64,000 bases of DNA from Aminobacter carboxidus (GTDB taxonomy: Bacteria; Pseudomonadota; Alphaproteobacteria; Rhizobiales; Rhizobiaceae), in contig NZ_JACZEP010000006.1 in NCBI RefSeq assembly GCF_014863355.1, forward strand, positions 62,001-126,000. Reading direction: 5' to 3'. Position numbers and translations under genes: made by a program. The first letter of the stretch is position 1. Every line of letters begins with the position of its first letter. The notes beneath the pieces were generated by a model. It was not told where the DNA came from. It did not search any database and was given only the letters and a program-made list of their open reading frames with translations. Positions 1-64,000 of this stretch are shown piece after piece.

Positions 1-37
1 ACGTTCCCCAAAAGGGCGAGCAGCAAAGGAGCACGAC

Positions 38-487
38 ATGACGCATATCAACCTGAAGCACGGAATCTGGGTGCTGGTAGCCGATGGCGAAAAGGCGCTG
101 TTCCTGAAGAACAAGGGCGACACCAAATATCCCAACCTCGAAGTCGTACGCGAGATGGAACAGGACAATCCGCCGACGCACCAACAAGGCAGCGATCGCC
201 CAGGCCGCTACAATGACGGCCCCTCCGTCCATCGCAGCGCCGTCGAAGACACCGACTGGCATCGCGTCGCCAAGGAGCGCTTCGCCGACGAGATCGCGGC
301 GCGTCTCTACAAGCTCGCCCACGCCGGCGATTTCCGCGAGATCATCCTCGTTGCGCCGCCGCTGGTGCTCGGCGAGTTGCGCAAGAAGCTGCACAAGGAA
401 GTCGACGAGCGCGTCTCGGCCGAAATGGCCAAGACGCTGACCAATCACAGCGTCAGCGACATCGAGTCGATCCTGATGGCTGCCTGA
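38..487 (+). CDS. Host attachment family protein
   Basis: This 149-residue soluble protein belongs to the host-attachment family (PF10116 type), first linked to plant-cell attachment in Agrobacterium and related to the BaeRF release-factor-like proteins. The N-terminal beta strand (WVLVADGEKALF), the middle histidine-arginine region and the C-terminal segment LVAPPLVLGELRKKL followed by a short helix are typical of the family. AAAGGAG lies a few bases before the ATG. A strong terminator follows 35 bp downstream, so it is probably transcribed alone. The true biochemical role in rhizobia is not established. Confidence 0.85.
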   Translation: MTHINLKHGIWVLVADGEKALFLKNKGDTKYPNLEVVREMEQDNPPTHQQGSDRPGRYNDGPSVHRSAVEDTDWHRVAKERFADEIAARLYKLAHAGDFREIILVAPPLVLGELRKKLHKEVDERVSAEMAKTLTNHSVSDIESILMAA

Positions 488-521
488 GTCCAGGCAACAG
501 TTCCAGATACGCTTTTCGTCA

Positions 522-551
522 AGTGCCGGCAGCCGCTGCCGGCACTTTTTT
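522..551 (+). terminator. Rho-independent terminator
   Basis: The arms GTGCCGGCAGC and GCTGCCGGCAC are perfect inverted repeats around a very small loop and are followed directly by six T. It sits 35 bp after the stop codon of the attachment-protein gene and separates that gene from the antiporter. Confidence 0.85.
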
Positions 552-681
552 CCACTGGGGCCATGTTTCTTGGCCGCTTAGGGTTGCGCATGCGCGCCTG
601 CGTCCACCATATTGGAAATGCAGCGGATTTCACCGCCGCACCCCAATACAATGCTCATTTTCGAAAGGTGCCGCCGGGACA

Positions 682-2493
682 ATGCCGCATGACACGCCCC
701 TCATCGCTACCATCGTCGCCGGTCTGGGGCTGGCATTCATCTTCGGCGCGCTCGCCAATCGCTTCAAGGTTCCCCCGCTCGTAGGCTATCTGGTCGCCGG
801 CGTGCTGGTCGGGCCGAACACGCCCGGCTTCGTCGCCGACCAGGAGCTGGCGCTCGAACTCGCCGAGATCGGCGTCATCCTGCTGATGTTCGGCGTCGGC
901 CTGCATTTCTCGCTCAAGGACCTTCTCTCCGTCCGCGCCATCGCAGTGCCGGGGGCGATCGTCCAGATCGCCTTTGCCACAGCCCTTGGCGCCGGCCTCG
1001 CCTGGATGCTTGGCTGGTCGATCGGCGCCGGTCTCGTCTTTGGCCTGGCGCTTTCGGTCGCCTCCACCGTCGTTCTTTTGCGCGCGCTGCAGGAGCGGCG
1101 CATGATCGAGACCGAACGTGGCCGCATCGCCGTCGGCTGGCTGATCGTCGAGGACCTGGCGATGGTGCTGGCGCTGGTGTTGCTGCCCGCCCTTGCCGGC
1201 GTGCTCGGCGGCGAGGCGCAGACGACCCAGGCGCCCGACATACTGGCCTTGCGCTTCGACTTCGGCATCTGGGGCGTCATCGGCATCACGCTGGCCAAGG
1301 TCGCCGCCTTCGTCGTGGTGATGATGGTGGTCGGCCGCCGGGTCATCCCCTGGATCCTCCACTACGTTGCCCACACCGGCTCGCGCGAATTGTTCCGGCT
1401 GTCAGTGCTGGCGATCGCGCTGGGCGTTGCCTTTGGCGCTGCCAAGCTGTTCGGCGTCTCGCTGGCGCTGGGCGCCTTCTTCGCCGGCATGATCATGAGC
1501 GAATCCGAACTCAGCCATCAGGCGGCAGAAGAAACACTGCCGCTGCGCGACGCGTTCTCGGTGCTGTTCTTCGTCTCGGTCGGCATGCTGTTCGACCCGA
1601 CCAGCTTGCTCAGCAACACCTGGCCGATCCTCGCCACGCTGTTCATCATCATCATCGGCAAGTCGGTCGCCGCCTTCCTGATCGTCGTTGCCTTCGGCTA
1701 TCCGGTGGCCACCGCGCTGATCATCTCGGCCAGCCTGGCGCAGATCGGCGAGTTCTCGTTCATCCTCGCCGAACTCGGCGTCGGGCTCGGCCTATTGCCC
1801 GAAAAGGGCCGCGACCTGATCCTTGCCGGCGCCATCCTGTCGATCGTGCTCAACCCGCTGGTCTTCGCCGGCGTCGCGCGGCTGAAGCCGTGGCTGGAAA
1901 AGCGCTCGGGCAAGGTGCCGGAACCAGTCGAAGCCGTGCCGATCGGCCCGGCCACGGAACCAGGCGAAGTCGCCACCATCACGCAGGTTGCATCCGCCAA
2001 GGTCGACGACGACATTCCGCCGCCAACCAAGCTCACCGACCACACCATCCTGATCGGCTATGGCCGCGTCGGCTCGCTGGTCGGCCAGTCGCTCAAGGAC
2101 GCGCAGCTGCCGTTTCTGGTCATCGAGGATTCCGACAAGACCATCGCCAGGCTCATGGCCGAAGGTGTCGAGACGGTCGCCGGCAACGCGGTCAAGGGCG
2201 AGGTGTTCGGCGCGGCCAATGCCGCCGGCGCCAGGCGCCTTATACTCGCCATCCCCAATGCCTTCGAAGCCGGCCAGATCGTGCTCAAGGCCAAGGCCGC
2301 CAATCCGGCGATGCTGATCATCGCACGGGCTCATTCCGACGCCGAAGTCGAGCACCTGACCGGGCTCGGTGCCGACAAGGTGATCATGGGCGAGCGCGAG
2401 ATCGCGCGCGGCATCGTCGAACAGGTCCTGGAAGGCTCGGCCAGGCCGCCTACCAGTGATCCGGAGCCCGACGCCCCGCCGGCGGCAGCCTGA
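682..2493 (+). CDS. ybaL: YbaL-type monovalent cation:proton antiporter (CPA2 family)
   Basis: The 603-residue protein has about twelve hydrophobic segments of a Na/H-exchanger domain (residues about 5-385), then a charged linker and a cytoplasmic TrkA-N/RCK nucleotide-binding domain. That domain starts near residue 454 with TILIGYGRVGSLVG, which carries the GxGxxG fingerprint. The layout and length match YbaL/KefB-like K+/H+ antiporters, where the RCK domain gates transport by binding nucleotides. I chose ATG 682 because hydrophobic family sequence starts at once (MPHDTPLIATIVAGLG); an upstream in-frame extension to 523 has no family character and would overlap the terminator. Confidence 0.9.
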   Translation: MPHDTPLIATIVAGLGLAFIFGALANRFKVPPLVGYLVAGVLVGPNTPGFVADQELALELAEIGVILLMFGVGLHFSLKDLLSVRAIAVPGAIVQIAFATALGAGLAWMLGWSIGAGLVFGLALSVASTVVLLRALQERRMIETERGRIAVGWLIVEDLAMVLALVLLPALAGVLGGEAQTTQAPDILALRFDFGIWGVIGITLAKVAAFVVVMMVVGRRVIPWILHYVAHTGSRELFRLSVLAIALGVAFGAAKLFGVSLALGAFFAGMIMSESELSHQAAEETLPLRDAFSVLFFVSVGMLFDPTSLLSNTWPILATLFIIIIGKSVAAFLIVVAFGYPVATALIISASLAQIGEFSFILAELGVGLGLLPEKGRDLILAGAILSIVLNPLVFAGVARLKPWLEKRSGKVPEPVEAVPIGPATEPGEVATITQVASAKVDDDIPPPTKLTDHTILIGYGRVGSLVGQSLKDAQLPFLVIEDSDKTIARLMAEGVETVAGNAVKGEVFGAANAAGARRLILAIPNAFEAGQIVLKAKAANPAMLIIARAHSDAEVEHLTGLGADKVIMGEREIARGIVEQVLEGSARPPTSDPEPDAPPAAA

Positions 2494-2520
2494 ACCGGTC
2501 GAACCAAGCTTTTCCAAAAC

Positions 2521-2552
2521 AAAAAAGGCCGCACAATTGCGCGGCCTTTTTT
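2521..2552. terminator. Bidirectional Rho-independent terminator
   Basis: AAAAAAGGCCGC and GCGGCCTTTTTT form a perfect 12-bp inverted repeat around an 8-base loop. The A and T runs make it work in both directions. It lies between the convergent antiporter gene and the exported-protein gene that stops at 2585. Confidence 0.9.
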
Positions 2553-2584
2553 AATTGGCGAGCGGCCGCCGACCGCGGCCCTGC

Positions 2585-3439
2585 TCAGAGGAAGGGGAAC
2601 GGCATGACGAAGTTGGGCTGATAAGTGTCCATCGTCGCGCCGTTGCGATCTTCGTCGATCAGCGTGCTGCTGCCGAAGCTGGCGCGCAGGCCGACCATCA
2701 GCTTGTGCGAATCGAAGCTTGCCGAGCCAGGGCCTTCCGAGATCGAGATGTTCTCGTACTGATAGCGGCCGAACACCGACCAGGGCGTGCCGTCGAAACG
2801 GTAGGTCGCCTGCAGTGCAGCAGCGATCGTGTCGAAATCGGCCTCCAGGCCACCCTGGCTCAGGTTGGCGCGATGGAAGCCGAGCTCGCCGTCGAAACGC
2901 AGATTGTCCTGGGCGAAATAGCGAACCACGCCGCGGATGCCCATGAGATCGACGTCAAAGGGCAGAAAATCGGATTCGAGGGCACCGTAATAGGCCTGCG
3001 CATAAAGCGTCACATTGCCGAAATAGGCCTGGGCCTCGGGGCCTACCTTCCAGCTCCAGAGATCCTCATCCAAGCCACCTGAAAATCCATAGGTGCTGGC
3101 CTGGACGAAGCCACCGAAGGCATAAGAAGCCGGGTCGCGCCAGAACAGGTGCGCCGCGCCGCCAACGCCGTGCAGGCTCTCGCCGTCCTGGCCGACGGCA
3201 TCGACGGTGAAGTCGCCCTGGGCATTCCAGCGCTCGGCAAACGGCACGTTGATGCGCGCCGCGCCGCCGGCTGCCCACAGCGTCTCGTCGGAGAATTCGC
3301 TGATCCACAGCCCGCCGCCATAGATCTGGCCGTAGCCGGAGACCTGGCGAACAGTTTCCTCGACCGGTTGTGTCGGATCGGCAGCGAAAGCCGGCGTTGC
3401 GAGCACAGCAAGCCCGGCAGCAGCGAGCAGTTTCTTCAT
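2585..3439 (-). CDS. Exported protein, probable outer-membrane beta-barrel, function unknown
   Basis: The 284-residue protein starts with a clear Sec signal peptide (MKKLLAAAGLAVLATPAFA, cleavage before ADP). The mature part alternates aromatic/hydrophobic and polar residues (YAFGGFVQAST, LYAQAYYGA, TYRFDGTPWSVFGRYQY) and is rich in Gly, Tyr and Phe, as expected for barrel strands. No catalytic motif is visible. I chose the start at 3439 because it opens the signal peptide directly; the longer reading from 3472 adds eleven charged residues ahead of it. It converges on the antiporter gene and shares its terminator. I do not recognise a named family. Confidence 0.75.
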   Translation of the reverse strand: MKKLLAAAGLAVLATPAFAADPTQPVEETVRQVSGYGQIYGGGLWISEFSDETLWAAGGAARINVPFAERWNAQGDFTVDAVGQDGESLHGVGGAAHLFWRDPASYAFGGFVQASTYGFSGGLDEDLWSWKVGPEAQAYFGNVTLYAQAYYGALESDFLPFDVDLMGIRGVVRYFAQDNLRFDGELGFHRANLSQGGLEADFDTIAAALQATYRFDGTPWSVFGRYQYENISISEGPGSASFDSHKLMVGLRASFGSSTLIDEDRNGATMDTYQPNFVMPFPFL

Positions 3440-3666
3440 GGATGGCCCCTCGTCAAAATCGCAATGCAACATTCCATACTGCTAATTTACGCAAGGGAAA
3501 GATAACCGAACCCAACCGGGAGCAACCCTGACTGGTTTTCCAGTGACCTGATACATTGCGGCAACAGGTGGGCTAGCGCCGGCCCTCACCTCGACGCGGC
3601 ACCGCCGACACTCGGGCGCCGACGCAAGCTGGACACGCCTCGGGGCGCCTAGTCCCCGCTTGCCGC

Positions 3667-4539
3667 CTAGTTCGGTAGGAATGGCGTACCGACCACGCGT
3701 ATTTTGCGCGTGGTCGCCGGCATTGCCTTGGGCGTCTCCGGCACAAACGCCGTGACCGTGTCGTCAAGCAGCAGCTCGGGCCTGGCCTGGGGCACCGGGA
3801 TGATCGCCGCTTCCATGTTCTTCGGGGTCACCGTCCGCGCCCGCATCTCATTGGCGCGCCGATAATAGCGCGGCAGGTCGCAGCCCTGGAAATCGGCCCT
3901 GTCACGATAGGCGAAGGCCGCTGGCAGATCCTTGTAGGACTGGCGCGTCTTGACCGAGGCCATCTCCTCGGTTTCCCGCCCGATGTCGTCGAGCTCATAG
4001 ACGTCCATCGCATTGTCGTTGCAGATGAAACGGCAGCGATCGAGCGTGTTGTCATAGTAGCCGGTATTGACGAACTGGGCATTGGGCGCCGGAAAATAAT
4101 AGCCGTCCGCCAGCCGCACGCAGTACAGCATGGCTTGTCCGGTGAAAGACAAGGGTCGGTCCGACTTGCGGCGGTCCGGACGTGCCGCCATCTGGGTGCA
4201 CCCCAATGCCGACAGGCGCGCCCTGATCGCCGCGTTGTTGCCCCGGCCGGACGCGTTTTGGATTTCGCGCTCGACGCTTGCGCGGCGACCGGCAAGATCG
4301 CGGCAGGGGTCGAAGAAGCCGCCACTGCTGCGGCCGCTGCATTGCCGTTGGCGCTCGAGCGCCTTGATCGCCGAGAGTTGCCTGGTCAGATATGCGGGCG
4401 CGGCATTGCCGTTACCGAGCTGGGCCCGGAGGGAACTACAAGCGTCGGCTTGCGCCTGGGAAAGGCTGACAAGCAAAGCGCAAACGCACCACGCAAACCT
4501 CGCCGCAACATTCCAGTTTACTAATGCAATGAAAGTCAA
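3667..4539 (-). CDS. DUF2865 domain-containing exported protein
   Basis: This 290-residue protein has an N-terminal hydrophobic signal-like stretch (WCVCALLVSLSQAQA), then eight or so cysteines in a pattern matching DUF2865 proteins of Hyphomicrobiales. The diagnostic block is CRFICNDNAMDVYELDD, followed by ETEEMASVKT and YKDLPAAFAY. The function is unknown; the paired cysteines and signal sequence suggest a disulfide-bonded periplasmic protein. The start appears to be TTG at 4539, since no ATG precedes the hydrophobic segment in frame, and the ribosome site is weak, so the N-terminus is uncertain. Confidence 0.75.
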   Translation of the reverse strand: MTFIALVNWNVAARFAWCVCALLVSLSQAQADACSSLRAQLGNGNAAPAYLTRQLSAIKALERQRQCSGRSSGGFFDPCRDLAGRRASVEREIQNASGRGNNAAIRARLSALGCTQMAARPDRRKSDRPLSFTGQAMLYCVRLADGYYFPAPNAQFVNTGYYDNTLDRCRFICNDNAMDVYELDDIGRETEEMASVKTRQSYKDLPAAFAYRDRADFQGCDLPRYYRRANEMRARTVTPKNMEAAIIPVPQARPELLLDDTVTAFVPETPKAMPATTRKIRVVGTPFLPN

Positions 4540-4672
4540 TTGCCCAAGCTCCGCCAGACTTCAGCAAGACTTGCGCAATATCACGGCGACAGGCTACTAC
4601 AAGACAGCACCTGCAAACTACGTTAACCGCGCGATGGCGGTGCGACTTGACATCACGCGTGCCAGACCCACT

Positions 4673-5014
4673 TCACCTGCTGGCAGCAAGCTGGGCAAGA
4701 TGACCCGGCAGGTCGGTGCCGGGGCCGGCCGCATTGACTGTATCGAAATACTCGTGCCAGCCGGAGGCGGCGATGCCCTGCAGGAGCGCGTCCAGCGCAG
4801 CATTGTCGGGAAACCGCCAGATGGCGAAGAAACGATGCGGGGCGGGATGGATCTTGGTGGCATCGGTTTCACCCAGGGCAATCGCCTCGACGCCGAGCGC
4901 CGACAAGGCGGCCATGCCGGCACCTATCACTTCGAAGAATGCCTGCCGCCCGGCTGCGTCGAGTGCCAGCCATGCGGGTTTCGGGGTGTACAGCTCGGCC
5001 AGATAATGCGCCAC
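4673..5014 (-). CDS. Conserved hypothetical protein (DUF6616-like)
   Basis: The 113-residue protein starts with AHYLAELYTPKPAWLAL and ends with an EYFDTVNAAG block. It resembles small ferredoxin-fold-like proteins annotated as DUF6616; I make that assignment from memory of the family and it is tentative. The start is most likely GTG at 5014, because AAAGGAAA lies seven to eight bases before it, while an ATG at 5050 has no such site. It sits upstream of, and in the opposite order to, the DUF2865 gene on the same strand, and has no visible operator. Confidence 0.65.
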   Translation of the reverse strand: MAHYLAELYTPKPAWLALDAAGRQAFFEVIGAGMAALSALGVEAIALGETDATKIHPAPHRFFAIWRFPDNAALDALLQGIAASGWHEYFDTVNAAGPGTDLPGHLAQLAASR

Positions 5015-5103
5015 GGTGATTTCCTTTCGGCAAAGCGCTGCCACGGCCACGGGATGCGGCCGCGTTGCATGCGCGGGGATTGATTTGGGGAGCAGCCGCC
5101 GTA

Positions 5104-5607
5104 TCAGCTGGGCTTTGCTGCTGCGGGGTCGAGATTTCGCCAGACACGGCCGAGCAGATCGCCAAACCGTTGGCGGTCATCGGCGCTGAAGCCGGTAAAC
5201 AGCGTGGCGATCCATTTGGTATGTTCGTCGAACAGGTCCCGCGCCGCCACCTGCCCCTTGGAGCTCAGACGCACCGAGATCTTGCGGCGGTCCTCGATGC
5301 CGGGATGGCGCGCCAGGAAGCCGTCGCGCTCGAGCCCGTCGAGCAACCCGGTGATCGTCGCGCGGGTGACGCCGGCGCGCTCGGCCAATTCGTGCGGTGA
5401 CAGCCCGTCCGGACGGTCATGCAGAAGGAACAGAAGCACGAACTTGCCCTCGGACAGCTGATGCGGGGCGAGACGAGCGGCACAATCCCGGTCAATCGCC
5501 GACGACAGCGCCAGGATTTCCAAGCACAGCCGCAAGCCGGCCTCGGGCCTGCCCCGGCGGTTGGCTTCGTCCAGAAGAGCGAGATGTTTTTGTTCGAGCA
5601 TGGTCAT
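5104..5607 (-). CDS. MarR family transcriptional regulator
   Basis: The 167-residue protein has the MarR winged helix fold. The recognition region LSPHELAERAGVTRATITGLLDGLER is followed by the wing (GIEDRRKISVRLSSKG), flanked by helices for dimerisation (N-terminal LCLEILALSSAIDRD and C-terminal helix). The DR(R/K) wing residues that contact the minor groove are present. A nearly perfect palindrome covers the start codon and the bases before it, so autorepression is likely. The ligand is unknown. The gene lies downstream of the penicillin-binding protein gene on the same strand with a 75-bp gap. Confidence 0.9.
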   Translation of the reverse strand: MTMLEQKHLALLDEANRRGRPEAGLRLCLEILALSSAIDRDCAARLAPHQLSEGKFVLLFLLHDRPDGLSPHELAERAGVTRATITGLLDGLERDGFLARHPGIEDRRKISVRLSSKGQVAARDLFDEHTKWIATLFTGFSADDRQRFGDLLGRVWRNLDPAAAKPS

Positions 5608-5634
5608 ATGCCGCCATATAGTATGGCGCCATAT
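5606..5634. promoter_or_regulatory. Probable MarR operator
   Basis: ATATGCCGCCATA and TATGGCGCCATAT are 13-bp inverted arms with a single mismatch and a 3-bp spacer. The palindrome begins on the start codon of the marR gene and extends into the expected minus 10 region, a position where bound repressor would block transcription and translation start. Confidence 0.7.
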
Positions 5635-5682
5635 TAACTGTCAATCGCGTTTGGTCGCGATCCGCGCAAGCCAGCGAAAAGG

Positions 5683-7899
5683 CTAGTTTCCCAAGAGAAC
5701 GTCGAGGATCGACGTCTCGCGGCGCTGGGTCGGGCCGCCGACGTCACCGGGAGGAACCGGGCGGCGAATGGAGGCGGTCGAGGACTGCTCCGGCTCGACT
5801 TGGGTGGCGTTGCCGACCTGCGCCGCAGGCTGCGGCTTGCGCACCGGCTGGGGTGCGGCGGGGAAGGTATTTTCGTCGAGCGGCTGGCTTTCCACAGCAA
5901 CTTCGGGTGCAGCACTTCCCGGCGTCCAGGAGCCGGGCAAGGCTGCCATCGGCACGCCCTCGTGGGCCGCCACCATGAATTCGTGCCAGGCCAGCGCCGG
6001 TAGCGCACCGCCGGTGACCTTCTTCATCGGCTTGCCGTCGTCGTTGCCGAACCACACGCCGGTGGTCAGGTTGGCGGTAAAGCCGACGAACCAGGCATCG
6101 CGCGAGTTCTGGCTGGTGCCGGTCTTGCCGGCGGCGGGCCAGGCGAAGGCGGCTTTCTTGGCCGTGCCCTCCTCGACCGCGCCGGCCATCATCGCGTTCA
6201 TCATGCCGACGACCTCCGCACTGATGACGCGCGGGCCACCGCCCGCCGTGTTCTCATACAGCACCTTGCCGTCGGTGGTGGTGACGCGTCGGATGATGTG
6301 CACTTCAGGCCGGTAGCCGCCATTGGCGAAAGGCACATAGGCGGCGGTCAGTTCAAGCGGCGTCACTTCCGACGTGCCGAGCGAGATCGACACGTTGGGC
6401 TGCAGCTCGGATTCGATGCCCATGCGATGGGCGGCTTCGACTACCGCGTTCGGGCCGACCTCCATGGCGAGCTGTGCCGCCACTGAGTTCAGCGATTTCG
6501 CCAATGCCGTCTTCAACGTCACCCGGCCATAATATTTGCCGTTGTAGTTTTCCGGCGTCCACTTGCCGATCTTGATCGGCGCGTCGTTGCGCATGCTGTC
6601 GGGCGTGCGGCCCTGCTCGAGCGCTGCCATGTAGACGAACGGCTTGAACGCCGAGCCCGGCTGGCGCCGCGCTTCAGACGCGCGGTCGAACTGGCTGGTC
6701 GAATAATCGTAGCCACCGACCATGGCGCGCACCGCACCTGAATTGTCTATCGACACCAGCGCGCCTTGGCTGACATTGAGCTTTTTGCCGTTCTCGTCGA
6801 TCAGGCGGCGGATCGATTTCTCGGCCAGGTCCTGCAATGTCATGTCGACCGTCGTGTCGACGACGATGTCGGTCTGCACCTCCCCGATAAGCTCGGGAAG
6901 CTCCTGCATGACACGGTCGGCGACGTAGTTTTCCGAACCGGTCCAGAACGAGGCGACACGGGTCGCGGGCGCTATCATGGCGTTGGCCAGTTCCTTCTCG
7001 CCGATCATGCCCTGGTCGCGCATCGCCCCCAGCACCAGTTGGGCACGGTCGCCTGCAGCCTTGGGATCGCGCGCCGGCGACAGCCGCGACGGCGCCTTGA
7101 GCAGGCCGGCGAGCAAGGCCGCCTCGGCCAGCGTCACGTCGCGCGAGGACTTCCCGAAATAGCGCCGCGACGCCGCTTCGACACCGTAGGAACCGGAGCC
7201 GAAGAACACCCGGTTGAGATACATCTCGAGGATCTGGTCCTTGGTGTGCTTCTGCTCCAGCCACATCGCCAGCAGCACTTCCTGGACCTTGCGCTCCAGC
7301 GTGCGATCGGGCTTCAGGAACAGGTTCTTGGCCAGCTGCTGGGTCAGTGTCGAACCGCCCTGGGTGAAGCGCCCGTTCAGAAACCGCGTCGACACGGCAC
7401 GCGCCAGGCCGATCGGGTCGAAGCCGAAATGCGAATAGAAGCGCTTGTCCTCGATCGCGATCACGGCTTGAGGAATGTAAGGCGACATCTGATGCAGGCC
7501 GACCGCCTCGCCGCCGGTCATGCCGCGATTGGCGACGAGCTGGCCGTCGACGCCGACGATCTTGATGTTGGGCGAGCGGTCGGGAATGGCCCAGGTCGTG
7601 GCGCTCGGCATCTTGGCGCCGTAGTAGACGACGATGCCGGCGGCGGCGATGCCGCCCCAGATGGCGAGCACGAAGCACCAGTAGACCAGCCGGCCGAATA
7701 TGCCGAACAGGCCACGCTTGGGCTTGCGCGAGCGGCCGCGTGGCACAGCGCGCGCCTTGGAGGATTTACGCTTGGCCGGGGCTTTGCGGCGACTGGGCAC
7801 GACGCGATCCTCCTCGCGCACCGAAAAGTCATCGTCGTCCGCAGCATTGCGCGGTCCGTCGAAGCTGGGTTCGATGCGTCTGTCGTTCCGGTTCGCCAT
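5683..7899 (-). CDS. Class A penicillin-binding protein (PBP1a family), bifunctional transglycosylase/transpeptidase
   Basis: This inner-membrane enzyme polymerises and cross-links peptidoglycan in the periplasm. The order is a very basic cytoplasmic tail (RRKAPAKRKSSKARA), one membrane segment (residues about 64-86), a GT51 domain with the motif IAIEDKRFYSHFGFD (catalytic Glu) and GGSTLTQQLAKN, and a transpeptidase domain with SxxK in GSAFKPF, SLN in KSLNS and KTGTS near the end. About 738 residues is a normal length. I chose 7899 (MANRNDRRIEPSF), which fits relatives; a start at 7920 is also open. It is followed by the marR gene. Confidence 0.93.
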   Translation of the reverse strand: MANRNDRRIEPSFDGPRNAADDDDFSVREEDRVVPSRRKAPAKRKSSKARAVPRGRSRKPKRGLFGIFGRLVYWCFVLAIWGGIAAAGIVVYYGAKMPSATTWAIPDRSPNIKIVGVDGQLVANRGMTGGEAVGLHQMSPYIPQAVIAIEDKRFYSHFGFDPIGLARAVSTRFLNGRFTQGGSTLTQQLAKNLFLKPDRTLERKVQEVLLAMWLEQKHTKDQILEMYLNRVFFGSGSYGVEAASRRYFGKSSRDVTLAEAALLAGLLKAPSRLSPARDPKAAGDRAQLVLGAMRDQGMIGEKELANAMIAPATRVASFWTGSENYVADRVMQELPELIGEVQTDIVVDTTVDMTLQDLAEKSIRRLIDENGKKLNVSQGALVSIDNSGAVRAMVGGYDYSTSQFDRASEARRQPGSAFKPFVYMAALEQGRTPDSMRNDAPIKIGKWTPENYNGKYYGRVTLKTALAKSLNSVAAQLAMEVGPNAVVEAAHRMGIESELQPNVSISLGTSEVTPLELTAAYVPFANGGYRPEVHIIRRVTTTDGKVLYENTAGGGPRVISAEVVGMMNAMMAGAVEEGTAKKAAFAWPAAGKTGTSQNSRDAWFVGFTANLTTGVWFGNDDGKPMKKVTGGALPALAWHEFMVAAHEGVPMAALPGSWTPGSAAPEVAVESQPLDENTFPAAPQPVRKPQPAAQVGNATQVEPEQSSTASIRRPVPPGDVGGPTQRRETSILDVLLGN

Positions 7900-8042
7900 A
7901 CCTGTTTGTCCGGCCCCCATGCCAATGGCGTTCCGGTTGGACAGTAAATGCGGCGATTTAAGGGGGCGTTAAACATCCAGTCCCGCGGGCCTGTGGGCAA
8001 AAGTACCACGACCAGCCAGAGCAGGCCTGCGACCGACAAAGC

Positions 8043-8069
8043 AAAAACCGCCGTCCTTGCGGGCGGCGG
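8043..8069 (-). terminator. Rho-independent terminator
   Basis: Read on the minus strand, CCGCCGCCC pairs with GGACGGCGG (one wobble) around TTGC-type loop bases and is followed by TTTTTGC. It lies 20 bp after the stop of the small lipoprotein gene. Confidence 0.7.
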
Positions 8070-8089
8070 CTTGCGGGGGCGGCATCAGC

Positions 8090-8323
8090 TCATTGCGGGA
8101 TCGGATCGTTCGGACGCGGATCGTTCGGCTTGTCGGGGCGATCCGGCCTGTCGCTGCCCTTGTAGCAGGGGCTCGACGGATCGTTCTTGTCGCAGCAGTT
8201 GCTGCTCTGCAGGTAGCGCGGATCCTTCGGCTTCCATTCGCAGCGGCGGATTTCTGTCGACTGGCAGGCTGTCACGGCCGAAGCAGCGACGACGGCCAGC
8301 ATGATGTTACGAAATGCACTCAT
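8090..8323 (-). CDS. Small lipoprotein, function unknown
   Basis: The 77-residue product has a short lipoprotein signal, with hydrophobic IMLAVVAASA followed by the lipobox VTAC, so Cys would be lipidated and the rest exported. Mature residues include a paired-cysteine stretch (SSNCCDKNDPSSPCY) and a tail built of repeated DRPD/KPND units. AAGGAG is correctly spaced before ATG 8323. A terminator follows directly. No family is recognised. Confidence 0.7.
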   Translation of the reverse strand: MSAFRNIMLAVVAASAVTACQSTEIRRCEWKPKDPRYLQSSNCCDKNDPSSPCYKGSDRPDRPDKPNDPRPNDPIPQ

Positions 8324-8445
8324 GGTTCTCTCCTTTGAAACGAAATTTCCCACCTCACGAGACTGGGTCGTTGCGGGGCGGGGAAAGGTTCAAAGGATCG
8401 GCAGAATTATTTCGGACTTCCGGTTCCGGCTGCGGATGGCGAAGC

Positions 8446-8646
8446 TCAGGGCCCGACCGTCTTGCTCAGCGCGGCTGAAATACGCTCGCGCAGGATTTCG
8501 GCCATGTCTGTGTCCATGTGCAGGCGAACGCGGCCGCCGCGGGCATCGACAAGCGTTACCGCAACACCATCGAGCGTGTCATCCCTGGCGGCCTCGACAG
8601 CCGCCACCATGAACTCATGTTCGTGTCGATCGGTTTTTTCGGCCAT
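8446..8646 (-). CDS. Small conserved hypothetical protein
   Basis: The 66-residue acidic protein (MAEKTDRHEHEFMVAAVEAA...) ends with a helix LRERISAALSKTV. The start at 8646 has AGGGAGAA upstream. It has no signal peptide or membrane segment and no motif I recognise. It belongs to a run of three short minus-strand genes (8446, 8682, 9004) with gaps of 35 to 75 bp that may form one transcript. Confidence 0.6.
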   Translation of the reverse strand: MAEKTDRHEHEFMVAAVEAARDDTLDGVAVTLVDARGGRVRLHMDTDMAEILRERISAALSKTVGP

Positions 8647-8681
8647 GGCTGTTCTCCCTGGCTGGCAGCCAGAGCATACGC

Positions 8682-8930
8682 CTATTCTTCCTCGTCGTCG
8701 CCGCCGGCCTTGGACCACGAGTGCGGGCTGATGCGCTTCTGGGTGTCGCTGTCGACATAGGCCCACCAGCCCTCGTCGCTGTCGTCCCACTGTCCGCCGG
8801 CGGCCTTCAGGCGTGCCAGCGAGCGATACTGCGCGACCGATTCATTTTCCTGGCCGTCGCGGTCGGTCCAGTAGACCGTGACCTTCGAGCCATCGGTGGG
8901 TGCGGTGGCGATCGGCAGTTTGGCGCTCAT
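8682..8930 (-). CDS. Small conserved hypothetical protein
   Basis: The 82-residue protein (MSAKLPIATAPTDGSKVTVYW...) is rich in Trp and Asp (QWDDSDEGWWAYVD) and ends in an acidic tail GGDDEEE. AAGGGACC precedes ATG 8930. The pattern of a short beta strand VTVYWTDRDG followed by a W-rich beta region suggests a compact SH3-like fold, which is only inference. No function is assigned. Confidence 0.6.
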   Translation of the reverse strand: MSAKLPIATAPTDGSKVTVYWTDRDGQENESVAQYRSLARLKAAGGQWDDSDEGWWAYVDSDTQKRISPHSWSKAGGDDEEE

Positions 8931-9003
8931 GTGGGTCCCTTTTGTTGCTGCTTGCCAACGATAGACGACCGCGCGGCCCGGTAAAGCCACGCGGCATCGA
9001 AAG

Positions 9004-9303
9004 TCAGCGGCGGCTGAGCAGTGCCGCGAGCAGGCCAAACACCGCAACGCCAACAAGTGCGGTCGTCATCGGATTGTCCTGGGCGGTTTTCTGCGCCACG
9101 CGCGCCTGCTTGCGCATCGCCGGCAGGGCGTCGGTAAAGCGGTCGTAGAAACCTTCGTAAAGCTCGGAGGCGCTTTCGCGCGTGTCGGCAAGGGCTGCGG
9201 AACTGCGCTTTGACATCGCCTTGGTCAGCGAAGCGACCTGTTTGGTAAGCTGGGAAACCTGGTCTTCGAGGTCGGCCTGGATTTCTTCACGGGTGGAAGC
9301 CAT
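9004..9303 (-). CDS. DUF883-type (ElaB/YqjD-like) membrane-anchored protein
   Basis: The 99-residue protein has an amphipathic coiled-coil N-terminus (EEIQADLEDQVSQLTKQVASL), a helical middle and a C-terminal membrane segment TTALVGVAVFGLLAALLSRR ending in two arginines. This is the layout of ElaB/YqjD proteins, which in E. coli tether ribosomes to the inner membrane in stationary phase. The start at 9303 has AAAGGACG upstream. A rhizobial palindromic repeat lies between its promoter region and the RNase D gene. Confidence 0.75.
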   Translation of the reverse strand: MASTREEIQADLEDQVSQLTKQVASLTKAMSKRSSAALADTRESASELYEGFYDRFTDALPAMRKQARVAQKTAQDNPMTTALVGVAVFGLLAALLSRR

Positions 9304-9325
9304 TCGGATGCGTCCTTTCATTGTA

Positions 9326-9367
9326 CATGACCCCGAAAATCGCTTCCGATTTTCGGAAAGGATCATG
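9326..9367. repeat. Rhizobial palindromic intergenic element (RIME-like)
   Basis: CCGAAAATCG (9333-9342) pairs with CGATTTTCGG (9347-9356), and outer CATGA pairs with TCATG. A related element with the same CGAAAA and GATCATG parts occurs at 57588-57636. Such mosaic palindromes are scattered through rhizobial genomes. Confidence 0.65.
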
Positions 9368-9381
9368 CACGATTCACACTC

Positions 9382-9425
9382 CTACAGCGTCCTTTGCGCG
9401 TCCGAAGTGACGTGCGACGCTGTAG
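9382..9425. repeat. Intergenic inverted repeat
   Basis: Perfect 10-bp arms CTACAGCGTC and GACGCTGTAG enclose 24 bases that are also partly self-complementary (GCGCGTC and GACGTGC-like parts). It is adjacent to the element at 9326 and looks like part of the same mosaic repeat. The rest of 9304-9539 holds no gene I can support. Confidence 0.6.
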
Positions 9426-9539
9426 ATTACGCACCCCAAACGGCGCAGGCAGGCGTTCGTTCCCTCGAAAGGACCGAACGCCGCAGCTAGGCCCGGCAAC
9501 CTGCAGCGGCCGCAGAGCCGGACCATCGACAGGTCGGCC

Positions 9540-10157
9540 TCAGCTGTGGGCGAAGATGTCCTCTTCGTCCCAGCCCATCAGGTCGAGCTTGGCGCGGACG
9601 GGAAGGAAGCGGAAGCAGGCCTCCGCCTCCTTGGCGCGGCCGTCGCGTTCAAGCCTGCCGGCCAGCACGTCGCGCAGGCGGTGCAGATAGAGCACGTCGG
9701 AGGCGGCATATTCGAGCTGTTCGGACGACAGCGTCTCGGCGGCCCAGTCGGACGACTGCTGCTGCTTCGACAGGCTGACGCCCAGAAGCTCGTTGCAGAT
9801 GTCCTTGAGGCCATGGCGATCGGTGTAGGTGCGGGTCAGGCGCGAGGCGATCTTGGTGCAGAATACCGGCTCGGCCATCACGCCGAAGGCGTTGTAGAGC
9901 ACGGCGATGTCGAAGCGGCCGAAATGGAACAGCTTCGTCACCTTGCGGCTCTTAAGCAGGCTGACGAGGTTCGGTGCCTTCTTCTGGCCCGGCGCGATCT
10001 GGATGACGTCGGCGGTGCCGTCGCCCGGCGAGATCTGGACGACGCAGAGGCGATCGCGATGCGGGTTCAGGCCCAGCGTCTCGGTGTCGATGGCAACGGC
10101 ATCGACGTCATAGTGCTGGAGGTCGGGAAGGTCGTGCTTGTGGAAGCGGATGGTCAT
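9540..10157 (-). CDS. rnd: Ribonuclease D (3'-5' exonuclease domain only)
   Basis: The 205-residue protein is the short alphaproteobacterial form of RNase D, with one DEDDy exonuclease domain and no HRDC domain. The motifs are AIDTETLGL (Asp and Glu metal ligands), HFGRFDIAVLY (second Asp) and AASDVLYLHRL (Tyr plus Asp). It trims 3' ends of tRNA precursors and other small RNAs. ATG 10157 has GGAGA at the right distance. It is monocistronic, following the M20 peptidase gene on the same strand by 76 bp. Confidence 0.93.
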   Translation of the reverse strand: MTIRFHKHDLPDLQHYDVDAVAIDTETLGLNPHRDRLCVVQISPGDGTADVIQIAPGQKKAPNLVSLLKSRKVTKLFHFGRFDIAVLYNAFGVMAEPVFCTKIASRLTRTYTDRHGLKDICNELLGVSLSKQQQSSDWAAETLSSEQLEYAASDVLYLHRLRDVLAGRLERDGRAKEAEACFRFLPVRAKLDLMGWDEEDIFAHS

Positions 10158-10233
10158 GCTTGTCTCCGATCGCGGCTTGGTTTCTCAGTTGCCGCGATCG
10201 GACAAAAAATCAATAGAAACCTCGGTTTCTACT

Positions 10234-11622
10234 TCACTTGCGGGTGAGCGCGTCGAGGATTCGCGCCCAGGATCGCTGACCCTTGTGGAACGAGGCCAGG
10301 TCGTACTTCTCGTTCGGCGAGTGGATGCGGTCGTCAGGCAGGGCGAAACCGACCAAAAGTGACTCCATGCCGAGGAAGGTCTGGAAATCGCCGACGATCG
10401 GGATCGATCCACCCATGGCGAGCATCACGGCCGGCTTCGGCCACTCGTCCGACAACGCATCCTTGGCCTTGGCCAGGAACGGCGAGTCGTAGGACAGCTG
10501 GATCGCAGGCCCAGCCCCATGCTCGTGGAATTCGACGCTGCAGTCGGCCGGAATGCGTGCACGCACGAACTCGCGGAAGGCCGCGCGGATCTTTTCCGGG
10601 TTCTGCTTGTGCACGAGGCGGAACGACACCTTGGCCGAGGCTTCCGCCGCAATGACCGTCTTGAAGCCCTTGCCGGTGTAGCCGCCTGATATGCCGTTGA
10701 ACTCGGCGGTCGGGCGGGCCCAGACCAGTTCGAGGATCGAGCGTCCCTTTTCACCAGCCGGGATCGACAGGCCGATCTCGCCGAGGAAGTTTTCCGCCGT
10801 TTCGCCGAGTGTTTCCCACGATTTCAGCACCTGCGACGGGGTCTCTTCGACACCGTCATAGAAGCCGGGGATGGTGACGCTGCCATTGTCGTCATGGATG
10901 GCGGCAAGGACCTTGGCGAGGATGCGCACCGGATTGGCGGCCGCACCGCCATATTCACCCGAATGCAGGTCGCGGTTGGCCCCCTTTACGATCACCTCTT
11001 CGCCGACCAGGCCGCGCAGGCCGACGCAGATGGCAGGCGTCTCGCGGTCCCACATGCCGGTGTCGCAGACCATGGCGAAATCAGCCTTGAGCTCTTCGGC
11101 ATTGGCATCAAGGAACGGCTTCAGCGACGGCGAGCCCGACTCCTCCTCGCCTTCGAACAAAAGCGTGATCCTGCACGGAAGACCGCCATGCACCTCTTTC
11201 CAGGCGCGGCAGGCCTCGACGAACAGCATCAGTTGGCCCTTGTCGTCGGACGAGCCACGGCCGGTGATGACCTTGATGCCGCCTGCGATCTCCTTGATCT
11301 TGGGATCGAAGGGATCGTCTTCCCAGAGGTTAAGCGGGTCGACCGGCTGGACGTCGTAGTGGCCGTAAAACAGCACATGCGGCGAGCCGGCGGGGCCGTC
11401 GTGATGGGCAACGACCATCGGGTGGCCTGGGGTGTCGCGCACACTGGCGTCGAAGCCGATGGTCTTGAGATCGGCGACCAGCCATTCGGCGGCCTTGCGG
11501 CAGTCGCCTGCAAAGGCCGGGTCGGTGGAGATCGACTTGAGGCGGAGCAGCTCGAACAAGCGCTCCAGGGACTGGTCGAGATTGTTGTCGAGGCGATCGA
11601 GAACGGGTGCGACTGCGGACAT
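10234..11622 (-). CDS. M20/M25/M40 family metallo-dipeptidase
   Basis: The 462-residue enzyme is a cytosolic M20 dipeptidase-like metallohydrolase with two zinc ions. The first ligand motif is LFYGHYDVQPVD (His and Asp), and the second metal-binding and catalytic Glu pair is in LLFEGEEESGSPS. A dimerisation lid domain sits in the middle (RDLHSGEYGGAAANP), and the last ligand His is near the C-terminus. The length is usual for the family. The substrate is probably a small di- or oligopeptide. The gene starts just after the minus-strand terminator of the structured RNA at 11733. Confidence 0.9.
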   Translation of the reverse strand: MSAVAPVLDRLDNNLDQSLERLFELLRLKSISTDPAFAGDCRKAAEWLVADLKTIGFDASVRDTPGHPMVVAHHDGPAGSPHVLFYGHYDVQPVDPLNLWEDDPFDPKIKEIAGGIKVITGRGSSDDKGQLMLFVEACRAWKEVHGGLPCRITLLFEGEEESGSPSLKPFLDANAEELKADFAMVCDTGMWDRETPAICVGLRGLVGEEVIVKGANRDLHSGEYGGAAANPVRILAKVLAAIHDDNGSVTIPGFYDGVEETPSQVLKSWETLGETAENFLGEIGLSIPAGEKGRSILELVWARPTAEFNGISGGYTGKGFKTVIAAEASAKVSFRLVHKQNPEKIRAAFREFVRARIPADCSVEFHEHGAGPAIQLSYDSPFLAKAKDALSDEWPKPAVMLAMGGSIPIVGDFQTFLGMESLLVGFALPDDRIHSPNEKYDLASFHKGQRSWARILDALTRK

Positions 11623-11732
11623 TTGGGGTGCCTTTCGATTCTTCTGGCGCGCAACCTAGTGGGCCAACAGGAAAACGAAAAGGCGGCAGGATTGGGCCAG
11701 CGCCGATGCTGCGGAAGCTTGCTGATCGTGAA

Positions 11733-11774
11733 CAAAAAAAGTGCCGCCGTGGTGGAGGGGGACCACGGCGGCAC
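11733..11774 (-). terminator. Strong Rho-independent terminator
   Basis: The perfect 13-bp stem at 11741-11774 has an 8-base loop and is followed on the minus strand by TTTTTTTGTT. It ends transcription coming from the tautomerase operon or from the candidate RNA, before the dipeptidase gene. Confidence 0.85.
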
Positions 11775-11778
11775 ATTC

Positions 11779-11883
11779 TTAAACGGTGCGGCAGCCCGGA
11801 GAGGGGGATGAGGCTGCCGCAGGGTCCGGATAGGCGGGGGACGGGCCTGAGACCGGACTTCGGCAAAAACTGCCGATGCCCAT
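11779..11883 (-). CDS. Possible 34-residue peptide
   Basis: ATG 11883 has AAAGGAAC seven bases upstream, and the frame runs 34 codons to TAA at 11779, ending five bases before the terminator stem. The peptide is rich in Pro and Ser, with three Cys in total and SFCRSP near the start. The good ribosome site argues for translation; the composition (GC-hairpin sequence read as Pro/Ser/Gly) argues against it. It could be a leader peptide. Confidence 0.3.
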   Translation of the reverse strand: MGIGSFCRSPVSGPSPAYPDPAAASSPSPGCRTV

Positions 11884-11923
11884 TATTTGTTCCTTTGAAC
11901 GTGGCGATTCAAGGGCACGAAGA

Positions 11924-12175
11924 TTACACTTTTGTAACATGCGCGTGATCGGCCGATCGCCCGCTTCGGCCCTTGCCGAGCGCGCGACGGTACTGTTCGA
12001 CGGGCATTCCGCCAACGCTCCAATCCTCCAAATCGACTTCATTTATAACCACTGACGTCGTCGCCGGATCCTTGTCCAGGACGTCGACGAGAAGATCGGT
12101 TGTCGCCTTGATCAGGGCGGCTTTCTGCTCCGGCGTCACACCTTCGCGGGTGATCTTGATATTGACGTAGGGCAT
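11924..12175 (-). CDS. 4-oxalocrotonate tautomerase family protein
   Basis: The 83-residue protein begins MPYVNIKITREGVTPEQKA. Removal of Met exposes the catalytic N-terminal proline of the tautomerase superfamily, and the two-strand plus helix repeat is visible (VNIKIT, TTDLLVDVLD, TSVVINEV). It may isomerise an enol/ketone or dehalogenate an unsaturated acid; the natural substrate is unknown. It is the last gene of the minus-strand operon glutathione transferase - NTF2-like - tautomerase, with a 24-bp gap to the preceding gene. Confidence 0.85.
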   Translation of the reverse strand: MPYVNIKITREGVTPEQKAALIKATTDLLVDVLDKDPATTSVVINEVDLEDWSVGGMPVEQYRRALGKGRSGRSADHAHVTKV

Positions 12176-12199
12176 TCTTGTGCGCTCGCTCCCGGTCTT

Positions 12200-12595
12200 T
12201 CAGTTCGACTGCACGTCGAAGTGAAAGACCTTTGCCATGATCTGCCAGCGGCCTTCGAGCTTCACCAGAGTCAGGAAGTCGGTGAAATGCTTTGGACCGA
12301 TGGCGCAGTTGAGCTTGGCAAAGGCCGTCACCGCACCGGCGAACTCGATCGAAACGATGCGGTCGACCCTGGGCTCCGAACGGCTGGCCGGCGACGGCCG
12401 CTTGTCGACGATCGGGAAGTATTCCTGCATCGTCAGTCGCAACAGTTCGCCTTCGGTTGCGCAGGCGTAGATCGCCTGCGGATGGAAGATCCTGGACAGC
12501 CGCTTGGTGTCGCTGAAGTGGAGCCCGTCGAAATAGTCCGCGAGCGCATGGGCGACCTCGGCATAGGCGGCAGAGTGGTCGGCAGCGGCGGTCAT
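12200..12595 (-). CDS. NTF2-like (lumazine-binding-type) nuclear transport factor 2 family protein
   Basis: The 131-residue protein has the cone-shaped NTF2 fold signature: N-terminal helix (AAYAEVAHALADYFDGLHFSD), a short RIFHPQAIYAC segment, then strands ending KLEGRWQIMAKVFHFD. Members of this lumazine-binding group are often small enzymes or ligand-binding proteins. Its ATG overlaps the TGA of the upstream glutathione transferase gene (ATGA), so the two are translationally coupled. Confidence 0.8.
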   Translation of the reverse strand: MTAAADHSAAYAEVAHALADYFDGLHFSDTKRLSRIFHPQAIYACATEGELLRLTMQEYFPIVDKRPSPASRSEPRVDRIVSIEFAGAVTAFAKLNCAIGPKHFTDFLTLVKLEGRWQIMAKVFHFDVQSN

Positions 12596-13197
12596 GCCAG
12601 CCCCTCGGCGGCCATGGCAGCTTTGACCGACGGGCGCTCACGCACGCGCTCGACGAAGGCTGCCAGGCGCGGCCATTGCGCAAAGCCGATCCCTGTCGGG
12701 CCGGTCCAGCTCGCAACGACAAACAGATAGGCATCGGCAACCGAGAAATGATCGCCGAGCAGATAGGCGCGGCCATCGGCGAACTGCTTTTCCATATGGT
12801 CGAGGCGCTGCCCCACAGTCGCTACGGCTGCGTCCTTCGCCTCGCCGGTGGCGCCACGAAACAGCGGCGCGAATGCCTTGTGCAGCTCCGAGGCAATGAA
12901 GTTCAGCTGTTCCTGCAGCCGTGCGCGGGCAAGCGTGCCCGGTTCCGGCGCAAGGCGACGGGCTCCATTGCTGTCAGCGAGATACTGGACGATTGCAGCG
13001 CCTTCAGTCAGCACCTCGCCGTCGCCGAGCCGAAGCGCAGGCACGTAGCCCTTGGGATTGATGGCGCGGAAATCCGCGCCGGTTTCGGTTGTCTTGGTCT
13101 CGACATCGACGCGCTCGACGTCGAACTGTCCGCCCAGTTCGTGCAGCACGATGTGCGGCGAAAGCGAGCAGAATCCGGGTGTGTAGTAGAGTTTCAA
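12592..13197 (-). CDS. Glutathione S-transferase (GstA-like, beta class)
   Basis: The 201-residue protein has an N-terminal thioredoxin-like domain (KLYYTPGFCSLSPHIVLHE, with the beta-class Cys-Ser pair that binds glutathione) and VLTEGAAIVQYLAD, followed by an all-helical C-terminal domain ending YLFVVASW...RPSVKAAM. The start is TTG at 13197, because AAGGAG lies eight bases upstream and family sequence starts right there; no ATG is suitably placed. It heads a three-gene detoxification-type operon, divergent from an HxlR regulator that probably controls it. Confidence 0.88.
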   Translation of the reverse strand: MKLYYTPGFCSLSPHIVLHELGGQFDVERVDVETKTTETGADFRAINPKGYVPALRLGDGEVLTEGAAIVQYLADSNGARRLAPEPGTLARARLQEQLNFIASELHKAFAPLFRGATGEAKDAAVATVGQRLDHMEKQFADGRAYLLGDHFSVADAYLFVVASWTGPTGIGFAQWPRLAAFVERVRERPSVKAAMAAEGLA

Positions 13198-13248
13198 CTC
13201 AGGTCTCCTTGCGTCTGAAGTCGGCAGGTGAAGGGCTATCAGATCGCC

Positions 13249-13309
13249 GTTACATTTGGATACTAGGTAACTTGATGTGATCTCCACTTTCGAGTATCCA
13301 GGCGGTAAC
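13249..13309. promoter_or_regulatory. Probable HxlR-controlled divergent promoter with inverted repeat
   Basis: TGGATACT (13257-13264) and AGTATCCA (13293-13300) are perfect inverted repeats 28 bp apart. Each is followed within a few bases by GGTAAC (13266 and 13304), and GTTAC occurs at 13249. The TAC-N3-GTA spacing inside the first block is like known HxlR sites. It lies between the glutathione transferase and the HxlR gene. Confidence 0.45.
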
Positions 13310-13356
13310 GGCGGTTTCACCGCAGTAACCACACGATTGCCGAACGTGATGACGCC

Positions 13357-13743
13357 ATGGCGCTGAAAGTCCGCAGAAACCGTGCTCCCGAGCCTCCAGA
13401 ATGCTGCCCGCTCAGCGAGTGCATGTCGTTGCTCGGCGGCGCCTGGACGCCCAACATCATCTGGTATCTCAGCGCCGGCCCGCGCCGCTTCGGTGAGCTT
13501 CGCCACGACATTCCCGCGATTTCGGCAAAGGTGCTGACCGGCCGACTGCGCGATCTCGAGACCAAGGGTGTGCTGTGGCGCCGGGTGATGCCGACGTCCC
13601 CGCCCTCGGTGGAATACGGGCTGACCGAACTCGGCACCGAGTTCCAGCCGGCAATCGCGGCCATCGTCGAGATCGGCCACAAGCTCAAACAGCGCCAGGC
13701 AGCCCACGGCCAGTCCAGCAGCATGGCGACAGCCGCCCCCTGA
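13357..13743 (+). CDS. HxlR family winged-helix regulator
   Basis: The 128-residue protein matches the HxlR/DUF24 family. An N-terminal Cys in CPLSECMSLLGGAWTPNIIWYL corresponds to the redox-sensing cysteine position of many members, followed by the recognition helix ISAKVLTGRLRDLETKGVL and wing VEYGLTELG. Such regulators usually sense electrophiles, quinones or aldehydes, which suits control of the divergent glutathione transferase / tautomerase operon. Confidence 0.88.
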   Translation: MALKVRRNRAPEPPECCPLSECMSLLGGAWTPNIIWYLSAGPRRFGELRHDIPAISAKVLTGRLRDLETKGVLWRRVMPTSPPSVEYGLTELGTEFQPAIAAIVEIGHKLKQRQAAHGQSSSMATAAP

Positions 13744-13775
13744 CATCGGCCCGCCGTAGGCCGGCGGCCAATGTC
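13742..13775. terminator. Hairpin after the HxlR gene, weak terminator
   Basis: GACATCGGCCCGCCG pairs with CGGCGGCCAATGTC with one bulge and one wobble, starting at the stop codon of the regulator gene. No T-run follows, so it may only stabilise the 3' end. Confidence 0.4.
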
Positions 13776-13863
13776 AGTTGTGAAAACGCGGACCTTTGCA
13801 GAACGAATGCGGCCCGCCTAGGCTCAAGCAAATCAGCCAAATCAACAGTGGAATGACCCATCC

Positions 13864-14340
13864 ATGCCCGTGCATGTCCGAGCCGCCTTGCCGCAAGACG
13901 CCAGCGCCATGGCGCGAATCCTGAATGAAATCATTGAGATCGGAGGAACGACAGCGCACCGCGAACGTTTCGATGAGCAGCGCATCATCAGCTACTTCAT
14001 CTCGCCGAAACTCGGAATCAGCTGCTTCGTGGCACTGGAAGGCGAGCAACTGCTGGGGTTCCAGTCACTCGACTGGTCCGACCCGGACTGGCCGGGCGAT
14101 CGGCTGCCCGCCGACTGGGGCGTCATCGCAACCTTTGTCGATCCACATGCGCACAAGCGCGGTGCTGGACGGGCATTGTTCGCCAACACGGTGGAAGCTG
14201 CGAAGAAGGCCGGCGTCAGCTTCATCGACGCGACAATCCGCAAGGAAAACACCGGCGGCCAGGCATTTTATCAGGGGGTAGGCTTCACCGACTATCGCGA
14301 GGGGCCGGAGACCATTTCAAAGCGTTTTGCGCCACTCTGA
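13864..14340 (+). CDS. GNAT family N-acetyltransferase
   Basis: The 158-residue protein has the GNAT fold: strand HVRAALPQDASAMARI, the acetyl-CoA pyrophosphate loop VDPHAHKRGAGRALFANTV (the Q/RxxGxG/A motif) and the C-terminal FYQGVGFTDY strand. It is related to phosphinothricin/L-methionine sulfoximine-type acetyltransferases by its DWSD..WGVIATFVDP order, but the substrate cannot be fixed from sequence. It stands alone between an HxlR gene and polA. Confidence 0.85.
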   Translation: MPVHVRAALPQDASAMARILNEIIEIGGTTAHRERFDEQRIISYFISPKLGISCFVALEGEQLLGFQSLDWSDPDWPGDRLPADWGVIATFVDPHAHKRGAGRALFANTVEAAKKAGVSFIDATIRKENTGGQAFYQGVGFTDYREGPETISKRFAPL

Positions 14341-14596
14341 ACGGCAGAAGACCACCTTGCGGCGCTTGAAACGTCGCCGCTTGCAGCAGATCAGCGACTG
14401 TCGTTGCCGCGACACCCGGACGCCCGCAGCATCTGGCACCTCAGCTACCGCCCACGCCGCTCCGCAACTGGCAGAGTGCGTGATTGCGCGACCATCAGGC
14501 GCACGTGCTCGCTGCCCGTCAACGACTTGTCAGTAGACGGCGGCAAAGCCTGCTTGACCATGGACAGCCGCGCTGCGCCAAGTTACCCGTATCGCC

Positions 14597-17572
14597 ATGA
14601 AAAAAGGCGATCATCTCTTTCTTGTCGACGGCTCCGGCTACATCTTCCGCGCCTATCACGCCCTGCCGCCGCTGACCCGCAAGTCGGACGGCCTTCCGGT
14701 CGGCGCGGTTTCGGGTTTCTGCAACATGCTGTGGAAGCTGATGCTCGATGCGCGCAACACCGAAGCCGGTGTGGTGCCGACCCATTTCGCCGTTATCTTC
14801 GACTATTCCTCGAAGACCTTCCGCAACGAGCTCTACCCGGAATACAAGGCCAACCGCTCGGCGCCACCTGAGGATTTGATCCCACAATTCGGCCTGATCC
14901 GCCAGGCGACCAAGGCCTTTGAACTGCCCTGCATCGAGATGGAGGGCTTCGAGGCAGACGATTTGATCGCCACCTACGCCAGGCTCGCCTGCGAGGCCGG
15001 CGGCGACACCACCATCGTCTCCTCCGACAAGGACCTGATGCAGCTCGTCGGGCCCAGTGTGACGATGTACGACCCGATGAAGGATCGCCAGATCAACATC
15101 CCCGAGGTCATCGAGAAGTGGGGCGTGCCGCCCGAGAAGATGATCGACCTGCAGGCGCTGACCGGCGACTCGGTCGACAACGTGCCTGGCGTCCCCGGCA
15201 TCGGGCCGAAGACGGCAGCCCAGCTGCTCGAACAGTTCGGCGACCTCGACACGCTTCTCGCCCGCGCCTCCGAGATCAAGCAGGACAAGCGCCGCCAGTC
15301 GATCATCGACAACACCGAAAAGGCGCGCATTTCGCGCGAACTGGTGCGGCTCAAGATCGACGTGCCGGTGACAGATGCGCTCGAAGACTTCGTGCTGCAG
15401 CCGCCGAACGGTCCGAAGCTGATTGGCTTCCTCAAGACCATGGAATTCACCTCGCTGACCCGGCGCGTGGCTGAGGCCACCGGCACCGAGGCGGGTGAGA
15501 TCGAAGCCGTACCGGTGACGGTGCAATGGGGTGCGGATGCGCATGGGCCGGATGTCGGCTCGGGGGCGGCGCCAGCCGCGGCGACCACCGCGGCTCCCGC
15601 AGCCCGTGCCAATGGCGGCAACGCTGCGGCCCCCTCGGCCGCTCCTGCCGAAAGCGGCAGCATGCCCGACACGCCTTCGGCGCTTGCCAACAGGATCGCG
15701 GCGGCCGCTGCGGCGGAAAAGTTCGACCACGCCGCCTATGTCACCATCCGTGACCTCGCGACGCTGAAGGCCTGGGTGGCCGAAGCCACCGAGGCCGGCG
15801 TCATGGCTTTCGACACCGAGACCAATTCGCTCGACCCGATGCAGGCCGAACTCGTCGGCATTTCGTTCGCCACCGCACCCGGGCGTGCCGCCTATGTGCC
15901 GCTCGCCCACAAGAGCGGGCGCGGCGACCTGCTGGGCGGCGGGCTGGTGGAGAACCAGATTCCGGTGCGCGACGCCCTCGCCACCCTCAAGCCGCTGCTC
16001 GAAGACGGCTCGGTGCTGAAGATCGCGCAGAACCTGAAATACGACCTGGTGGTGATGAACCGCCACGGCGTCGACGTGCATCCGTTCGACGACACGATGC
16101 TGTTGTCCTACGTGCTCGACGGCGGCACCAATGGTGGCCACGGCATGGACCCGCTGTCGGAGAAATGGCTCGGCCACACACCGATCGCCTTCAAGGACAT
16201 CGCCGGCTCCGGCAAGAGCTTCGTCGGCTTCGACCAGGTCGACATCGACAAGGCGACCGCCTACGCCGCCGAAGATGCCGATGTGACGCTGCGCCTGTGG
16301 CGCGTGCTCAAGCCGCGCCTGGCGGCGAAGGGGCTGACCTCGGTCTACGAACGGCTGGAGCGCCCGCTGGTACCGGTACTGGCCCAGATGGAGCAGCGCG
16401 GCATTTCGGTCGACCGGCAGATCCTGTCGCGGCTGTCGGGCGAGCTTGCCCAGGGTGCGGCACGCCTTGAAGACGAGATCAACAATCTCGCCGGCGAGCG
16501 CTTCAACATCGGCTCGCCCAAGCAGCTCGGCGACATCCTGTTTGGCCGCATGGGCCTGCCCGGCGGTACCAAGACCAAGACCGGCCAGTGGTCGACCTCG
16601 GCGCAGGTGCTCGAAGACCTCGCCGCCGAGGGCCATGAACTGCCACGCAAGATCGTCGACTGGCGCCAGCTGACCAAGCTGAAGTCGACCTACACCGACG
16701 CCCTGCCCGGCTTCATCAATCCCGAGACCAAGCGCGTCCACACCTCCTACGCGCTCGCCGCCACCACCACCGGTCGGCTGTCGTCGTCGGATCCGAACCT
16801 GCAGAACATCCCGATCCGCACCGCCGAAGGACGCAAGATCCGCACCGCCTTCATCGCCGACAAGGGTAACAAGCTGATCTCGGCCGACTACAGCCAGATC
16901 GAGCTGCGCGTGCTCGCCCATGTCGCCGATATCGGCCAGCTCAAGCAGGCCTTCGCCGATGGCGTCGACATCCATGCCATGACCGCATCGGAGATGTTTT
17001 CGGTGCCGGTCGAGGGCATGCCGTCGGAGGTGCGCCGTCGCGCCAAGGCGATCAATTTCGGCATCATCTACGGCATCTCGGCCTTCGGCCTCGCCAACCA
17101 GCTGTCGATCCCGCGCGAAGAAGCTTCCGACTACATCAAGAAGTATTTCGAGCGCTTCCCCGGCATCCGCGCCTACATGGACGAGACCAAGGCGTTCTGC
17201 CGCGACAATGGCTATGTCGAGACCATCTTCGGCCGCCGCATCCACTACCCGGAAATCCGCTCGTCCAACCCGTCAGTGCGCGCCTTCAACGAACGCGCTT
17301 CGATCAATGCGCGCCTGCAAGGCACCGCCGCCGACATCATCCGTCGGGCGATGATCCGCATGGATGGCGCGCTGGTCGCAGCCAAGCTGTCGGCGCGCAT
17401 GCTGCTGCAGGTGCACGACGAGCTGATCTTCGAAACCGTCGAAAGCGAAGTCGCAGCGACGATCCCGGTCGTGCGCCATGTCATGGAAAACGCCGCCATG
17501 CCGGCCGCATCGATGTCGGTGCCGCTGCATGTCGACGCCAACGCCGCCAACAGCTGGGACGAAGCGCACTGA
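14597..17572 (+). CDS. polA: DNA polymerase I
   Basis: The 991-residue enzyme has all three activities. Residues 1 to about 300 are the 5'-3' exonuclease (FLVDGSGYIFRAYHALPP, EGFEADDLIATYA, SSDKDLMQLV, GVPGIGPKTA). An Ala/Pro-rich linker follows (about 310-360). The 3'-5' exonuclease keeps FDTETNSLDP and the DVTLRLW block. The polymerase has motif A SADYSQIELRVLAH (about 764), motif B RRRAKAINFGIIYG (about 813) and motif C LLQVHDELIFE (about 940). It fills gaps in repair and Okazaki-fragment processing. ATG 14597 opens the family sequence at once. Confidence 0.97.
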   Translation: MKKGDHLFLVDGSGYIFRAYHALPPLTRKSDGLPVGAVSGFCNMLWKLMLDARNTEAGVVPTHFAVIFDYSSKTFRNELYPEYKANRSAPPEDLIPQFGLIRQATKAFELPCIEMEGFEADDLIATYARLACEAGGDTTIVSSDKDLMQLVGPSVTMYDPMKDRQINIPEVIEKWGVPPEKMIDLQALTGDSVDNVPGVPGIGPKTAAQLLEQFGDLDTLLARASEIKQDKRRQSIIDNTEKARISRELVRLKIDVPVTDALEDFVLQPPNGPKLIGFLKTMEFTSLTRRVAEATGTEAGEIEAVPVTVQWGADAHGPDVGSGAAPAAATTAAPAARANGGNAAAPSAAPAESGSMPDTPSALANRIAAAAAAEKFDHAAYVTIRDLATLKAWVAEATEAGVMAFDTETNSLDPMQAELVGISFATAPGRAAYVPLAHKSGRGDLLGGGLVENQIPVRDALATLKPLLEDGSVLKIAQNLKYDLVVMNRHGVDVHPFDDTMLLSYVLDGGTNGGHGMDPLSEKWLGHTPIAFKDIAGSGKSFVGFDQVDIDKATAYAAEDADVTLRLWRVLKPRLAAKGLTSVYERLERPLVPVLAQMEQRGISVDRQILSRLSGELAQGAARLEDEINNLAGERFNIGSPKQLGDILFGRMGLPGGTKTKTGQWSTSAQVLEDLAAEGHELPRKIVDWRQLTKLKSTYTDALPGFINPETKRVHTSYALAATTTGRLSSSDPNLQNIPIRTAEGRKIRTAFIADKGNKLISADYSQIELRVLAHVADIGQLKQAFADGVDIHAMTASEMFSVPVEGMPSEVRRRAKAINFGIIYGISAFGLANQLSIPREEASDYIKKYFERFPGIRAYMDETKAFCRDNGYVETIFGRRIHYPEIRSSNPSVRAFNERASINARLQGTAADIIRRAMIRMDGALVAAKLSARMLLQVHDELIFETVESEVAATIPVVRHVMENAAMPAASMSVPLHVDANAANSWDEAH

Positions 17573-17585
17573 CATGGAGCTGGCA

Positions 17586-18202
17586 ATGTCGTCGAACTTG
17601 CCGACGTTGCTCTCCTTCGCACTGACCTCGCTGATCATCGAGCTGACGCCAGGGCCGAACATGACCTATCTGGCGCTGGTCTCGGCCGGCGAAGGTCGCC
17701 GCGCCGGCTTCGCCACGTGGCCGGCATTGCGCTCGGGCTCGCTACGCTCGGCATCGTTGCTGCACTCGGCGTCACTGAATTGATCCAGGCGTCGAACCTG
17801 CTCTACGAAGGGCTGCGCTGGACCGGCGTGCTGTTTCTGCTGTTCCTTGCCTATCAGGGCTGGAGGGGCGAGACCGAGGTGGTGGCCACCGACAAGGACG
17901 GCGACCGGCGCTATTTCGCGCGCGGACTGCTGACCAATCTGCTCAATCCAAAGGCCGCCGTTTTCTACGTCGCCGTGCTGCCGACGTTCATCATCGCGGA
18001 ACAACCGGTGCTGTCACAGACCATCACGCTGACCGCCATCTATGTCTCGATAGCAACCATCATCCACGCACTGATCGTGACGCTGGCCGGAACACTAGAA
18101 CTGTTCCTCAACGATAGCAGGCGTGAGCGCATTGCGCGCAGGGCATTGTCGGCGCTGCTGGCTGCAGTGGCGATATGGTTTGCCTTTTCGACGGCGCGCT
18201 AG
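17586..18202 (+). pseudogene. LysE/RhtB family amino-acid exporter with a frameshift
   Basis: Two abutting reading frames together encode a LysE-type exporter: SFALTSLIIELTPGPNMTYLA to GFAT in the first frame, then VAGIALGLATLGIVAALGV to the end at 18202 in another. The junction at 17715-17717 reads GCCACGTGG where one more base would give ...ACNGTG... and join GFAT to VAGIALG without loss. A one-base deletion therefore splits the gene after about 43 residues. It may be inactive, or the base may be a sequencing error. The start ATG 17586 lies 13 bp after polA, with GGAG upstream. Confidence 0.8.
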
Positions 18203-18205
18203 CCG

Positions 18206-18619
18206 CTAGGCGGCGATCGCCGCGCATTTGGCGCATGTGCCGCGGAACTCGATGACCGCTTTCTTGGCGACAAAGCCGGTCGAACCGACCCAGTCGTCAA
18301 GCTGCTTGCCGATCGTCTCGTCCGAAATCTCGGTCACCTGGCCGCAGGTGTCGCAGATGGCGAAAGCCGTCATGCGGTGGTTGTGGTGGCTGTGGTCGTG
18401 CGGCTCGGAGCAGGCAACGAAGGCGTTCAGGCTTTCGAGGCGGTGAACGAACCCGTCCTTCATCAGCGTTTCAAGGGCGCGGTAAACCTGCAGCGGCGCG
18501 CGGAAACCTTCGTCGCGCAGCTGGTCGAGCAGCGTGTAGGCGCTGAGCGGCCCGGTCGCCACTTCGAGTTTCTCCAGTACCTTCTGCTGGTTCTTCGTCA
18601 GCGAAACCCGCGCCGCCAT
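18206..18619 (-). CDS. zur: Zinc uptake regulator Zur (Fur family)
   Basis: The 137-residue protein has a winged helix domain (LTKNQQKVLEKLEVA, LQVYRALETLMKDGFVHRLE) and a C-terminal dimer domain with two CxxC pairs (CDTCGQV and CAKCAAI) for structural zinc plus a His-rich regulatory site (EPHDHSHHNHR). This arrangement is typical of Zur. It represses zinc-uptake genes when zinc is sufficient; none of its usual znuABC targets is adjacent here. ATG 18619 has AAGGATG upstream. It converges on the broken exporter gene, 4 bp apart. Confidence 0.85.
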   Translation of the reverse strand: MAARVSLTKNQQKVLEKLEVATGPLSAYTLLDQLRDEGFRAPLQVYRALETLMKDGFVHRLESLNAFVACSEPHDHSHHNHRMTAFAICDTCGQVTEISDETIGKQLDDWVGSTGFVAKKAVIEFRGTCAKCAAIAA

Positions 18620-18787
18620 GCTTTCATCCTTCCTTGCCCGGCCAGCCGGCCGGACGGAACAATCCATCGCCTAAGATGGCGACGGGACAAGGGTTTTGCT
18701 AGCGCGTCCGGCCGGCAAAGACAATCTGCCCCAAAGGCAAACGGCGTGAACGCCCACCGCCTGCACATCAGGAGCTTTGGCGCCGGC

Positions 18788-19840
18788 TCACTTCTTCTGC
18801 CGGGCCGGGCCTTCGCGTTCGGATGAACGTGCCCAGAGATTGATGTCGGCCTCGCGGGCGTAGGTGTCGATCTCGGCCAGCTCGGCTTCGCTGAAGGCGA
18901 GGTTTCTGATCGCGCCGACACAATCCTCGACCTGCTCGGGGCGGCTGGCGCCGATCAGCGCCGACGTCACGCGGCCTCCGCGCAGCACCCAGGCCAGCGC
19001 CATCTGCGCCAGCGTCTGGCCGCGCCGCTCGGCAATGGCGTTGAGCGCACGGATGTTGGCGAGGTTCTTGTCATTGAGGAAGGCCGGACGCAGTGACTTG
19101 CCCTGCGCTGCACGGCTGCCCTCCGGCACGCCGCCGAGGTACTTGCCGGTCAGCATGCCCTGCGCCAGCGGCGAGAACACGATCGAACCAATGCCGAGAC
19201 CGTCGAGCGCGTCGAGCAGGCCGTCATCCTCGACCCAGCGATTGATCAGCGAATAGCTTGGCTGGTGGATCAGGCAGGGCGTGCCGAGCTGGCGCAGGAT
19301 GTCGGTCGCCTCGCGAGTGCGCTGGGCATTGTAGGACGAGATGCCGGCATAAAGCGCCTTGCCGGAGCGCACGGCATGGTCGAGCGCGCCCATGGTTTCT
19401 TCCAGCGGCGTATCAGGGTCGAAGCGGTGCGAGTAGAAGATATCGACATAGTCGAGGCCCATGCGCTTCAGGCTCTGATCGAGGCTCGCCAGCACATATT
19501 TGCGGCTGCCCCACTCGCCATACGGCCCCGGCCACATGTCGTAGCCGGCCTTGGTCGAGATGATCATCTCGTCGCGCAGGCCAGCGAAATCGGTGCGCAG
19601 GATGTCGCCAAAGGCCGTCTCGGCCGAGCCGGGCGGCGGGCCGTAATTGTTGGCGAGGTCGAAATGGGTGATGCCTAAGTCGAAGGCTTTCTGGCAAATG
19701 GCGCGCTTGGTCTTGTGCGGCGTGTCCTCGCCGAAATTATGCCACAGGCCAAGCGAGATCGCCGGCAGCTTGAGGCCCGACCTGCCGCAGCGATTGTAGA
19801 CCATGTTTTCGTAACGGTTCGCAGCCGGCTGCCAGGTCAT
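18788..19840 (-). CDS. Aldo/keto reductase, YghZ-like (L-glyceraldehyde 3-phosphate reductase type)
   Basis: The 350-residue (beta/alpha)8-barrel enzyme has the aldo/keto reductase tetrad: Asp and Tyr in HFDLANNYGPPPG, Lys in IISTKAGYDMWPGPYGEWGS and His in YSHRFDPDTPLEETM. The NADPH-binding end VTSALIGASRPEQV is present. The closest known group is YghZ/MgrA, which reduces methylglyoxal and L-glyceraldehyde 3-phosphate; the YGEWGS insertion is characteristic. It is adjacent to the sugar ABC operon, but a 58-bp gap and its own ribosome site leave operon membership open. Confidence 0.88.
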   Translation of the reverse strand: MTWQPAANRYENMVYNRCGRSGLKLPAISLGLWHNFGEDTPHKTKRAICQKAFDLGITHFDLANNYGPPPGSAETAFGDILRTDFAGLRDEMIISTKAGYDMWPGPYGEWGSRKYVLASLDQSLKRMGLDYVDIFYSHRFDPDTPLEETMGALDHAVRSGKALYAGISSYNAQRTREATDILRQLGTPCLIHQPSYSLINRWVEDDGLLDALDGLGIGSIVFSPLAQGMLTGKYLGGVPEGSRAAQGKSLRPAFLNDKNLANIRALNAIAERRGQTLAQMALAWVLRGGRVTSALIGASRPEQVEDCVGAIRNLAFSEAELAEIDTYAREADINLWARSSEREGPARQKK

Positions 19841-19898
19841 GATGCTGTCCTCGAATGGAAAGGGGAATCGGCTGATAACGCCGTTCCCCTCTCTTAGC

Positions 19899-21041
19899 CT
19901 ATTTCGACGGTGCCAGCAGCCCCCTTGCGGCGGCGGGGCCGAGCGGTTCGGGCCGCTCGCAGGTTGTCTGCATGTCGACGAACTTCTTGGTCTCGCCCGA
20001 TTTCAGCATGCCGGTCATGATGTCGATGACGTGGTTGGCAAGTTCGAGCGAGCAGCGGTGCGGCCGGCCCTGCATGATCGCCAGTGCCATGTCGGCGAGG
20101 CCTGCGGTGCGGTAGTTGGCCATCATGCCGTGCGGGTGCCTTTCATTGGCCACCGAGAACGGATGGTCCCACTTCGGCAGCGTCTTCACCGGCTTTTCGC
20201 CCCTGGTGTAACGCAGGTCGCCGCCGAAAAAATTGGGGTCGGGCATGTGGATGGTGCCTTGCTCGCCATAAAGCTCCATCGGCGCATGACCGCTGTCCCA
20301 GACATCCCAGCTGGCGTTGAAGGTGAATGCCGCGCCGCTGTCGAACTCCATCAGCGCCAGGATCGTCGTCGGCGTCGTCACCGGAATCCTTTCGCCGGCG
20401 CGCGGCTTGGACGAGATGGTGCGTTCCTTGGCCGGGATCGAGGCCAGTGCTGCCACCCGCGCAACCGGTCCGATCAGCTGCACCAGATTGGCGATGTAAT
20501 AGGGCCCGAGATCAAGGATCGGCCCACCGCCTGGCTGGAAGAAGAAGTCGGGATTGGGGTGCCAGTGCTCCATGCCGTGGCTCATCACGTGGCAGGTGCC
20601 TGAGGTGATCTTGCCGACCTTGCCCGAGTCGATCAGGTGCCGCGCCAGTTGGTGCGAGCCGCCGAGGAAGGTATCGGGGGCCGAGCCAATGCGCACGCCC
20701 TTCTTGTCGGCGCGCTTCTTGAGGTCGAGCCCGTCCTTGATGGCGAGCACGAAGGGCTTTTCCGAATAGACATGCTTGCCTGCGTCGATGGCCTGCTTCG
20801 ACACCTCGTAGTGCACTGCCGGAATGGTCAGGTTGACGACGATGTCGATGTCGTTGGCCTTGAGCAGGTCATCGACCGTCTCGGCGCGCAGCTTGAACTC
20901 CTTTGCCCTCGCCTTGGCCGCATCCATATTTATGTCGGCGCAGGCGCGTATCTCGATGCCTTTGAACTCCGGCGCGTGCTTGAAATAGGTCTTAGAGATG
21001 TTGCCGCAGCCAATCACCCCGACCCCGAGTTTCCTTGCCAT
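19899..21041 (-). CDS. Gfo/Idh/MocA family oxidoreductase
   Basis: The 380-residue enzyme has a Rossmann domain (LGVGVIGCGNISKTYF, with GxGxxS) and the family motif YSEKPFVLAIKDGLDL, in which EKP binds nicotinamide. A C-terminal alpha/beta catalytic domain follows. It probably oxidises or isomerises a sugar or cyclitol taken up by the neighbouring ABC importer. ATG 21041 was preferred over GTG 21047, because GGGGGA lies about 10 bases before it. The upstream isomerase gene ends 12 bp away. Confidence 0.85.
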   Translation of the reverse strand: MARKLGVGVIGCGNISKTYFKHAPEFKGIEIRACADINMDAAKARAKEFKLRAETVDDLLKANDIDIVVNLTIPAVHYEVSKQAIDAGKHVYSEKPFVLAIKDGLDLKKRADKKGVRIGSAPDTFLGGSHQLARHLIDSGKVGKITSGTCHVMSHGMEHWHPNPDFFFQPGGGPILDLGPYYIANLVQLIGPVARVAALASIPAKERTISSKPRAGERIPVTTPTTILALMEFDSGAAFTFNASWDVWDSGHAPMELYGEQGTIHMPDPNFFGGDLRYTRGEKPVKTLPKWDHPFSVANERHPHGMMANYRTAGLADMALAIMQGRPHRCSLELANHVIDIMTGMLKSGETKKFVDMQTTCERPEPLGPAAARGLLAPSK

Positions 21042-21053
21042 GTGCACGTCCCC

Positions 21054-21800
21054 CTAGAAGCTTTTTGCGGTTGTGATCGAGCGGCGTGCGAAGCGCTCGA
21101 AGTCGGTCGGGTTGTCGTGTTCCATGACAAAGTACTTCGCCGGCGTCCTGTGGCGCAAAGCCGTCACCAGCCCGGCCCAGTCGACAGTGCCGTGGCCGAC
21201 ATCGGACCAGCCGTCTTCGTCGGTCGCCTGACCGTGCGGCGCGATGTCCTTGACGTGGACTGCCATGATGCGCGGGCCGAATTCCTCGATCCAGTGCAGC
21301 GGATCGGAGCCGCCGCGGATCACCCAGGCGACATCGACTTCCCAGCCAATGTCAGGCGCGGCATTGAGGATCAGGCGCTGCGGCACCAGGCCACCCTCAA
21401 CCGGCACGAACTCGAAATCGTGGTTGTGCCAGGCGAAATCGAAACCTGCGTCCCTTGCCTTGGCACCGATGGCAGCGAGGCGCTTGCCGAACGCCCTCCA
21501 GCCGTCGGCGTCGGTCGGCCGATCGGCCGGCTCGAGCCAGGGGCAGGCGATCAGCTTCATGCCGAGCGTGCGGGCAATGTCCGCCGCCTTGGCGAAGTCC
21601 TGCTCCAGCATGTCGATGCCGAAATGGCCGCTCGGCATCGCAAGCCCGTTCTTGTCGAGCTCGACGCGAAATGCCTTGGGGTCGTCGTAGACGCCGCCAA
21701 ACCCTTCGACCTTGGTGTAGCCGAGCCCGGCGAGCACGTTCAGCACCTTGTCCCAGGGCTGGAAGTTGCGGGCACTGTAGAGTTGAAATGACCAGTCCAT
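21054..21800 (-). CDS. Sugar phosphate isomerase/epimerase family protein (xylose isomerase-like TIM barrel)
   Basis: The 248-residue protein has the AP-endonuclease-2 TIM-barrel fold: WSFQLYSARNF, FAWHNHDFEFVPV (metal-binding His and Glu), GWEVDVAWVIRGG and AVHVKDI. Members isomerise or epimerise free or phosphorylated sugars and inositols. It lies between the ABC ATPase and the Gfo/Idh gene in one minus-strand operon, so the three probably act on the same imported sugar. Confidence 0.85.
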   Translation of the reverse strand: MDWSFQLYSARNFQPWDKVLNVLAGLGYTKVEGFGGVYDDPKAFRVELDKNGLAMPSGHFGIDMLEQDFAKAADIARTLGMKLIACPWLEPADRPTDADGWRAFGKRLAAIGAKARDAGFDFAWHNHDFEFVPVEGGLVPQRLILNAAPDIGWEVDVAWVIRGGSDPLHWIEEFGPRIMAVHVKDIAPHGQATDEDGWSDVGHGTVDWAGLVTALRHRTPAKYFVMEHDNPTDFERFARRSITTAKSF

Positions 21801-21824
21801 GTGCTTTGTCCGGTTTGGTTGATG

Positions 21825-22907
21825 TCAGATACGTTTGCCGCTTTGGCCGTCGAACAATGAGGCCCGTGCGGGGTCGAAGCCGATGCAAAGCCGGTCACCG
21901 CGGCTGATGTGTCGCTCGGCCTCGACGCGGAAGGCAAAGCTCTGGCCGCCGAGTTTCGTCCACACCAGCGTGTCCGACCCCATCGGCTCGACAAGCTCGA
22001 CGCCTATTTCGGCCGAGAACGGCATAGTGCTGGCCGCGTCGCCGAGCGCCACATGCTCGGGGCGGATGCCCAGCACCGCCTTGCCGGGGGCCGCGACGTG
22101 GTCGAAGCCATAACGGTCGAGCGGGATTTTCGTGCCGGCAATGCCAAAGGCCGGAACGGCACCGCCCTCGACCTCGCCGTCGAGGAAGTTCATGCCGGGG
22201 GAACCGAGGAAGCCGGCGACGAAACGGTTGACCGGCTTGTTGTAGATCACCTGCGGCGCATCGAGTTGCTGGATCACCCCACCCTTCATGACGGCGATGC
22301 GGTCGGCAAGCGTCATCGCCTCGATCTGGTCGTGGGTGACGTAGATCATGGTGTTGGCGAGTTTCTGGTGCAGCCGCTTGATTTCGACGCGCAGTTCCGA
22401 GCGCAGCTTGGCGTCGAGGTTGGACAGTGGCTCATCGAACAGGAACACATCGACATCACGCACCAGCGCCCGGCCGATCGCCACGCGCTGGCGCTGCCCG
22501 CCCGACAGCGCCGCCGGCTTGCGCTTGAGCAGCGGCTCGATCTGCAGAATTTCGGAAGCACGCGCCACGCGGGTTGATATCTCGTCGCGGGCCATGCCGG
22601 CCGTCTTCAGGCCGAAGGACAGGTTTCCCTCGACGGTCATCTGCGGATAGAGCGCATAGGACTGGAACACCATGCCGATGCCGCGGTCCTTGGGCTCCTC
22701 CCAGGTGACGTTCTTGCCCTTGATGAAGATCTGTCCGTCGGAGACATCGAGCAGGCCGGCGATGCAGTTGAGCAGCGTTGACTTGCCACAGCCCGAAGGG
22801 CCGAGCAGCACCAGGAACTCGCCTTCCGGCACGTCGAGATTGAGCTGCTTGAGCACGTCATAGGCGCCGAAGCTGAGCGAGACATCCTTGACCACGACAC
22901 TCGTCAT
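21825..22907 (-). CDS. Sugar ABC transporter ATP-binding protein (UgpC/MalK type)
   Basis: The 360-residue ATPase has Walker A GPSGCGKST, Q-loop VFQSYALYP, signature LSGGQRQR, Walker B DVFLFDEPLSNLDAKL and the switch His in VTHDQIEA, then a regulatory TOBE/OB domain (GIRPEHVALG). It powers the importer encoded by the two permease genes upstream and works at the cytoplasmic face. Spacing to its neighbours is 4 to 24 bp. Confidence 0.92.
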   Translation of the reverse strand: MTSVVVKDVSLSFGAYDVLKQLNLDVPEGEFLVLLGPSGCGKSTLLNCIAGLLDVSDGQIFIKGKNVTWEEPKDRGIGMVFQSYALYPQMTVEGNLSFGLKTAGMARDEISTRVARASEILQIEPLLKRKPAALSGGQRQRVAIGRALVRDVDVFLFDEPLSNLDAKLRSELRVEIKRLHQKLANTMIYVTHDQIEAMTLADRIAVMKGGVIQQLDAPQVIYNKPVNRFVAGFLGSPGMNFLDGEVEGGAVPAFGIAGTKIPLDRYGFDHVAAPGKAVLGIRPEHVALGDAASTMPFSAEIGVELVEPMGSDTLVWTKLGGQSFAFRVEAERHISRGDRLCIGFDPARASLFDGQSGKRI

Positions 22908-22911
22908 CGCC

Positions 22912-23865
22912 TCATCCCTTCACCGCGCCGGCGGCGATGCCGCGGACGAAAAGCTTGCCGGAAACGAAATAGATCACAAGCGGAACCAGTCCCGTCAGCA
23001 GCGTTGCCGCCATGTTGACGTTGTATTCCTTCACACCTTGCACCGCGTTGACGATGTTGTTGAGCTGGACCGTCATCGGGTAGGTGTCGGGCTTGGTGTA
23101 GACGACGCCGAAGAGGAAATCGTTCCAGATGCCGGTAACCTGCAGGATGACCGCGACAACGAAGATCGGCAGCGACATCGGCAGCATGATCCTGAGATAG
23201 ATCGTCCAGAAGCCGGCGCCGTCGACGCGCGCCGCCTTGAACAGCTCTTCGGGCAGCGAAGCGAAATAGTTGCGGAACAGCAGCGTCAGGATCGGCATGC
23301 CGAAGATGGTGTGCACCAGTACCAGCCCCCACAGGCTGCCATAGAGCCCGATCTCGCGCAGCACGATGACTACAGGGTAGAGCATCACCTGGTAGGGAAT
23401 GAAGGCGCCGACGACGAGCACGGTGAAGAAGATCTCCGCACCCTTGAAGCGCCAGTTGGCGAGCGCATAGCCGTTGACCGAGGCAATGGCGATCGACAGG
23501 AACACTGACGGCACGGTGATGCGCACCGAGTTCCAGAAACCGCGCGAAAGCCCGTCGCAATTGAGGCCCGTGCAGGCGGTCGACCATGCCTTGACCCAGG
23601 GCTCGAAGGTGATCTCGACAGGCGGCGAGAAGATGTTGCCGAGCCGGATCTCGGGCATGCCCTTCAGCGACGTCACCACCATGACGTAGAGCGGCAGCAG
23701 GTAGTAGATCGCGACGACGAAGAGCGTGCCATAGATGAAGATGTTGCGGCGGGAGAATGTGCGCCGCGGGCGGGGACCGCTGGGTCCGACAAGGCCGCTG
23801 GCCCTGCTTGTCGCCGGCGCGACCGCCGCCATGTCGGGCACTGCGCGGAAAACCTGCTCAACCAT
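22912..23865 (-). CDS. Carbohydrate ABC transporter permease (MalG type)
   Basis: The 317-residue protein has six membrane segments and the EAA loop of MalG-type permeases (EELFKAARVDGAGFWTIYLRIMLP). The N-terminal cytoplasmic tail is rich in Arg (RPRRTFSRRN). Its start at 23865 overlaps the end of the preceding permease gene by eight bases, so translation is coupled. It pairs with that permease to form the membrane channel. Confidence 0.9.
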   Translation of the reverse strand: MVEQVFRAVPDMAAVAPATSRASGLVGPSGPRPRRTFSRRNIFIYGTLFVVAIYYLLPLYVMVVTSLKGMPEIRLGNIFSPPVEITFEPWVKAWSTACTGLNCDGLSRGFWNSVRITVPSVFLSIAIASVNGYALANWRFKGAEIFFTVLVVGAFIPYQVMLYPVVIVLREIGLYGSLWGLVLVHTIFGMPILTLLFRNYFASLPEELFKAARVDGAGFWTIYLRIMLPMSLPIFVVAVILQVTGIWNDFLFGVVYTKPDTYPMTVQLNNIVNAVQGVKEYNVNMAATLLTGLVPLVIYFVSGKLFVRGIAAGAVKG

Positions 23866-24760
23866 GGCGCCGCTTGCCCCCGAATTCGAGATAAGCCCAG
23901 GGCACGACGACGATGACAACCGACAGCAGCATCATCGTCGAGGCGGCGAAGCCCTGCCCCAGATTCTGCGCCAGGAACATGTAGTTGTAGACGTATTTGG
24001 CCGGCACTTCGGAAGCGATGCCGGGGCCGCCGCTGGTCTGGGCGACAACGAGGTCGTAGACCTTGACGATGCCGCTGGCGATGATGACCAACGTGGTCAC
24101 AAGCACCGGCCGCATCATCGGGATGACGATGAAGACATAGGTCTTCCAGGTCGGGATGCCGTCGACGCGCGCCGCCTTCCAGATGTCGCCGTCAATGCCG
24201 CGCAGGCCGGCCAGCATCAGGCACATGATCAGCCCGGTGCCCTGCCACAGCCCGGCGATCAGGATGCCGTAGATGACGATGTCGGCATTGTAGAGCGGGT
24301 CGAAGGTGAAGCTCTCCCAGCCGAGATTGCGCACCACCTGCTGGATGCCGAAGTTTGGATTGAGGATCCACTGCCACGCCAGGCCGGTGACGATGAAGGA
24401 CAGCGCGAATGGGTAGAGAAAGATGGTGCGGAAGGTGTTCTCGAAACGGATCTTCTGGTCCATCAGGGCCGCCAGCAGGAAGCCGATGACCAGCGAAAAG
24501 ACCAGCGTGCAGACGCCGTAGATAGCGAGGTTCTCGACCGCCACCAGCCAGCGCGGCGTCGCCCACAGGCGCTCATACTGGTCGAAGCCGACGAAGCTGG
24601 CACGGGGCAGCAGCTTGGAGTTGGTGAAGGAATAAAACACCGTCCACGCCGTGCCGCCGACAAAAATGACCAGCGCGGTCAGGATCATCGGGATCGAGGC
24701 GATCTTGGCATTCAGGTTGCGAAACAACCTGAATGGTCGGCCCGCATGCATCGGTGTCAT
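23858..24760 (-). CDS. Carbohydrate ABC transporter permease (MalF type)
   Basis: The 300-residue protein has six membrane helices beginning at ASIPMILTALVIFVGGTAWTVFYS, and the permease EAA loop IWKAARVDGIPTWKTYVF. I prefer ATG 24760 (MTPMHAGRP) over the open start at 24790 because family sequence starts with the basic segment just before the first helix; this is not certain. A strong hairpin lies between this gene and the binding-protein gene. Confidence 0.88.
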   Translation of the reverse strand: MTPMHAGRPFRLFRNLNAKIASIPMILTALVIFVGGTAWTVFYSFTNSKLLPRASFVGFDQYERLWATPRWLVAVENLAIYGVCTLVFSLVIGFLLAALMDQKIRFENTFRTIFLYPFALSFIVTGLAWQWILNPNFGIQQVVRNLGWESFTFDPLYNADIVIYGILIAGLWQGTGLIMCLMLAGLRGIDGDIWKAARVDGIPTWKTYVFIVIPMMRPVLVTTLVIIASGIVKVYDLVVAQTSGGPGIASEVPAKYVYNYMFLAQNLGQGFAASTMMLLSVVIVVVPWAYLEFGGKRRHG

Positions 24761-24791
24761 TGGTCGGCACCCATCCGGATCGTCAGCCAAT

Positions 24792-24821
24792 CTGCCGGTC
24801 CCGACATGTCGGGGCCGGCAG
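24792..24821. promoter_or_regulatory. Intercistronic hairpin after the binding-protein gene
   Basis: CTGCCGGTCCCGACA and TGTCGGGGCCGGCAG form a 15-bp stem with one wobble and no spacer. No T-run follows. Such hairpins between a binding-protein gene and permease genes usually protect the upstream message or reduce read-through, giving more binding protein than permease. Confidence 0.6.
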
Positions 24822-24886
24822 AACGCCGCTGACAGGACTGCAGCATCTCAGGCAGGGACCGGGTCGGGAAGCCCGGACGTCCTTGC

Positions 24887-26125
24887 CTAATCCGCAGCGG
24901 CGATGATTTCGGCAAAGCGTTTCTGCGCGTCTTCTGCCGAAAGCTCCTTGTTGGCGAAGAACTCGACGAACAGATCATTGATCTGGGTCACGCCATCGGC
25001 CGACATCAACTGGTCGGGCGCCGGGATGATGTTGCCCTTGGCGAGGATTTCGAGCCCCTTCTTCATGCAGTCGTTGGCGGCGTTCAGGTCGACGTCGCCA
25101 CGCACCGGCAGCGAACCCTTCTTGAGGTTGAAGGCAACCTGGGTCGCCGGCGACAGCATCACCGAGGCAAGCGCTTCCTGTGCCTTGGCCTTTTCAGGAT
25201 CGGTCTGCTTGGGGAAATAGAAGGCATCGCCCCCGGTCGAGATGATCTCGTTGACGCCGAGGCCGGGCAGGCAGGTGTAGTCCTTGCCGGCAACCTGGCC
25301 GGCGACCTGGAACTCGCCCTGGGCCCAGTCGCCCATGATCTGTCCGCCGGCCTTGCCGCTGATCACCATGCTGGTGGCCTGGTTCCATTCCTGGACGTTG
25401 GACTTGGCCGACATGTTGCGCGCCTGGTCGGCGGCAGCAAAGACCTTGGCCAGTTCGGGGCCGGCGGCCAGTGTAGCGTCCTTGTCGCCGAACACCTTCT
25501 GGAAGGTCTCAGGCCCGGCAAGCGCAACGAGGATGACCTGGAAGGCTAGCGTCGTCTGCCAGGGCTGCTGGCCGATGGCGAGCGGCACGATGCCGGCCTT
25601 TTCCAGCGCCGGGGCCGCCGCGACGAACTCGTCCCAGTTCTTCGGCACCGCTACTCCGGCGTCGGCAAAGGCCTTGTTGGACAACCACAGCCACTGCTGC
25701 GAATGGATGTTGACCGGCACGCAATAGATCTTGCCGTCCAGCGTGCAGCCGTCGAGCAGGCTCTTGGGGTGGATGAGCTTTGTCCAGCCCTCCTTCTCGG
25801 CCAGCTCGGTGAAATCGCGCATCAATCCGGCCTGGACGAGCTCTTCCGCCTGGCGGCCGTGATTGAACTGGGTCGCGCCCATCGGATCGCCGCCGGTGAT
25901 GCGGCCAATCATGATCGGGCGGGCGATGTCGCCGGAACCGGCGATGGCACCGTCGACCCATTTGTTGCCGGTGGCGTCGAAGGCCTTGGCGAGTTCGGCG
26001 ACTGCTGCCGCTTCGCCGCCCGATGTCCACCAGTGCGTCACTTCGAGATCGGTCGCGGAGGCCGAACTGGCAGCCGCAAACACGACACCCGCTGCAAATG
26101 CAGCTGTCGTCAGCCTATAACGCAT
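24887..26125 (-). CDS. Sugar ABC transporter substrate-binding protein
   Basis: The 412-residue periplasmic protein has a Sec signal (MRYRLTTAAFAAGVVFAAASSASA) and a family-1 extracellular solute-binding fold opening LEVTHWWTSGGEAAAVAELA. The Trp pair and GDPMGATQFNHGR region resemble binding proteins for mono- or oligosaccharides. GGGAGGAG sits before ATG 26125, and a LacI-type operator copy lies 16 bp upstream of the start. It is the first gene of the seven-kilobase sugar operon running to 19899. The sugar is not determined. Confidence 0.9.
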   Translation of the reverse strand: MRYRLTTAAFAAGVVFAAASSASATDLEVTHWWTSGGEAAAVAELAKAFDATGNKWVDGAIAGSGDIARPIMIGRITGGDPMGATQFNHGRQAEELVQAGLMRDFTELAEKEGWTKLIHPKSLLDGCTLDGKIYCVPVNIHSQQWLWLSNKAFADAGVAVPKNWDEFVAAAPALEKAGIVPLAIGQQPWQTTLAFQVILVALAGPETFQKVFGDKDATLAAGPELAKVFAAADQARNMSAKSNVQEWNQATSMVISGKAGGQIMGDWAQGEFQVAGQVAGKDYTCLPGLGVNEIISTGGDAFYFPKQTDPEKAKAQEALASVMLSPATQVAFNLKKGSLPVRGDVDLNAANDCMKKGLEILAKGNIIPAPDQLMSADGVTQINDLFVEFFANKELSAEDAQKRFAEIIAAAD

Positions 26126-26140
26126 CGTGCTCCTCCCTGA

Positions 26141-26156
26141 ATCTGAAACGTTACAG
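26141..26156. promoter_or_regulatory. LacI-type operator, copy 1
   Basis: ATCTGAAACGTTACAG occurs here, directly before the binding-protein gene. The inner CTGAAACGTTACAG is a palindrome with one mismatched pair and a central CG, as is usual for LacI-family sites. An identical 16-bp copy lies at 26395. Confidence 0.75.
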
Positions 26157-26394
26157 GTCTAGACGTTATGCGATGTTTTTCGATGCCGCAATGGGTCCCG
26201 GCGATTTTCTTCGTGGCCCGAACTAATGCACCGCCCCCTGGATGCCGCGGCAAGTTTCGGCACGCCCCGCCGCATTGCAGCATTTCCAAGCAAAATTTGC
26301 AGATGAATCAACGACCGCCACCCGTGCTGCAACGCACCGCGCCAGGCCATGGCGCAGCGCCAACCGAACCCAAAGTTTGGCGCGTAATAGCACA

Positions 26395-26410
26395 ATCTGA
26401 AACGTTACAG
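26395..26410. promoter_or_regulatory. LacI-type operator, copy 2
   Basis: This is an exact copy of the 16-bp sequence at 26141, 254 bp away and 79 bp before the lacI-type gene. Two identical operators on the same intergenic region could let one tetramer loop the DNA and repress both divergent genes. The remainder of 26157-26394 shows no gene. Confidence 0.75.
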
Positions 26411-26488
26411 TTATTGTGGTAAAAGCTTGCAAGATCCATCATGCAAATGCGATATGCGCCGAGCAGATAATATGGCGGGGCAACGGCC

Positions 26489-27544
26489 ATGAACGACAAG
26501 ACACCGCCGGACGAAAGTGCCGAGCAGGCCGCAAGCGCAGAGGCCAATCCGCCGACGCTGAAGACCATCGCCTTCATGACCGGCCTCGGCGTCACCACGG
26601 TGTCGCGGGCGCTCAAGGACGCGCCCGAAATCGGCGCAGCGACCAGGCAGCGGGTGCAGCTCGTTGCCCGCCAGATCGGCTACCGGCCCAACCGCGCCGG
26701 CGTGCGCCTGCGCACCGGCAAGACCAATGTCATCAGCCTGGTGCTCAACACGGAAGAGCAGATCGGCGGCTTCGTTTCCGACCTTATCTATGGCATCTCA
26801 GAGGCCCTGGCGCAGACGCCCTACCATCTCGTCGTTACGCCCTATTCGCGCAACAACGATCCGCTCGAGCCGGTGCGTTATGTCGTCGAGACGGCGTCGG
26901 CCGACGGCGTCATCATCTCGCGCACCGAGCCCGACGACAAACGCGTGCGCTACATGACCGAGCGTGGCATGCCGTTCGCCACCCATGGCCGCACCCATAT
27001 GGGCATCGACCACCCGTTCCACGATTTCGACAACCACGCCTATTCGGTCGAGGCGGTGAAGACGCTCGCCGCCCTCGGGCGAAAACGTCTGGCGCTGCTG
27101 GCACCGCCGTCGAACCTCAGCTACTTCAGGCACATGCGCGACGGCTTCGCCGATGCCTTGATGGAGCACGGCTTGAGTGAAGTGCCGTTTCCCACGGCCA
27201 CCGTCGACCACTCGATCGAAGACATCCGCGCCGTCACCGCCGAGCTGATGCGCCGGCCGAACCGCCCCGACGGTTTCGTCAGCGGCGCTGGCGCCGGCAC
27301 GTTTGCGCTGGTGGCCGGTGTCGAGGACGCCGGTTTCAGGGTCGGCGAGGATGTCGACATCGTCTCCAAGCAGTCGTCAAAACTGCTGCATCTGCTTCGG
27401 CCGCAACTCTATGTCGTCAACGAGGATGTGCGCCTGGCCGGCGCGGAGCTGGCCCGCGCCGTGCTCGGCCGCATCGCCGGCCGCGACGTCGCCTCGCTGC
27501 AGAGCCTCAGCAAGCCGAGCGCCGTAGAAGCCTACGAGGCTTAG
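26489..27544 (+). CDS. LacI family transcriptional regulator of the divergent sugar operon
   Basis: The 351-residue protein has a helix-turn-helix at about residues 24-45 (LKTIAFMTGLGVTTVSRALKD), the hinge IGYRPNRAGVRLRTGK and a periplasmic-binding-protein-like effector domain (TNVISLVLN, GFVSGAGAG). The first 20 residues are a variable acidic extension. Divergent orientation and the two operator copies make it the likely repressor of the operon 26125-19899 and of itself. Its stop overlaps the convergent gnd stop by three to four bases. Confidence 0.9.
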   Translation: MNDKTPPDESAEQAASAEANPPTLKTIAFMTGLGVTTVSRALKDAPEIGAATRQRVQLVARQIGYRPNRAGVRLRTGKTNVISLVLNTEEQIGGFVSDLIYGISEALAQTPYHLVVTPYSRNNDPLEPVRYVVETASADGVIISRTEPDDKRVRYMTERGMPFATHGRTHMGIDHPFHDFDNHAYSVEAVKTLAALGRKRLALLAPPSNLSYFRHMRDGFADALMEHGLSEVPFPTATVDHSIEDIRAVTAELMRRPNRPDGFVSGAGAGTFALVAGVEDAGFRVGEDVDIVSKQSSKLLHLLRPQLYVVNEDVRLAGAELARAVLGRIAGRDVASLQSLSKPSAVEAYEA

Positions 27545-28959
27545 CTGCTGCTACCCCACGGGCCATGGTGCGCGCCCGGCGCATCGATGCGTTCGAAGCC
27601 GTGGGCGCCGAAGAAGTCGCGCTGCGCCTGGGTGAGGTCGGTCGATCCGCGGCCCTGGCGATAGGCGTCGAAATAGGCGAGCGCCGAGGACAGCGCCGGC
27701 ACTGGCAGTCCGGCCTCGGCGGCACGGGCAACGATCCGGCGCAACGAGGGATGGGCCTTGCCCATCATCTCGACGAAGGCCGGCACCATCAAAAGATTGG
27801 TCGACGGATCGGCCTTGCCGAAGGCTTCGGCGATAGTGTCAAGGAACTGCGAGCGGATGATGCAGCCGGCGCGCCAGATCTTGGCGATCGTCGGCATCGG
27901 CAGGTTCCAGCCAAACTCCCTGGAAGCGCCCGCCATCACCGCAAAGCCCTGGGCATAGGCGGCGATCTTGCCGGCAAACAATGCGAGCTCGAGGTCGCCT
28001 AGCACCTCGTCCTTGTCGCCGGCGAACTTGAGCGTGTTGGCGCCATAGGCCTTCTCGGCCGCCAGCCGCTCGTCCTTCATCGACGACAGCACGCGCGCCG
28101 CGACCGCCGCCTCGATCGCCGTCGCCGGGATGCCGAGCTGCTGCGCCTCGATGACCGACCATTTGCCGGTGCCCTTCTGCCCGGCCCGGTCGAGGATGAT
28201 GTCGACCACCGGGCGCCCGGTCTTGGGGTCATCAGCTTCGAGCACGCTCGCCGTGATCTCGATCAGATAGGATTCGAGGCGGCCCTTGTTCCAGCCGGCG
28301 AAAACAGGTGCGATCTCCTTCGGCTTCATGCCAAGCCCATCGCGCAGGATGCCGTAGATCTCGGCGATCATCTGCATGTCGGCATATTCGATGCCGTTGT
28401 GGATCGTCTTGACGAAATGACCGGCACCGTCGGTGCCGAGCCATGCGGCGCAGGGCTCGCCCTTATACTTGGCCGAAATCGCGGTCAGCACACCTTCGAC
28501 GCGGCTGTAGGATTCAGGCGTGCCGCCGACCATGATCGAAGGGCCGTGACGCGCGCCCTCCTCACCACCCGAAACGCCCATGCCGATGAAGGTCAGGCCG
28601 GACCCGTCGAGCTCCTTGAAGCGGCGCATGGTGTCGCGGAAATTCGCATTGCCGGCATCGATGATGATGTCGTTGGCCGACATGACGCCGCACAGTGCTG
28701 CGATCTGTTCGTCGACTGGGGTGCCCGCCAGCACCATGATGATGACGGGGCGCGGCGGCCGGATGGCGGCGGTCAGCTCTTCGATCGAGGCGCAAGGCAC
28801 CACCATGTCGCGCAGCGCGCCAGCCGATTCGACGAACGCCTGGGTGCGGGCCGGCGTGCGGTTGAAGACGGCGATGCGGTGGCCCTTTTCGGCGATGTTG
28901 AGCGCCAGGTTCGAGCCCATCGTGCCCAATCCGATCAGTCCGATTTCGGCTTTTTCCAT
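27541..28959 (-). CDS. gnd: 6-phosphogluconate dehydrogenase, decarboxylating (NADP-dependent)
   Basis: The 472-residue enzyme converts 6-phosphogluconate to ribulose 5-phosphate in the pentose phosphate pathway. Visible are the NADP site IGLIGLGTMGSNLALN, the substrate loop GMGVSGGEEGARHGPSIM, the catalytic Lys/Asn motif FVKTIHNGIEYADMQMIAE and the C-terminal tail. The length equals E. coli Gnd (468). I chose ATG 28959 because AGGA lies nine bases upstream; an ATG at 28968 directly abuts that sequence. Confidence 0.95.
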   Translation of the reverse strand: MEKAEIGLIGLGTMGSNLALNIAEKGHRIAVFNRTPARTQAFVESAGALRDMVVPCASIEELTAAIRPPRPVIIMVLAGTPVDEQIAALCGVMSANDIIIDAGNANFRDTMRRFKELDGSGLTFIGMGVSGGEEGARHGPSIMVGGTPESYSRVEGVLTAISAKYKGEPCAAWLGTDGAGHFVKTIHNGIEYADMQMIAEIYGILRDGLGMKPKEIAPVFAGWNKGRLESYLIEITASVLEADDPKTGRPVVDIILDRAGQKGTGKWSVIEAQQLGIPATAIEAAVAARVLSSMKDERLAAEKAYGANTLKFAGDKDEVLGDLELALFAGKIAAYAQGFAVMAGASREFGWNLPMPTIAKIWRAGCIIRSQFLDTIAEAFGKADPSTNLLMVPAFVEMMGKAHPSLRRIVARAAEAGLPVPALSSALAYFDAYRQGRGSTDLTQAQRDFFGAHGFERIDAPGAHHGPWGSSS

Positions 28960-29094
28960 GGTCGCCATTCCTGTCTGCTGATTGCGGTCTTCGAAAGTCG
29001 CGGCATGATTGACCGCGCCCGTGGCAAGGTCAACTCGCCACCCGGCGTGCCTCGTTGCCAGGCGATCAACTCGTCGTGGCCTGACCTTGCGTCA

Positions 29095-29535
29095 TCAATC
29101 CTTGCGGCGGCGGCCGTAAAGCTCGAGCCGGTGATGGACGATGTCATAGCCGAGCTGGCGGGCGATTTCCTGCTGCAGCTGCTCGATGCGGTCGGAGCGG
29201 AATTCGATGACGTCGCCGGTGTCCATGTCGATCAGGTGATCGTGATGATCACCGCCGGCCTGCTCGAATCGCGACGGCCCGCCTTCGAAGGCGTGGCGGT
29301 GGATCGCCCCCATTTCCTCGAGCAATTTCATTGTCCGGTAGACCGTCGACAGCGAGATGCTCTTGTCGATCGTCTCGGCGCGGCGGAAGATCTCGAGCGC
29401 GTCGGGATGGTCTTCCGTCTCGCCCAGTATGTTCAGGATGATCTTACGCGGACGGGTGATGCGGATGCCCGCCTTGCGCAGCGCCTTTTCGTAATCGGGC
29501 TTCTTTGAAACAGGCTTTGTCGCGGTCTTCGTCAT
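29095..29535 (-). CDS. fur: Fur family metalloregulator (Fur/Mur type)
   Basis: The 146-residue protein has the Fur winged helix ([39 protein letters not shown]) and a metal site in [19 protein letters not shown]. No CxxC zinc pair is present, as in rhizobial Fur/Mur proteins. In rhizobia this family member is often Mur, repressing sitABCD with Mn(II). The sitABCD operon with palindromic promoter sites begins 1.2 kb away, so such a role is plausible. I cannot separate Fur from Mur by sequence alone. Confidence 0.85.
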
Positions 29536-29720
29536 GGCGCGACTATGTGCCAGATGACACCCAGTTGCAAAAGATTATCTATGCGTTCATCCCCAGATGA
29601 ACTGCGAGGCGCACCGTGGGCGCCAGTGAGAAAACAAGCCGGCTTCAGACCACGGCCCCTTGGCTTCGCAGCAAAATGAGGTAGTTGGGTAGCAATACTT
29701 TAGCGGCTTTGAACCAAACA

Positions 29721-30488
29721 ATGTCCACGCCCCTGCTTCTCATCAATCTTGACCGGTCGAAGGATCGCCTGGCGGCTGTCGAAGCCAGTGCGGCAGAACT
29801 GGGGCTGGACATCACCCGCATCGCCGCCGTCAACGGCAGTACCCTGAGTGCGGAGCAGCGCAGCGTGCTTGATGAAGCGCGTTTCCATGAAATCTGCGGC
29901 AAGACGGTGCTCGACGCAGAGATCGGCTGTTACCTCAGTCATCTCCAGGCGATCAGACACATTGCCGAGGGCGAGGACGAAATCGGCGTGGTGCTGGAGG
30001 ACGACGTCCAATTCACGGCGGATTTTTCCGCTGTCATCGACGAACTCGCCTGTATCAAGGGTTGGGATGTCGTAAAGCTGGTCAATCATCGGACGACCGC
30101 CTTCCTGCGTCGCCTGCCGCTCGGCAATGGCTATGCGCTGGGCCGCTGTGTCCACGGCTCGCTCGGCAGCGCCGCCGCATATGCCGTCAGGCGCGATGCC
30201 GCGCGGCGGCTTGTGACCTCGTTGCGTCCAATGGTCATGCAGTTCGACGTCGAACTCGAGCGTGGATGGGCGCACGGCACAGCGCTGTTTACCCTCGACA
30301 AGCCCCTGGTCGAGCTGACCCGCGCGCCAAGCGTCATCGAAGGCTCCGGTCAGAGACGCATCAAGTTTCCGCTGAGGCGCCGCTGGCACACCGGCATCTT
30401 CCGGACGCTCAACTATTTCCGCTGCGCAGCCTATGCGCTGACGCCCAGTGCTCTCACCAGAACCATCGACGTCCCGCCGCGCGGCTGA
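29721..30488 (+). CDS. Glycosyltransferase family 25 protein (LPS-type)
   Basis: The 255-residue cytoplasmic enzyme begins PLLLINLDRSKDRLAAVEA, followed by AEIGCYLSHLQAIRHI and GVVLEDDVQFTADF; EDDV is the GT25 metal-binding DxD-type motif. Family members transfer galactose or glucose to lipooligosaccharide. The middle segment AVRRDAARRLVTSL fits the acceptor side. ATG 29721 opens the conserved sequence. It stands alone between fur and sitA, with somewhat lower GC upstream, and no other surface-sugar gene is near. Confidence 0.85.
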   Translation: MSTPLLLINLDRSKDRLAAVEASAAELGLDITRIAAVNGSTLSAEQRSVLDEARFHEICGKTVLDAEIGCYLSHLQAIRHIAEGEDEIGVVLEDDVQFTADFSAVIDELACIKGWDVVKLVNHRTTAFLRRLPLGNGYALGRCVHGSLGSAAAYAVRRDAARRLVTSLRPMVMQFDVELERGWAHGTALFTLDKPLVELTRAPSVIEGSGQRRIKFPLRRRWHTGIFRTLNYFRCAAYALTPSALTRTIDVPPRG

Positions 30489-30617
30489 CAAGCTGCACCG
30501 TCCGAAGCCACCCGCGCCTTCCCTTTCCGCTTTTGGGGAGAAGAGGCGGCCGTGCGCGTTATGCGGCGCAAGCGAAGCCACCCAAGCGTCGGCATGACGG
30601 TCGCATCATCATGCTAC

Positions 30618-30639
30618 TTGCAAACGATTTGCAATTGCA
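30618..30639. promoter_or_regulatory. Probable Fur/Mur-type metal-responsive site upstream of sitA
   Basis: TTGCAAA (30618-30624) and TTTGCAA (30628-30634) are perfect inverted repeats three bases apart. They overlap a second perfect palindrome TGCAATTGCA (30630-30639). AT-rich GCAA palindromes upstream of sit operons are the known type of manganese-responsive site in rhizobia. It lies 80 bp before the sitA start. The rest of 30489-30617 is non-coding. Confidence 0.7.
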
Positions 30640-30719
30640 TTGACAATGTGCCGACGTGCCATTAGGTAAGGCATCGTATCTGCCGCCCGTTCGGCGCGGC
30701 TTTCTCGGACGGGATTTCC

Positions 30720-31628
30720 ATGACAGCGTTTCGCACTACCCTTGCCGCCATCGCCATGTTGGGGGCCATGCTCGGACTTTCGGCCTGCTCCCAGGAGAGC
30801 GAGGCCGGCGGCAAGATGAAGGTGGTCACCACCTTTACCGTGATCGCCGACATCGCCCGCAACGTAGCCGGCGACGCGGCCGAGGTGGAATCGATCACCA
30901 AGCCCAATGCCGAGATTCACAACTACCAGCCGACGCCGGGCGATATCTTGCGCGCCCAGAAGGCCGACCTGGTGCTGTGGAACGGGCTGAACCTCGAATT
31001 GTGGTTCGAAAAGTTCTTCGAAAATCTCGACGGCGTGACGCAGGCCGTTGTCTCGGACGGCGTCGTGCCGATGGGCATCGCCGAGGGGCCCTACACCGGC
31101 AAGCCCAATCCGCATGCATGGATGTCGCCCGAGGCAGCGCTGATCTATGTCGAAAACATCCGCAAGGCCTTCGCCGCCAAGGATCCAAAGAATGCCGAGA
31201 TCTACGCCAAGAACGCCGCCGCTTATGCGGAAAAGATCAGGGCAACCGTGGCGCCGATCCACACGGCGATCGAGACTATCCCCGAGCAGCGGCGCTGGCT
31301 CGCCACCAGCGAAGGCGCGTTCTCCTATCTGGCGCGCGACTTCGGCCTGAAGGAAGTCTATCTTTGGCCGATCAACGCCGACCAGCAAGGTACCCCCCAG
31401 CAGGTGCGCAAGGTGATCGACCTCGTCAAGGCCAACAGCATTCCCGCCGTGTTCAGCGAAAGCACCGTGTCGTCGAAGCCTGCCGAGCAGGTCGCGCGGG
31501 AGACCGGCGCGAAGTATGGCGGCGTGCTGTATGTCGACTCGTTGAGCGACGCCACCGGCCCGGTGCCGACCTATCTCGATCTGCTCAGCGTCACCACCCA
31601 GACCATCGTCAAGGGGCTCGCCCAATGA
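30720..31628 (+). CDS. sitA: Mn/Fe ABC transporter substrate-binding lipoprotein SitA
   Basis: The 302-residue protein is a cluster A-I metal-binding protein (ZnuA/PsaA family). A lipobox LSAC ends the signal (Cys23), although alphaproteobacterial SitA proteins are not always lipidated. Metal ligands are seen at His in [14 protein letters not shown] and [10 protein letters not shown], then Glu/Asp near SEGAFSYL and YVDSLSD. It captures Mn(II) or Fe(II) in the periplasm. The stop overlaps the sitB start. Confidence 0.92.
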
Positions 31629-32539
31629 ACGTGCCGCTGAAAGGCCGCCGCGCCACCACGGCACAGGGCGGCGACGGCCTGCGTGTCGACAACATCTCGG
31701 TGACCTACCGCAACGGCCATACCGCCCTGCGCAACGCCTCCTTTGCCATTCCGCGCGGCACCATCACAGCACTTGTCGGCGTCAACGGCAGCGGCAAGTC
31801 GACCCTGTTCAAGTCGATCATGGGGTTCGTGCCGCTCGCGTCAGGCAGCGTCTCGATCTTCGGCGAGCCGGCGCGCGAGGCGCTGAAGAAGAACCTCGTC
31901 GCCTATGTGCCGCAGAGCGAGGATGTCGACTGGAACTTTCCGGTGCTGGTCGAAGACGTGGTCATGATGGGTCGCTACGGCCACATGAATTTCTTCCGCA
32001 TGACCCGTGCAGTCGACCGCGAGGCGGTGGACGCAGCCCTTGAGCGCGTCGGCATGGCCGACTTCCGTAAGCGCCAGATCGGCGAGCTGTCGGGCGGGCA
32101 GAAGAAGCGCGTCTTCCTGGCCCGCGCGCTGGCCCAGGAAGGCCAGATCATCCTGCTCGACGAACCCTTCACCGGCGTCGACGTGCGCACCGAAGAAGCG
32201 ATTATCACGCTGCTGCAGGGCCTGCGCGACGAAGGCCGGGTGATGCTGGTGTCGACGCACAATCTCGGTTCGGTGCCGCGTTTCTGCGACCGCGCCGTGC
32301 TGGTCAACCGGACCGTGCTGGCCGCTGGACTTACGGCCGAAACCTTCACCAAGGCCAATCTCGAAAAGGCCTTCGGCGGCGTGCTGCGCCAGTTCATACT
32401 TGGCGGCGCCGAGTTGCACGACGATGCCGACACGCGCCAAGTGACTGTCTTGACCGACGACGAACGCCCCTTCGTCATCTATGGCGACGGCAACGGTAAT
32501 GACGAGGCCGCGGCCAAGAAGGGCGGGCGCCGGAAATGA
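31625..32539 (+). CDS. sitB: Mn/Fe ABC transporter ATPase SitB
   Basis: The 304-residue ATPase starts at 31625, overlapping the sitA stop (ATGA). It has Walker [11 protein letters not shown]-loop [12 protein letters not shown], signature ELSGGQKKR, Walker [13 protein letters not shown] and switch STHNLGSV. The C-terminal 55 residues are a charged extension ending KKGGRRK beyond the normal ATPase core, as seen in some rhizobial SitB. It drives SitC/SitD. Confidence 0.92.
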
Positions 32540-33396
32540 TCGCCATGCTCCTGGAGCCGTTCGGCTACGGCTACATGCTTAACGCCATGTGGGTCTCGGC
32601 CCTTGTCGGCGGCGTCTGCGCCTTCCTCTCGGCCTATCTGATGCTCAAGGGCTGGTCACTGATCGGTGACGCTCTTTCGCATTCGATCGTGCCTGGCGTC
32701 GCTGGCGCCTACATGCTCGGCCTGCCCTTCGCGCTCGGCGCGTTCCTGTCAGGCGGGCTGGCCGCTGGCGCGATGCTGTTTTTGAACCAGCGCACCAAGC
32801 TCAAGGAAGACGCCATCATCGGGCTGATCTTCACCTCGTTCTTCGGGCTTGGCCTGTTCATGATCTCGCTGTCGCCGGCCTCGGTGAACATCCAGACCAT
32901 CGTGCTCGGCAACATCCTGGCGATCACACCTTCCGACACGCTGCAGCTGGTGCTGATCGGTGGCATTTCGCTGGCCATCCTGCTTGCCAAGTGGAAGGAC
33001 CTGATGGTCGCCTTTTTCGACGAGAACCATGCACGTTCGATCGGCCTCAAGCCCGATCTGCTCAAGGTGCTGTTCTTCATGCTGCTGTCGGCCTCGACGG
33101 TCGCGGCCTTGCAGACGGTTGGCGCGTTCCTGGTCATCGCCATGGTGGTGACACCAGGGGCCACCGCCTATCTGCTCACCGACCGCTTCCCCCGGCTGAT
33201 CATGATCAGCGTCGCCATCGGCTCGATCACCAGCTTCGTCGGCGCCTATGCCAGCTACTTCCTTGACGGCGCCACTGGCGGCATCATCGTTGTGGCGCAG
33301 ACGCTGATCTTCCTGATCGCGTTTGTCCTCGCACCCAAGCACGGGTTGCTGGCGGCACGGCGGCGGGCGCGCCTGGAACTGGAGGCGGGGGTATGA
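32536..33396 (+). CDS. sitC: Mn/Fe ABC transporter permease SitC
   Basis: The 286-residue integral membrane protein is an ABC-3 family permease with about eight hydrophobic segments. [19 protein letters not shown] and [23 protein letters not shown] are family signatures. It starts four bases before the sitB stop, so translation is coupled. It forms a channel with SitD. Confidence 0.92.
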
Positions 33397-33449
33397 TGAT
33401 GGGTCTCATTTCTTCCCACCCCGCTCTGGCCTGCTTGGTGCAGCCATGA
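33393..33449 (+). other. Eighteen-codon bridging frame between sitC and sitD
   Basis: ATG 33393 overlaps the sitC stop and the frame ends with TGA at 33447-33449, which overlaps the sitD ATG at 33446. It could carry ribosomes across the 50-bp gap and couple translation of the two permeases. It is too short to claim as a gene. Confidence 0.3.
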
Positions 33450-34291
33450 TCGAAAACCTCACCCTCCCCTTCGCCTTCCCGTTCATGCAGCAGGCGTTCG
33501 TCATCGCCCTGCTGGTGGCGGTGCCGATGGCGCTGCTGTCATCTTTCCTGGTGCTCAAAGGCTGGTCGCTGATGGGCGATGCCATCAGCCATGCTGTTCT
33601 GCCCGGCGTGGTGCTTGCCTACATCGCCGGCCTGCCGCTGGCGGTCGGCGCCTTTGCCGCCGGCATGACCTGCGCACTGGCGACCGGCTATCTCAAGCAG
33701 AACAGCCGGATCAAGGAAGACACCGTCATGGGCATCGTCTTTTCCGGCATGTTCGGCCTTGGCATCGTGCTCTACACCAAGATCCAGACCGACGTGCATC
33801 TCGATCACATATTGTTCGGCGACATGCTGGGCGTGAGCTGGAGCGATGTCGGCCAGACGGCTGTCATCGCGCTGATCGCCACCGGCGCCATCGGCATCTT
33901 CCGCCGCGACCTGTTGCTGCATGCCTTCGACCCGCAGCACGCGCAGGCCATCGGCCTGCCGGTGAAGCTGTTGCACTACGGGCTGCTGTCGATCCTGTCG
34001 CTGACCATCGTCGGCGCGCTCAAGGCCGTTGGCATTATCATCGCCATTGCCATGCTGATTGCACCGGGCGCGATCGCCTACCTGCTCACCGACCGCTTCG
34101 AGCGTATGCTAATGGTGTCGGTGCTGGTGGCCGCGCTGTGCTCGTTCCTTGGCGTCTATCTCAGCTTCTTCATCGACAGCGCGCCGGCACCGACAATCGT
34201 GCTGCTGATGAGCCTAGCCTTCGTCGCCGCCTTTTTCGTCTCGAAGCGCCGGACGGCACTTCGCGAGCGGCAGGTGATGACGGCGGATTGA
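33446..34291 (+). CDS. sitD: Mn/Fe ABC transporter permease SitD
   Basis: The 281-residue protein is the second ABC-3 permease, with the same LKGWSLMGDAISHAVLPGVVLA and [20 protein letters not shown] signatures as SitC but only partly alike otherwise. I chose ATG 33446 because the hydrophobic domain starts there; the open frame continues upstream into sitC-overlapping sequence without family character. It is the last gene of sitABCD; two GC-rich hairpins follow. Confidence 0.9.
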   Translation: MIENLTLPFAFPFMQQAFVIALLVAVPMALLSSFLVLKGWSLMGDAISHAVLPGVVLAYIAGLPLAVGAFAAGMTCALATGYLKQNSRIKEDTVMGIVFSGMFGLGIVLYTKIQTDVHLDHILFGDMLGVSWSDVGQTAVIALIATGAIGIFRRDLLLHAFDPQHAQAIGLPVKLLHYGLLSILSLTIVGALKAVGIIIAIAMLIAPGAIAYLLTDRFERMLMVSVLVAALCSFLGVYLSFFIDSAPAPTIVLLMSLAFVAAFFVSKRRTALRERQVMTAD

Positions 34292-34300
34292 GCTGGATTA

Positions 34301-34447
34301 CCCTCCCCTCGTGGGGAGGGACGGGGAGGGACGGCGAGCGAATCTAGCAAAGCGGAATTTGTAAGACGGGCTGGGGGTAGGAGGTCGCAAACGCTCGCCC
34401 CACCCCGCTCCGCTTCGCGGATCTACCCTCCCCACAAGGGGAGGGTA
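34301..34447. repeat. Intergenic palindromic repeat pair between convergent sitD and aglK
   Basis: CCCTCCCC (34301) pairs with GGGGAGGG (34313), and TACCCTCCCC (34424-34433) pairs with GGGGAGGGTA (34438-34447), with CGCTCCGCTTCGCGG sequence between them. The same CCCTCCCC boxes at both ends look like a mosaic element. It lies in the tail of both convergent operons and may help end their transcripts. Confidence 0.6.
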
Positions 34448-34455
34448 AAGTCGGT

Positions 34456-35568
<1,113 letters not shown>

Positions 35569-35599
35569 GGTTTCCTCCCAGAATCTTCTTTTTTAGCGG

Positions 35600-37264
35600 T
35601 CAGACGAAGCGCCCGAACCAGGCGCCGTAACCACCAAGCCGGACTGCGCCGGCATTGGCATTTCCATCGAGCCCGTGTCCCGGCAGGGGCTGCAGGCCTC
35701 GACCTCCGAGGTCGACGTTAGCTGCTGTGCTGCCAAGATTGAAGACGCAGACGATTTCCTCGTTGCCTTCGCGGCGGGTGAAGGCAACGGTGTCGCCATC
35801 TGCCTTGAGGAACGAGATGTCGCCCTTGGCCAACGCCGGATGGGCGCGGCGGAAGGCAAGGAAGCGGCGGTAATGTTCGAGCAGCGAGGCGGTGTCGCCT
35901 TGCTGGGTGTCGACGGCCTTGGTGAGATGCTCCGCCGGCACCGGCAGCCATGGCTTGACTGATGAGAAACCGCCATTTTGGGCATCCTTGTTCCACACCA
36001 TCGGCGTGCGGCAGCCGTCGCGGCCCTTGAATTCGGGCCAGAAGCGGATGCCGTAGGGGTCCTGCAGATCCTCGAAGGCGAGGCCGGCCTCGGTCAGGCC
36101 GAGTTCTTCGCCCTGGTAGATGCAGACCGAGCCGCGCAGCGACATCATCAGCGCCGAGATCACCTTGAGATAGGCGGTGCCATCGGCCTCGCCGATGCCC
36201 CAGCGCGAGGCATGACGGACGACGTCGTGGTTGGAAAAGGCCCAGCACGACCAGCCGTCGCTGGCCGCCTTGCCGAAGTCTTCCAGCACGGTGCGCACCT
36301 TCGTTGCGGTGATCTTTTCCGGCGCCAGGAAGTCGAAGGCGTAGCACATCTGCACCTTGTCGCCGCCGGCGGTATAGGAGGCAACGACCTCGAGGCCGCG
36401 TTGGGAATCGCCGACTTCGCCGACTGCCGCTGCCGCCGGATACTCGTCGAGCACGGCGCGGAAACGGGCGAGGAATTCGAGGTTCTCGGGCCGGCTCTTG
36501 TCGTAGATGTGGTCCTGGAAATTGTAGGGGTTCACCGCCGGTGCGGTCTGGTCGTTGCGCTGTTCCGGCGGCAGTGCGGGATTGTCTTCGAGGCCGGCCG
36601 AATGGAAGTAGAAGTTGATGGTGTCGAGGCGGAAGCCGTCGACGCCGCGGTCGAGCCAGAAGCGGGTGACGTCGAGCAGCGCGTCCTGGACGTCGCGGTT
36701 GTGGAAGTTGAGGTCGGGCTGCTCGGACAGGAAATTGTGCAGGTAATACTGCATCCGGCGCGTGTCCCACTGCCAGGCCGATCCGCCGAAGATCGACAGC
36801 CAGTTGTTGGGCGGGCTGCCATCCGGCTTGGCGTCGGCCCAGACGTACCAGTCAGCCTTGGCGTTGTCGCGGCTCGAACGGCTTTCCTTGAACCAGGGGT
36901 GCAGGTCGGAGGTGTGCGAGATGACGCCGTCGATCATCACCTTGAGGCCGAGGCGGTGTGCCTCCGATATCATCGCGTCGAAGTCGGCTAGCGTGCCGAA
37001 CATCGGGTCGATGTCGAGATAGTCTGATATGTCGTAGCCGAAGTCCTTCATCGGCGACTTGAAGAACGGCGAGATCCAGACAGCGTCTGCGCCAAGGTCG
37101 GCGATGTGCGGCAGCCGCTCGATGATGCCCTGGAGATCGCCGATGCCGTCGCCATTGGAGTCCTGGTAGCTGCGGGGGTAGATCTGGTAGATCACCGCCC
37201 CCCGCCACCAGTCGCGGTCCATTGCGATTTCAGGGTTTTCGATCTTGCGCATTGCGGCTTGCAT
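35600..37264 (-). CDS. aglA: Alpha-glucosidase AglA (GH13)
   Basis: The 554-residue cytoplasmic glycoside hydrolase splits imported alpha-glucosides (maltose, sucrose, trehalose-like sugars). GH13 motifs are AVWISPFF, MIDGVISHTSDLHPWF, DGFRLDTIN (nucleophile Asp), AVGEVGDS (acid/base Glu) and FSNHDVVRHASRW (third acid). No signal peptide is present, so uptake must come first. AGGGAGG lies before ATG 37264. It follows aglG by four bases and precedes aglK. Confidence 0.93.
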   Translation of the reverse strand: MQAAMRKIENPEIAMDRDWWRGAVIYQIYPRSYQDSNGDGIGDLQGIIERLPHIADLGADAVWISPFFKSPMKDFGYDISDYLDIDPMFGTLADFDAMISEAHRLGLKVMIDGVISHTSDLHPWFKESRSSRDNAKADWYVWADAKPDGSPPNNWLSIFGGSAWQWDTRRMQYYLHNFLSEQPDLNFHNRDVQDALLDVTRFWLDRGVDGFRLDTINFYFHSAGLEDNPALPPEQRNDQTAPAVNPYNFQDHIYDKSRPENLEFLARFRAVLDEYPAAAAVGEVGDSQRGLEVVASYTAGGDKVQMCYAFDFLAPEKITATKVRTVLEDFGKAASDGWSCWAFSNHDVVRHASRWGIGEADGTAYLKVISALMMSLRGSVCIYQGEELGLTEAGLAFEDLQDPYGIRFWPEFKGRDGCRTPMVWNKDAQNGGFSSVKPWLPVPAEHLTKAVDTQQGDTASLLEHYRRFLAFRRAHPALAKGDISFLKADGDTVAFTRREGNEEIVCVFNLGSTAANVDLGGRGLQPLPGHGLDGNANAGAVRLGGYGAWFGRFV

Positions 37265-37268
37265 GGAG

Positions 37269-38423
37269 CTAGCCTCCCTTGACTGAACCCGCGAGCAGGC
37301 CGCGGACGAAATAACGTTGAAGCGAGAAGAACACGATCAACGGCACGATGATGGTGACGAAGGCCGAGGTGGTGAGGATTTCCCAGTCGCCGCCGCGCGA
37401 GCCGAGCAGTGCATTGAGCTTGCCGGTGAGCACCAACTGGTCGGAACCTGAGCCCAGGAAAACCATCGCCACCAGAAGGTCGTTCCAGACCCAGAGGAAC
37501 TGGAAGATGGCGAAGGAGGCCAGCACCGGGAACGACAACGGGAGCACGATCTTGACGAAGATCTCGAAGTCGCTGGCACCGTCGATGCGCGCCGACTCCA
37601 TGATCTCGCGCGGCAGGCCGGCGATGTAGCTGCGCAAGAGGTAGATGGCGAAGGGTAGCCCGAAGCCGGTATGCGCCAGCCATATGCCGAGATAGGTCTT
37701 GGCCGGCACGCCGAAGAACAGGCCAACGCCGTTGTAGAGCTTGAGCAGCGGGATCAGCGACATCTGCAGCGGCACGACGAGCAGGCCGATGATGACGGCG
37801 ATCAGCAAAGCGCGGCCGGGAAAGCGCATCCAGGCGAGCGCATAGGCGGCATAGGCAGCGATCAGGATCGGGATGATGGTCGCTGGAATGGTGACCGTCA
37901 GCGAGTTGATGAATGAGCGGCCGATGCCTTCCGAAAACAGCACTGTGCGGTAGTTGTCGGTGGTGAAGCGCGGCGGCGCCGACGATGCGTAATAGACGCG
38001 CTGGCCGCGGTCGCCCTCGAAGGCTTTGGGCGACTGCATGACGAAGGAACCGTCGGCGTTGAGCTGAAGTGAAACGCCTTCGCCGAGATCGGCAACCGCG
38101 CCGGCTTCGTATTGCGTCGGTTGCTGCGCCTTGGTGCCGAAGGCGCTGATGTTGCGGGCCGGACCATCACCGAAGATGTTGCCCTCGATGACGAACTTGC
38201 CATCTTTTTCGATCTGAGCCGAAGCACCCGGCAGGCGGCCGGCTTCGGTCTGCGACGAGGTCGAAAGTGCTGTCCACCAGCCCGAGACGATGAGTTGATC
38301 CTTGTCGCGCAGCGAGCTGACCAGGATACCGAGCGTCGGGATGGTCCAGATGGCGACGAAGACGAGAACCGCGATGTGGACGCCGAAACGGCCGAGGAAG
38401 GACTTTCCGCTTGAGCTTGCCAT
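37269..38423 (-). CDS. aglG: Alpha-glucoside ABC transporter permease AglG
   Basis: The 384-residue MalG-type permease has six membrane segments. The EAA loop is REIMESARIDGASDFEIFVKIVLP. A hydrophilic insert of about 110 residues lies between the first and second membrane segments (SSQTEAGRLPG... to ...QRVYYASSAPP), a known feature of AglG that makes it longer than most MalG relatives. It starts three bases after aglF. Confidence 0.9.
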   Translation of the reverse strand: MASSSGKSFLGRFGVHIAVLVFVAIWTIPTLGILVSSLRDKDQLIVSGWWTALSTSSQTEAGRLPGASAQIEKDGKFVIEGNIFGDGPARNISAFGTKAQQPTQYEAGAVADLGEGVSLQLNADGSFVMQSPKAFEGDRGQRVYYASSAPPRFTTDNYRTVLFSEGIGRSFINSLTVTIPATIIPILIAAYAAYALAWMRFPGRALLIAVIIGLLVVPLQMSLIPLLKLYNGVGLFFGVPAKTYLGIWLAHTGFGLPFAIYLLRSYIAGLPREIMESARIDGASDFEIFVKIVLPLSFPVLASFAIFQFLWVWNDLLVAMVFLGSGSDQLVLTGKLNALLGSRGGDWEILTTSAFVTIIVPLIVFFSLQRYFVRGLLAGSVKGG

Positions 38424-38426
38424 TTG

Positions 38427-39443
38427 TCAGTGCCCTCCCCCACCTTCGCGATTGGCCTGGCGGATGTTCCAGATCATGATCGGAACGACGGCCAGCATGA
38501 TGATGACGGCGATTGCCGCGCCGCGGCCGAAGTCGCCGCCGCCGCGGAACATCCAGTCGAACATCAGATTGGCCAGCACCTGGCTGTTCCACTGGCCGTT
38601 GGTCATGGTCAGCACGATGTCGAAGACCTTGAGCACCAGGATGGTGATGGTGGTCCAGACGACCGCGATGGTGCCCCAGATCTGCGGAACCATGATCTTC
38701 CAGAAAATCTGGAACGGGTTGGCGCCGTCGATGACCGCCGCCTCGATGGTTTCTTCGGGGATGCCGCGCAGGGCCGACGACAGGATGACCATGGCAAAGC
38801 CGGTCTGGATCCAGATCAGGATGACCATCAGGAAGAAGTTGTTCCAGAATGGCGTCGAGATCCACACCTGCGGGGTGCCCCCGAGATACTGCACGGCAGC
38901 GTTGAGGATGCCGATCTGGGTCTGGCCTTCGGCGCGGTACTCGTAGACGAACTTCCAGATCACGCTGGCGCCGACGAACGAGATGGCGAGCGGCAGGAAG
39001 ACCAGGCTCTTGGCGATATTGCCCCACCAGATCTTGTCGGTGAGCACGGCGATGATCAGGCCGAAGAAGGTGCAGGCGGCCGGCACGACGGCGAGCCACA
39101 GCAGGTTGTTGAAGATCGAACTGCGGAATTCGCGGTCGCCTAAGGCCCAGCTGTAATTGGCAAGGCCGACGAAATTCTCGCCGCCGCGATCCATGAAGGA
39201 AAGCCTCAGCGTCTCGATCACAGGATAGACGAGATAGACGGTGACGATCAGCATCGCCGGGCCGACGAACAGCCATGGCCGGATCAGGCCCTGGCGGCGC
39301 AGATTGTCGACGGCGGCAGCGCCGGAAACGCCGCGCGACGGAAACACCGTGTCGAGGATCTTGTTGGCGCCCCAGTAATAGACGACGCAACCGCCGACGC
39401 CGATAATGATGGTGAAAATGGCCGAAAGTATCTGTGCCGTCAT
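38427..39443 (-). CDS. aglF: Alpha-glucoside ABC transporter permease AglF
   Basis: The 338-residue permease has an extra N-terminal membrane helix (LSAIFTIIIGVGGCVVYYWGA) before the usual six, as in MalF-type proteins. Its EAA loop is EETIEAAVIDGANPFQIFWKIMVP. ATG 39443 has AAAGGGAC upstream; the longer open frame to 39536 lacks support. A palindrome and a 200-bp gap separate it from aglE. Confidence 0.9.
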   Translation of the reverse strand: MTAQILSAIFTIIIGVGGCVVYYWGANKILDTVFPSRGVSGAAAVDNLRRQGLIRPWLFVGPAMLIVTVYLVYPVIETLRLSFMDRGGENFVGLANYSWALGDREFRSSIFNNLLWLAVVPAACTFFGLIIAVLTDKIWWGNIAKSLVFLPLAISFVGASVIWKFVYEYRAEGQTQIGILNAAVQYLGGTPQVWISTPFWNNFFLMVILIWIQTGFAMVILSSALRGIPEETIEAAVIDGANPFQIFWKIMVPQIWGTIAVVWTTITILVLKVFDIVLTMTNGQWNSQVLANLMFDWMFRGGGDFGRGAAIAVIIMLAVVPIMIWNIRQANREGGGGH

Positions 39444-39574
39444 GGGATCAGTCCCTTTCAACGGGCTGGTTCGAGCAGACTGCCAGTGTTGGTGGACGCC
39501 GGCCTCAACCGTTCTCCGCGACCCCGGGCAGCCCACTCCCGGCGGGAGGGGGGAACCGGGAGCGGCGCCGCCGG

Positions 39575-39599
39575 ACCTTCTCCCCGTCGGGGAGAAGGT
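39575..39599. promoter_or_regulatory. Hairpin between aglE and aglF
   Basis: Perfect 11-bp arms ACCTTCTCCCC and GGGGAGAAGGT enclose GTC. It resembles the short palindromes scattered in Mesorhizobium genomes and sits after the binding-protein gene, where it may stabilise the aglE message and limit permease expression. The rest of 39444-39642 has no gene. Confidence 0.65.
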
Positions 39600-39642
39600 G
39601 GCCGCGGAGCGGCCGGTCAGAGGGCTTCGCTTGCGCTAAGCC

Positions 39643-40998
39643 TTACTTGATCGCGTCCCAGCTCTTTTGGATGTCGCCGGCGACATCGGCTGCGGGCTTG
39701 CCGCTGACGAGGTCGATCATGCCGGTCCAGAAGGCGCCGGCGCCGATCTTGCCGGGCATCAGGTCGGAGCCATCGAAGCGGAAGGTCGAGGCGTTGACCA
39801 GGATGTCACCCTGCTTCTTCAGCGCGTCGTTGGCATAAGCCTCCTTGTTCGCCGTCTTGAGCGGGGTCAGGAAGCCCGACTGCGCCATCCAGATCTCGTG
39901 GGCCAGCGGCATCTTCAGGAAGTCGATGAAGGCGCGCGCGGACTTCGAATCCTTGGCGATGGTGAACAGCGTGCCGCCGCCGAGCACAGGATTGCCGAGC
40001 TCGGGCTTGGCGGCAAGAGGCGGCAGGTAGAAGAAGTCCGCACCCTCGCCAAGCTTGGTGCCTTCAGGGAAGAAGGACGAGATGAACGATGCCTGGCGGT
40101 GCAGGTAGCATTTGGGCGGAACCGCAAACAGGCCTTTGGGACTGTCGCGGAAGTCGGTCGCGGACACCGCTGCCTTGCCGCCGTCGACATACTTGTCGTT
40201 GGTTGCGATCTTGGCGAAGATGTCGAGCGCGTTGACGACGGCCGGATCGTTGAACGGGATCTCGTTCTTGGTCCACTTGTCATAGACGTCGGGCGCCTGG
40301 GTGCGCAGCATGATGTCTTCGACCCAGTCGGTGGCTGGCCAGCCGGTGGCACCGCCCGAACCCAGGCCTATGCACCATGGCACGCCGCCATCGGCAACGA
40401 TCTTGTCGGTCAGGGCCTGCATCTCTTCCCAGGTCTTGGGAACCTCATAACCGGCTTCCTCGAAGTTCTCCGGCACGTACCAGACCAGCGACTTCAAATC
40501 GGCCTTGAAGGGGAACCCGTAGAAACCGGCCTTGCCTTCCTTGTCGTTGTAGGTGCCGAGATCGACCCAGGACTGGCCGGCGCCGTAGTTGTCCTTGACA
40601 AAATTGGCGGTGCCCTCATCGAGCGGGGTCAGCAGGCCCTTGGAGGCCAGATCCTGGATCAGGCCGGGCTGCGGCAGGATGGCGATGTTGGGCGGGCTGC
40701 CGGCCTGGGTGTCGATGACGATCTGCTGCTCGTAGTTCTCCGACGACGAGTAGTTGATCGTGACACCGGTGGCCTCGCTGAAATAGTCGAGCACCGAGCG
40801 GGCCAACGCTTCGTCTTCGCCGCGCCACGGCCCGAAGATCGAGAGCGTCTCGCCCTTCAGGTCGACCTTCTTGAGTTCGTCGAAATTTGCCCAGGTGAAA
40901 CGGGCGTCCTCGCCCGGCTTGAACTTCAGCTCCGCCGACGCGGGCGCGCTCAGGGCGACGGCAGCAAAAGCCACGCCCAGCAACAGGGTCTTCCTCAT
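39643..40998 (-). CDS. aglE: Alpha-glucoside ABC transporter substrate-binding protein AglE
   Basis: The 451-residue periplasmic protein has signal MRKTLLLGVAFAAVALSAPASA and a solute-binding fold: LKGETLSIFGPWRGEDE, TGVTINYSSSENYEQQIVID, QAGSPPNIAILPQPG and VPWCIGLGSGGATGWPATDWVED, the AglE-type sugar site. CTGGGAGGAAG precedes ATG 40998. It opens the minus-strand agl operon, with an operator about 120 bp upstream. Confidence 0.93.
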   Translation of the reverse strand: MRKTLLLGVAFAAVALSAPASAELKFKPGEDARFTWANFDELKKVDLKGETLSIFGPWRGEDEALARSVLDYFSEATGVTINYSSSENYEQQIVIDTQAGSPPNIAILPQPGLIQDLASKGLLTPLDEGTANFVKDNYGAGQSWVDLGTYNDKEGKAGFYGFPFKADLKSLVWYVPENFEEAGYEVPKTWEEMQALTDKIVADGGVPWCIGLGSGGATGWPATDWVEDIMLRTQAPDVYDKWTKNEIPFNDPAVVNALDIFAKIATNDKYVDGGKAAVSATDFRDSPKGLFAVPPKCYLHRQASFISSFFPEGTKLGEGADFFYLPPLAAKPELGNPVLGGGTLFTIAKDSKSARAFIDFLKMPLAHEIWMAQSGFLTPLKTANKEAYANDALKKQGDILVNASTFRFDGSDLMPGKIGAGAFWTGMIDLVSGKPAADVAGDIQKSWDAIK

Positions 40999-41114
40999 GG
41001 TCTTCCTCCCAGTGGATCGAAAACTCCGGACGGAACCTCCATTCCGCCCGCCTGCACCGCCCTGAACTGTGCCCCAGTCTTGCGCAAGCTGCAATACATC
41101 ACGCAACGGCATTT

Positions 41115-41126
41115 CAAAGCGCTTTG
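41115..41126. promoter_or_regulatory. AglR operator upstream of aglE
   Basis: CAAAGCGCTTTG is a perfect 12-bp palindrome with central CG, typical of LacI-family sites. It lies 117 bp before the aglE start. Confidence 0.75.
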
Positions 41127-41324
41127 GATGCCCTCATCACGCCACCGGAATTGCCAAGAGTCAAGAGGCACGGTCAGCTAATCGATTTAATTTTGGCAGA
41201 AGCGTGCGCTGCAGCATGCTTTTTGGGCGTTGCGATAGTAGATTTCGCTTCAAAGCAAGCATTCCGACGCGTATTCTTGCCAGTGTGACGCGCCTGCTTC
41301 GCTCGACGATCGAGGGGAGCTCAA

Positions 41325-41339
41325 TTGAAAGCGCTTTGG
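41325..41339. promoter_or_regulatory. AglR operator upstream of aglR
   Basis: TTGAAAGCGCTTTGG carries the same palindromic AAAGCGCTTT core as the site at 41115, 202 bp away, and lies directly before the aglR ribosome site. AglR probably represses itself from here. The sequence between the two sites (41127-41324) shows no gene. Confidence 0.7.
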
Positions 41340-41353
41340 GAATTGGAGTCGAG

Positions 41354-42373
41354 GTGAACCTCAAGCAGCTGTCGCTGATGCTCGAACTTTCGCAGACGAC
41401 GGTGAGCCGTGCGCTGAACGGCTATCCGGAGGTCAGCGAAGAGACGCGCCGCCGGGTCACCGATGCCGCCAAGCGCCACGGCTACCGGCCGAACCCGAGC
41501 GCGCGCCGGCTGGCGACCGGCAAGGCCGGGATGATCGGCTATGTCATGCCGACGGGGGCATCGGTCGACATCGATCCGCATTTCGTCGAGTTCCTGTCGG
41601 GCCTCGGCGACTATGCCCGCGGCCACGAGCTCGACCTGGTGCTGAGCCCGGCGGATGCCCTGGACGAGGAAACGACCTACCGGCGTATCGTCGCCAACAA
41701 ACAGGTCGACGCGCTTTACATCTCGGCTCCCTACAGCGCCGACAAGCGCGTGGCGCTTGCCCATCAGCTCGGCATCCCCTTCATCGTGCATGGCCGCAGC
41801 GAAGGGCTCGAATTCGACTATCCGTTCATCGACATCGACAATGAGGGCGCGTTCCACGACGCGACGCGGCTGCTCGTCCAGCTCGGCCACAAGCGGGTGG
41901 CGCTGATCAATGGCGACGACACCCAGACCTTCGCCATTTTCCGCGAGCGCGGCGTAAGAAGGGCGCTGTCGGAAAGCGGGCTGGTGCTGGAGCCGAAGAA
42001 CATCCGCTCGGAAGTCATGACCGAGGAGAACGGCTATCGCGCCGCGCGCCGGCTGCTGGAAGCGGCGGACGCGCCGACGGCGATCGTCTGCTCGAGCCTG
42101 CTGATGGCGCTCGGCATCGTGCGTGCGGCGCGCGACCTCAACCTTGTGATGCCACGCGACCTGTCGCTGGTCAGCCATGACGACGTCTTCCACTGGCTGA
42201 AGCCGGAGCATTTCTCGGTGCCGTTGACGACGACGCGTTCGTCGATCCGCGCTGCCGGCGCCCGCGTCGCGGAGCGGCTGGCGGCCCGGATCTCGGGGCT
42301 GGAGGATGGCGCGCGCGGCGAAATCTGGCCGGTCGACCTGGTGGTACGCGGGTCGATTTCAGGGGTGAGGTAA
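41354..42373 (+). CDS. aglR: LacI family repressor AglR
   Basis: The 339-residue regulator has an N-terminal helix-turn-helix (LKQLSLMLELSQTTVSRALNGYPEVSEET), hinge HGYRPNPSARRLATGK and an effector-binding core. It should repress the agl operon until alpha-glucosides are present. I chose GTG 41354 because the DNA-binding domain begins there and GGAG lies eight bases upstream; the frame is open back to 41069 but that would include the operators. It ends 12 bp from the convergent gntR gene. Confidence 0.88.
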   Translation: MNLKQLSLMLELSQTTVSRALNGYPEVSEETRRRVTDAAKRHGYRPNPSARRLATGKAGMIGYVMPTGASVDIDPHFVEFLSGLGDYARGHELDLVLSPADALDEETTYRRIVANKQVDALYISAPYSADKRVALAHQLGIPFIVHGRSEGLEFDYPFIDIDNEGAFHDATRLLVQLGHKRVALINGDDTQTFAIFRERGVRRALSESGLVLEPKNIRSEVMTEENGYRAARRLLEAADAPTAIVCSSLLMALGIVRAARDLNLVMPRDLSLVSHDDVFHWLKPEHFSVPLTTTRSSIRAAGARVAERLAARISGLEDGARGEIWPVDLVVRGSISGVR

Positions 42374-42385
42374 CAAAGGCGCAGG

Positions 42386-43027
42386 CTATTCCTGCGGCAT
42401 CTCGGCGGCGTTGTAGACGTGGCGGGCGGCAAGCAGGGCTGCGAGTTCGCTGTCGCCGGCGATCACCGCACGCAGGATGCCGGCATGCTCTTCCCAGTTC
42501 TGGCGGCCGCGGCGCTTGCTGATCGGCGCAAACAGCATCACGGTGCGGTCGCGCAGCGAGCGCACCATGTCCTGCAGCACGGAATTGGCGGCAACGGTCG
42601 CCAGCGCTTCATGGAATTCGGTGTTCTGGCGCGACAAAAGCACCGGGTCGTCAGTGTCGGCAAGCTTGGCGCCATCGTCGAGGATGCGCTGCAGGGCGGC
42701 GATCTGCTCGGGGTCGTGGCGCTTGGCCGCCAGCTTGGCGTTGAGCGCTTCGAGCGTGGCGCGGACCTCGACCAGCTCGCGCTTCTGGTCTTCGCTGAAC
42801 ACCGTGACCGAAGCGCCGCGGCGCGGCTCGATGGTGACGATGCCCTCGGCGGCAAGCTCACGCAGCGCCTCGCGCACCGGCATGCGCGACACGCCCATCT
42901 CCTCGGAGAGGCGGCCTTCGACCAGCCTTTCGCCGACACCGATTTCGCCGCTGACGATGCGCTCGCGCAAGGCGGCGGTGATCAGCTTGGTGAGCGGAGC
43001 GTGGATTTCCCCGAGTACGACGGTCAT
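42386..43027 (-). CDS. GntR family regulator (FadR/FCD type), probable controller of the 42-64 kb regulon
   Basis: The 213-residue protein has a GntR winged helix (LITAALRERIVSGEIGVGERLVEG, MGVSRMPVREALRELAAEGIV) and an FCD effector domain of helices with metal-binding His/Asp positions (EFHEALATV, EEHAGILRAVIAG, ARHVYNA). FCD regulators bind organic-acid ligands and are usually repressors. A near-copy of the palindrome found upstream of HDO-1 and HDO-2 lies 79 bp before its start, so it likely controls itself and those operons. It is the first gene downstream of the esterase gene on the minus strand. Confidence 0.85.
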   Translation of the reverse strand: MTVVLGEIHAPLTKLITAALRERIVSGEIGVGERLVEGRLSEEMGVSRMPVREALRELAAEGIVTIEPRRGASVTVFSEDQKRELVEVRATLEALNAKLAAKRHDPEQIAALQRILDDGAKLADTDDPVLLSRQNTEFHEALATVAANSVLQDMVRSLRDRTVMLFAPISKRRGRQNWEEHAGILRAVIAGDSELAALLAARHVYNAAEMPQE

Positions 43028-43105
43028 GGTCTTACACTTCCTGTGGAAAGGGTCGAATCAACCTGCGGAAGCAACGCCTTGTGCCGGATGATATAGCGTC
43101 CGGGC

Positions 43106-43122
43106 TTTGGAGTACAATATTC
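43106..43122. promoter_or_regulatory. GntR operator candidate before the gntR gene
   Basis: TTTGGAGTACAATATTC matches 14 of 17 positions of the HDO-1 operator read on the opposite strand (TTTGGTATACAGTATTC). It overlaps the end of the esterase gene and would give gntR its own promoter control. Confidence 0.5.
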
Positions 43123-44689
43123 AATCCACACCATCAATTATGCCTATCGCCGGCCACCAAGCGAGCCGGGCTGCGCCATGGAGCGGGCCAAACAGCATAC
43201 CGTCACGGCCAAGGGCCATCGCCTGCGAGGAGCCGGCTGGCAACTCCGGGTTGAAGTCTGGCCAATCGTGCGTTGCCGGCGCGCCATCGCGCACAAATGC
43301 CGCCCAGGCCGCCATCATGGCCTGGGAAAGGGCATCGGTGGCGTCATCCGCGCCGACCTTGGCGGCGAAATGGGGATGGCGATGGGTGCCGAAGACGAAG
43401 GGCACACAAGCGGCATGCGGCGTGCCGCCGGTCACGGCGAGCGGCCAGGCGAAATCGTAGAAGAAGACAGGCGAGCCGCGACGTGCATGGCGGGCCGCAT
43501 AGCGCCAGACCGGGGCGCGGAAGACGAGGTCTGAGTAGATGGCAAGCCAGATCGCATCGGAGCCGGCTTCGGGCATGGCGGCGCGATAGCCGGCGAGGAT
43601 CGCCGCGGGCGATGGCGCGGGGTCGAACGGATAATGCAGCGCGATCAGCCGCACCAGCGCCGCTTCGAATGGCTCGCCCGGCCCGGGTGGCGAAAGTGCG
43701 GAAAGCTTGACGCCATCGGGCAGAGCGAGGTCGTACCAGAATTTCGCTTCGTCGCGGGTGAAGCCGATCAGCAGCGGCACGTCGGCGAGCACGCCTTCAT
43801 GCGGCCAGGCATGGACGAGCGCGCCGTCGAGCGTCGGCGCCGTACGCGGCCGGGGAAACCGCCTGGCGAAATCGGCGTCGCGCAGCAGCGCGGCTTCGCG
43901 GCGGACGAGGTCGGTGCCGGCGAGATCGCGCAAGCCGGCGACTGTAGTGCCAAGGGACGTGGCGACCGCCTCGGTATATTCGCCAGCGTCGTGGAGGCCG
44001 ACGAACATCGGCGGTTGGAACAGCGGCGGGCTCTGGGCGATGACGGTGCGAAACAGGCCACGGTTACAGGGATTTTGGGCGATCAGCACGACGTTGGCGG
44101 CACCTGAAGATTGGCCCGCGATCGTCACTTTGTGCGGATCGCCGCCGAAGGCTGCGATGGTCTCCTGGACCCAGCGCAGGCCGGCGATCTTGTCCTGCAA
44201 ACCCCAGTTGGCGCAGAACCCAGTGTCCGGGTCGACGAGATCAGGATGTGCCAGACCGCCCAGTGGTCCGAGCCGGTAGTTCACCGTCACGACGACGATG
44301 CCGTGCTCGCAGGCGAGGCCAAATCCGTCGCAGGCGGCAGCGCCGCCATGACCGTTACGTGTCGCCCCGCCGTGGAACCAGACCAGGACGGGCGCATTGC
44401 GCGCATCGACTGGCGCCCAGACATTCAGCGTCAGGCAGTCCTCGTCCATGTTGATGATCGGATCGTTGAGCCAGGTCTGGCTGCCGGCGAGGTGCTGCGG
44501 TGCCGCCGGACCTATCCGGTCAGCCTGGAGTATGCCGGTCCAGTTCGGCGTAGGCCTCGGCGAACGCAGCCTGAAAGCACCGATCGGCGCTGCCGCATAG
44601 GGGACGCCGAGAAAATGGTCGACGCCGTCATGCCGTCGCCCGGCGAGGCGGCCGGCGGGCGTTTCAACCATAATTTCCGTGTTGCCCAT
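43121..44689 (-). CDS. Type-B carboxylesterase/lipase family protein
   Basis: The 522-residue alpha/beta hydrolase has FLGVPYAAAPIGAFRLR and MDEDCLTLNVWAP near the N-terminus, the oxyanion loop VLVWFHGGATRNGHG, nucleophile Ser in TIAGQSSGAANVV (usual GESAG is GQSSG here), the acid in GFTRDEAKFW and the His in TGGTPHAACVPF. No signal peptide is seen, so it should act in the cytoplasm on an ester or amide. It shares the minus-strand operon with the reductase and HDO-1 genes; the gap to the reductase is 22 bp. Confidence 0.88.
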   Translation of the reverse strand: MGNTEIMVETPAGRLAGRRHDGVDHFLGVPYAAAPIGAFRLRSPRPTPNWTGILQADRIGPAAPQHLAGSQTWLNDPIINMDEDCLTLNVWAPVDARNAPVLVWFHGGATRNGHGGAAACDGFGLACEHGIVVVTVNYRLGPLGGLAHPDLVDPDTGFCANWGLQDKIAGLRWVQETIAAFGGDPHKVTIAGQSSGAANVVLIAQNPCNRGLFRTVIAQSPPLFQPPMFVGLHDAGEYTEAVATSLGTTVAGLRDLAGTDLVRREAALLRDADFARRFPRPRTAPTLDGALVHAWPHEGVLADVPLLIGFTRDEAKFWYDLALPDGVKLSALSPPGPGEPFEAALVRLIALHYPFDPAPSPAAILAGYRAAMPEAGSDAIWLAIYSDLVFRAPVWRYAARHARRGSPVFFYDFAWPLAVTGGTPHAACVPFVFGTHRHPHFAAKVGADDATDALSQAMMAAWAAFVRDGAPATHDWPDFNPELPAGSSQAMALGRDGMLFGPLHGAARLAWWPAIGIIDGVD

Positions 44690-44711
44690 CGCCCGCGACT
44701 GCTGCCTTGCG

Positions 44712-45725
44712 CTATTCGGCCGGCACGAGCGTGTGCTGGAAATTGAAGGCGTCGGCGTAGATGAAGCCGGGATTGGCGCCGTTTTCGACGAACAGTTTTT
44801 TGGCGCTCGAAATCATGTTGGGCGAACCGCACATGTAGATCGCATGCTCGGAGAAGTCGCGAATGTCTTCGCTGGCGACCTCCTGGACGTAGCCTTGCCG
44901 ACCGCTCCAGTTCGGGCTGGGCCGCGAGAGCACCGGCACATACTGGAAGTCGCACAACCGCTCGCCCCAGGACTGGATCTCGTCATGCAGATAGAGATCC
45001 TCCTCGCTGCGCATGCCCCAGTAGAGCGACACCGGCGGACAATCGGGATCATCCATCAGCGATTCCAGGATGCTTTTGATGGGTGCCAAGCCGGTGCCCG
45101 TCGCCACCATCACGATGGGCCGGAAGTCTTCCTTGCGGCAGCAGAACAGGCCGTGCGGCAGTTCTACGTCGAGCCTGTCGCCGGCGTTGAGCCGCAGCAA
45201 CTGGCCGCCGGTGAAGTGGCCATCGCGGACGCGGCGGATGTGCAAGTCGACGGTCTTGCCGTTGGGCACCGATGCCATGGAGAAGCTGCGCTTGTTGCCG
45301 TCGCCAAGCAGCAGGTTGAGATATTGCCCGGGACGGTAGACCAGCTCTTCGGCGCCAGGGATCGCAAGGGTCAGGTGGACGACATCGCGGCCGAGGTGGC
45401 GGACGGATTCCACGGTCGCGGTATACCGTTTCGGATCGGAGCACGGCTCCATCGGGCGTTCGGTCGAGATCAGCAGGTCGCTTTCGGGCCGCGCCTGGCA
45501 GGCCAGCGCGAAGCCCTCCTCCTCATCCTCCGGTGTCAGCGCCAGCGGATATTCGTCATAACGCACGCAGCCTTCCATCAGCCGCACGCGGCAGGTGCCG
45601 CAGCCACCCTCGGTGCAATCGTGCAGCAGTTGGATGCCCTGGCGGATCGCCGCCATCAGCACGGATTCTTCAGCGGCAACGGTAAACTGGTCCTCGGTTT
45701 CGAGGACGCGCACAACATGGTCCAT
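44712..45725 (-). CDS. 2Fe-2S/FAD/NAD(P)H oxidoreductase, electron-transfer component of an oxygenase
   Basis: The 337-residue protein has a plant-type ferredoxin domain at the N-terminus (Cys37, Cys42, Cys45 and Cys76), then an FAD domain (YRPGQYLNLLLG, KRSFSMASVP) and an NAD(P) domain (VMVATGTGLAPIKSILE, YWGMRSEEDLY). This is the class IB reductase order found in multicomponent oxygenases. Here the only oxygenase candidates nearby are the HDO proteins, so it may supply their electrons, perhaps via the two ferredoxins. ATG 45725 has GGAG upstream. Confidence 0.88.
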   Translation of the reverse strand: MDHVVRVLETEDQFTVAAEESVLMAAIRQGIQLLHDCTEGGCGTCRVRLMEGCVRYDEYPLALTPEDEEEGFALACQARPESDLLISTERPMEPCSDPKRYTATVESVRHLGRDVVHLTLAIPGAEELVYRPGQYLNLLLGDGNKRSFSMASVPNGKTVDLHIRRVRDGHFTGGQLLRLNAGDRLDVELPHGLFCCRKEDFRPIVMVATGTGLAPIKSILESLMDDPDCPPVSLYWGMRSEEDLYLHDEIQSWGERLCDFQYVPVLSRPSPNWSGRQGYVQEVASEDIRDFSEHAIYMCGSPNMISSAKKLFVENGANPGFIYADAFNFQHTLVPAE

Positions 45726-45766
45726 CCATGTCTCCACTAAGGTTGGATGCGGCGCCGCCGCTTCGG

Positions 45767-46246
45767 TCACTTCTTGATGTCAGCCTGGACCAGGACCTTG
45801 TGTCCCATGGGCTCCAGCATGGCCTGCAAGGCGGCGAGCGCTGCCACGCCGCAGGCGATGTCCTGCTCGCCATTGCCGCCGCTCAAGCCGACCCCGCCGA
45901 TGACGTCGCCGTCGACGACGACGGGAAAGCCGCCGACGAAGGCGGCGAAGCGGCCCTCGAAGCTGAGCTGGATGCCGAAGGCTTCGTTGCCGGGCAGAGC
46001 CGGGCCATTTGGCGGGGTGGTGAACAGATGCGTCGAGCGCTTGTGCCCGGCGGCGGTGAAGGCCTTGTTCCAGGCGATCTGAGGACCAGTGACACGGGCG
46101 CCGTTCATGCGCTCCAGCGCGATCGGATAGCCGCCGTCATCGGCGATGCAGACGGTTTCAGGAACATTGAGTTCCAGCGCCTTGGCAACCGCCGCGGCGA
46201 CCATCACGCGAGCTTCTTCAAGTTCGAGTTTAAGGACCTGTTTCAC
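45767..46246 (-). CDS. GlcG/HbpS family (haem-binding DUF336) protein
   Basis: The 159-residue protein has the GlcG/PduO-C-like fold: LELEEARVMVAAAVAKALELN, ETVCIADDGGYPIALERM, NKAFTAAGHKRSTHLF and GFPVVVDGDVIGGVGLSGGNGEQD. Relatives include HbpS, which binds haem, and subunits encoded next to glycolate oxidase or corrinoid enzymes; the function is not settled. It may handle a cofactor or quench by-products of the HDO reaction. I chose GTG 46246, since the domain starts there. It lies 87 bp after HDO-1 and 41 bp before the reductase. Confidence 0.82.
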   Translation of the reverse strand: MKQVLKLELEEARVMVAAAVAKALELNVPETVCIADDGGYPIALERMNGARVTGPQIAWNKAFTAAGHKRSTHLFTTPPNGPALPGNEAFGIQLSFEGRFAAFVGGFPVVVDGDVIGGVGLSGGNGEQDIACGVAALAALQAMLEPMGHKVLVQADIKK

Positions 46247-46333
46247 GTCGTTATCGTCCGGCAATGGTTGGCAATTTGAAGGGACGCACGAGGCAGGCAA
46301 GCCACCCCGCGCGCTCCCCACTATGGCGAAGGA

Positions 46334-47062
46334 TCAGGCGGCGAGGAGTTCCTCAAGCGGCAGTTCGGCCGCGACATAGTCGTTGTAGAGCGCGGTGGTG
46401 TAGAGCAGCCGCATCTGGGCGCCGACCTCACAGATCTTGAGGCAGCGCTGCTGCATCTCGACGGTGCGGGCATGTTCCAGGACGATCTGGTAGCCGCGTT
46501 CGCCATGGATCTCGTCGGAGACGATGTGCAGGTCGAAGAACTCGACCTCCTCGTCGGTGAAGCCATATTTGTCGCGCAGCGTCGGCGTCTGCTTGCGGTA
46601 GATCGACGGCACCTGGGATTCGAGCCCGACGACGAGGCCGGCAACGGCAACGATCGGGTCTTCGCGCATGGCCACCGCATAGCACCAGCTCTGCAGCGCG
46701 CGTGTCGTCGGCGACATGTTGTCGGGGTCGCGCATCCTGTCGCCCGTCGTGCCGCAGGCTTCGCCGAAACGGACGAGCAGGTCGGTGTGGCGGTCGCCGC
46801 CGATCTCTTCCTCATACATGTTGGCCAGCAGGAAATCCTTGGCCTCGGTATAGCCCTCCGGCATGCGGGCATAGATGTAGCCGAGGTAATCCGCGAACGG
46901 CCCGACATAGTGGTAGTGGTTCTCGGCCCAGCGGGCGAGATGGTCGCGGCTCAGCTTGCCGCTCGCCCAGCCAACGCTGAACGGCGACTTGTTGGCGCTC
47001 TTGCCCTTGATGGCGTTTTCCAGCGCCGTGCGGAACTCGTCCGGATTCATTGCAACGGTCAT
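46334..47062 (-). CDS. Haem-oxygenase-like diiron oxidase/oxygenase, paralogue 1 (HDO-1)
   Basis: The 242-residue all-helical protein belongs to the TenA/PqqC-like haem-oxygenase-like superfamily. Residues Glu85, His92, Glu148, His179, Asp183 and His186 reproduce the E-x6-H ... E ... H-x3-D-x2-H ligand spacing of diiron HDO enzymes (CADD, SznF, UndA relatives), so a dinuclear iron site is expected. HDO enzymes oxidise amines, hydroxylate nitrogen or cleave C-C bonds with oxygen; the substrate here is unknown. The duplicate at 54309 differs at about 15 of the first 231 residues. AAGGGAG precedes ATG 47062. A 35-bp palindromic operator lies 28 bp upstream. Confidence 0.85.
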   Translation of the reverse strand: MTVAMNPDEFRTALENAIKGKSANKSPFSVGWASGKLSRDHLARWAENHYHYVGPFADYLGYIYARMPEGYTEAKDFLLANMYEEEIGGDRHTDLLVRFGEACGTTGDRMRDPDNMSPTTRALQSWCYAVAMREDPIVAVAGLVVGLESQVPSIYRKQTPTLRDKYGFTDEEVEFFDLHIVSDEIHGERGYQIVLEHARTVEMQQRCLKICEVGAQMRLLYTTALYNDYVAAELPLEELLAA

Positions 47063-47089
47063 TCACTGCTCCCTTGAGAAATCGTCTGA

Positions 47090-47124
47090 AAGTCATTTTG
47101 GAATACTGTATACCAAAATGACTT
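47090..47124. promoter_or_regulatory. GntR operator before HDO-1 (35-bp palindrome)
   Basis: Arms AAGTCATTTTGG (47090-47101) and CCAAAATGACTT (47113-47124) are perfectly complementary. The centre AATACTGTATA is itself palindromic except for its outer pair. It is the most symmetrical of a family of sites sharing ATAC(T/A)GTAT and should bind the FadR-type regulator. Confidence 0.75.
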
Positions 47125-47284
47125 GAGCGCAAGGGCCGGTAAAGGATACCTCCCGATAGCGAGCGCTGCCGGACTGGCCATGCCGCGGAAGTTCGGCTAG
47201 CTTTCTTTCATCCGAAACATTCCGGTGAACCTTTTTGCGGCCAACAACGACCAAGCAGACAGGAGCCCGGCGGTAGCACCGGCC

Positions 47285-47857
47285 ATGAACATCGCATCAG
47301 ACCCCATGTCCGATCGTGATCTCGTGAGCCGCGTCGCGAACGGCGACCGCGCCGCTTTGCGGCTCCTGTTCACGCGGCACCACGCACGGGTCTACCGTTT
47401 CGTGGCGCGCCAGACGGGGTCGGAAGCGATGGCGGATGACGTAGCCAATGAGGTGTTTCTCGAATTGTGGCGCCAGGCGCCGAAATTCGAAGGCCGCTCG
47501 GAAGTCTCGACCTGGCTGCTTGGCATAGCGCGCTTCAAGGCGCTGTCGTCGCTGCGCAAGCGCAAGGAAGAGTGGCTCGACGACGACGATGCGGCAGCCG
47601 TGCCCGACGACAACGACACGCCCGAAGTGGCGACGATGAAGACCGACAAGGGTGCTGCCCTGCGTCGCTTCGTCGATGCGCTCGCCGAGGAGCATCGCAC
47701 GGTCATCGACCTCGCCTACTACCATGGCAAGTCGGTCACCGAGATCGGCGAGGTGCTCGACATTCCGGTCGCCACCGTGAAGACGCGGATGTTTTATGCC
47801 CGCAAGAAACTCGGCGAAGCCTTGAAGGCCGCCGGATACGACAGGGGCTGGCCATGA
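47285..47857 (+). CDS. ECF-type RNA polymerase sigma factor
   Basis: The 190-residue protein has sigma region 2 (HHARVYRFVARQTGSEAMADDVANEVFLELWR) and region 4 (RTVIDLAYYHGKSVTEIGEVLDIPVATVKTRM), with no sigma-3 domain, the hallmark of ECF factors. It is the first gene of a three-gene operon with an anti-sigma factor and a subtilase. I preferred ATG 47285 as giving a typical length; GTG 47225 and ATG 47306 are alternatives and none has a strong ribosome site. Its target promoters are unknown. Confidence 0.88.
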   Translation: MNIASDPMSDRDLVSRVANGDRAALRLLFTRHHARVYRFVARQTGSEAMADDVANEVFLELWRQAPKFEGRSEVSTWLLGIARFKALSSLRKRKEEWLDDDDAAAVPDDNDTPEVATMKTDKGAALRRFVDALAEEHRTVIDLAYYHGKSVTEIGEVLDIPVATVKTRMFYARKKLGEALKAAGYDRGWP

Positions 47858-48516
47858 GCGCTGCCGAAAAGATGTCGCGCCGCGACGAGATCGAGACGCT
47901 GCTGCCGTTCTATCTGAACGGCACGCTCGAAGGGTCCGAGCTGGCAACCGTCGAAGACTGGCTCGCCAGCGATCCGGCAGCACCTGCTGCCCTTGAAGCC
48001 GCCGAGGCCGAGTTCTCCGGCACGATGGCCTCCAACGAGGCAATCCGTCCGCCCGCCGATGCGCTGAGCCGCTTTTCCAAGCTGCTCGACGCCGAAGCCG
48101 GGCCAGTGCGCGAACCGCAGGCTCAATCGCTGCTGTCGCGGGTCTGGGAACGGTTCATGGGCCTGCCGGTGGGCGTCGCCTGGGGAGCGGCGGCGGCATT
48201 GCTGGCACTGGTGATGGTGCAGTCGGTGCTCGAGCCCGGCGGCCGTGGCAACGACGTCCAGGTCGCTGGAACCGGCGAGGATCAGAGCAAGCTGCCTTTC
48301 GCGCTGGTCACCTTCAAGCCGGATGCCAGGATGGCCGACATTGCCAGCCTGCTCGGCGACAATGGCGCTTCGATCATCGACGGCCCGACGGCGAGCGGCG
48401 TCTTCCGCATCGCCATCCCGGCCGAAACCGTCGCCGATTACGACCGCATCGTCGGCGCCATCGCGGCAGCGTCCTTTGCCGACACTGTGACGGCAGGAAG
48501 GAAACCCCAGGGATGA
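47854..48516 (+). CDS. Membrane-bound anti-sigma factor with a periplasmic domain
   Basis: The 220-residue protein overlaps the sigma stop (ATGA), which supports its role as the cognate anti-sigma factor. Residues 1 to about 100 resemble an anti-sigma domain (DEIETLLPFYLNGTLEGSEL...DWLASDP) without the zinc HxxxCxxC. One membrane helix follows (GVAWGAAAALLALVMVQSVL). The exported end, ALVTFKPDARMADIASLLGD and ASIIDGPTASGVFRIAIP, looks like a subtilase propeptide (I9-like) module. It may tie the sigma factor to the protease encoded next. Confidence 0.75.
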   Translation: MSAAEKMSRRDEIETLLPFYLNGTLEGSELATVEDWLASDPAAPAALEAAEAEFSGTMASNEAIRPPADALSRFSKLLDAEAGPVREPQAQSLLSRVWERFMGLPVGVAWGAAAALLALVMVQSVLEPGGRGNDVQVAGTGEDQSKLPFALVTFKPDARMADIASLLGDNGASIIDGPTASGVFRIAIPAETVADYDRIVGAIAAASFADTVTAGRKPQG

Positions 48517-50024
48517 CGACCTCAGGGCGATTTGCACAGCTTGTGCTGGCGGCGACATTGTTTGCCGCCACACCTGTTTTCGCCCAGACCAACGATCCCA
48601 GCCTGACGCCGCAGCAGCTTGACTGCCTCAACCAGACGACTACGGCCGGCAACGCCAATTGCCTGCAGCCGGGCGGCCCGGCACCTGGCGCCGCTCCGGG
48701 AGGCGCGTCGGGCGGCAGCGGCCTGCCCGCGCCCGTCAGCCTGCCCGAACTGCTCGTCGACCTGTTCCCTAATCCCGGCGACTTTCCCGGCGTCGCTTCG
48801 GGTGGCCAGCCGGCAACGCCGGTGCCGACGCCAAACCCACTGCGCGATCCCGCCGGCGGCAATGCCGCCCCCTCCGGCACGGGCGCACAGGCCGGGGCAC
48901 CGCCACCACAACCGCCTGCAGCCGATATCGCACCGCCAGGCAGCGCCATCACCGCGCCGCCGCGTGCCATCTCGGGCGCCTTCGTTCCCGACGAGGTACT
49001 GGTGACAGTCGATGGTGGTGCTGCCGACGCGCAGGCCCTTGCCGCCGCCTATGGCCTCGAAATCCGCTCCCAGCGGCAGTCGGTACTGCTCGGCACCAGC
49101 CTCGTACGCTTCGGCATTCCCGACGGCCGTCCGGTCGGCGTGGTGCTGGCGCAACTGGCCGGCGACGGCCGCACCAGCGAGCGCGAGCCCAACCACATCT
49201 ACGAGCTGCAGCAGGCTGCGGCAGCATCCAGCTTCGCCTTCCAGCGCATCTCGCTCGACGAGGCGGCAGCGAATGGCGAAAACGTCAATGTCGCGGTCAT
49301 CGATACGGCCATCGACGAAACCCATCCGGCGCTCAAGGGCGTGATCGTTGAGAGCTTCGACGCCATGCCAGGCGTTGCCGTCACCGCCCGCGACCACGCC
49401 ACCTCGGTCGCCGGGCTGATATCAGGCACCGGCGCGTTCAAGGGCATGGCGCCGGGTTCGAAGATCTTCCACGCCCGCGCCTTCGAAGGCGGCAAGTCGA
49501 ACATGGAGATCATCCTCAACGCGCTCGACTGGGCCGCCGAGCAGAACGTCCAGATCGTCAATATGAGTTTCGTCGGGCCAAAGAATGCGCTGCTGGAGCA
49601 GGCCAGCCGCGGAGCCCGTGCGCGCGGCATGATCCTCGTCGCTGCCGCCGGCAACAACGGCCCCGGCGCGCCCTATGGCTATCCGGCCGCCTACAAGGGC
49701 GTTATCGCGGTCACCGCCACCGACGCCAAGGACGCGATCATGAAGCAGGCCAATCGCGGCCCCTATGTCTACATCTCGGCGCCCGGCGTCGACCTGATGG
49801 CCCCTGTTGGTGGCGGCACCGACCTCGTCACCGGCACGTCGTTTGCCGCGGCCGTCGTCAGCGGTGCGATCGCCAACCTGCTGCACGCCGAACCGGAGCG
49901 CAGTGCCGATTCGATCGAAAAGGCGCTTGCCGCCACCGCCACCGACCTCGGCGACAAGGGTCGCGACACCGACTTCGGCTTCGGGCTGATCAACACCAAG
50001 GCGGCGGAAGCAGCCAAGGAGTAG
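48513..50024 (+). CDS. Exported S8 (subtilisin-like) serine protease
   Basis: The 503-residue protein has a signal peptide (LVLAATLFAATPVFAQ), a Pro/Gly/Ala-rich stretch (about residues 45-145), a propeptide-like domain (about 150-235), then the S8 catalytic domain. Catalytic Asp264 lies in AVIDTAIDETHP, His295 in RDHATSVAGLI, oxyanion Asn in AAAGNNGPG and Ser443 in GTSFAAAVVSG. The His motif is HAT instead of the usual HGT. Its ATG overlaps the anti-sigma stop, so the three genes are one unit. It should act in the periplasm or outside the cell. Confidence 0.88.
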   Translation: MTTSGRFAQLVLAATLFAATPVFAQTNDPSLTPQQLDCLNQTTTAGNANCLQPGGPAPGAAPGGASGGSGLPAPVSLPELLVDLFPNPGDFPGVASGGQPATPVPTPNPLRDPAGGNAAPSGTGAQAGAPPPQPPAADIAPPGSAITAPPRAISGAFVPDEVLVTVDGGAADAQALAAAYGLEIRSQRQSVLLGTSLVRFGIPDGRPVGVVLAQLAGDGRTSEREPNHIYELQQAAAASSFAFQRISLDEAAANGENVNVAVIDTAIDETHPALKGVIVESFDAMPGVAVTARDHATSVAGLISGTGAFKGMAPGSKIFHARAFEGGKSNMEIILNALDWAAEQNVQIVNMSFVGPKNALLEQASRGARARGMILVAAAGNNGPGAPYGYPAAYKGVIAVTATDAKDAIMKQANRGPYVYISAPGVDLMAPVGGGTDLVTGTSFAAAVVSGAIANLLHAEPERSADSIEKALAATATDLGDKGRDTDFGFGLINTKAAEAAKE

Positions 50025-50078
50025 GCGCAGCGCCAGAACCTGCTGCCCCCTTTCAGTCACCAGCGGCTTGCCCGGCGG

Positions 50079-50993
50079 TCAAACACCTGCAATTCGCCGA
50101 TAGGCCAATCCCGCCAGCGCAATATCCTGCAAGCCGACGCCAACCGACTTGTAGATGGTGATCTCGTCATCGGCGCTGCGGCCGCTCGCCTTGCCGGCGA
50201 GGATTTCGCCGAGCTCGACGATCTTTTCCGCCGGCAGTGCTTCAGGGTCGGCGAGCACGAGGTCGCCGGCTTCGCGCAGGCTCTGGTCGCGCCACTCGAC
50301 GGCGACGAGCGAAGCACGCGCCATGGCACGGTCATCGAGTTCGCGGGTGTTGGGCAGGCTTGAGCCGACCGCAGCAATGAAGCAGCCCGGCTTGAGCAAC
50401 TCGCCCGAAAACAGCGCGGACGGCGAGCGCGAAGCGGTGACGACGATATCGGCTTCTGTAGCGGCTTCCGTCGCCGTGGCCATGCGCGTGGGGATGCCGC
50501 AGGTGGCTTCAAGCTCGGCGGCCAGCGCCGGATCTGGCGAACGGCTGACCAGCAGCACGCGTTTGAGCGGAAAGGCTTCGGCCAGTTGCATCGCATGCGC
50601 CCGCCCGAGCGGGCCGGAGCCGAAGACGGCGAGCGTCGAGGAACTCGGCCGGGCAAGGTGCTTGGCCGCGATGACCGAGCAGCCGGCGGTCCTGAGACTT
50701 GTAATCGCTCCCGCATCAAAGGTGGCGAGCGCGCGGCCGTCGACCGAAGAAAACAGCAGGATGACGAACGAGAACTGGCCCTTGATCGTGCTGTAGACCT
50801 TGGCGCCCAAAACCTGCTGGCCGGGGATGACCGCGCCCAGCGTCGACAGCTTGACCCCGCCGGCCTCGCTGCGAATGCGCGCCTGCATCGCTGCCTCTTG
50901 CCTGCCGAAAGACAGGAAGGCATCAGCCAGCACGGCACGAGCGTCGGCGACGCTGACGGCGGCTTCGACCATGGCATCGGTGATATGGATCAT
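50079..50993 (-). CDS. Ornithine cyclodeaminase / mu-crystallin family protein
   Basis: The 304-residue enzyme has the family order: MVEAAVSVADARAVLADAF, KLSTLGAVIPGQQVLGAKVYS, LATFDAGAITSLRTA (the DAxxIT-R substrate region), the Rossmann NAD site LAVFGSGPLGRAHAMQL and the end TIYKSVGVGLQDIALA. Members cyclise, reduce or oxidise amino acids and cyclic imines. It ends the HDO-2 operon and overlaps the TauE stop (ATGA). Whether it works on an imine formed by the HDO enzymes is only inference. Confidence 0.88.
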   Translation of the reverse strand: MIHITDAMVEAAVSVADARAVLADAFLSFGRQEAAMQARIRSEAGGVKLSTLGAVIPGQQVLGAKVYSTIKGQFSFVILLFSSVDGRALATFDAGAITSLRTAGCSVIAAKHLARPSSSTLAVFGSGPLGRAHAMQLAEAFPLKRVLLVSRSPDPALAAELEATCGIPTRMATATEAATEADIVVTASRSPSALFSGELLKPGCFIAAVGSSLPNTRELDDRAMARASLVAVEWRDQSLREAGDLVLADPEALPAEKIVELGEILAGKASGRSADDEITIYKSVGVGLQDIALAGLAYRRIAGV

Positions 50994-51745
50994 GGCACCA
51001 GCGTCCGGGCGAGAATGCCGAGCGCGCCGAGGCCCGACATGGTGAGCAGAAGGACGCGCACGCCGTGTGGCGAGAAGTGCCTGACAAATCGTCCGGAGAC
51101 AAAGAAGCCGCCCAGCATCAGCGGGAAGAGCAGGATGCCGAGCCACAGCTGCGGCAAGGAGAAGCGGTCGACATAAGCGAGCATCAGCAGTGACAGGATG
51201 GCGCCGGCAAAGAAGACGCAGCTGACCGTCGCGCGCATCTGGCGTGGCGGCACATATTGCATGACGATAGCGAAGGGCGGCGCGCCCGATGAGGTGATGG
51301 TGCCCATCAGCCCGGAGGCCAGGCCGGCCAGCGCCATGTTGGGATGCGATGCCTCGACCTTCCAGCCGGCGAAGCTGAGGCCGACACCGACGAGGATCAA
51401 CAGCGCAAAGACGATGGCAAAGGCATTGGTCGGCAAGGCCGCGAGCGTCGCCCCGGCCAGCAGCGTGCCGCCGGCGCGGCCGGCCATCAACGTGGTGACC
51501 GAGGCCCAGTCGACGGCGTCGAAATCGCGCTGCAAGCCCAGAAGGGCGAGCCCGGCGCCAAGCACCAGCAGCGGCCCCGGCGCCATCTCGGGAAAGAACA
51601 ACACCGCCAGCGGCGCCGAAACCATGGCGAAGCCGAGCCCGCCTATGCCCTGGAGCAGTGCAGCGACAAACACCATCGCGCCCATGCCGACCAGATGACC
51701 CGGCACGAAGGTGCCGGGCATCGACGACAACAGCGTCTCAAGCAT
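50990..51745 (-). CDS. TauE/SafE family sulfite/anion exporter
   Basis: The 251-residue integral membrane protein has seven to eight hydrophobic segments with the TauE/SafE repeats (GMGAMVFVAALLQGIGGLGFA and ASGLMGTITSSGAPPF). The family exports sulfite, sulfonates or organic acids. It lies in the HDO-2 operon, overlapping the OCD-family start (ATGA), two bases after the aldehyde dehydrogenase stop, so it may carry a product of the same pathway, perhaps a sulfur-containing one. Confidence 0.82.
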   Translation of the reverse strand: MLETLLSSMPGTFVPGHLVGMGAMVFVAALLQGIGGLGFAMVSAPLAVLFFPEMAPGPLLVLGAGLALLGLQRDFDAVDWASVTTLMAGRAGGTLLAGATLAALPTNAFAIVFALLILVGVGLSFAGWKVEASHPNMALAGLASGLMGTITSSGAPPFAIVMQYVPPRQMRATVSCVFFAGAILSLLMLAYVDRFSLPQLWLGILLFPLMLGGFFVSGRFVRHFSPHGVRVLLLTMSGLGALGILARTLVP

Positions 51746-51746
51746 G

Positions 51747-53201
51747 TCATGCCCCAAGATAGATGCTCTTGATGCGGCTGTAGAAATCCATGACGTTGGC
51801 GCCGCCCTGCTCCTTCGCCGCCTGGTTGCTCGAATGCTTGAAGCCGCCAAAGGGCGCGTTGAGCGACACACCCGTGGTCGGGCTGTTGACCTTGACGATG
51901 CCGTGCTGGGTTTCTCGGGCGAAGCGCAAAACCGACGCCAGGTCACCGGTGACGAGCGAAACGGCAAGGCCGTATTCGGTGTCGTCGGCGAGCCTTATCG
52001 CCTCGTCGAGGCTGTCGATCGGGCGGATGGCGACCACCGGCCCGAAGATTTCCTCGCGCCACAGGCGGCTGTTTTCGGGCAGGTCGGAAACAACCGCCGG
52101 GCGGACGAAACAGCCATGCGCCAGCGCCGGATCGGTCTCAGGCAGCGCATCGCCGCCGACGACCCGGCCGCCTTCGTCGCGGGCGATGCCGACATAGGAG
52201 CGCACCTTGTCATATTGCGCGCGCGTGGCAAGCGGCCCCATCTGCACGCCCTCGGCAGTGCCGGGGCCGACCTTGATGGCGGCGGCGGATTTCTCCAGCC
52301 GCGCCACCAATTCGGCATAAAGCGGGCGAGCCACCAGCACGCGGCTGGTGCCGGTGCAGGCTTGGCCGGTGAGGCCGAAGGCGCCGCGCTCGATGGTGGC
52401 AACCGCCTTGTCGATGCTGGCATCGGCGAGCACGACGGTGGCGTTCTTGCCGCCCATTTCGAGCTGGACGCGGGTGTCGGTGGAAAGCGACGCCGCGATC
52501 TGCTTGCCGACGGCATAGGAGCCGGTGAAGGTCAGCGCGTCGACGCCGGCCTGGGCAGTGATCGCCTGGCCGACCTTGGCGCCCTTGCCCTGGACGAGCG
52601 CGACAAGCTTCGGCGGCAGGCCGGCATCAAGCAGCACCTCGACCAGGCGTTGGCCCATCAAGGGCGTGATTTCGGAGGGCTTGAAGACGACGCCGTTGCC
52701 GGCGGCAAGCGCGGGCCCGAGCTTTCGCGCGGCCATCGACAGCGGGAAATTCCACGGCGTGATGACGGCGACAACGCCGACCGGCTGGCGCAGCGACAGC
52801 ACCAGCTGGGCGGCCTCGCTCGGATACGTCTCGCCGTTGAGGCGTAGTGCTTCGCCGGCATAAAGGCGGAAGTTGGCAGCGATGCGTCTGGCTTCGTTGC
52901 GCGCTTCGTTGAGCGTCTTGCCTTCCTCGCGGGTCAGCTCCGCCGCGATCGCGTCGGCGCGCTGCGACATCAGGTCGGCGGCACGAAACAGCACGTCGGC
53001 GCGCACCTCGGGCGACTGCGCCGCCCAGGCCGGCCAGGCGGACGCAACCGACGCCACTGCCGCGGCGACATCGGCGGCATCGGAGTCGGGGAACAGCCCG
53101 ATCAGGTCGCGCTCGTCGGCGGGATTGCGGTCCTCGAAGGTGGCGCCGCCGCGCGCCGGCTGCCATTCGCCGGCGATGTAGTTGAGATGTCGCTCTGTCA
53201 T
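51747..53201 (-). CDS. NAD(P)-dependent aldehyde dehydrogenase (semialdehyde type)
   Basis: The 484-residue soluble enzyme has VVAVITPWNFPLSMAARKLG, the catalytic Glu in QLEMGGKNATVVL, the catalytic Cys in GLTGQACTGTSRVLVARP and EEIFGPVVAIRPID. The GQACTG motif and PGTAEGVQMGP block are like alpha-ketoglutarate semialdehyde and succinate semialdehyde dehydrogenases. It should oxidise an aldehyde made by upstream steps. ATG 53201 has GGA upstream. It follows ferredoxin 1 by 31 bp in the HDO-2 operon. Confidence 0.9.
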   Translation of the reverse strand: MTERHLNYIAGEWQPARGGATFEDRNPADERDLIGLFPDSDAADVAAAVASVASAWPAWAAQSPEVRADVLFRAADLMSQRADAIAAELTREEGKTLNEARNEARRIAANFRLYAGEALRLNGETYPSEAAQLVLSLRQPVGVVAVITPWNFPLSMAARKLGPALAAGNGVVFKPSEITPLMGQRLVEVLLDAGLPPKLVALVQGKGAKVGQAITAQAGVDALTFTGSYAVGKQIAASLSTDTRVQLEMGGKNATVVLADASIDKAVATIERGAFGLTGQACTGTSRVLVARPLYAELVARLEKSAAAIKVGPGTAEGVQMGPLATRAQYDKVRSYVGIARDEGGRVVGGDALPETDPALAHGCFVRPAVVSDLPENSRLWREEIFGPVVAIRPIDSLDEAIRLADDTEYGLAVSLVTGDLASVLRFARETQHGIVKVNSPTTGVSLNAPFGGFKHSSNQAAKEQGGANVMDFYSRIKSIYLGA

Positions 53202-53232
53202 CGGTCCGTTCTGCTTGTTGGAGGCCCCCGCC

Positions 53233-53526
53233 TCAGCGTGCCTTGGGAACCCACGAGACGCTGATGTCACCGAGCACGAAGGTCTGGCAGGCCATGCGGA
53301 AGCCGGCGGCAAGATCGTCAGGCGTCAGGTGGTTGCGTTCCTTGGGCTTGACCGCATCGGTGTTTTCGATCCCGGTCTCTATCCGGCACTTGCAGGTGCC
53401 GCACAGCCCACCGCCACATTTGAACGGGATGCCGCCCTTCTCCCGCAGCGACACGCGCAGCAGATTGCTGTTGTCGGGCGCGGTCGCCTGCTTGCCATCA
53501 TTGGTGATGAAGGTGATCGTGATCAT
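53233..53526 (-). CDS. 2Fe-2S ferredoxin 1 (plant-type)
   Basis: The 97-residue protein has a beta-grasp ferredoxin fold with the cluster motif CGGGLCGTC (Cys37, Cys42, Cys45) and the fourth ligand Cys80 in FRMACQTFVLGD. It has no adrenodoxin-like or reductase domain, so it shuttles single electrons between a reductase and an oxygenase. It lies in the same operon as HDO-2, between the unknown 99-residue protein and the aldehyde dehydrogenase. Confidence 0.92.
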   Translation of the reverse strand: MITITFITNDGKQATAPDNSNLLRVSLREKGGIPFKCGGGLCGTCKCRIETGIENTDAVKPKERNHLTPDDLAAGFRMACQTFVLGDISVSWVPKAR

Positions 53527-53580
53527 CGGCGCATTCGGGGCGTGGGAGCTGCTGGAAGGATTGGCGGCCAGACGAGGCCG

Positions 53581-53880
53581 TCAGACGCGCTTGAGCTGGA
53601 TGTCCATGCTGCCGTAGGTGGTCAGCGTCTTGAGCTCGTGACGGGCGTCCTCGACCGAATCGAACTTCTCAAACAGCTTGCAAGGCACGTTGTTTTCGAT
53701 CTGCGGCGGCTCGTCCTCGACGATGCGGATGCGGGTCTGCGTCTGGTCGGTGAGCTTCGCGATGGTGAAGCTCGCGCGCTTGCGGCCGTAGAAGATGTAG
53801 TCGTAGGTCTCGACCGGCTGCACGCCGGGGCTCATCTCGGTCCGGAACTCGCCCGGCTTGGTCGTCAGAACCACATACAT
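53581..53880 (-). CDS. Unknown 99-residue protein between the two ferredoxin genes
   Basis: I do not recognise this protein. It is soluble, with no signal peptide, and reads MYVVLTTKPGEFRTEM..., VQPVETYDYIFYGRKRAS, ASFTIAKLTDQTQTRIRIVED, then a helical part FEKFDSVEDARHELKTLTTYG and MDIQLKRV. Alternating strand residues suggest a mixed beta/alpha fold. GAGGTG lies upstream of ATG 53880. Its position between two ferredoxin genes in an HDO operon makes it a possible regulatory or coupling subunit of the oxygenase, like the small effector proteins of diiron monooxygenases, though nothing in its sequence proves this. Confidence 0.75.
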   Translation of the reverse strand: MYVVLTTKPGEFRTEMSPGVQPVETYDYIFYGRKRASFTIAKLTDQTQTRIRIVEDEPPQIENNVPCKLFEKFDSVEDARHELKTLTTYGSMDIQLKRV

Positions 53881-53990
53881 TTGTCCACCTCATGCTGATT
53901 GCTGTTCGCAGCGCCGGGCCGCGCATGAGCGCCGCCGGCCGCCATGTTCCGATTTGCCGCGCCGGAGCGGCGCGGCGGGACGCCTGGCCG

Positions 53991-54299
53991 CTAGGCCTGC
54001 TCCGTCACCTTTTCCTGGCGAAGCTCGATGTCGTTCTTGATCCACAGCTGGCAGACGAGGCGGAAGCCCTCATCGATCTTGTCACCGAGCTGCTTCTTTT
54101 CTTTCCAGTTGGGCGGCGGCAGATGCTCCGCGCCGGCCAGGATGCGGCTGGCGCAGGTGCCGCATTTTCCCATGCCGCATTTGTAGGCCAGGTGCGGATA
54201 GGGAAACTGCTTGATGCCGGCCCGGACGACGAGGTTGGTGTCCTCCTTGACCTCGCCGCTATAGGCTTCGCCCTTGCTGTGGATCACGACTGTCGGCAT
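53991..54299 (-). CDS. 2Fe-2S ferredoxin 2 (plant-type)
   Basis: The 102-residue ferredoxin carries CGMGKCGTC (Cys41, Cys46, Cys49) and Cys83 in FRLVCQLWIKND. It differs strongly from ferredoxin 1 outside the cluster loop, with a basic C-terminus and the PPPNWKEKKQLGD segment. Nine bases separate it from the HDO-2 stop, so it is probably the direct partner of HDO-2. About 110 bp without a gene lie between it and the 99-residue protein. Confidence 0.9.
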   Translation of the reverse strand: MPTVVIHSKGEAYSGEVKEDTNLVVRAGIKQFPYPHLAYKCGMGKCGTCASRILAGAEHLPPPNWKEKKQLGDKIDEGFRLVCQLWIKNDIELRQEKVTEQA

Positions 54300-54308
54300 G
54301 CGCGTAAC

Positions 54309-55067
54309 TCAGACGCCGCCGATGCCGGCGAGCTCCGGCTCCATCGGCGCCACCCGCCCAAGCTTCACGTCGCCGGCGACATAGTCGTTGTAGAGTGCCG
54401 TGGTGTAGAGCAGGCGCATCTGCGCTCCGACCTCGCAGATCTTGAGGCAGCGCTGCTGCATCTCGACGGTGCGCGCATGTTCCAGCACGATCTGGTAGCC
54501 GCGCTCGCCATGGATTTCGTCGGAAACGATATGCAGGTCGAAGAACTCGACCTCCTCGTCGGTGAAGCCGTAGCTGTCGCGCAATGTCGGCGTCTGCTTG
54601 CGGTAGATCGACGGCACCTGGGATTCGAGCCCGACGACGAGGCCGGCGACGGCGACGATCGGGTCCTCGCGCATCGCCACCGCATAGCACCAGCTCTGCA
54701 GGCCGCGCGTTGTCGGCGACATGTTCTCCTGATCGGTCATGCGCGCTCTGGACGTGCCGCATGCCTCGCCGAAGCGGATCAGCAGGTCGGTGTGGCGGTC
54801 GCCGCCAATCTCTTCCTCATACATGTTGGCGAGCAGGAAATCCTTGGCCTCGACATACTGCTCGGGCATGCGGGCGTAGATGTAGCCGAGGTAATCGGCG
54901 AACGGCCCGACATAATGATAGTGGTTCTCGGCCCAGCGCGAGAGATGGTCGCGGCTGAGCTTGCCGCTCGCCCAGGCCAGGCTGAAGGGCGACTTGTTGG
55001 CGCTCTTGCCCTTGATGGCATCTTCCAGCGCGGTGCGAAATTCGTCCGGGTTCATCGCAACAGTCAT
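54309..55067 (-). CDS. Haem-oxygenase-like diiron oxidase/oxygenase, paralogue 2 (HDO-2)
   Basis: The 252-residue protein is nearly the same as HDO-1: all six predicted iron ligands (Glu85, His92, Glu148, His179, Asp183, His186) and their surroundings are kept, and differences cluster at residues 105-115 and in the last 20 residues, where this copy ends GDVKLGRVAPMEPELAGIGGV. AGGGGA lies before ATG 55067. It begins the operon running to 50079 and has its own operator at the same distance from the start as HDO-1. Confidence 0.85.
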   Translation of the reverse strand: MTVAMNPDEFRTALEDAIKGKSANKSPFSLAWASGKLSRDHLSRWAENHYHYVGPFADYLGYIYARMPEQYVEAKDFLLANMYEEEIGGDRHTDLLIRFGEACGTSRARMTDQENMSPTTRGLQSWCYAVAMREDPIVAVAGLVVGLESQVPSIYRKQTPTLRDSYGFTDEEVEFFDLHIVSDEIHGERGYQIVLEHARTVEMQQRCLKICEVGAQMRLLYTTALYNDYVAGDVKLGRVAPMEPELAGIGGV

Positions 55068-55095
55068 TCGGTATCCCCTGTCGATTCTCAAACTT

Positions 55096-55120
55096 AATTT
55101 AGAATACTGTATACCAAATT
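55096..55120. promoter_or_regulatory. GntR operator before HDO-2
   Basis: AATTT, then AG, AATACTGTATA and CCAAATT reproduce the centre and inner arms of the HDO-1 site; the outer arms are weaker. It starts 29 bp upstream of the HDO-2 ATG, the same place as in the HDO-1 promoter. Confidence 0.7.
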
Positions 55121-55176
55121 GACATCAGCGCAAGCCGCATTCTAGTGTTGCGACTGAAGCCGACAGCTCCGCTGCG

Positions 55177-55187
55177 CATACAGTATG
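55177..55187. promoter_or_regulatory. GntR operator candidate before the HpxW-like gene
   Basis: CATACAGTATG is a perfect 11-bp palindrome whose centre ATACAGTAT is the core of the HDO sites in the other orientation. It lies 49 bp before the HpxW-like start, so the divergent intergenic region carries one site for each direction. Confidence 0.6.
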
Positions 55188-55235
55188 TTGCGTCGGCGAT
55201 GATCAGGCGCCAAAGTCAGGGCTCGGGAGACAGCA

Positions 55236-56708
55236 ATGGACAGCTCCAAAACAGATGCCGGCATCGGCGTCCGCAGCACGACCGCAATGGTGGCGACCGG
55301 CCATCCGCTGGCGGCACGCGCGGCCCGCGACATGCTGGCGGCGGGCGGTTCCGCCATCGACGCGGCGATTACGGCCGACGCCATTCTCGGCGTCGTCGAG
55401 CCAATGGCGACGGGGATCGGCGGCGACCTGCTGGCGATGCTGGTCGAGCCGGATGGCCACGCCATCAGCTACAACGGCACCGGGCGCTCGCCGGCCGCAC
55501 TCTCTACCGAGGTGATCGGGAAGCTGCCGCACCAGCGCATCCCCGAACGGCACGCCTTGTCGGTCACCGTGCCCGGCGCTGTGCGCGGCTGGTTCGACCT
55601 GCACGCCCGCTACGGCCGCCTGCCGTTTCAGCAATTGCTGGCTCCGGCCATCGCCCTCGCCACTGACGGCTTTGCCGTCCTGCCTATAACCGCCCGTGAA
55701 TGGGCGGTGTTCGAGCCGGTGATCAAGCGCGACCCGGCCTGCGCCAAGCTCTACCGCGCCGGCAAAACGCCATTGCAGGGCGAGCGCTTTGCCAATCCCG
55801 AGCTTGCGGCGATGCTGCGGGCCATCGCAGCCGACGGGCCCGACGCCTTCTATCACGGCGCCCCGGCCCAGCAGGCGGCAGCGGCGAACCAGGCCCAGGG
55901 TGGCGTGCTTTCGGCGCAGGACTTTGCGGCCCATCGCGGCGATTTCGTGCTGCCGATCGAACGAAAATTCCGCGACTTGACCGTGCTCGAATGCCCGCCC
56001 AACACGCATGGTGTCGCCGTGCTCGATGCACTGGAGGAACTCGATGCGCTGGCGCTCGATCGCGACGATCCGGCGACCACGCTGGTCATGGTCGAAGCCG
56101 TCGGCCGCGCCATGGCGCAAGCCAAAAGGACCGTCGCCGATCCCGCCGGCAACACGGTCTGCACCGTGGTCGTCGACAGTGACGGCCTCGCCGTGACGCT
56201 GATGAGCAGCATCTTCAAGCGCTTCGGCTCCGGTATCGCCGTGCCCGGCTGCGGCTTCGTGCTGCAGAACCGTGGCAGCGGATTTTCCGAGCCCGGCCAC
56301 GTCAATGGACCGGCACCAGCCAAGCGGCCCTATCACACTGTCGTGCCGGCTGCGGCGCTGAAGGACGGCCGCTTCCATGCCGGATTCGGTGTCGTCGGCG
56401 GCGCGATGCAGCCGCAAGGCCATGTCCAGCTTCTGGTCCGCCTCGCCGCCTGGGGCGAAAGACTGCAGGCGGCCATCGACGCGCCACGCTGGCGCCTGGA
56501 GGGCGACAACGCGCTGGCGATCGAGCCCGGCACGCCGGATGCAATCGTCAGGACGTTGCGTGATGCCGGCTACACCGATCCGGAAGGTGCTGGCGAACTG
56601 GCCGGCCGCAGCGACTTCGGCGGCGCGCAATTCGTTGTGCGCGACGACGACGGCAGCCTGCTCGGCGGCTCGGACAGGCGCAAGGACGGCCTGGCCCTAG
56701 GCGCCTGA
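55236..56708 (+). CDS. Gamma-glutamyltransferase family protein, HpxW-like
   Basis: The 490-residue Ntn-hydrolase has VATGHPLAARAARDMLAAGG and the substrate region GIGGDLLAML, then the autoprocessing site before Thr307 in AGNTVCTVVVDSDGLAV, followed by SSIFKRFGSGIAVPGCGF and LQNRGSGFS. This GNTV/FGSG pattern is the HpxW branch (oxamate amidohydrolase), not the classical GTTH type. No signal peptide is visible, so it should act in the cytoplasm on an amide. It is followed by an SDR gene in the same direction. Confidence 0.85.
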   Translation: MDSSKTDAGIGVRSTTAMVATGHPLAARAARDMLAAGGSAIDAAITADAILGVVEPMATGIGGDLLAMLVEPDGHAISYNGTGRSPAALSTEVIGKLPHQRIPERHALSVTVPGAVRGWFDLHARYGRLPFQQLLAPAIALATDGFAVLPITAREWAVFEPVIKRDPACAKLYRAGKTPLQGERFANPELAAMLRAIAADGPDAFYHGAPAQQAAAANQAQGGVLSAQDFAAHRGDFVLPIERKFRDLTVLECPPNTHGVAVLDALEELDALALDRDDPATTLVMVEAVGRAMAQAKRTVADPAGNTVCTVVVDSDGLAVTLMSSIFKRFGSGIAVPGCGFVLQNRGSGFSEPGHVNGPAPAKRPYHTVVPAAALKDGRFHAGFGVVGGAMQPQGHVQLLVRLAAWGERLQAAIDAPRWRLEGDNALAIEPGTPDAIVRTLRDAGYTDPEGAGELAGRSDFGGAQFVVRDDDGSLLGGSDRRKDGLALGA

Positions 56709-56754
56709 ACCCGTCACCTGCAAACATCGATCTCAATCACTCGGGGACAAGAAC

Positions 56755-57519
56755 TTGACCAACTCATTCGATCGCATCGTGCTCATCACCGGCGCTGGCA
56801 GCGGCATCGGCGCCGAAACGGCGCGCCGGCTGGCCACACCTGGAACGGCGCTCGTGCTGCACACGCGCAAGAACGCCGACGGGTTGAAGGCCGTCGCCGA
56901 GACCTGCCAGGCATCGGGGGCAGCGATCGAGATCGTGCTCGGCGACCTCGCTGATCCTGCCGTGCCCGCCGCAATGGTCGCCGCCGCGCGCGCCCGGTTC
57001 GGCCGGGTCGACCAGATCGTCTCCAACGCCGCCCAGGCGACACGCTCGACGCTCGGCGAGGTCAGGCCGGAAGATCTCGCCCAGGCGTTCGAGACGATGC
57101 CGACGGCGCTGCTGCGCCTTGTCGATGCAGCACTTGCCGACCTTGTCGCATCGAGTTGCGGACGCGTGGTGGTGGTGAGTTCCTTCGTCGCTCACATCTT
57201 CGGCACCGCCGACATCCACTTTCCGGCAACGTCGGCGGCCAAGGGGGCGCTCGAGGCACTGGCAAAGTCGATGGCGGTTCAGCTCGCGCCAAAGGGGGTA
57301 ACGGTCAATTGCGTCGTTCCGGGTTTCACCCGCAAGGACCCGACCGGTCATTTCGCCGCGACGACCTCGGCGCTGGAAAAGGCCGTCGCCGTCACGCCCA
57401 CGGGGCGGCTGACCGAGCCGGCTGACGTGGCAGCGGCGATCCTGTTTTTGCTGTCGCGCGACGCCAGGCAGATCACCGGCCAGTCGCTGCATGTCGACGG
57501 CGGCCTGACGCTGCCGTGA
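56755..57519 (+). CDS. Short-chain dehydrogenase/reductase family protein lacking the catalytic Tyr
   Basis: The 254-residue protein has the SDR nucleotide site LITGAGSGIGAETARRL, the NAA-type strand IVSNAAQAT and the C-terminal GQSLHVDGGLTLP. The YxxxK position reads TSAAK (Thr159 and Lys163), so the catalytic Tyr is replaced by Thr. The substrate loop ATSAAKGALEALAKSMAV is otherwise ordinary. It starts at TTG 56755 with GGGGA upstream. It may not be an active reductase, or uses another acid. It follows the HpxW-like gene by 46 bp. Confidence 0.82.
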   Translation: MTNSFDRIVLITGAGSGIGAETARRLATPGTALVLHTRKNADGLKAVAETCQASGAAIEIVLGDLADPAVPAAMVAAARARFGRVDQIVSNAAQATRSTLGEVRPEDLAQAFETMPTALLRLVDAALADLVASSCGRVVVVSSFVAHIFGTADIHFPATSAAKGALEALAKSMAVQLAPKGVTVNCVVPGFTRKDPTGHFAATTSALEKAVAVTPTGRLTEPADVAAAILFLLSRDARQITGQSLHVDGGLTLP

Positions 57520-57543
57520 CGGGCATGTGCCGCCTCGAGCCTG

Positions 57544-57636
57544 CTCCATTCCGATTGCATCGAAATGGAGCTTTAGCTTTCTTGCTGGAGCATGATCTTG
57601 TCCGAAAAGCGGTTCCCACTTTTCGGGATCATGCTC
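57544..57636. repeat. Rhizobial palindromic element (RIME-like) at the end of two convergent genes
   Basis: CTCCATT/AATGGAG arms (57544-57570) are followed by GAGCATGATC (57588) pairing with GATCATGCTC (57627), with CGAAAAG/CTTTTCG inside. This is a typical rhizobial mosaic element. It ends on the DAO stop codon and fills the gap between the convergent SDR and DAO genes. Confidence 0.75.
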
Positions 57637-58895
57637 TAGCCGCCGAACCGTGCCGGAGCGAAGGCGGCAATCGGCACCGGCGGCCGCTCGCCCTGGATCA
57701 GGCCGGCGACGACGGCACCTGTCATCGGGCCGTTGGCGAAACCGATATGGCCATGGCCAAAGGCAAAGATCAGGCGCGGATGGCGGGCGGCACGGCCGAT
57801 CACCGGCAGGCCATCGGGCGTCGACGGCCGGCTGCCGAACCAGGGTTTTTCCTCTACCGGCGTGGTGAAGCGCAGCGTCTGGCGCGCATCGGGCTCGACC
57901 GCCTCGATCTGCGCGGTGTTGGCCGGATCGTCCGGCCGTGCCAGCTCGACACCGGAGAGCAGGCGCACCTTGCCGTTCATTGGCGACAGCACGTAGCCAC
58001 CGGCGGCGTCATAAACCGGGCGGCGCAGTTCGACGCCGTCGGCAAGGGTGAAATGACGATGGTAGCCACGCTCGGCGGCAAGCGGAAAGCGATAGCCGAG
58101 CGGCCTCGCCAGTGCTGCCGAATGGGCGCCGGCGGCGAGCACGACATGGCGGCCTTCGATCCTGCGGCCAGCCACCATGAACGCCATGGTCTCGCCGGCA
58201 TCAAGGATGACGTCGGCCTTGCCGGTGATGAAGTCCGCGCCCCGACCTTTGGCGGCAAGACGATAGAGCTCGACCAGTTCGCCCGGGCTTTCGACCGAAC
58301 CGGTGTCGGGAAAGAAGATGCCGTTGGTGAAGCGGTGGGCGAGGTGCGGCTCGAGCTGGCGGACCTCGTCTTCGCCGAGGCAATCGATGCGGACGCCGTT
58401 TTCCGCCAGTACCTCGCGTTCCAGCGCACTGCCGGCGAAGGTTTGCTGGCTACGGTAGAGCCTAAGCCAGCCATTGCGCTTGATCAGTTGCCGGCCGCCG
58501 ACAAGATCGGCCATGGCGACATGACGATCGAAAGCCTCGGCGACCATCGGGTTGAGTGCCGCCGCCGCGCGGCGCCAGGCGCCCTCCTCGGCAGCGATCA
58601 CGAAACGTGTCAGCCAGGGCAGCATGAAGGGCAGCGAACTCAGACACGCTCGCACCGCAATGTCGCGGCCGAGCGCATAACGCGGCAGGCGCGAACGGAC
58701 GCCGGGTGCCGCCATCGGAAAGATCGAACCGCGGCTGAGCACACCGGCATTGCCGTAGGAGGCTCGGGCCTCGGCGACATCAGGGTCGATGACAGCGACG
58801 GAAAGGCCACGCGACTGTGCTTCGAGCGCGACCGACAATCCGACGATGCCGCCGCCGACAACGACCACGTCGAACGGCCTTTCATTCTGCTTCAC
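57636..58895 (-). CDS. FAD-dependent amine/amino-acid oxidoreductase (DAO family, DadA-like)
   Basis: The 419-residue flavoenzyme has the FAD site VVVVGGGIVGLSVALEAQSRG, GNAGVLSRGS and the C-terminal RPSTPDGLPVIGRA plus FGHGHIGFANGPM, like DadA and other D-amino-acid or amine dehydrogenases. It oxidises an amine to an imine and passes electrons onward. The start is probably GTG 58895, directly before the domain. It is divergent from the coupled small-protein/amidase genes, with an operator-like site between. Confidence 0.85.
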   Translation of the reverse strand: MKQNERPFDVVVVGGGIVGLSVALEAQSRGLSVAVIDPDVAEARASYGNAGVLSRGSIFPMAAPGVRSRLPRYALGRDIAVRACLSSLPFMLPWLTRFVIAAEEGAWRRAAAALNPMVAEAFDRHVAMADLVGGRQLIKRNGWLRLYRSQQTFAGSALEREVLAENGVRIDCLGEDEVRQLEPHLAHRFTNGIFFPDTGSVESPGELVELYRLAAKGRGADFITGKADVILDAGETMAFMVAGRRIEGRHVVLAAGAHSAALARPLGYRFPLAAERGYHRHFTLADGVELRRPVYDAAGGYVLSPMNGKVRLLSGVELARPDDPANTAQIEAVEPDARQTLRFTTPVEEKPWFGSRPSTPDGLPVIGRAARHPRLIFAFGHGHIGFANGPMTGAVVAGLIQGERPPVPIAAFAPARFGG

Positions 58896-58956
58896 GCTGC
58901 CCACCCGATGCCCCGGTCGGTTCCAGTTCCAACTGGTGCCAACAATGCATAACAGA

Positions 58957-58966
58957 CGTATACTGA
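58957..58966. promoter_or_regulatory. Weak GntR operator candidate in the DAO/amidase intergenic region
   Basis: CGTATACTGA shares GTATAC and ATACTG with the HDO operator core, 61 bp from the DAO start and 32 bp from the small-protein start. The match is partial (six of nine core bases), so this site is only suggestive. Confidence 0.35.
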
Positions 58967-58997
58967 TCAATTCCATTCTCTCAATCCCGGACAAAAC

Positions 58998-59165
58998 ATG
59001 CGCGACATAACCCCGCCTGCTCCCGACCTTCGCGAGATAGCGCTGCCGCCCGAGGCAAGCGCTGCCGAAGCCGCCGATTTCGCGCGCGGCATTTCGGTGC
59101 TCGAACGGCTGGCCAGACGCGTCGCTGAATTGGCCCGCACGCAGGACCGGGAGGACAAGCTGTGA
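58998..59165 (+). CDS. Small AtzG/HpxX-like protein coupled to the amidase
   Basis: The 55-residue protein reads MRDITPPAPDLREIALPPEA, then a helix with AADFARGISVLERLARRVAELA. Its TGA overlaps the GTG start of the amidase (TGTGA), so the two are translated together. In hpx and atz loci a small DUF4089-type subunit stabilises the neighbouring amidase; the position, size and helix fit that role, although the sequence match is weak. ATG 58998 has no strong ribosome site. Confidence 0.6.
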   Translation: MRDITPPAPDLREIALPPEASAAEAADFARGISVLERLARRVAELARTQDREDKL

Positions 59166-60532
59166 GCAGGCTGGAACAGCTTCCCATCGCTGCACTCGCC
59201 AGCGCCGTGACCAAACGCGAGATCGCAGCCGTCGAGGTGACTGGCTATTTCCTCGACCGAATCGCACGTTTCGATCGCGAGCTTTCGGGCTACATCCATG
59301 TCGCCGACGAGGCGGCGCTGGCGCAGGCGCGGCGCCTCGACGCGCGCCTCGCGGCCGGCGAGACCGTCGGCCCGCTGGCCGGCGTGCCGCTCTCGGTCAA
59401 GGACATCGTCGCGGTTGCCGGCATGCCCAACACCGGCGCCTCGCATTCGCGGCTCGACCGCAGGCCGGCACAGGATGCGCCGGTGGTGCGCCGGCTCAGC
59501 GATGCCGGCGCGATCATCATCGGCAAGGCCAACTGCCACGAACTGGCCTTCGGCGGACCATCCTTCGACCTGCCGTTTCCGCCGGCGCGCAATCCCTGGA
59601 ACCCTGAGATGTTCCCCGGCGGCTCGTCGAGCGGGTCGGGTGTCACTGTCGCCGGCGGGCTGTGCCTGGGCTCGGTGGCAACCGACACCGCCGGCTCGAT
59701 CCGCCTGCCGGCGACAATGTGCGGCATGGTCGGATTAAAGCCGGGCTTCGGAATGGTTCCTGTAGAAGGGATCGATGCGCTTGCGCAGTCGATGGACCAT
59801 TGCGGGCCGATCGCGGCGCGGGTTGACGACTGCCACAGGCTCTATGCCGCGATGTCGGTGAGCGAAAGCCGGCCGATGCCTGTCGGCGACAGGCCGTCAT
59901 TTGCCGGCATGCGCCTCGGCATCTCCGCCTGCCAATGGGGGCTGGGCGCCAGCCTGCGGCCCGAAATGGCAATGGCGATGCAGAACGCCCTCGACCTTTT
60001 CGACCACAATGGCGGCGAGATCGTCAAACTCGAACTGCCGCCGCTCGAAACCTTCCACGCCCCCGGGGCAGTGGTGATGATGGCAGAGATCGCGGCGCAT
60101 TACGGCGCCGAGGTGCGTGGCAACTTCTCCGCTTTCGGCGAAATGTTTCGCGGCCGCGCGCTGGTCGGCGAAAGTCTTGCCGCCGCCGACATCGTCGCGG
60201 CGCGGACGCTGCGCGACGTGCTGCGCAGACTGGTCGACGCCAGCCTCGCCACTGTCGACGCGATCCTTTTGCCCGGCGCGCTGGCGCCGGCTGGGCCGCT
60301 CAAGACAGTCGACAAATTTTATTTCCTCGAAGAGCCGATCCCCAACATCCTGGCCAACCTGACCGGCCACCCGGCTCTGGCCTTTCCCTTCGGCAAGGCC
60401 GGCAATGGCATGCCGCTGGGGTTGCAGATTCTGGGCGCAAGGGGGGGCGAAAATCGTCTCTTCGACATCGCTGCCAGGTTCGAGCGGCTCGACGGCAATC
60501 CCGTTGGGCTGCCGCCGCGCTATTTCAGCTGA
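59162..60532 (+). CDS. Amidase signature family hydrolase (AtzE/HpxY/GatA-like)
   Basis: The 456-residue enzyme has the Ser-cisSer-Lys triad: Lys80 in GVPLSVKDIVAV, Ser155 in FPGGSSSGSG and nucleophile Ser179 in ATDTAGSIRLPA (usual TDTGGS is TDTAGS). It cleaves an amide bond in the cytoplasm. It is most like AtzE/HpxY amidases, which work with AtzG/HpxX partners, and sits near the HpxW-like enzyme, as in hpx loci. GTG 59162 is the start because it overlaps the stop of the small gene. Confidence 0.88.
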   Translation: MSRLEQLPIAALASAVTKREIAAVEVTGYFLDRIARFDRELSGYIHVADEAALAQARRLDARLAAGETVGPLAGVPLSVKDIVAVAGMPNTGASHSRLDRRPAQDAPVVRRLSDAGAIIIGKANCHELAFGGPSFDLPFPPARNPWNPEMFPGGSSSGSGVTVAGGLCLGSVATDTAGSIRLPATMCGMVGLKPGFGMVPVEGIDALAQSMDHCGPIAARVDDCHRLYAAMSVSESRPMPVGDRPSFAGMRLGISACQWGLGASLRPEMAMAMQNALDLFDHNGGEIVKLELPPLETFHAPGAVVMMAEIAAHYGAEVRGNFSAFGEMFRGRALVGESLAAADIVAARTLRDVLRRLVDASLATVDAILLPGALAPAGPLKTVDKFYFLEEPIPNILANLTGHPALAFPFGKAGNGMPLGLQILGARGGENRLFDIAARFERLDGNPVGLPPRYFS

Positions 60533-61200
60533 TGCAAGCGCCGCCGGCGTGGCGGCGTACCCCTAGAACGGCCACCGCCCTTTCAGCCGAACCCACCGCA
60601 CGCGCAACACAGCACGAGCGGGGTGGTAGTTGAACCTCGCTGCCAGCGAGAAACGCGATAACAGAACGCACAAGCATATCCCGGCCTTTAGCGACGACTT
60701 TCCAGCAATTGCATGCGGCTTCGGAGCTCGACCAAACAGGATAACGTCGCTGGCTGCACCAACGGGCTGGCGCAATTTGCACTCTTGTCGTTGAACTCCG
60801 GCACGGCCGTAGCTGTTGCAACGATGTATTTTCCGCAGATGCGATCACCGGTAAAGGCCAGGGATTGCCGGCATCCAACTTGCAACGGTCATTTTTGGTA
60901 TACTATATGCAAGAAATTGCCGAAATAGATGGTCGAGCCAACTGCCCGTGTGATATTCGTGAACGAAATTTCAGCAATCACGTTCTAAATTTTGTGCATT
61001 TTCAATAATTTATGTGGCTGTTCGGCGAATTTCCGAAGCGCGGCCCGGCATCGCCAGCAAAGTTGATCAACAATCGCTTGACAGTCGATTGCATACAATC
61101 CACTCTTCTGGCCGAGGGATGTGGCGGCCCGCATTATCAACGCAGCACAAGACTGCGCGCATCAGGTCGATTTTGTTGTCTTTGGCGAATGGGTGGACCA
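60533..61200 (+). promoter_or_regulatory. Long intergenic promoter region of the ABC operon, with two operator candidates
   Basis: No reading frame here looks like a gene. TTGGTATACTATATGCAA (60895-60912) has the core ATACTATAT, eight of nine bases of the HDO operator. GATTGCATACAATC (61087-61100) is a palindrome with 5-bp arms about 100 bp before the binding-protein start. The stretch 60895-61010 is AT-rich, as expected for a promoter. The GntR regulator may act here. Confidence 0.5.
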
Positions 61201-62685
61201 ATGAACTTACTGACGAAACTGGCAAGCAGCGCCGCTGTTGCGGCGATCATGGCACTTTCCCCGCTGTCGGCGCAGGCCGCCGACATCACCATCGCGATCG
61301 GATCGGAGCCTTCGACGCTCGATCCGCAAATACGCGATGACGGCGGTGAGCGCGCGATCAACGACAATGTCTATGAGACGCTGATGGCGCGCACGCCGGA
61401 CGGCGAGCTGGTCGCCGGCCTGGCGGCGGCAGCGCCGACCCAGGTCGACGCCAGGACCTGGGAGTTCAAGCTCAGGCCCGACATCAAGTTCCACAATGGC
61501 GAGGCGTTCAATGCCGATGCCGTCGTCAACAGCGTCAAGCGTGTCATCGATCCGGCGCTGAAGTCGGAGCAGGCCGCCTATTTCGGCACCATCACCGGCG
61601 CCGAAAAGGTTGACGACCTCACCGTGCGCATCCTCACCTCAGGTCCGGATCCAATCCTGCCGTCGCGCATGTACTGGATGAAGATGATCCCCGCGACCTA
61701 TGCGGCCGACGCCAAGTTCGCCGAGGCACCTGTCGGCACCGGTCCCTACAAGTTCACCAGTTGGAGCCGCGGCCAGGACATCGTGCTGGAAAAGAACGCC
61801 GATTATTGGGGCGATGCCGCGTCGATCGACAAGGTGACCTACCGCTTCGTCGGTGAATCCGGTACGCGCCTTTCCGGCCTGATGGCGGGCGAACTCGATG
61901 TCATCACCAACCTGTTGCCGGAGTTTGCCCAGCAGGCGCCGAAATTCGCCGCCGTCAGCGGCCTCGAAACGACGCTGATGATCGTTTCGACTGACAACGA
62001 GGTGACCAAGGATCCGCGTGTCCGCGAGGCGATGAACATTTCGGTCGACCGCAAGGCGCTGGCCGAGAGCCTGTTCGGTGGCTATGCGACGCCGGCCAAG
62101 GGCCAGGTCGTCAACCCCAAGGCCTTCGGCTACAACAAGGCGCTGCCCGACTACGCGTTCGACGTCGACAAGGCCAGGGCGCTGATCAAGGAAGCCGGTG
62201 CCGAGGGCAAGACCATCAAGCTCGTCGGCGAGGCCGGCCGCTGGCTCAAGGACCGCGAGCTGATCGAGGCCGTCGGTGCTTACTGGAAGGACGCAGGCCT
62301 CAACGTCGACATCAAGATCGAGGACTTCGGCGAGTACCTGAACCAGCTGTTCGACAAGAACACGCGGCCGGATGCAATCTTCCTGTCGAACTCCAATGAA
62401 CTGCTCGACGTCGACCGTGAAATGACGGCCGTGCTGCAGAGCAAGGCAAGTTCCGCGTCCAACAGCGACCAGGAAATGTCGGACCAGATCAGCGCCGCCA
62501 GGACCGAGACCGACATCGAGAAGCGCCAGGCCATGTACGATGCCATCACCAAAAAGTCGTACGACCTGTCCTATCTTGTGCCGCTGCTCAACCAGCAGGA
62601 TATTTACGGCTTCTCCAAGCGCCTCGAATGGCAGCCGCGCGTCGACTCCAAGCTCCTGGTCAAGGAGATGAAGGTCACGGAGTAA
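61201..62685 (+). CDS. Peptide/nickel-type ABC transporter substrate-binding protein
   Basis: The 494-residue periplasmic protein has a signal peptide (LASSAAVAAIMALSPLSAQA) and the family-5 fold: ITIAIGSEPSTLDPQ, NDNVYETLMARTPDG, WEFKLRPDIKFHNGEAFNADAVVNSVKR. Such proteins bind peptides, opines or other amides. ATG 61201 opens the signal peptide; the frame is open upstream but without conserved sequence. It begins an importer operon whose other parts continue beyond the window. Confidence 0.92.
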   Translation: MNLLTKLASSAAVAAIMALSPLSAQAADITIAIGSEPSTLDPQIRDDGGERAINDNVYETLMARTPDGELVAGLAAAAPTQVDARTWEFKLRPDIKFHNGEAFNADAVVNSVKRVIDPALKSEQAAYFGTITGAEKVDDLTVRILTSGPDPILPSRMYWMKMIPATYAADAKFAEAPVGTGPYKFTSWSRGQDIVLEKNADYWGDAASIDKVTYRFVGESGTRLSGLMAGELDVITNLLPEFAQQAPKFAAVSGLETTLMIVSTDNEVTKDPRVREAMNISVDRKALAESLFGGYATPAKGQVVNPKAFGYNKALPDYAFDVDKARALIKEAGAEGKTIKLVGEAGRWLKDRELIEAVGAYWKDAGLNVDIKIEDFGEYLNQLFDKNTRPDAIFLSNSNELLDVDREMTAVLQSKASSASNSDQEMSDQISAARTETDIEKRQAMYDAITKKSYDLSYLVPLLNQQDIYGFSKRLEWQPRVDSKLLVKEMKVTE

Positions 62686-62698
62686 CCGAGACAATTGC

Positions 62699-62768
62699 GG
62701 GTTCGAACAAAAACATAAGCGAACCCCAACAGTTCTGGAGCCGGCTCGACAAGGGGTGGCCGGCTCCA
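62699..62768. promoter_or_regulatory. Two hairpins between binding-protein and permease genes
   Basis: GGGTTCG (62699) pairs with CGAACCC (62720), and TGGAGCCGGC (62736-62745) pairs perfectly with GCCGGCTCCA (62759-62768). They lie just after the binding-protein gene, as in the two sugar operons of this window, and no T-run follows. Confidence 0.65.
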
Positions 62769-62784
62769 GCCAATGGAGAGGTAT

Positions 62785-63705
62785 ATGGGTGGTTTTCTGC
62801 TCCGCCGGATCGCACAAGGTCTCCTTGTCGTCATCGGCGTGACCGTGATCGTTTTCATCGCCACACGCATGGTCGGCGATCCAGTCAAGGTCATGCTGCC
62901 GCTTTCGGCCACCGACGAGCAGCGCGCGGCTTTTGCCCAGCAGATCGGCCTCGACCGCCCCATCGGCACGCAGTTCGTCGATTTTGTCGGCGACATGGCC
63001 CGGCTCGATTTCGGCGAAAGCCTGTGGCAGCGCCGGCCGGCTCTCGACGTCGTGCTCGAACGCCTGCCCAACACGCTGAAGCTGATCGGCGCCGGCCTCG
63101 GCATGGCAATCCTGCTGTCGTTGCCGCTCGGCGCCATTGCGGCCCTGCGACCGGGAGGATGGGTCGATCGAACGACTGTCTTTGTCGGCCTGTTCGGGCT
63201 GTCGTTACCGCAGTTCTGGTTCGGCCTCCTGATGATCGTGTTCTTCGCCGTGACGCTCGGCTGGTTGCCGACATCGGGCATGGGCGGCGCGCGCTACTAC
63301 ATCTTGCCGGCGATCACGCTTGCCCTGCCGTCGCTGGCACGGCTGGTGATGCTGGTGCGCTCGTCGATGATCGACGAGCTCAACCAGCAATATGTCCGCA
63401 CCGCCCGCGCCAAGGGCCTGCACTTCAAGCGCGTCGTGATGGTGCATGCCATGCGCAACACGCTGGTGCCGTTCGTGACGCTGGCCGGCTGGGAGCTGAT
63501 CAGTGCGCTCGCCGGCTACACGGTGGTGGTCGAGACGGTGTTCGCCTGGCCCGGCCTTGGCCTGACGGCGATGCAGGCGATCCAGAAGAGCGACCTGTTT
63601 CTGCTGCAGGCGATCGTCTTCACCGTGGCCGTGCTGATCGTGGTCATCAATGTCGGCCTCGATGTCATCTACAAATTCATCGACCCACGGATAAGGTTGG
63701 CTTGA
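62785..63705 (+). CDS. Peptide-type ABC transporter permease (DppB/OppB family)
   Basis: The 306-residue permease has six membrane segments, the first GLLVVIGVTVIVFIATRMVGDP, then the motif ARAKGLHFKRVVMVHAMRNTLVPFVT and the end VVVIN VGLD-type helix. These are DppB/OppB signatures. I chose ATG 62785 because GAGAGG lies six bases upstream; ATG 62773 is in frame but lacks a ribosome site. It pairs with the following permease. Confidence 0.92.
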   Translation: MGGFLLRRIAQGLLVVIGVTVIVFIATRMVGDPVKVMLPLSATDEQRAAFAQQIGLDRPIGTQFVDFVGDMARLDFGESLWQRRPALDVVLERLPNTLKLIGAGLGMAILLSLPLGAIAALRPGGWVDRTTVFVGLFGLSLPQFWFGLLMIVFFAVTLGWLPTSGMGGARYYILPAITLALPSLARLVMLVRSSMIDELNQQYVRTARAKGLHFKRVVMVHAMRNTLVPFVTLAGWELISALAGYTVVVETVFAWPGLGLTAMQAIQKSDLFLLQAIVFTVAVLIVVINVGLDVIYKFIDPRIRLA

Positions 63706-64000
63706 ATGGCTATCCCCATGCCTGTGACGACGCCGGTGGCGACCACCCGCAAGGCCACGCAACGCCCTTCTATGATGGCCAAGCTAGACGAGCTCGGCCG
63801 CGAACTGTGGCAGGACAAGCTTGGCACGCTCGGCTTCACCGTCATCGTGGCGCTGGTTCTGATGGCGATCTTCGCGCCACTGATCGCGCCTTACGATCCC
63901 GCCGCACAGTCGGTCATGTCGCGGCTCAAGCCGCCGGCCTGGCTGCCCAAGGGCTCGTGGGAACACCTGTTTGGCACCGACCATCTCGGCCGCGACGTGC
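63706..64000 (+). CDS. Peptide-type ABC transporter permease (DppC/OppC family), partial
   Basis: The window ends inside this gene, which supplies 98 codons. It begins with a cytoplasmic tail and TRKATQ, then LGFTVIVALVLMAIFAPLIAPYDP (first membrane segment, the DppC motif) and HLFGTDHLGRDV, the conserved GTDxLGRD box. It starts immediately after the stop of the first permease (TGAATG). ATPase genes probably follow outside the window. Confidence 0.9.
   Translation, partial: MAIPMPVTTPVATTRKATQRPSMMAKLDELGRELWQDKLGTLGFTVIVALVLMAIFAPLIAPYDPAAQSVMSRLKPPAWLPKGSWEHLFGTDHLGRDV

What the first reader, a model, noticed from the sequence alone, without database searches (positions are those of the whole stretch)
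44712..55067. Two HDO oxygenases with two ferredoxins, a reductase and an unknown small protein: a possible new multicomponent diiron system
Seen: two haem-oxygenase-like diiron proteins with the full E-x6-H, E, H-x3-D-x2-H ligand set lie in operons that also encode a 2Fe-2S/FAD/NAD reductase, two 2Fe-2S ferredoxins and a 99-residue protein I cannot place. Known: HDO enzymes studied so far (CADD, SznF, UndA, BesC) are mostly not encoded with a dedicated reductase and two ferredoxins. Inference: the cluster is a catabolic oxygenase with its own electron chain, feeding an aldehyde dehydrogenase and an OCD-family enzyme. The substrate is unknown; a hydroxyproline-like cyclic amine is one option (OCD, DAO and semialdehyde dehydrogenase occur there), but no proline racemase or dehydratase is present.
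Basis: partly seen in the sequence, partly recalled or inferred. Interest (0 to 1): 0.85.

Follow-up and report, generated by a model that had tools for sequence, protein, structure and literature searches.

The report
Diiron oxygenase with own ferredoxins
Some soil and plant-associated bacteria carry a conserved set of genes in which an oxygen-using iron enzyme travels with two small electron carriers, a small protein of unknown kind and an aldehyde-linked protein; it looks like an uncharacterised multi-part oxygenase for breaking down a nitrogen compound that is not yet known.

Summary
Both HDO genes carry the full ligand set (E85-x6-H92, E148, H179-x3-D183-x2-H186), invariant in 97 of 97 loci scored, and the predicted fold matches CADD. 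The set is real: FdA-P99-FdB lie in that order on one strand in 93 of 97 loci; of the other four, three are cut by a contig end and one is a second HDO copy whose contig carries the trio elsewhere. HDO and P99 occupy the same genomes in two samples, apart from one distant HDO. HDOs at 42-44% identity keep DUF336 and GntR but pair with a Rieske protein (10 of 10 loci); at 30-35% no partner was found (0 of 7). P99 matches no known family or fold searched. Best reading: a multicomponent HDO oxygenase fed through 2Fe-2S carriers, in a catabolic pathway releasing an aldehyde from an amine or amide. Chemistry and substrate are inferred. One HDO with a dedicated reductase is published (MboAB), so this is a new variant.

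The parts
54309..55067 (-). HDO-2, haem-oxygenase-like diiron protein (252 aa), first gene of the larger operon
53991..54299 (-). FdA, 2Fe-2S ferredoxin (102 aa), four invariant Cys
   Evidence: Fer2; Cys 94 of 94
53581..53880 (-). P99, 99-residue protein without known family; predicted beta-rich fold, pLDDT 91
53233..53526 (-). FdB, second 2Fe-2S ferredoxin (97 aa), four cluster Cys plus a fifth invariant Cys47
51747..53201 (-). aldehyde dehydrogenase; best NCBIfam models are 2,5-dioxovalerate and alpha-ketoglutaric semialdehyde dehydrogenase, below cutoff
50990..51745 (-). TauE/SafE-like membrane protein, probable transporter; its relative in L075 hits PF01925, the near copy in L008 does not at E<=0.01
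50079..50993 (-). OCD-family (ornithine cyclodeaminase / imine reductase) protein
46334..47062 (-). HDO-1, second HDO copy (242 aa), first gene of the second operon
45767..46246 (-). DUF336 (HbpS/GlcG/EfgA-like) protein; GTG start set by alignment to 159-aa homologues; constant partner of the HDO
44712..45770 (-). RED, Fer2-FAD-NAD reductase of the BenC/MmoC layout; four cluster Cys invariant in 55 of 55
43121..44689 (-). carboxylesterase-like hydrolase (named by eye), probable operon member; L080 has a 51-52% relative in its HDO locus
42386..43027 (-). GntR/FCD regulator, conserved beside the system
55236..56708 (+). GGT-like hydrolase, divergent from HDO-2; recurs beside HDO in several lineages; below the TIGR00066 cutoff

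Best explanation
A multicomponent HDO oxygenase for catabolism. SHOWN by sequence: an HDO with a complete 3-His/3-carboxylate site, two free 2Fe-2S ferredoxins, P99 and a DUF336 protein occur together as one set, with a GntR regulator, an ALDH and an NAD(P)H:FAD:2Fe-2S reductase in most loci. INFERRED: electrons run NAD(P)H -> reductase -> FdA/FdB -> diiron site, one electron per carrier, giving diiron(II), which binds O2 once substrate is bound. P99, which has no conserved metal ligands, would be a docking or effector protein, a counterpart in role (not in descent) of the cofactor-less effector of bacterial multicomponent monooxygenases. The substrate would be an amine or amino acid, in several lineages freed from an amide by a hydrolase. 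Oxidation next to nitrogen or C-C scission would release an aldehyde, bound or sensed by DUF336 and oxidised by the ALDH; the OCD or aspartate dehydrogenase would reduce an imine product.
For: Trio in fixed order in 93 of 97 loci. Same genomes for HDO and P99: 3 and 3 of 297; 4 close HDO and 4 P99 of 398. All 13 further loci from the family of G588 carry FdA, P99, FdB, DUF336, ALDH and RED, 12 of 13 GntR. Metal and cluster ligands invariant: HDO 97 of 97, FdA 94 of 94, FdB 93 of 93, RED 55 of 55. No Rieske or P450 competitor for the ferredoxins by motif within 7 kb in 98 records; 11 Rieske-pattern hits were judged by eye to be reading-frame noise. A sister clade has a Rieske protein in place of the trio but keeps DUF336 and GntR (10 of 10 loci read of 17 matching genomes), as expected if the trio's job is electron delivery. 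HDO fold: CADD, TM 0.92 on the target, rmsd 2.0. MboA needs its partner MboB for multiple turnovers (PMC13185094, passages). DUF336 includes the formaldehyde sensor EfgA (PMC8153426, passages); the positions of its K57, S114 and D121 are conserved here in 90 of 90.
Against: No biochemistry and no substrate. The reductase is within reach in only 52 of 82 loci, so in many genomes the electron source is unlinked or of another type. Two ferredoxins on top of a reductase that has its own 2Fe-2S domain is more than a chain needs; why two is unexplained. K, S and D are largely conserved in DUF336 homologues at large, so they do not prove aldehyde binding. The hydrolases are not universal (GGT-like 12, amidase 15, alpha/beta hydrolase 9, isochorismatase-like 5 of 82), so 'amide' is a weak inference. 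No formaldehyde-oxidising gene was noticed beside the system, but this was not searched for. P99 as effector is a guess from its company. The seven HDO loci at 30-35% identity carry none of the partners.
Confidence: 0.67

Rival explanations
1. The ferredoxins and P99 maintain or rebuild the labile diiron cofactor (as YfaE does for ribonucleotide reductase) rather than feed each turnover; the reductase alone, or cellular reductant, drives catalysis.
For: HDO cofactors are labile (recalled). The AF2 model dips around residues 81-90, which include E85 (mean pLDDT 68). The reductase has its own Fer2 domain. RED and both ferredoxins give YfaE-model hits, all below cutoff.
Against: The sister clade has a Rieske protein in the same place, which fits electron supply better. 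MboB is needed for multiple turnovers of MboA (PMC13185094).
Confidence: 0.17
2. The ferredoxins serve another enzyme of the pathway and the HDO needs no dedicated donor.
For: Other HDOs work with chemical reductants or mediators (PMC13185094). The trio is sometimes several kb from HDO or on the other strand: in 65 of 93 loci the HDO copy scored lies directly upstream on the same strand and in 5 it is a divergent neighbour (for loci with two HDO copies only one was scored).
Against: No other ferredoxin-dependent oxygenase by motif nearby. Close HDO and P99 match one to one by genome.
Confidence: 0.08
3. An organosulfur pathway: the oxygenase releases sulfite from a sulfonate, leaving an aldehyde.
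For: TauE/SafE-like protein in 42 of 82 loci, a sulfite-dehydrogenase-like gene in 15 of 82, an SsuA-like binding protein in 5 of 82.
Against: Many neighbour families were looked at, so a few such links are expected.
Confidence: 0.08
4. A cofactor-making or self-modifying protein of the CADD/PqqC kind, not a turnover oxygenase.
For: CADD and PqqC are the nearest solved sequences and folds.
Against: Scores are far below the family cutoffs (95.5 against 200; 52.3 against 240). The CADD positions Y27 and K152 (roles recalled) are S29 and Q158 here, in 97 of 97. The setting looks catabolic.
Confidence: 0.04

Closest known systems
MboA/MboB, mangotoxin biosynthesis (PMC13185094; abstract and passages read)
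   Same: HDO with 3-His/3-carboxylate site and a co-encoded NAD(P)H-flavin-2Fe2S reductase that it needs
   Different: Biosynthetic; one redox partner; no free ferredoxins, P99 or DUF336 in the passages read. Sequences were not compared here.
CADD (4-aminobenzoate synthase) and PqqC
   Same: Nearest solved fold (CADD TM 0.92 on target) and, for CADD, the ligand spacing
   Different: CADD's Y27 and K152 positions are changed; family cutoffs not reached
Bacterial multicomponent monooxygenases (sMMO, toluene-4-monooxygenase)
   Same: Part list: diiron enzyme, Fer2-FAD-NAD reductase, ferredoxin (in toluene-4-monooxygenase), small cofactor-less protein (recalled)
   Different: Ferritin-like hydroxylase there, haem-oxygenase-like here; P99 has no MmoB/DmpM Pfam hit
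AibH1H2/AibG and SfbO, dinuclear oxygenases found through Rieske neighbours (PMC10811679; passages read)
   Same: A dinuclear oxygenase next to a small 2Fe-2S protein proposed as its donor
   Different: PF04909 proteins, another fold
EfgA, formaldehyde sensor (PMC8153426; passages read)
   Same: DUF336 family; K, S, D positions conserved
   Different: EfgA arrests growth in response to formaldehyde and is found almost only in methylotrophs; here the protein is tied to an HDO

Membership tests
Haem-oxygenase-like diiron oxidases/oxygenases (HDO) | PF14518 / haem-oxygenase fold | tested here: met
   125 and 123 bits, cutoff 28.9; Foldseek 65 PDB matches at E<=0.001, among the listed ones CADD, PqqC, UndA, HrmI and FlcD
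Haem-oxygenase-like diiron oxidases/oxygenases (HDO) | 3 His + 3 Glu/Asp ligands | tested here: met
   E85, H92, E148, H179, D183, H186 in 97 of 97
Haem-oxygenase-like diiron oxidases/oxygenases (HDO) | binds two irons and activates O2 | not testable with these tools
   needs purified protein
CADD-type 4-aminobenzoate synthase | sacrificial Tyr (Y27) and Lys (K152), roles recalled | tested here: not met
   aligned residues are S29 and Q158, 97 of 97; TIGR04305 95.5 and 89.8 against cutoff 200
PqqC | TIGR02111 cutoff | tested here: not met
   52.3 and 43.7 bits against 240
Bacterial multicomponent monooxygenases | ferritin-like hydroxylase and MmoB/DmpM effector (recalled) | tested here: not met
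   HDO has a haem-oxygenase fold; no such Pfam hit among the 14 families listed for the 45 P99 members
Bacterial multicomponent monooxygenases | Fer2-FAD-NAD reductase | tested here: met
   MmoC and BenC models hit below cutoff
DUF336 / HbpS-like | PF03928 | tested here: met
   113.5 bits, cutoff 25
EfgA formaldehyde sensors | K57, S114, D121 equivalents | tested here: inconclusive
HDO with dedicated redox partner (MboAB kind) | partner required for turnover | not testable with these tools
   only gene linkage shown

The most novel reading that the evidence does not exclude
The first catabolic, true multicomponent HDO oxygenase: haem-oxygenase-fold diiron enzyme, two ferredoxins, reductase and a new kind of cofactor-free effector (P99), assembled independently of the ferritin-fold multicomponent monooxygenases, with DUF336 handling the aldehyde it releases.
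Probability: 0.42. Interest if true: 0.86.

Novelty: new variant of a known kind. Interest (0 to 1): 0.7.

Why it matters
By a 2026 paper (PMC13185094, passages), HDOs appear to specialise in biosynthesis, and only one HDO with a dedicated redox partner had been characterised. This set gives a defined, widespread list of partners to reconstitute, would move HDO chemistry into catabolism, and offers a family (P99) and a recurring HDO-DUF336 link whose roles can be tested directly.

Tried and rejected
Ten paper searches, eight of them aimed at this cluster or at HDO redox partners (69 was about EfgA, 74 about NahX). No listed title or abstract start deals with this cluster, but only listings were seen apart from the papers cited; one search listed 5 of 5,751 hits, and the eight papers that use the annotation name 'iron-containing redox enzyme family' were not opened. 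Only the open library was searched. P99: Pfam (45 members), NCBIfam and PADLOC (window copy), PDB by sequence and by profile, and Foldseek gave nothing usable. The main transporter (CL5, 58 of 82 loci) has no Pfam or NCBIfam hit at E<=0.01 and no PDB hit better than E 0.58. Hydroxyproline: not supported; the OCD and ALDH score below the curated cutoffs of every model listed (best 25 shown for ALDH). Formaldehyde as the product was considered from EfgA; the ALDH resembles semialdehyde dehydrogenases, so a larger aldehyde is as likely. Sulfonate: kept as a weak rival.

Limits of the counts. first gave 66 usable loci of 84, but its script took the second HDO copy as reference in loci with two copies and cut at 60 bits; one search recounted with all HDO copies, 50 bits and 9.5 kb: 82 of 97 loci have 6 kb on both sides (15 dropped), and those numbers are used here. 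One search kept the 80 best of 472 relatives, so 392 were not read. L006 and L011 are the same Kaistia locus, and many loci come from one genus (Achromobacter, Bradyrhizobium), so counts are not independent. Results against: L012 has no trio; L009 and L029 have no DUF336 in range; L008, L009, L010, L014, L029, L042, L047, L053 and L157 have no GntR in range. Of the 7 distant loci, L139 and L140 are short. One search read 10 of the 17 matching genomes. The alpha/beta identity figures rest on 12 and 14 loci that I picked. In that call HDO distances correlated with those of each partner (Mantel r 0.32 to 0.72; 0 of 500 permutations as high, except 7 of 500 for the reductase), but shared species history alone can do this, so it is not used as evidence.
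Full report
WHAT IS THERE. The window lies on contig C28 of a 6.29 Mb genome. Its nearest named relative at this locus is Aminobacter anthyllidis (HDO 99% identical). Two minus-strand operons carry the system: HDO-2, FdA, P99, FdB, ALDH, a TauE/SafE-like membrane protein and an OCD protein (55067 down to 50079), and HDO-1, DUF336, reductase, carboxylesterase-like protein and GntR regulator (47062 down to 42386). Between them sits an unrelated plus-strand block, by eye an ECF-type sigma factor, its partner and a subtilisin-like protease. A GGT-like gene diverges from HDO-2. Operon membership is read from strand and spacing; transcription was not tested.

THE HDO. Both copies are PF14518. The nearest solved sequences are CADD 4-aminobenzoate synthases, then PqqC. 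An AF2 model from 29 sequences (pLDDT 87.7) matches CADD with TM 0.92 on the target and rmsd about 2.0 over 217-222 columns, and also PqqC, UndA, HrmI and FlcD. E85, H92, E148, H179, D183 and H186 are invariant in 97 of 97 loci, matching the 3-His/3-carboxylate set described for HDOs (PMC13185094, passages). Residues aligned with CADD's Y27 and K152 are S29 and Q158 in 97 of 97, so it is not a CADD-type enzyme; the roles of those two residues are recalled. The HDO is the slowest part of the set: mean identity between 12 alpha and 14 beta loci that I picked is 87.4%, against 76.3% for DUF336, 71.5% FdB, 66.6% FdA, 59.6% ALDH, 51.4% reductase and 50.1% P99 (partners missing in some loci).

THE SET IS REAL. 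A scan of one genome for each of 84,980 species with the HDO gave 472 relatives, of which 77 loci were kept. FdA-P99-FdB lie in that order on one strand in 93 of 97; the other four are L012 and three loci cut by a contig end (L015, L058, L062; lengths). Of the 82 loci with 6 kb on both sides: FdA 81, P99 81, FdB 81, DUF336 80, GntR 73, ALDH family 70, CL5 transporter 58, reductase 52, TauE-like 42, OCD 34. The one without the trio is L012, the second HDO copy of Aminobacter sp. HY435; its contig carries the trio at the other copy (L009). By genome, HDO and P99 agree: 3 and 3 of 297 in the order; 4 close HDO and 4 P99 of 398 in the phylum, plus one distant HDO without P99. In a family sample 15 of 120 genomes have the HDO; the 13 loci not seen before all carry FdA, P99, FdB, DUF336, ALDH and reductase, and 12 of 13 GntR (L157 ends close by). 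In the window's genus 7 of 10 genomes have it, each with two HDO matches. Kaistia too has two copies, 227 of 227 residues identical over the stretch compared.

WHERE THE COUPLING STOPS. The distant HDO (G418, 42-44% identical) keeps DUF336 (57%) and GntR (55%) but has a Rieske protein instead of the trio. In its genus the same Rieske, HDO, DUF336, GntR layout was present in 10 of 10 loci read, of 17 matching genomes. HDOs at 30-35% identity in seven other alphaproteobacterial loci have none of FdA, P99, FdB, DUF336 or the reductase (two of these loci are short). So DUF336 appears to be the older partner and the 2Fe-2S donor the exchangeable one, which is what one expects if the trio's task is electron delivery. 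This is inference from two layouts.

P99. 45 members share 52% mean column identity. AF2 gives a confident small beta-rich fold with one helix near the C-terminus (pLDDT 91.1). Foldseek finds nothing at E<=0.001 in the PDB (best 0.14, TM about 0.3). No Cys or His of the window copy is conserved; R13, E15, Y28, N63 and K68 are above 90%. It is thus unlikely to bind a metal. A docking or effector role is a guess.

MECHANISM. The reductase has the BenC/MmoC layout and its cluster Cys are invariant in 55 of 55. With FdA and FdB the set has three 2Fe-2S centres and one diiron site. No Rieske or P450 was found by motif within 7 kb in 98 records, so HDO is the only evident electron acceptor. DUF336 belongs with EfgA, a formaldehyde sensor (PMC8153426, passages); the three residues named for formaldehyde binding are conserved in 90 of 90, though the paper says they are largely conserved in DUF336 homologues. 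The ALDH is closest to semialdehyde dehydrogenase models without reaching a cutoff. In L050 an aspartate dehydrogenase (380 bits, cutoff 253) follows FdB, and no OCD was found in that locus, which hints that an imine or keto acid is reduced. Hydrolases differ by lineage: among 82 loci, amidase family 15, GGT-like 12 (one at 25% identity), alpha/beta hydrolase 9, isochorismatase-like 5. Together this points to an amine or amide substrate and an aldehyde product, at moderate to low confidence.

PRIOR ART. MboA/MboB is an HDO with a dedicated NAD(P)H-flavin-2Fe2S reductase; its authors write that it may be the first characterised HDO-redox partner pair and that HDOs appear to specialise in biosynthetic pathways (PMC13185094, abstract and passages). 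SfbO and AibH1H2 show the same logic on another fold (PMC10811679, passages). No title or abstract start listed by the ten paper searches deals with this cluster (most papers were seen as listings only). A 2025 review of haem-oxygenase-like metalloenzymes was not held, so it could not be checked.

VERDICT. It is a new variant of a known enzyme class, with an unknown small protein and an unknown substrate, and ready for reconstitution. Confidence in the best explanation was lowered by 0.01 after the recount because the reductase is linked in 52 of 82 loci and GntR in 12, not 13, of 13.

Noticed in passing
L096 (9829-10560) and L105, L158-L166: A sister HDO clade with a divergent orphan Rieske protein, DUF336 and GntR; the Rieske protein matches only the N-terminal part of Rieske oxygenase models. 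The HDO of L096 has an insertion between the aligned Glu and His ligands.
   Followed up: partly
   Followed up: no
L075 13567-15099 and relatives: A 510-aa membrane-type protein (CL5) beside the HDO system in 58 of 82 loci without any Pfam, NCBIfam or PDB family found: probably an unclassified transporter.
   Followed up: partly
   Followed up: partly
L036 2573-3670; L021 5223-5894; also L045, L060, L062: NMT1/SsuA-like binding protein and a RutB/biuret-hydrolase-like isochorismatase recur beside the HDO: four Variovorax loci and L045, L060, L062 (scores below cutoffs).
   Followed up: partly
L006 9226-9954 and 18123-18860: Kaistia has two HDO copies with identical protein over 227 residues but 12 differences in 681 bases, and diverged upstream DNA (174 of 259 aligned bases): recent duplication or gene conversion.
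   Followed up: partly
window 47225-50024 (+): Sigma factor, putative anti-sigma and subtilisin-like protease genes lie between the two operons (named by eye); part of the block recurs in other loci such as L008.
   Followed up: no
window 53236-53526: FdB has a fifth Cys (C47) next to the cluster Cys, invariant in 93 of 93 loci.
   Followed up: no
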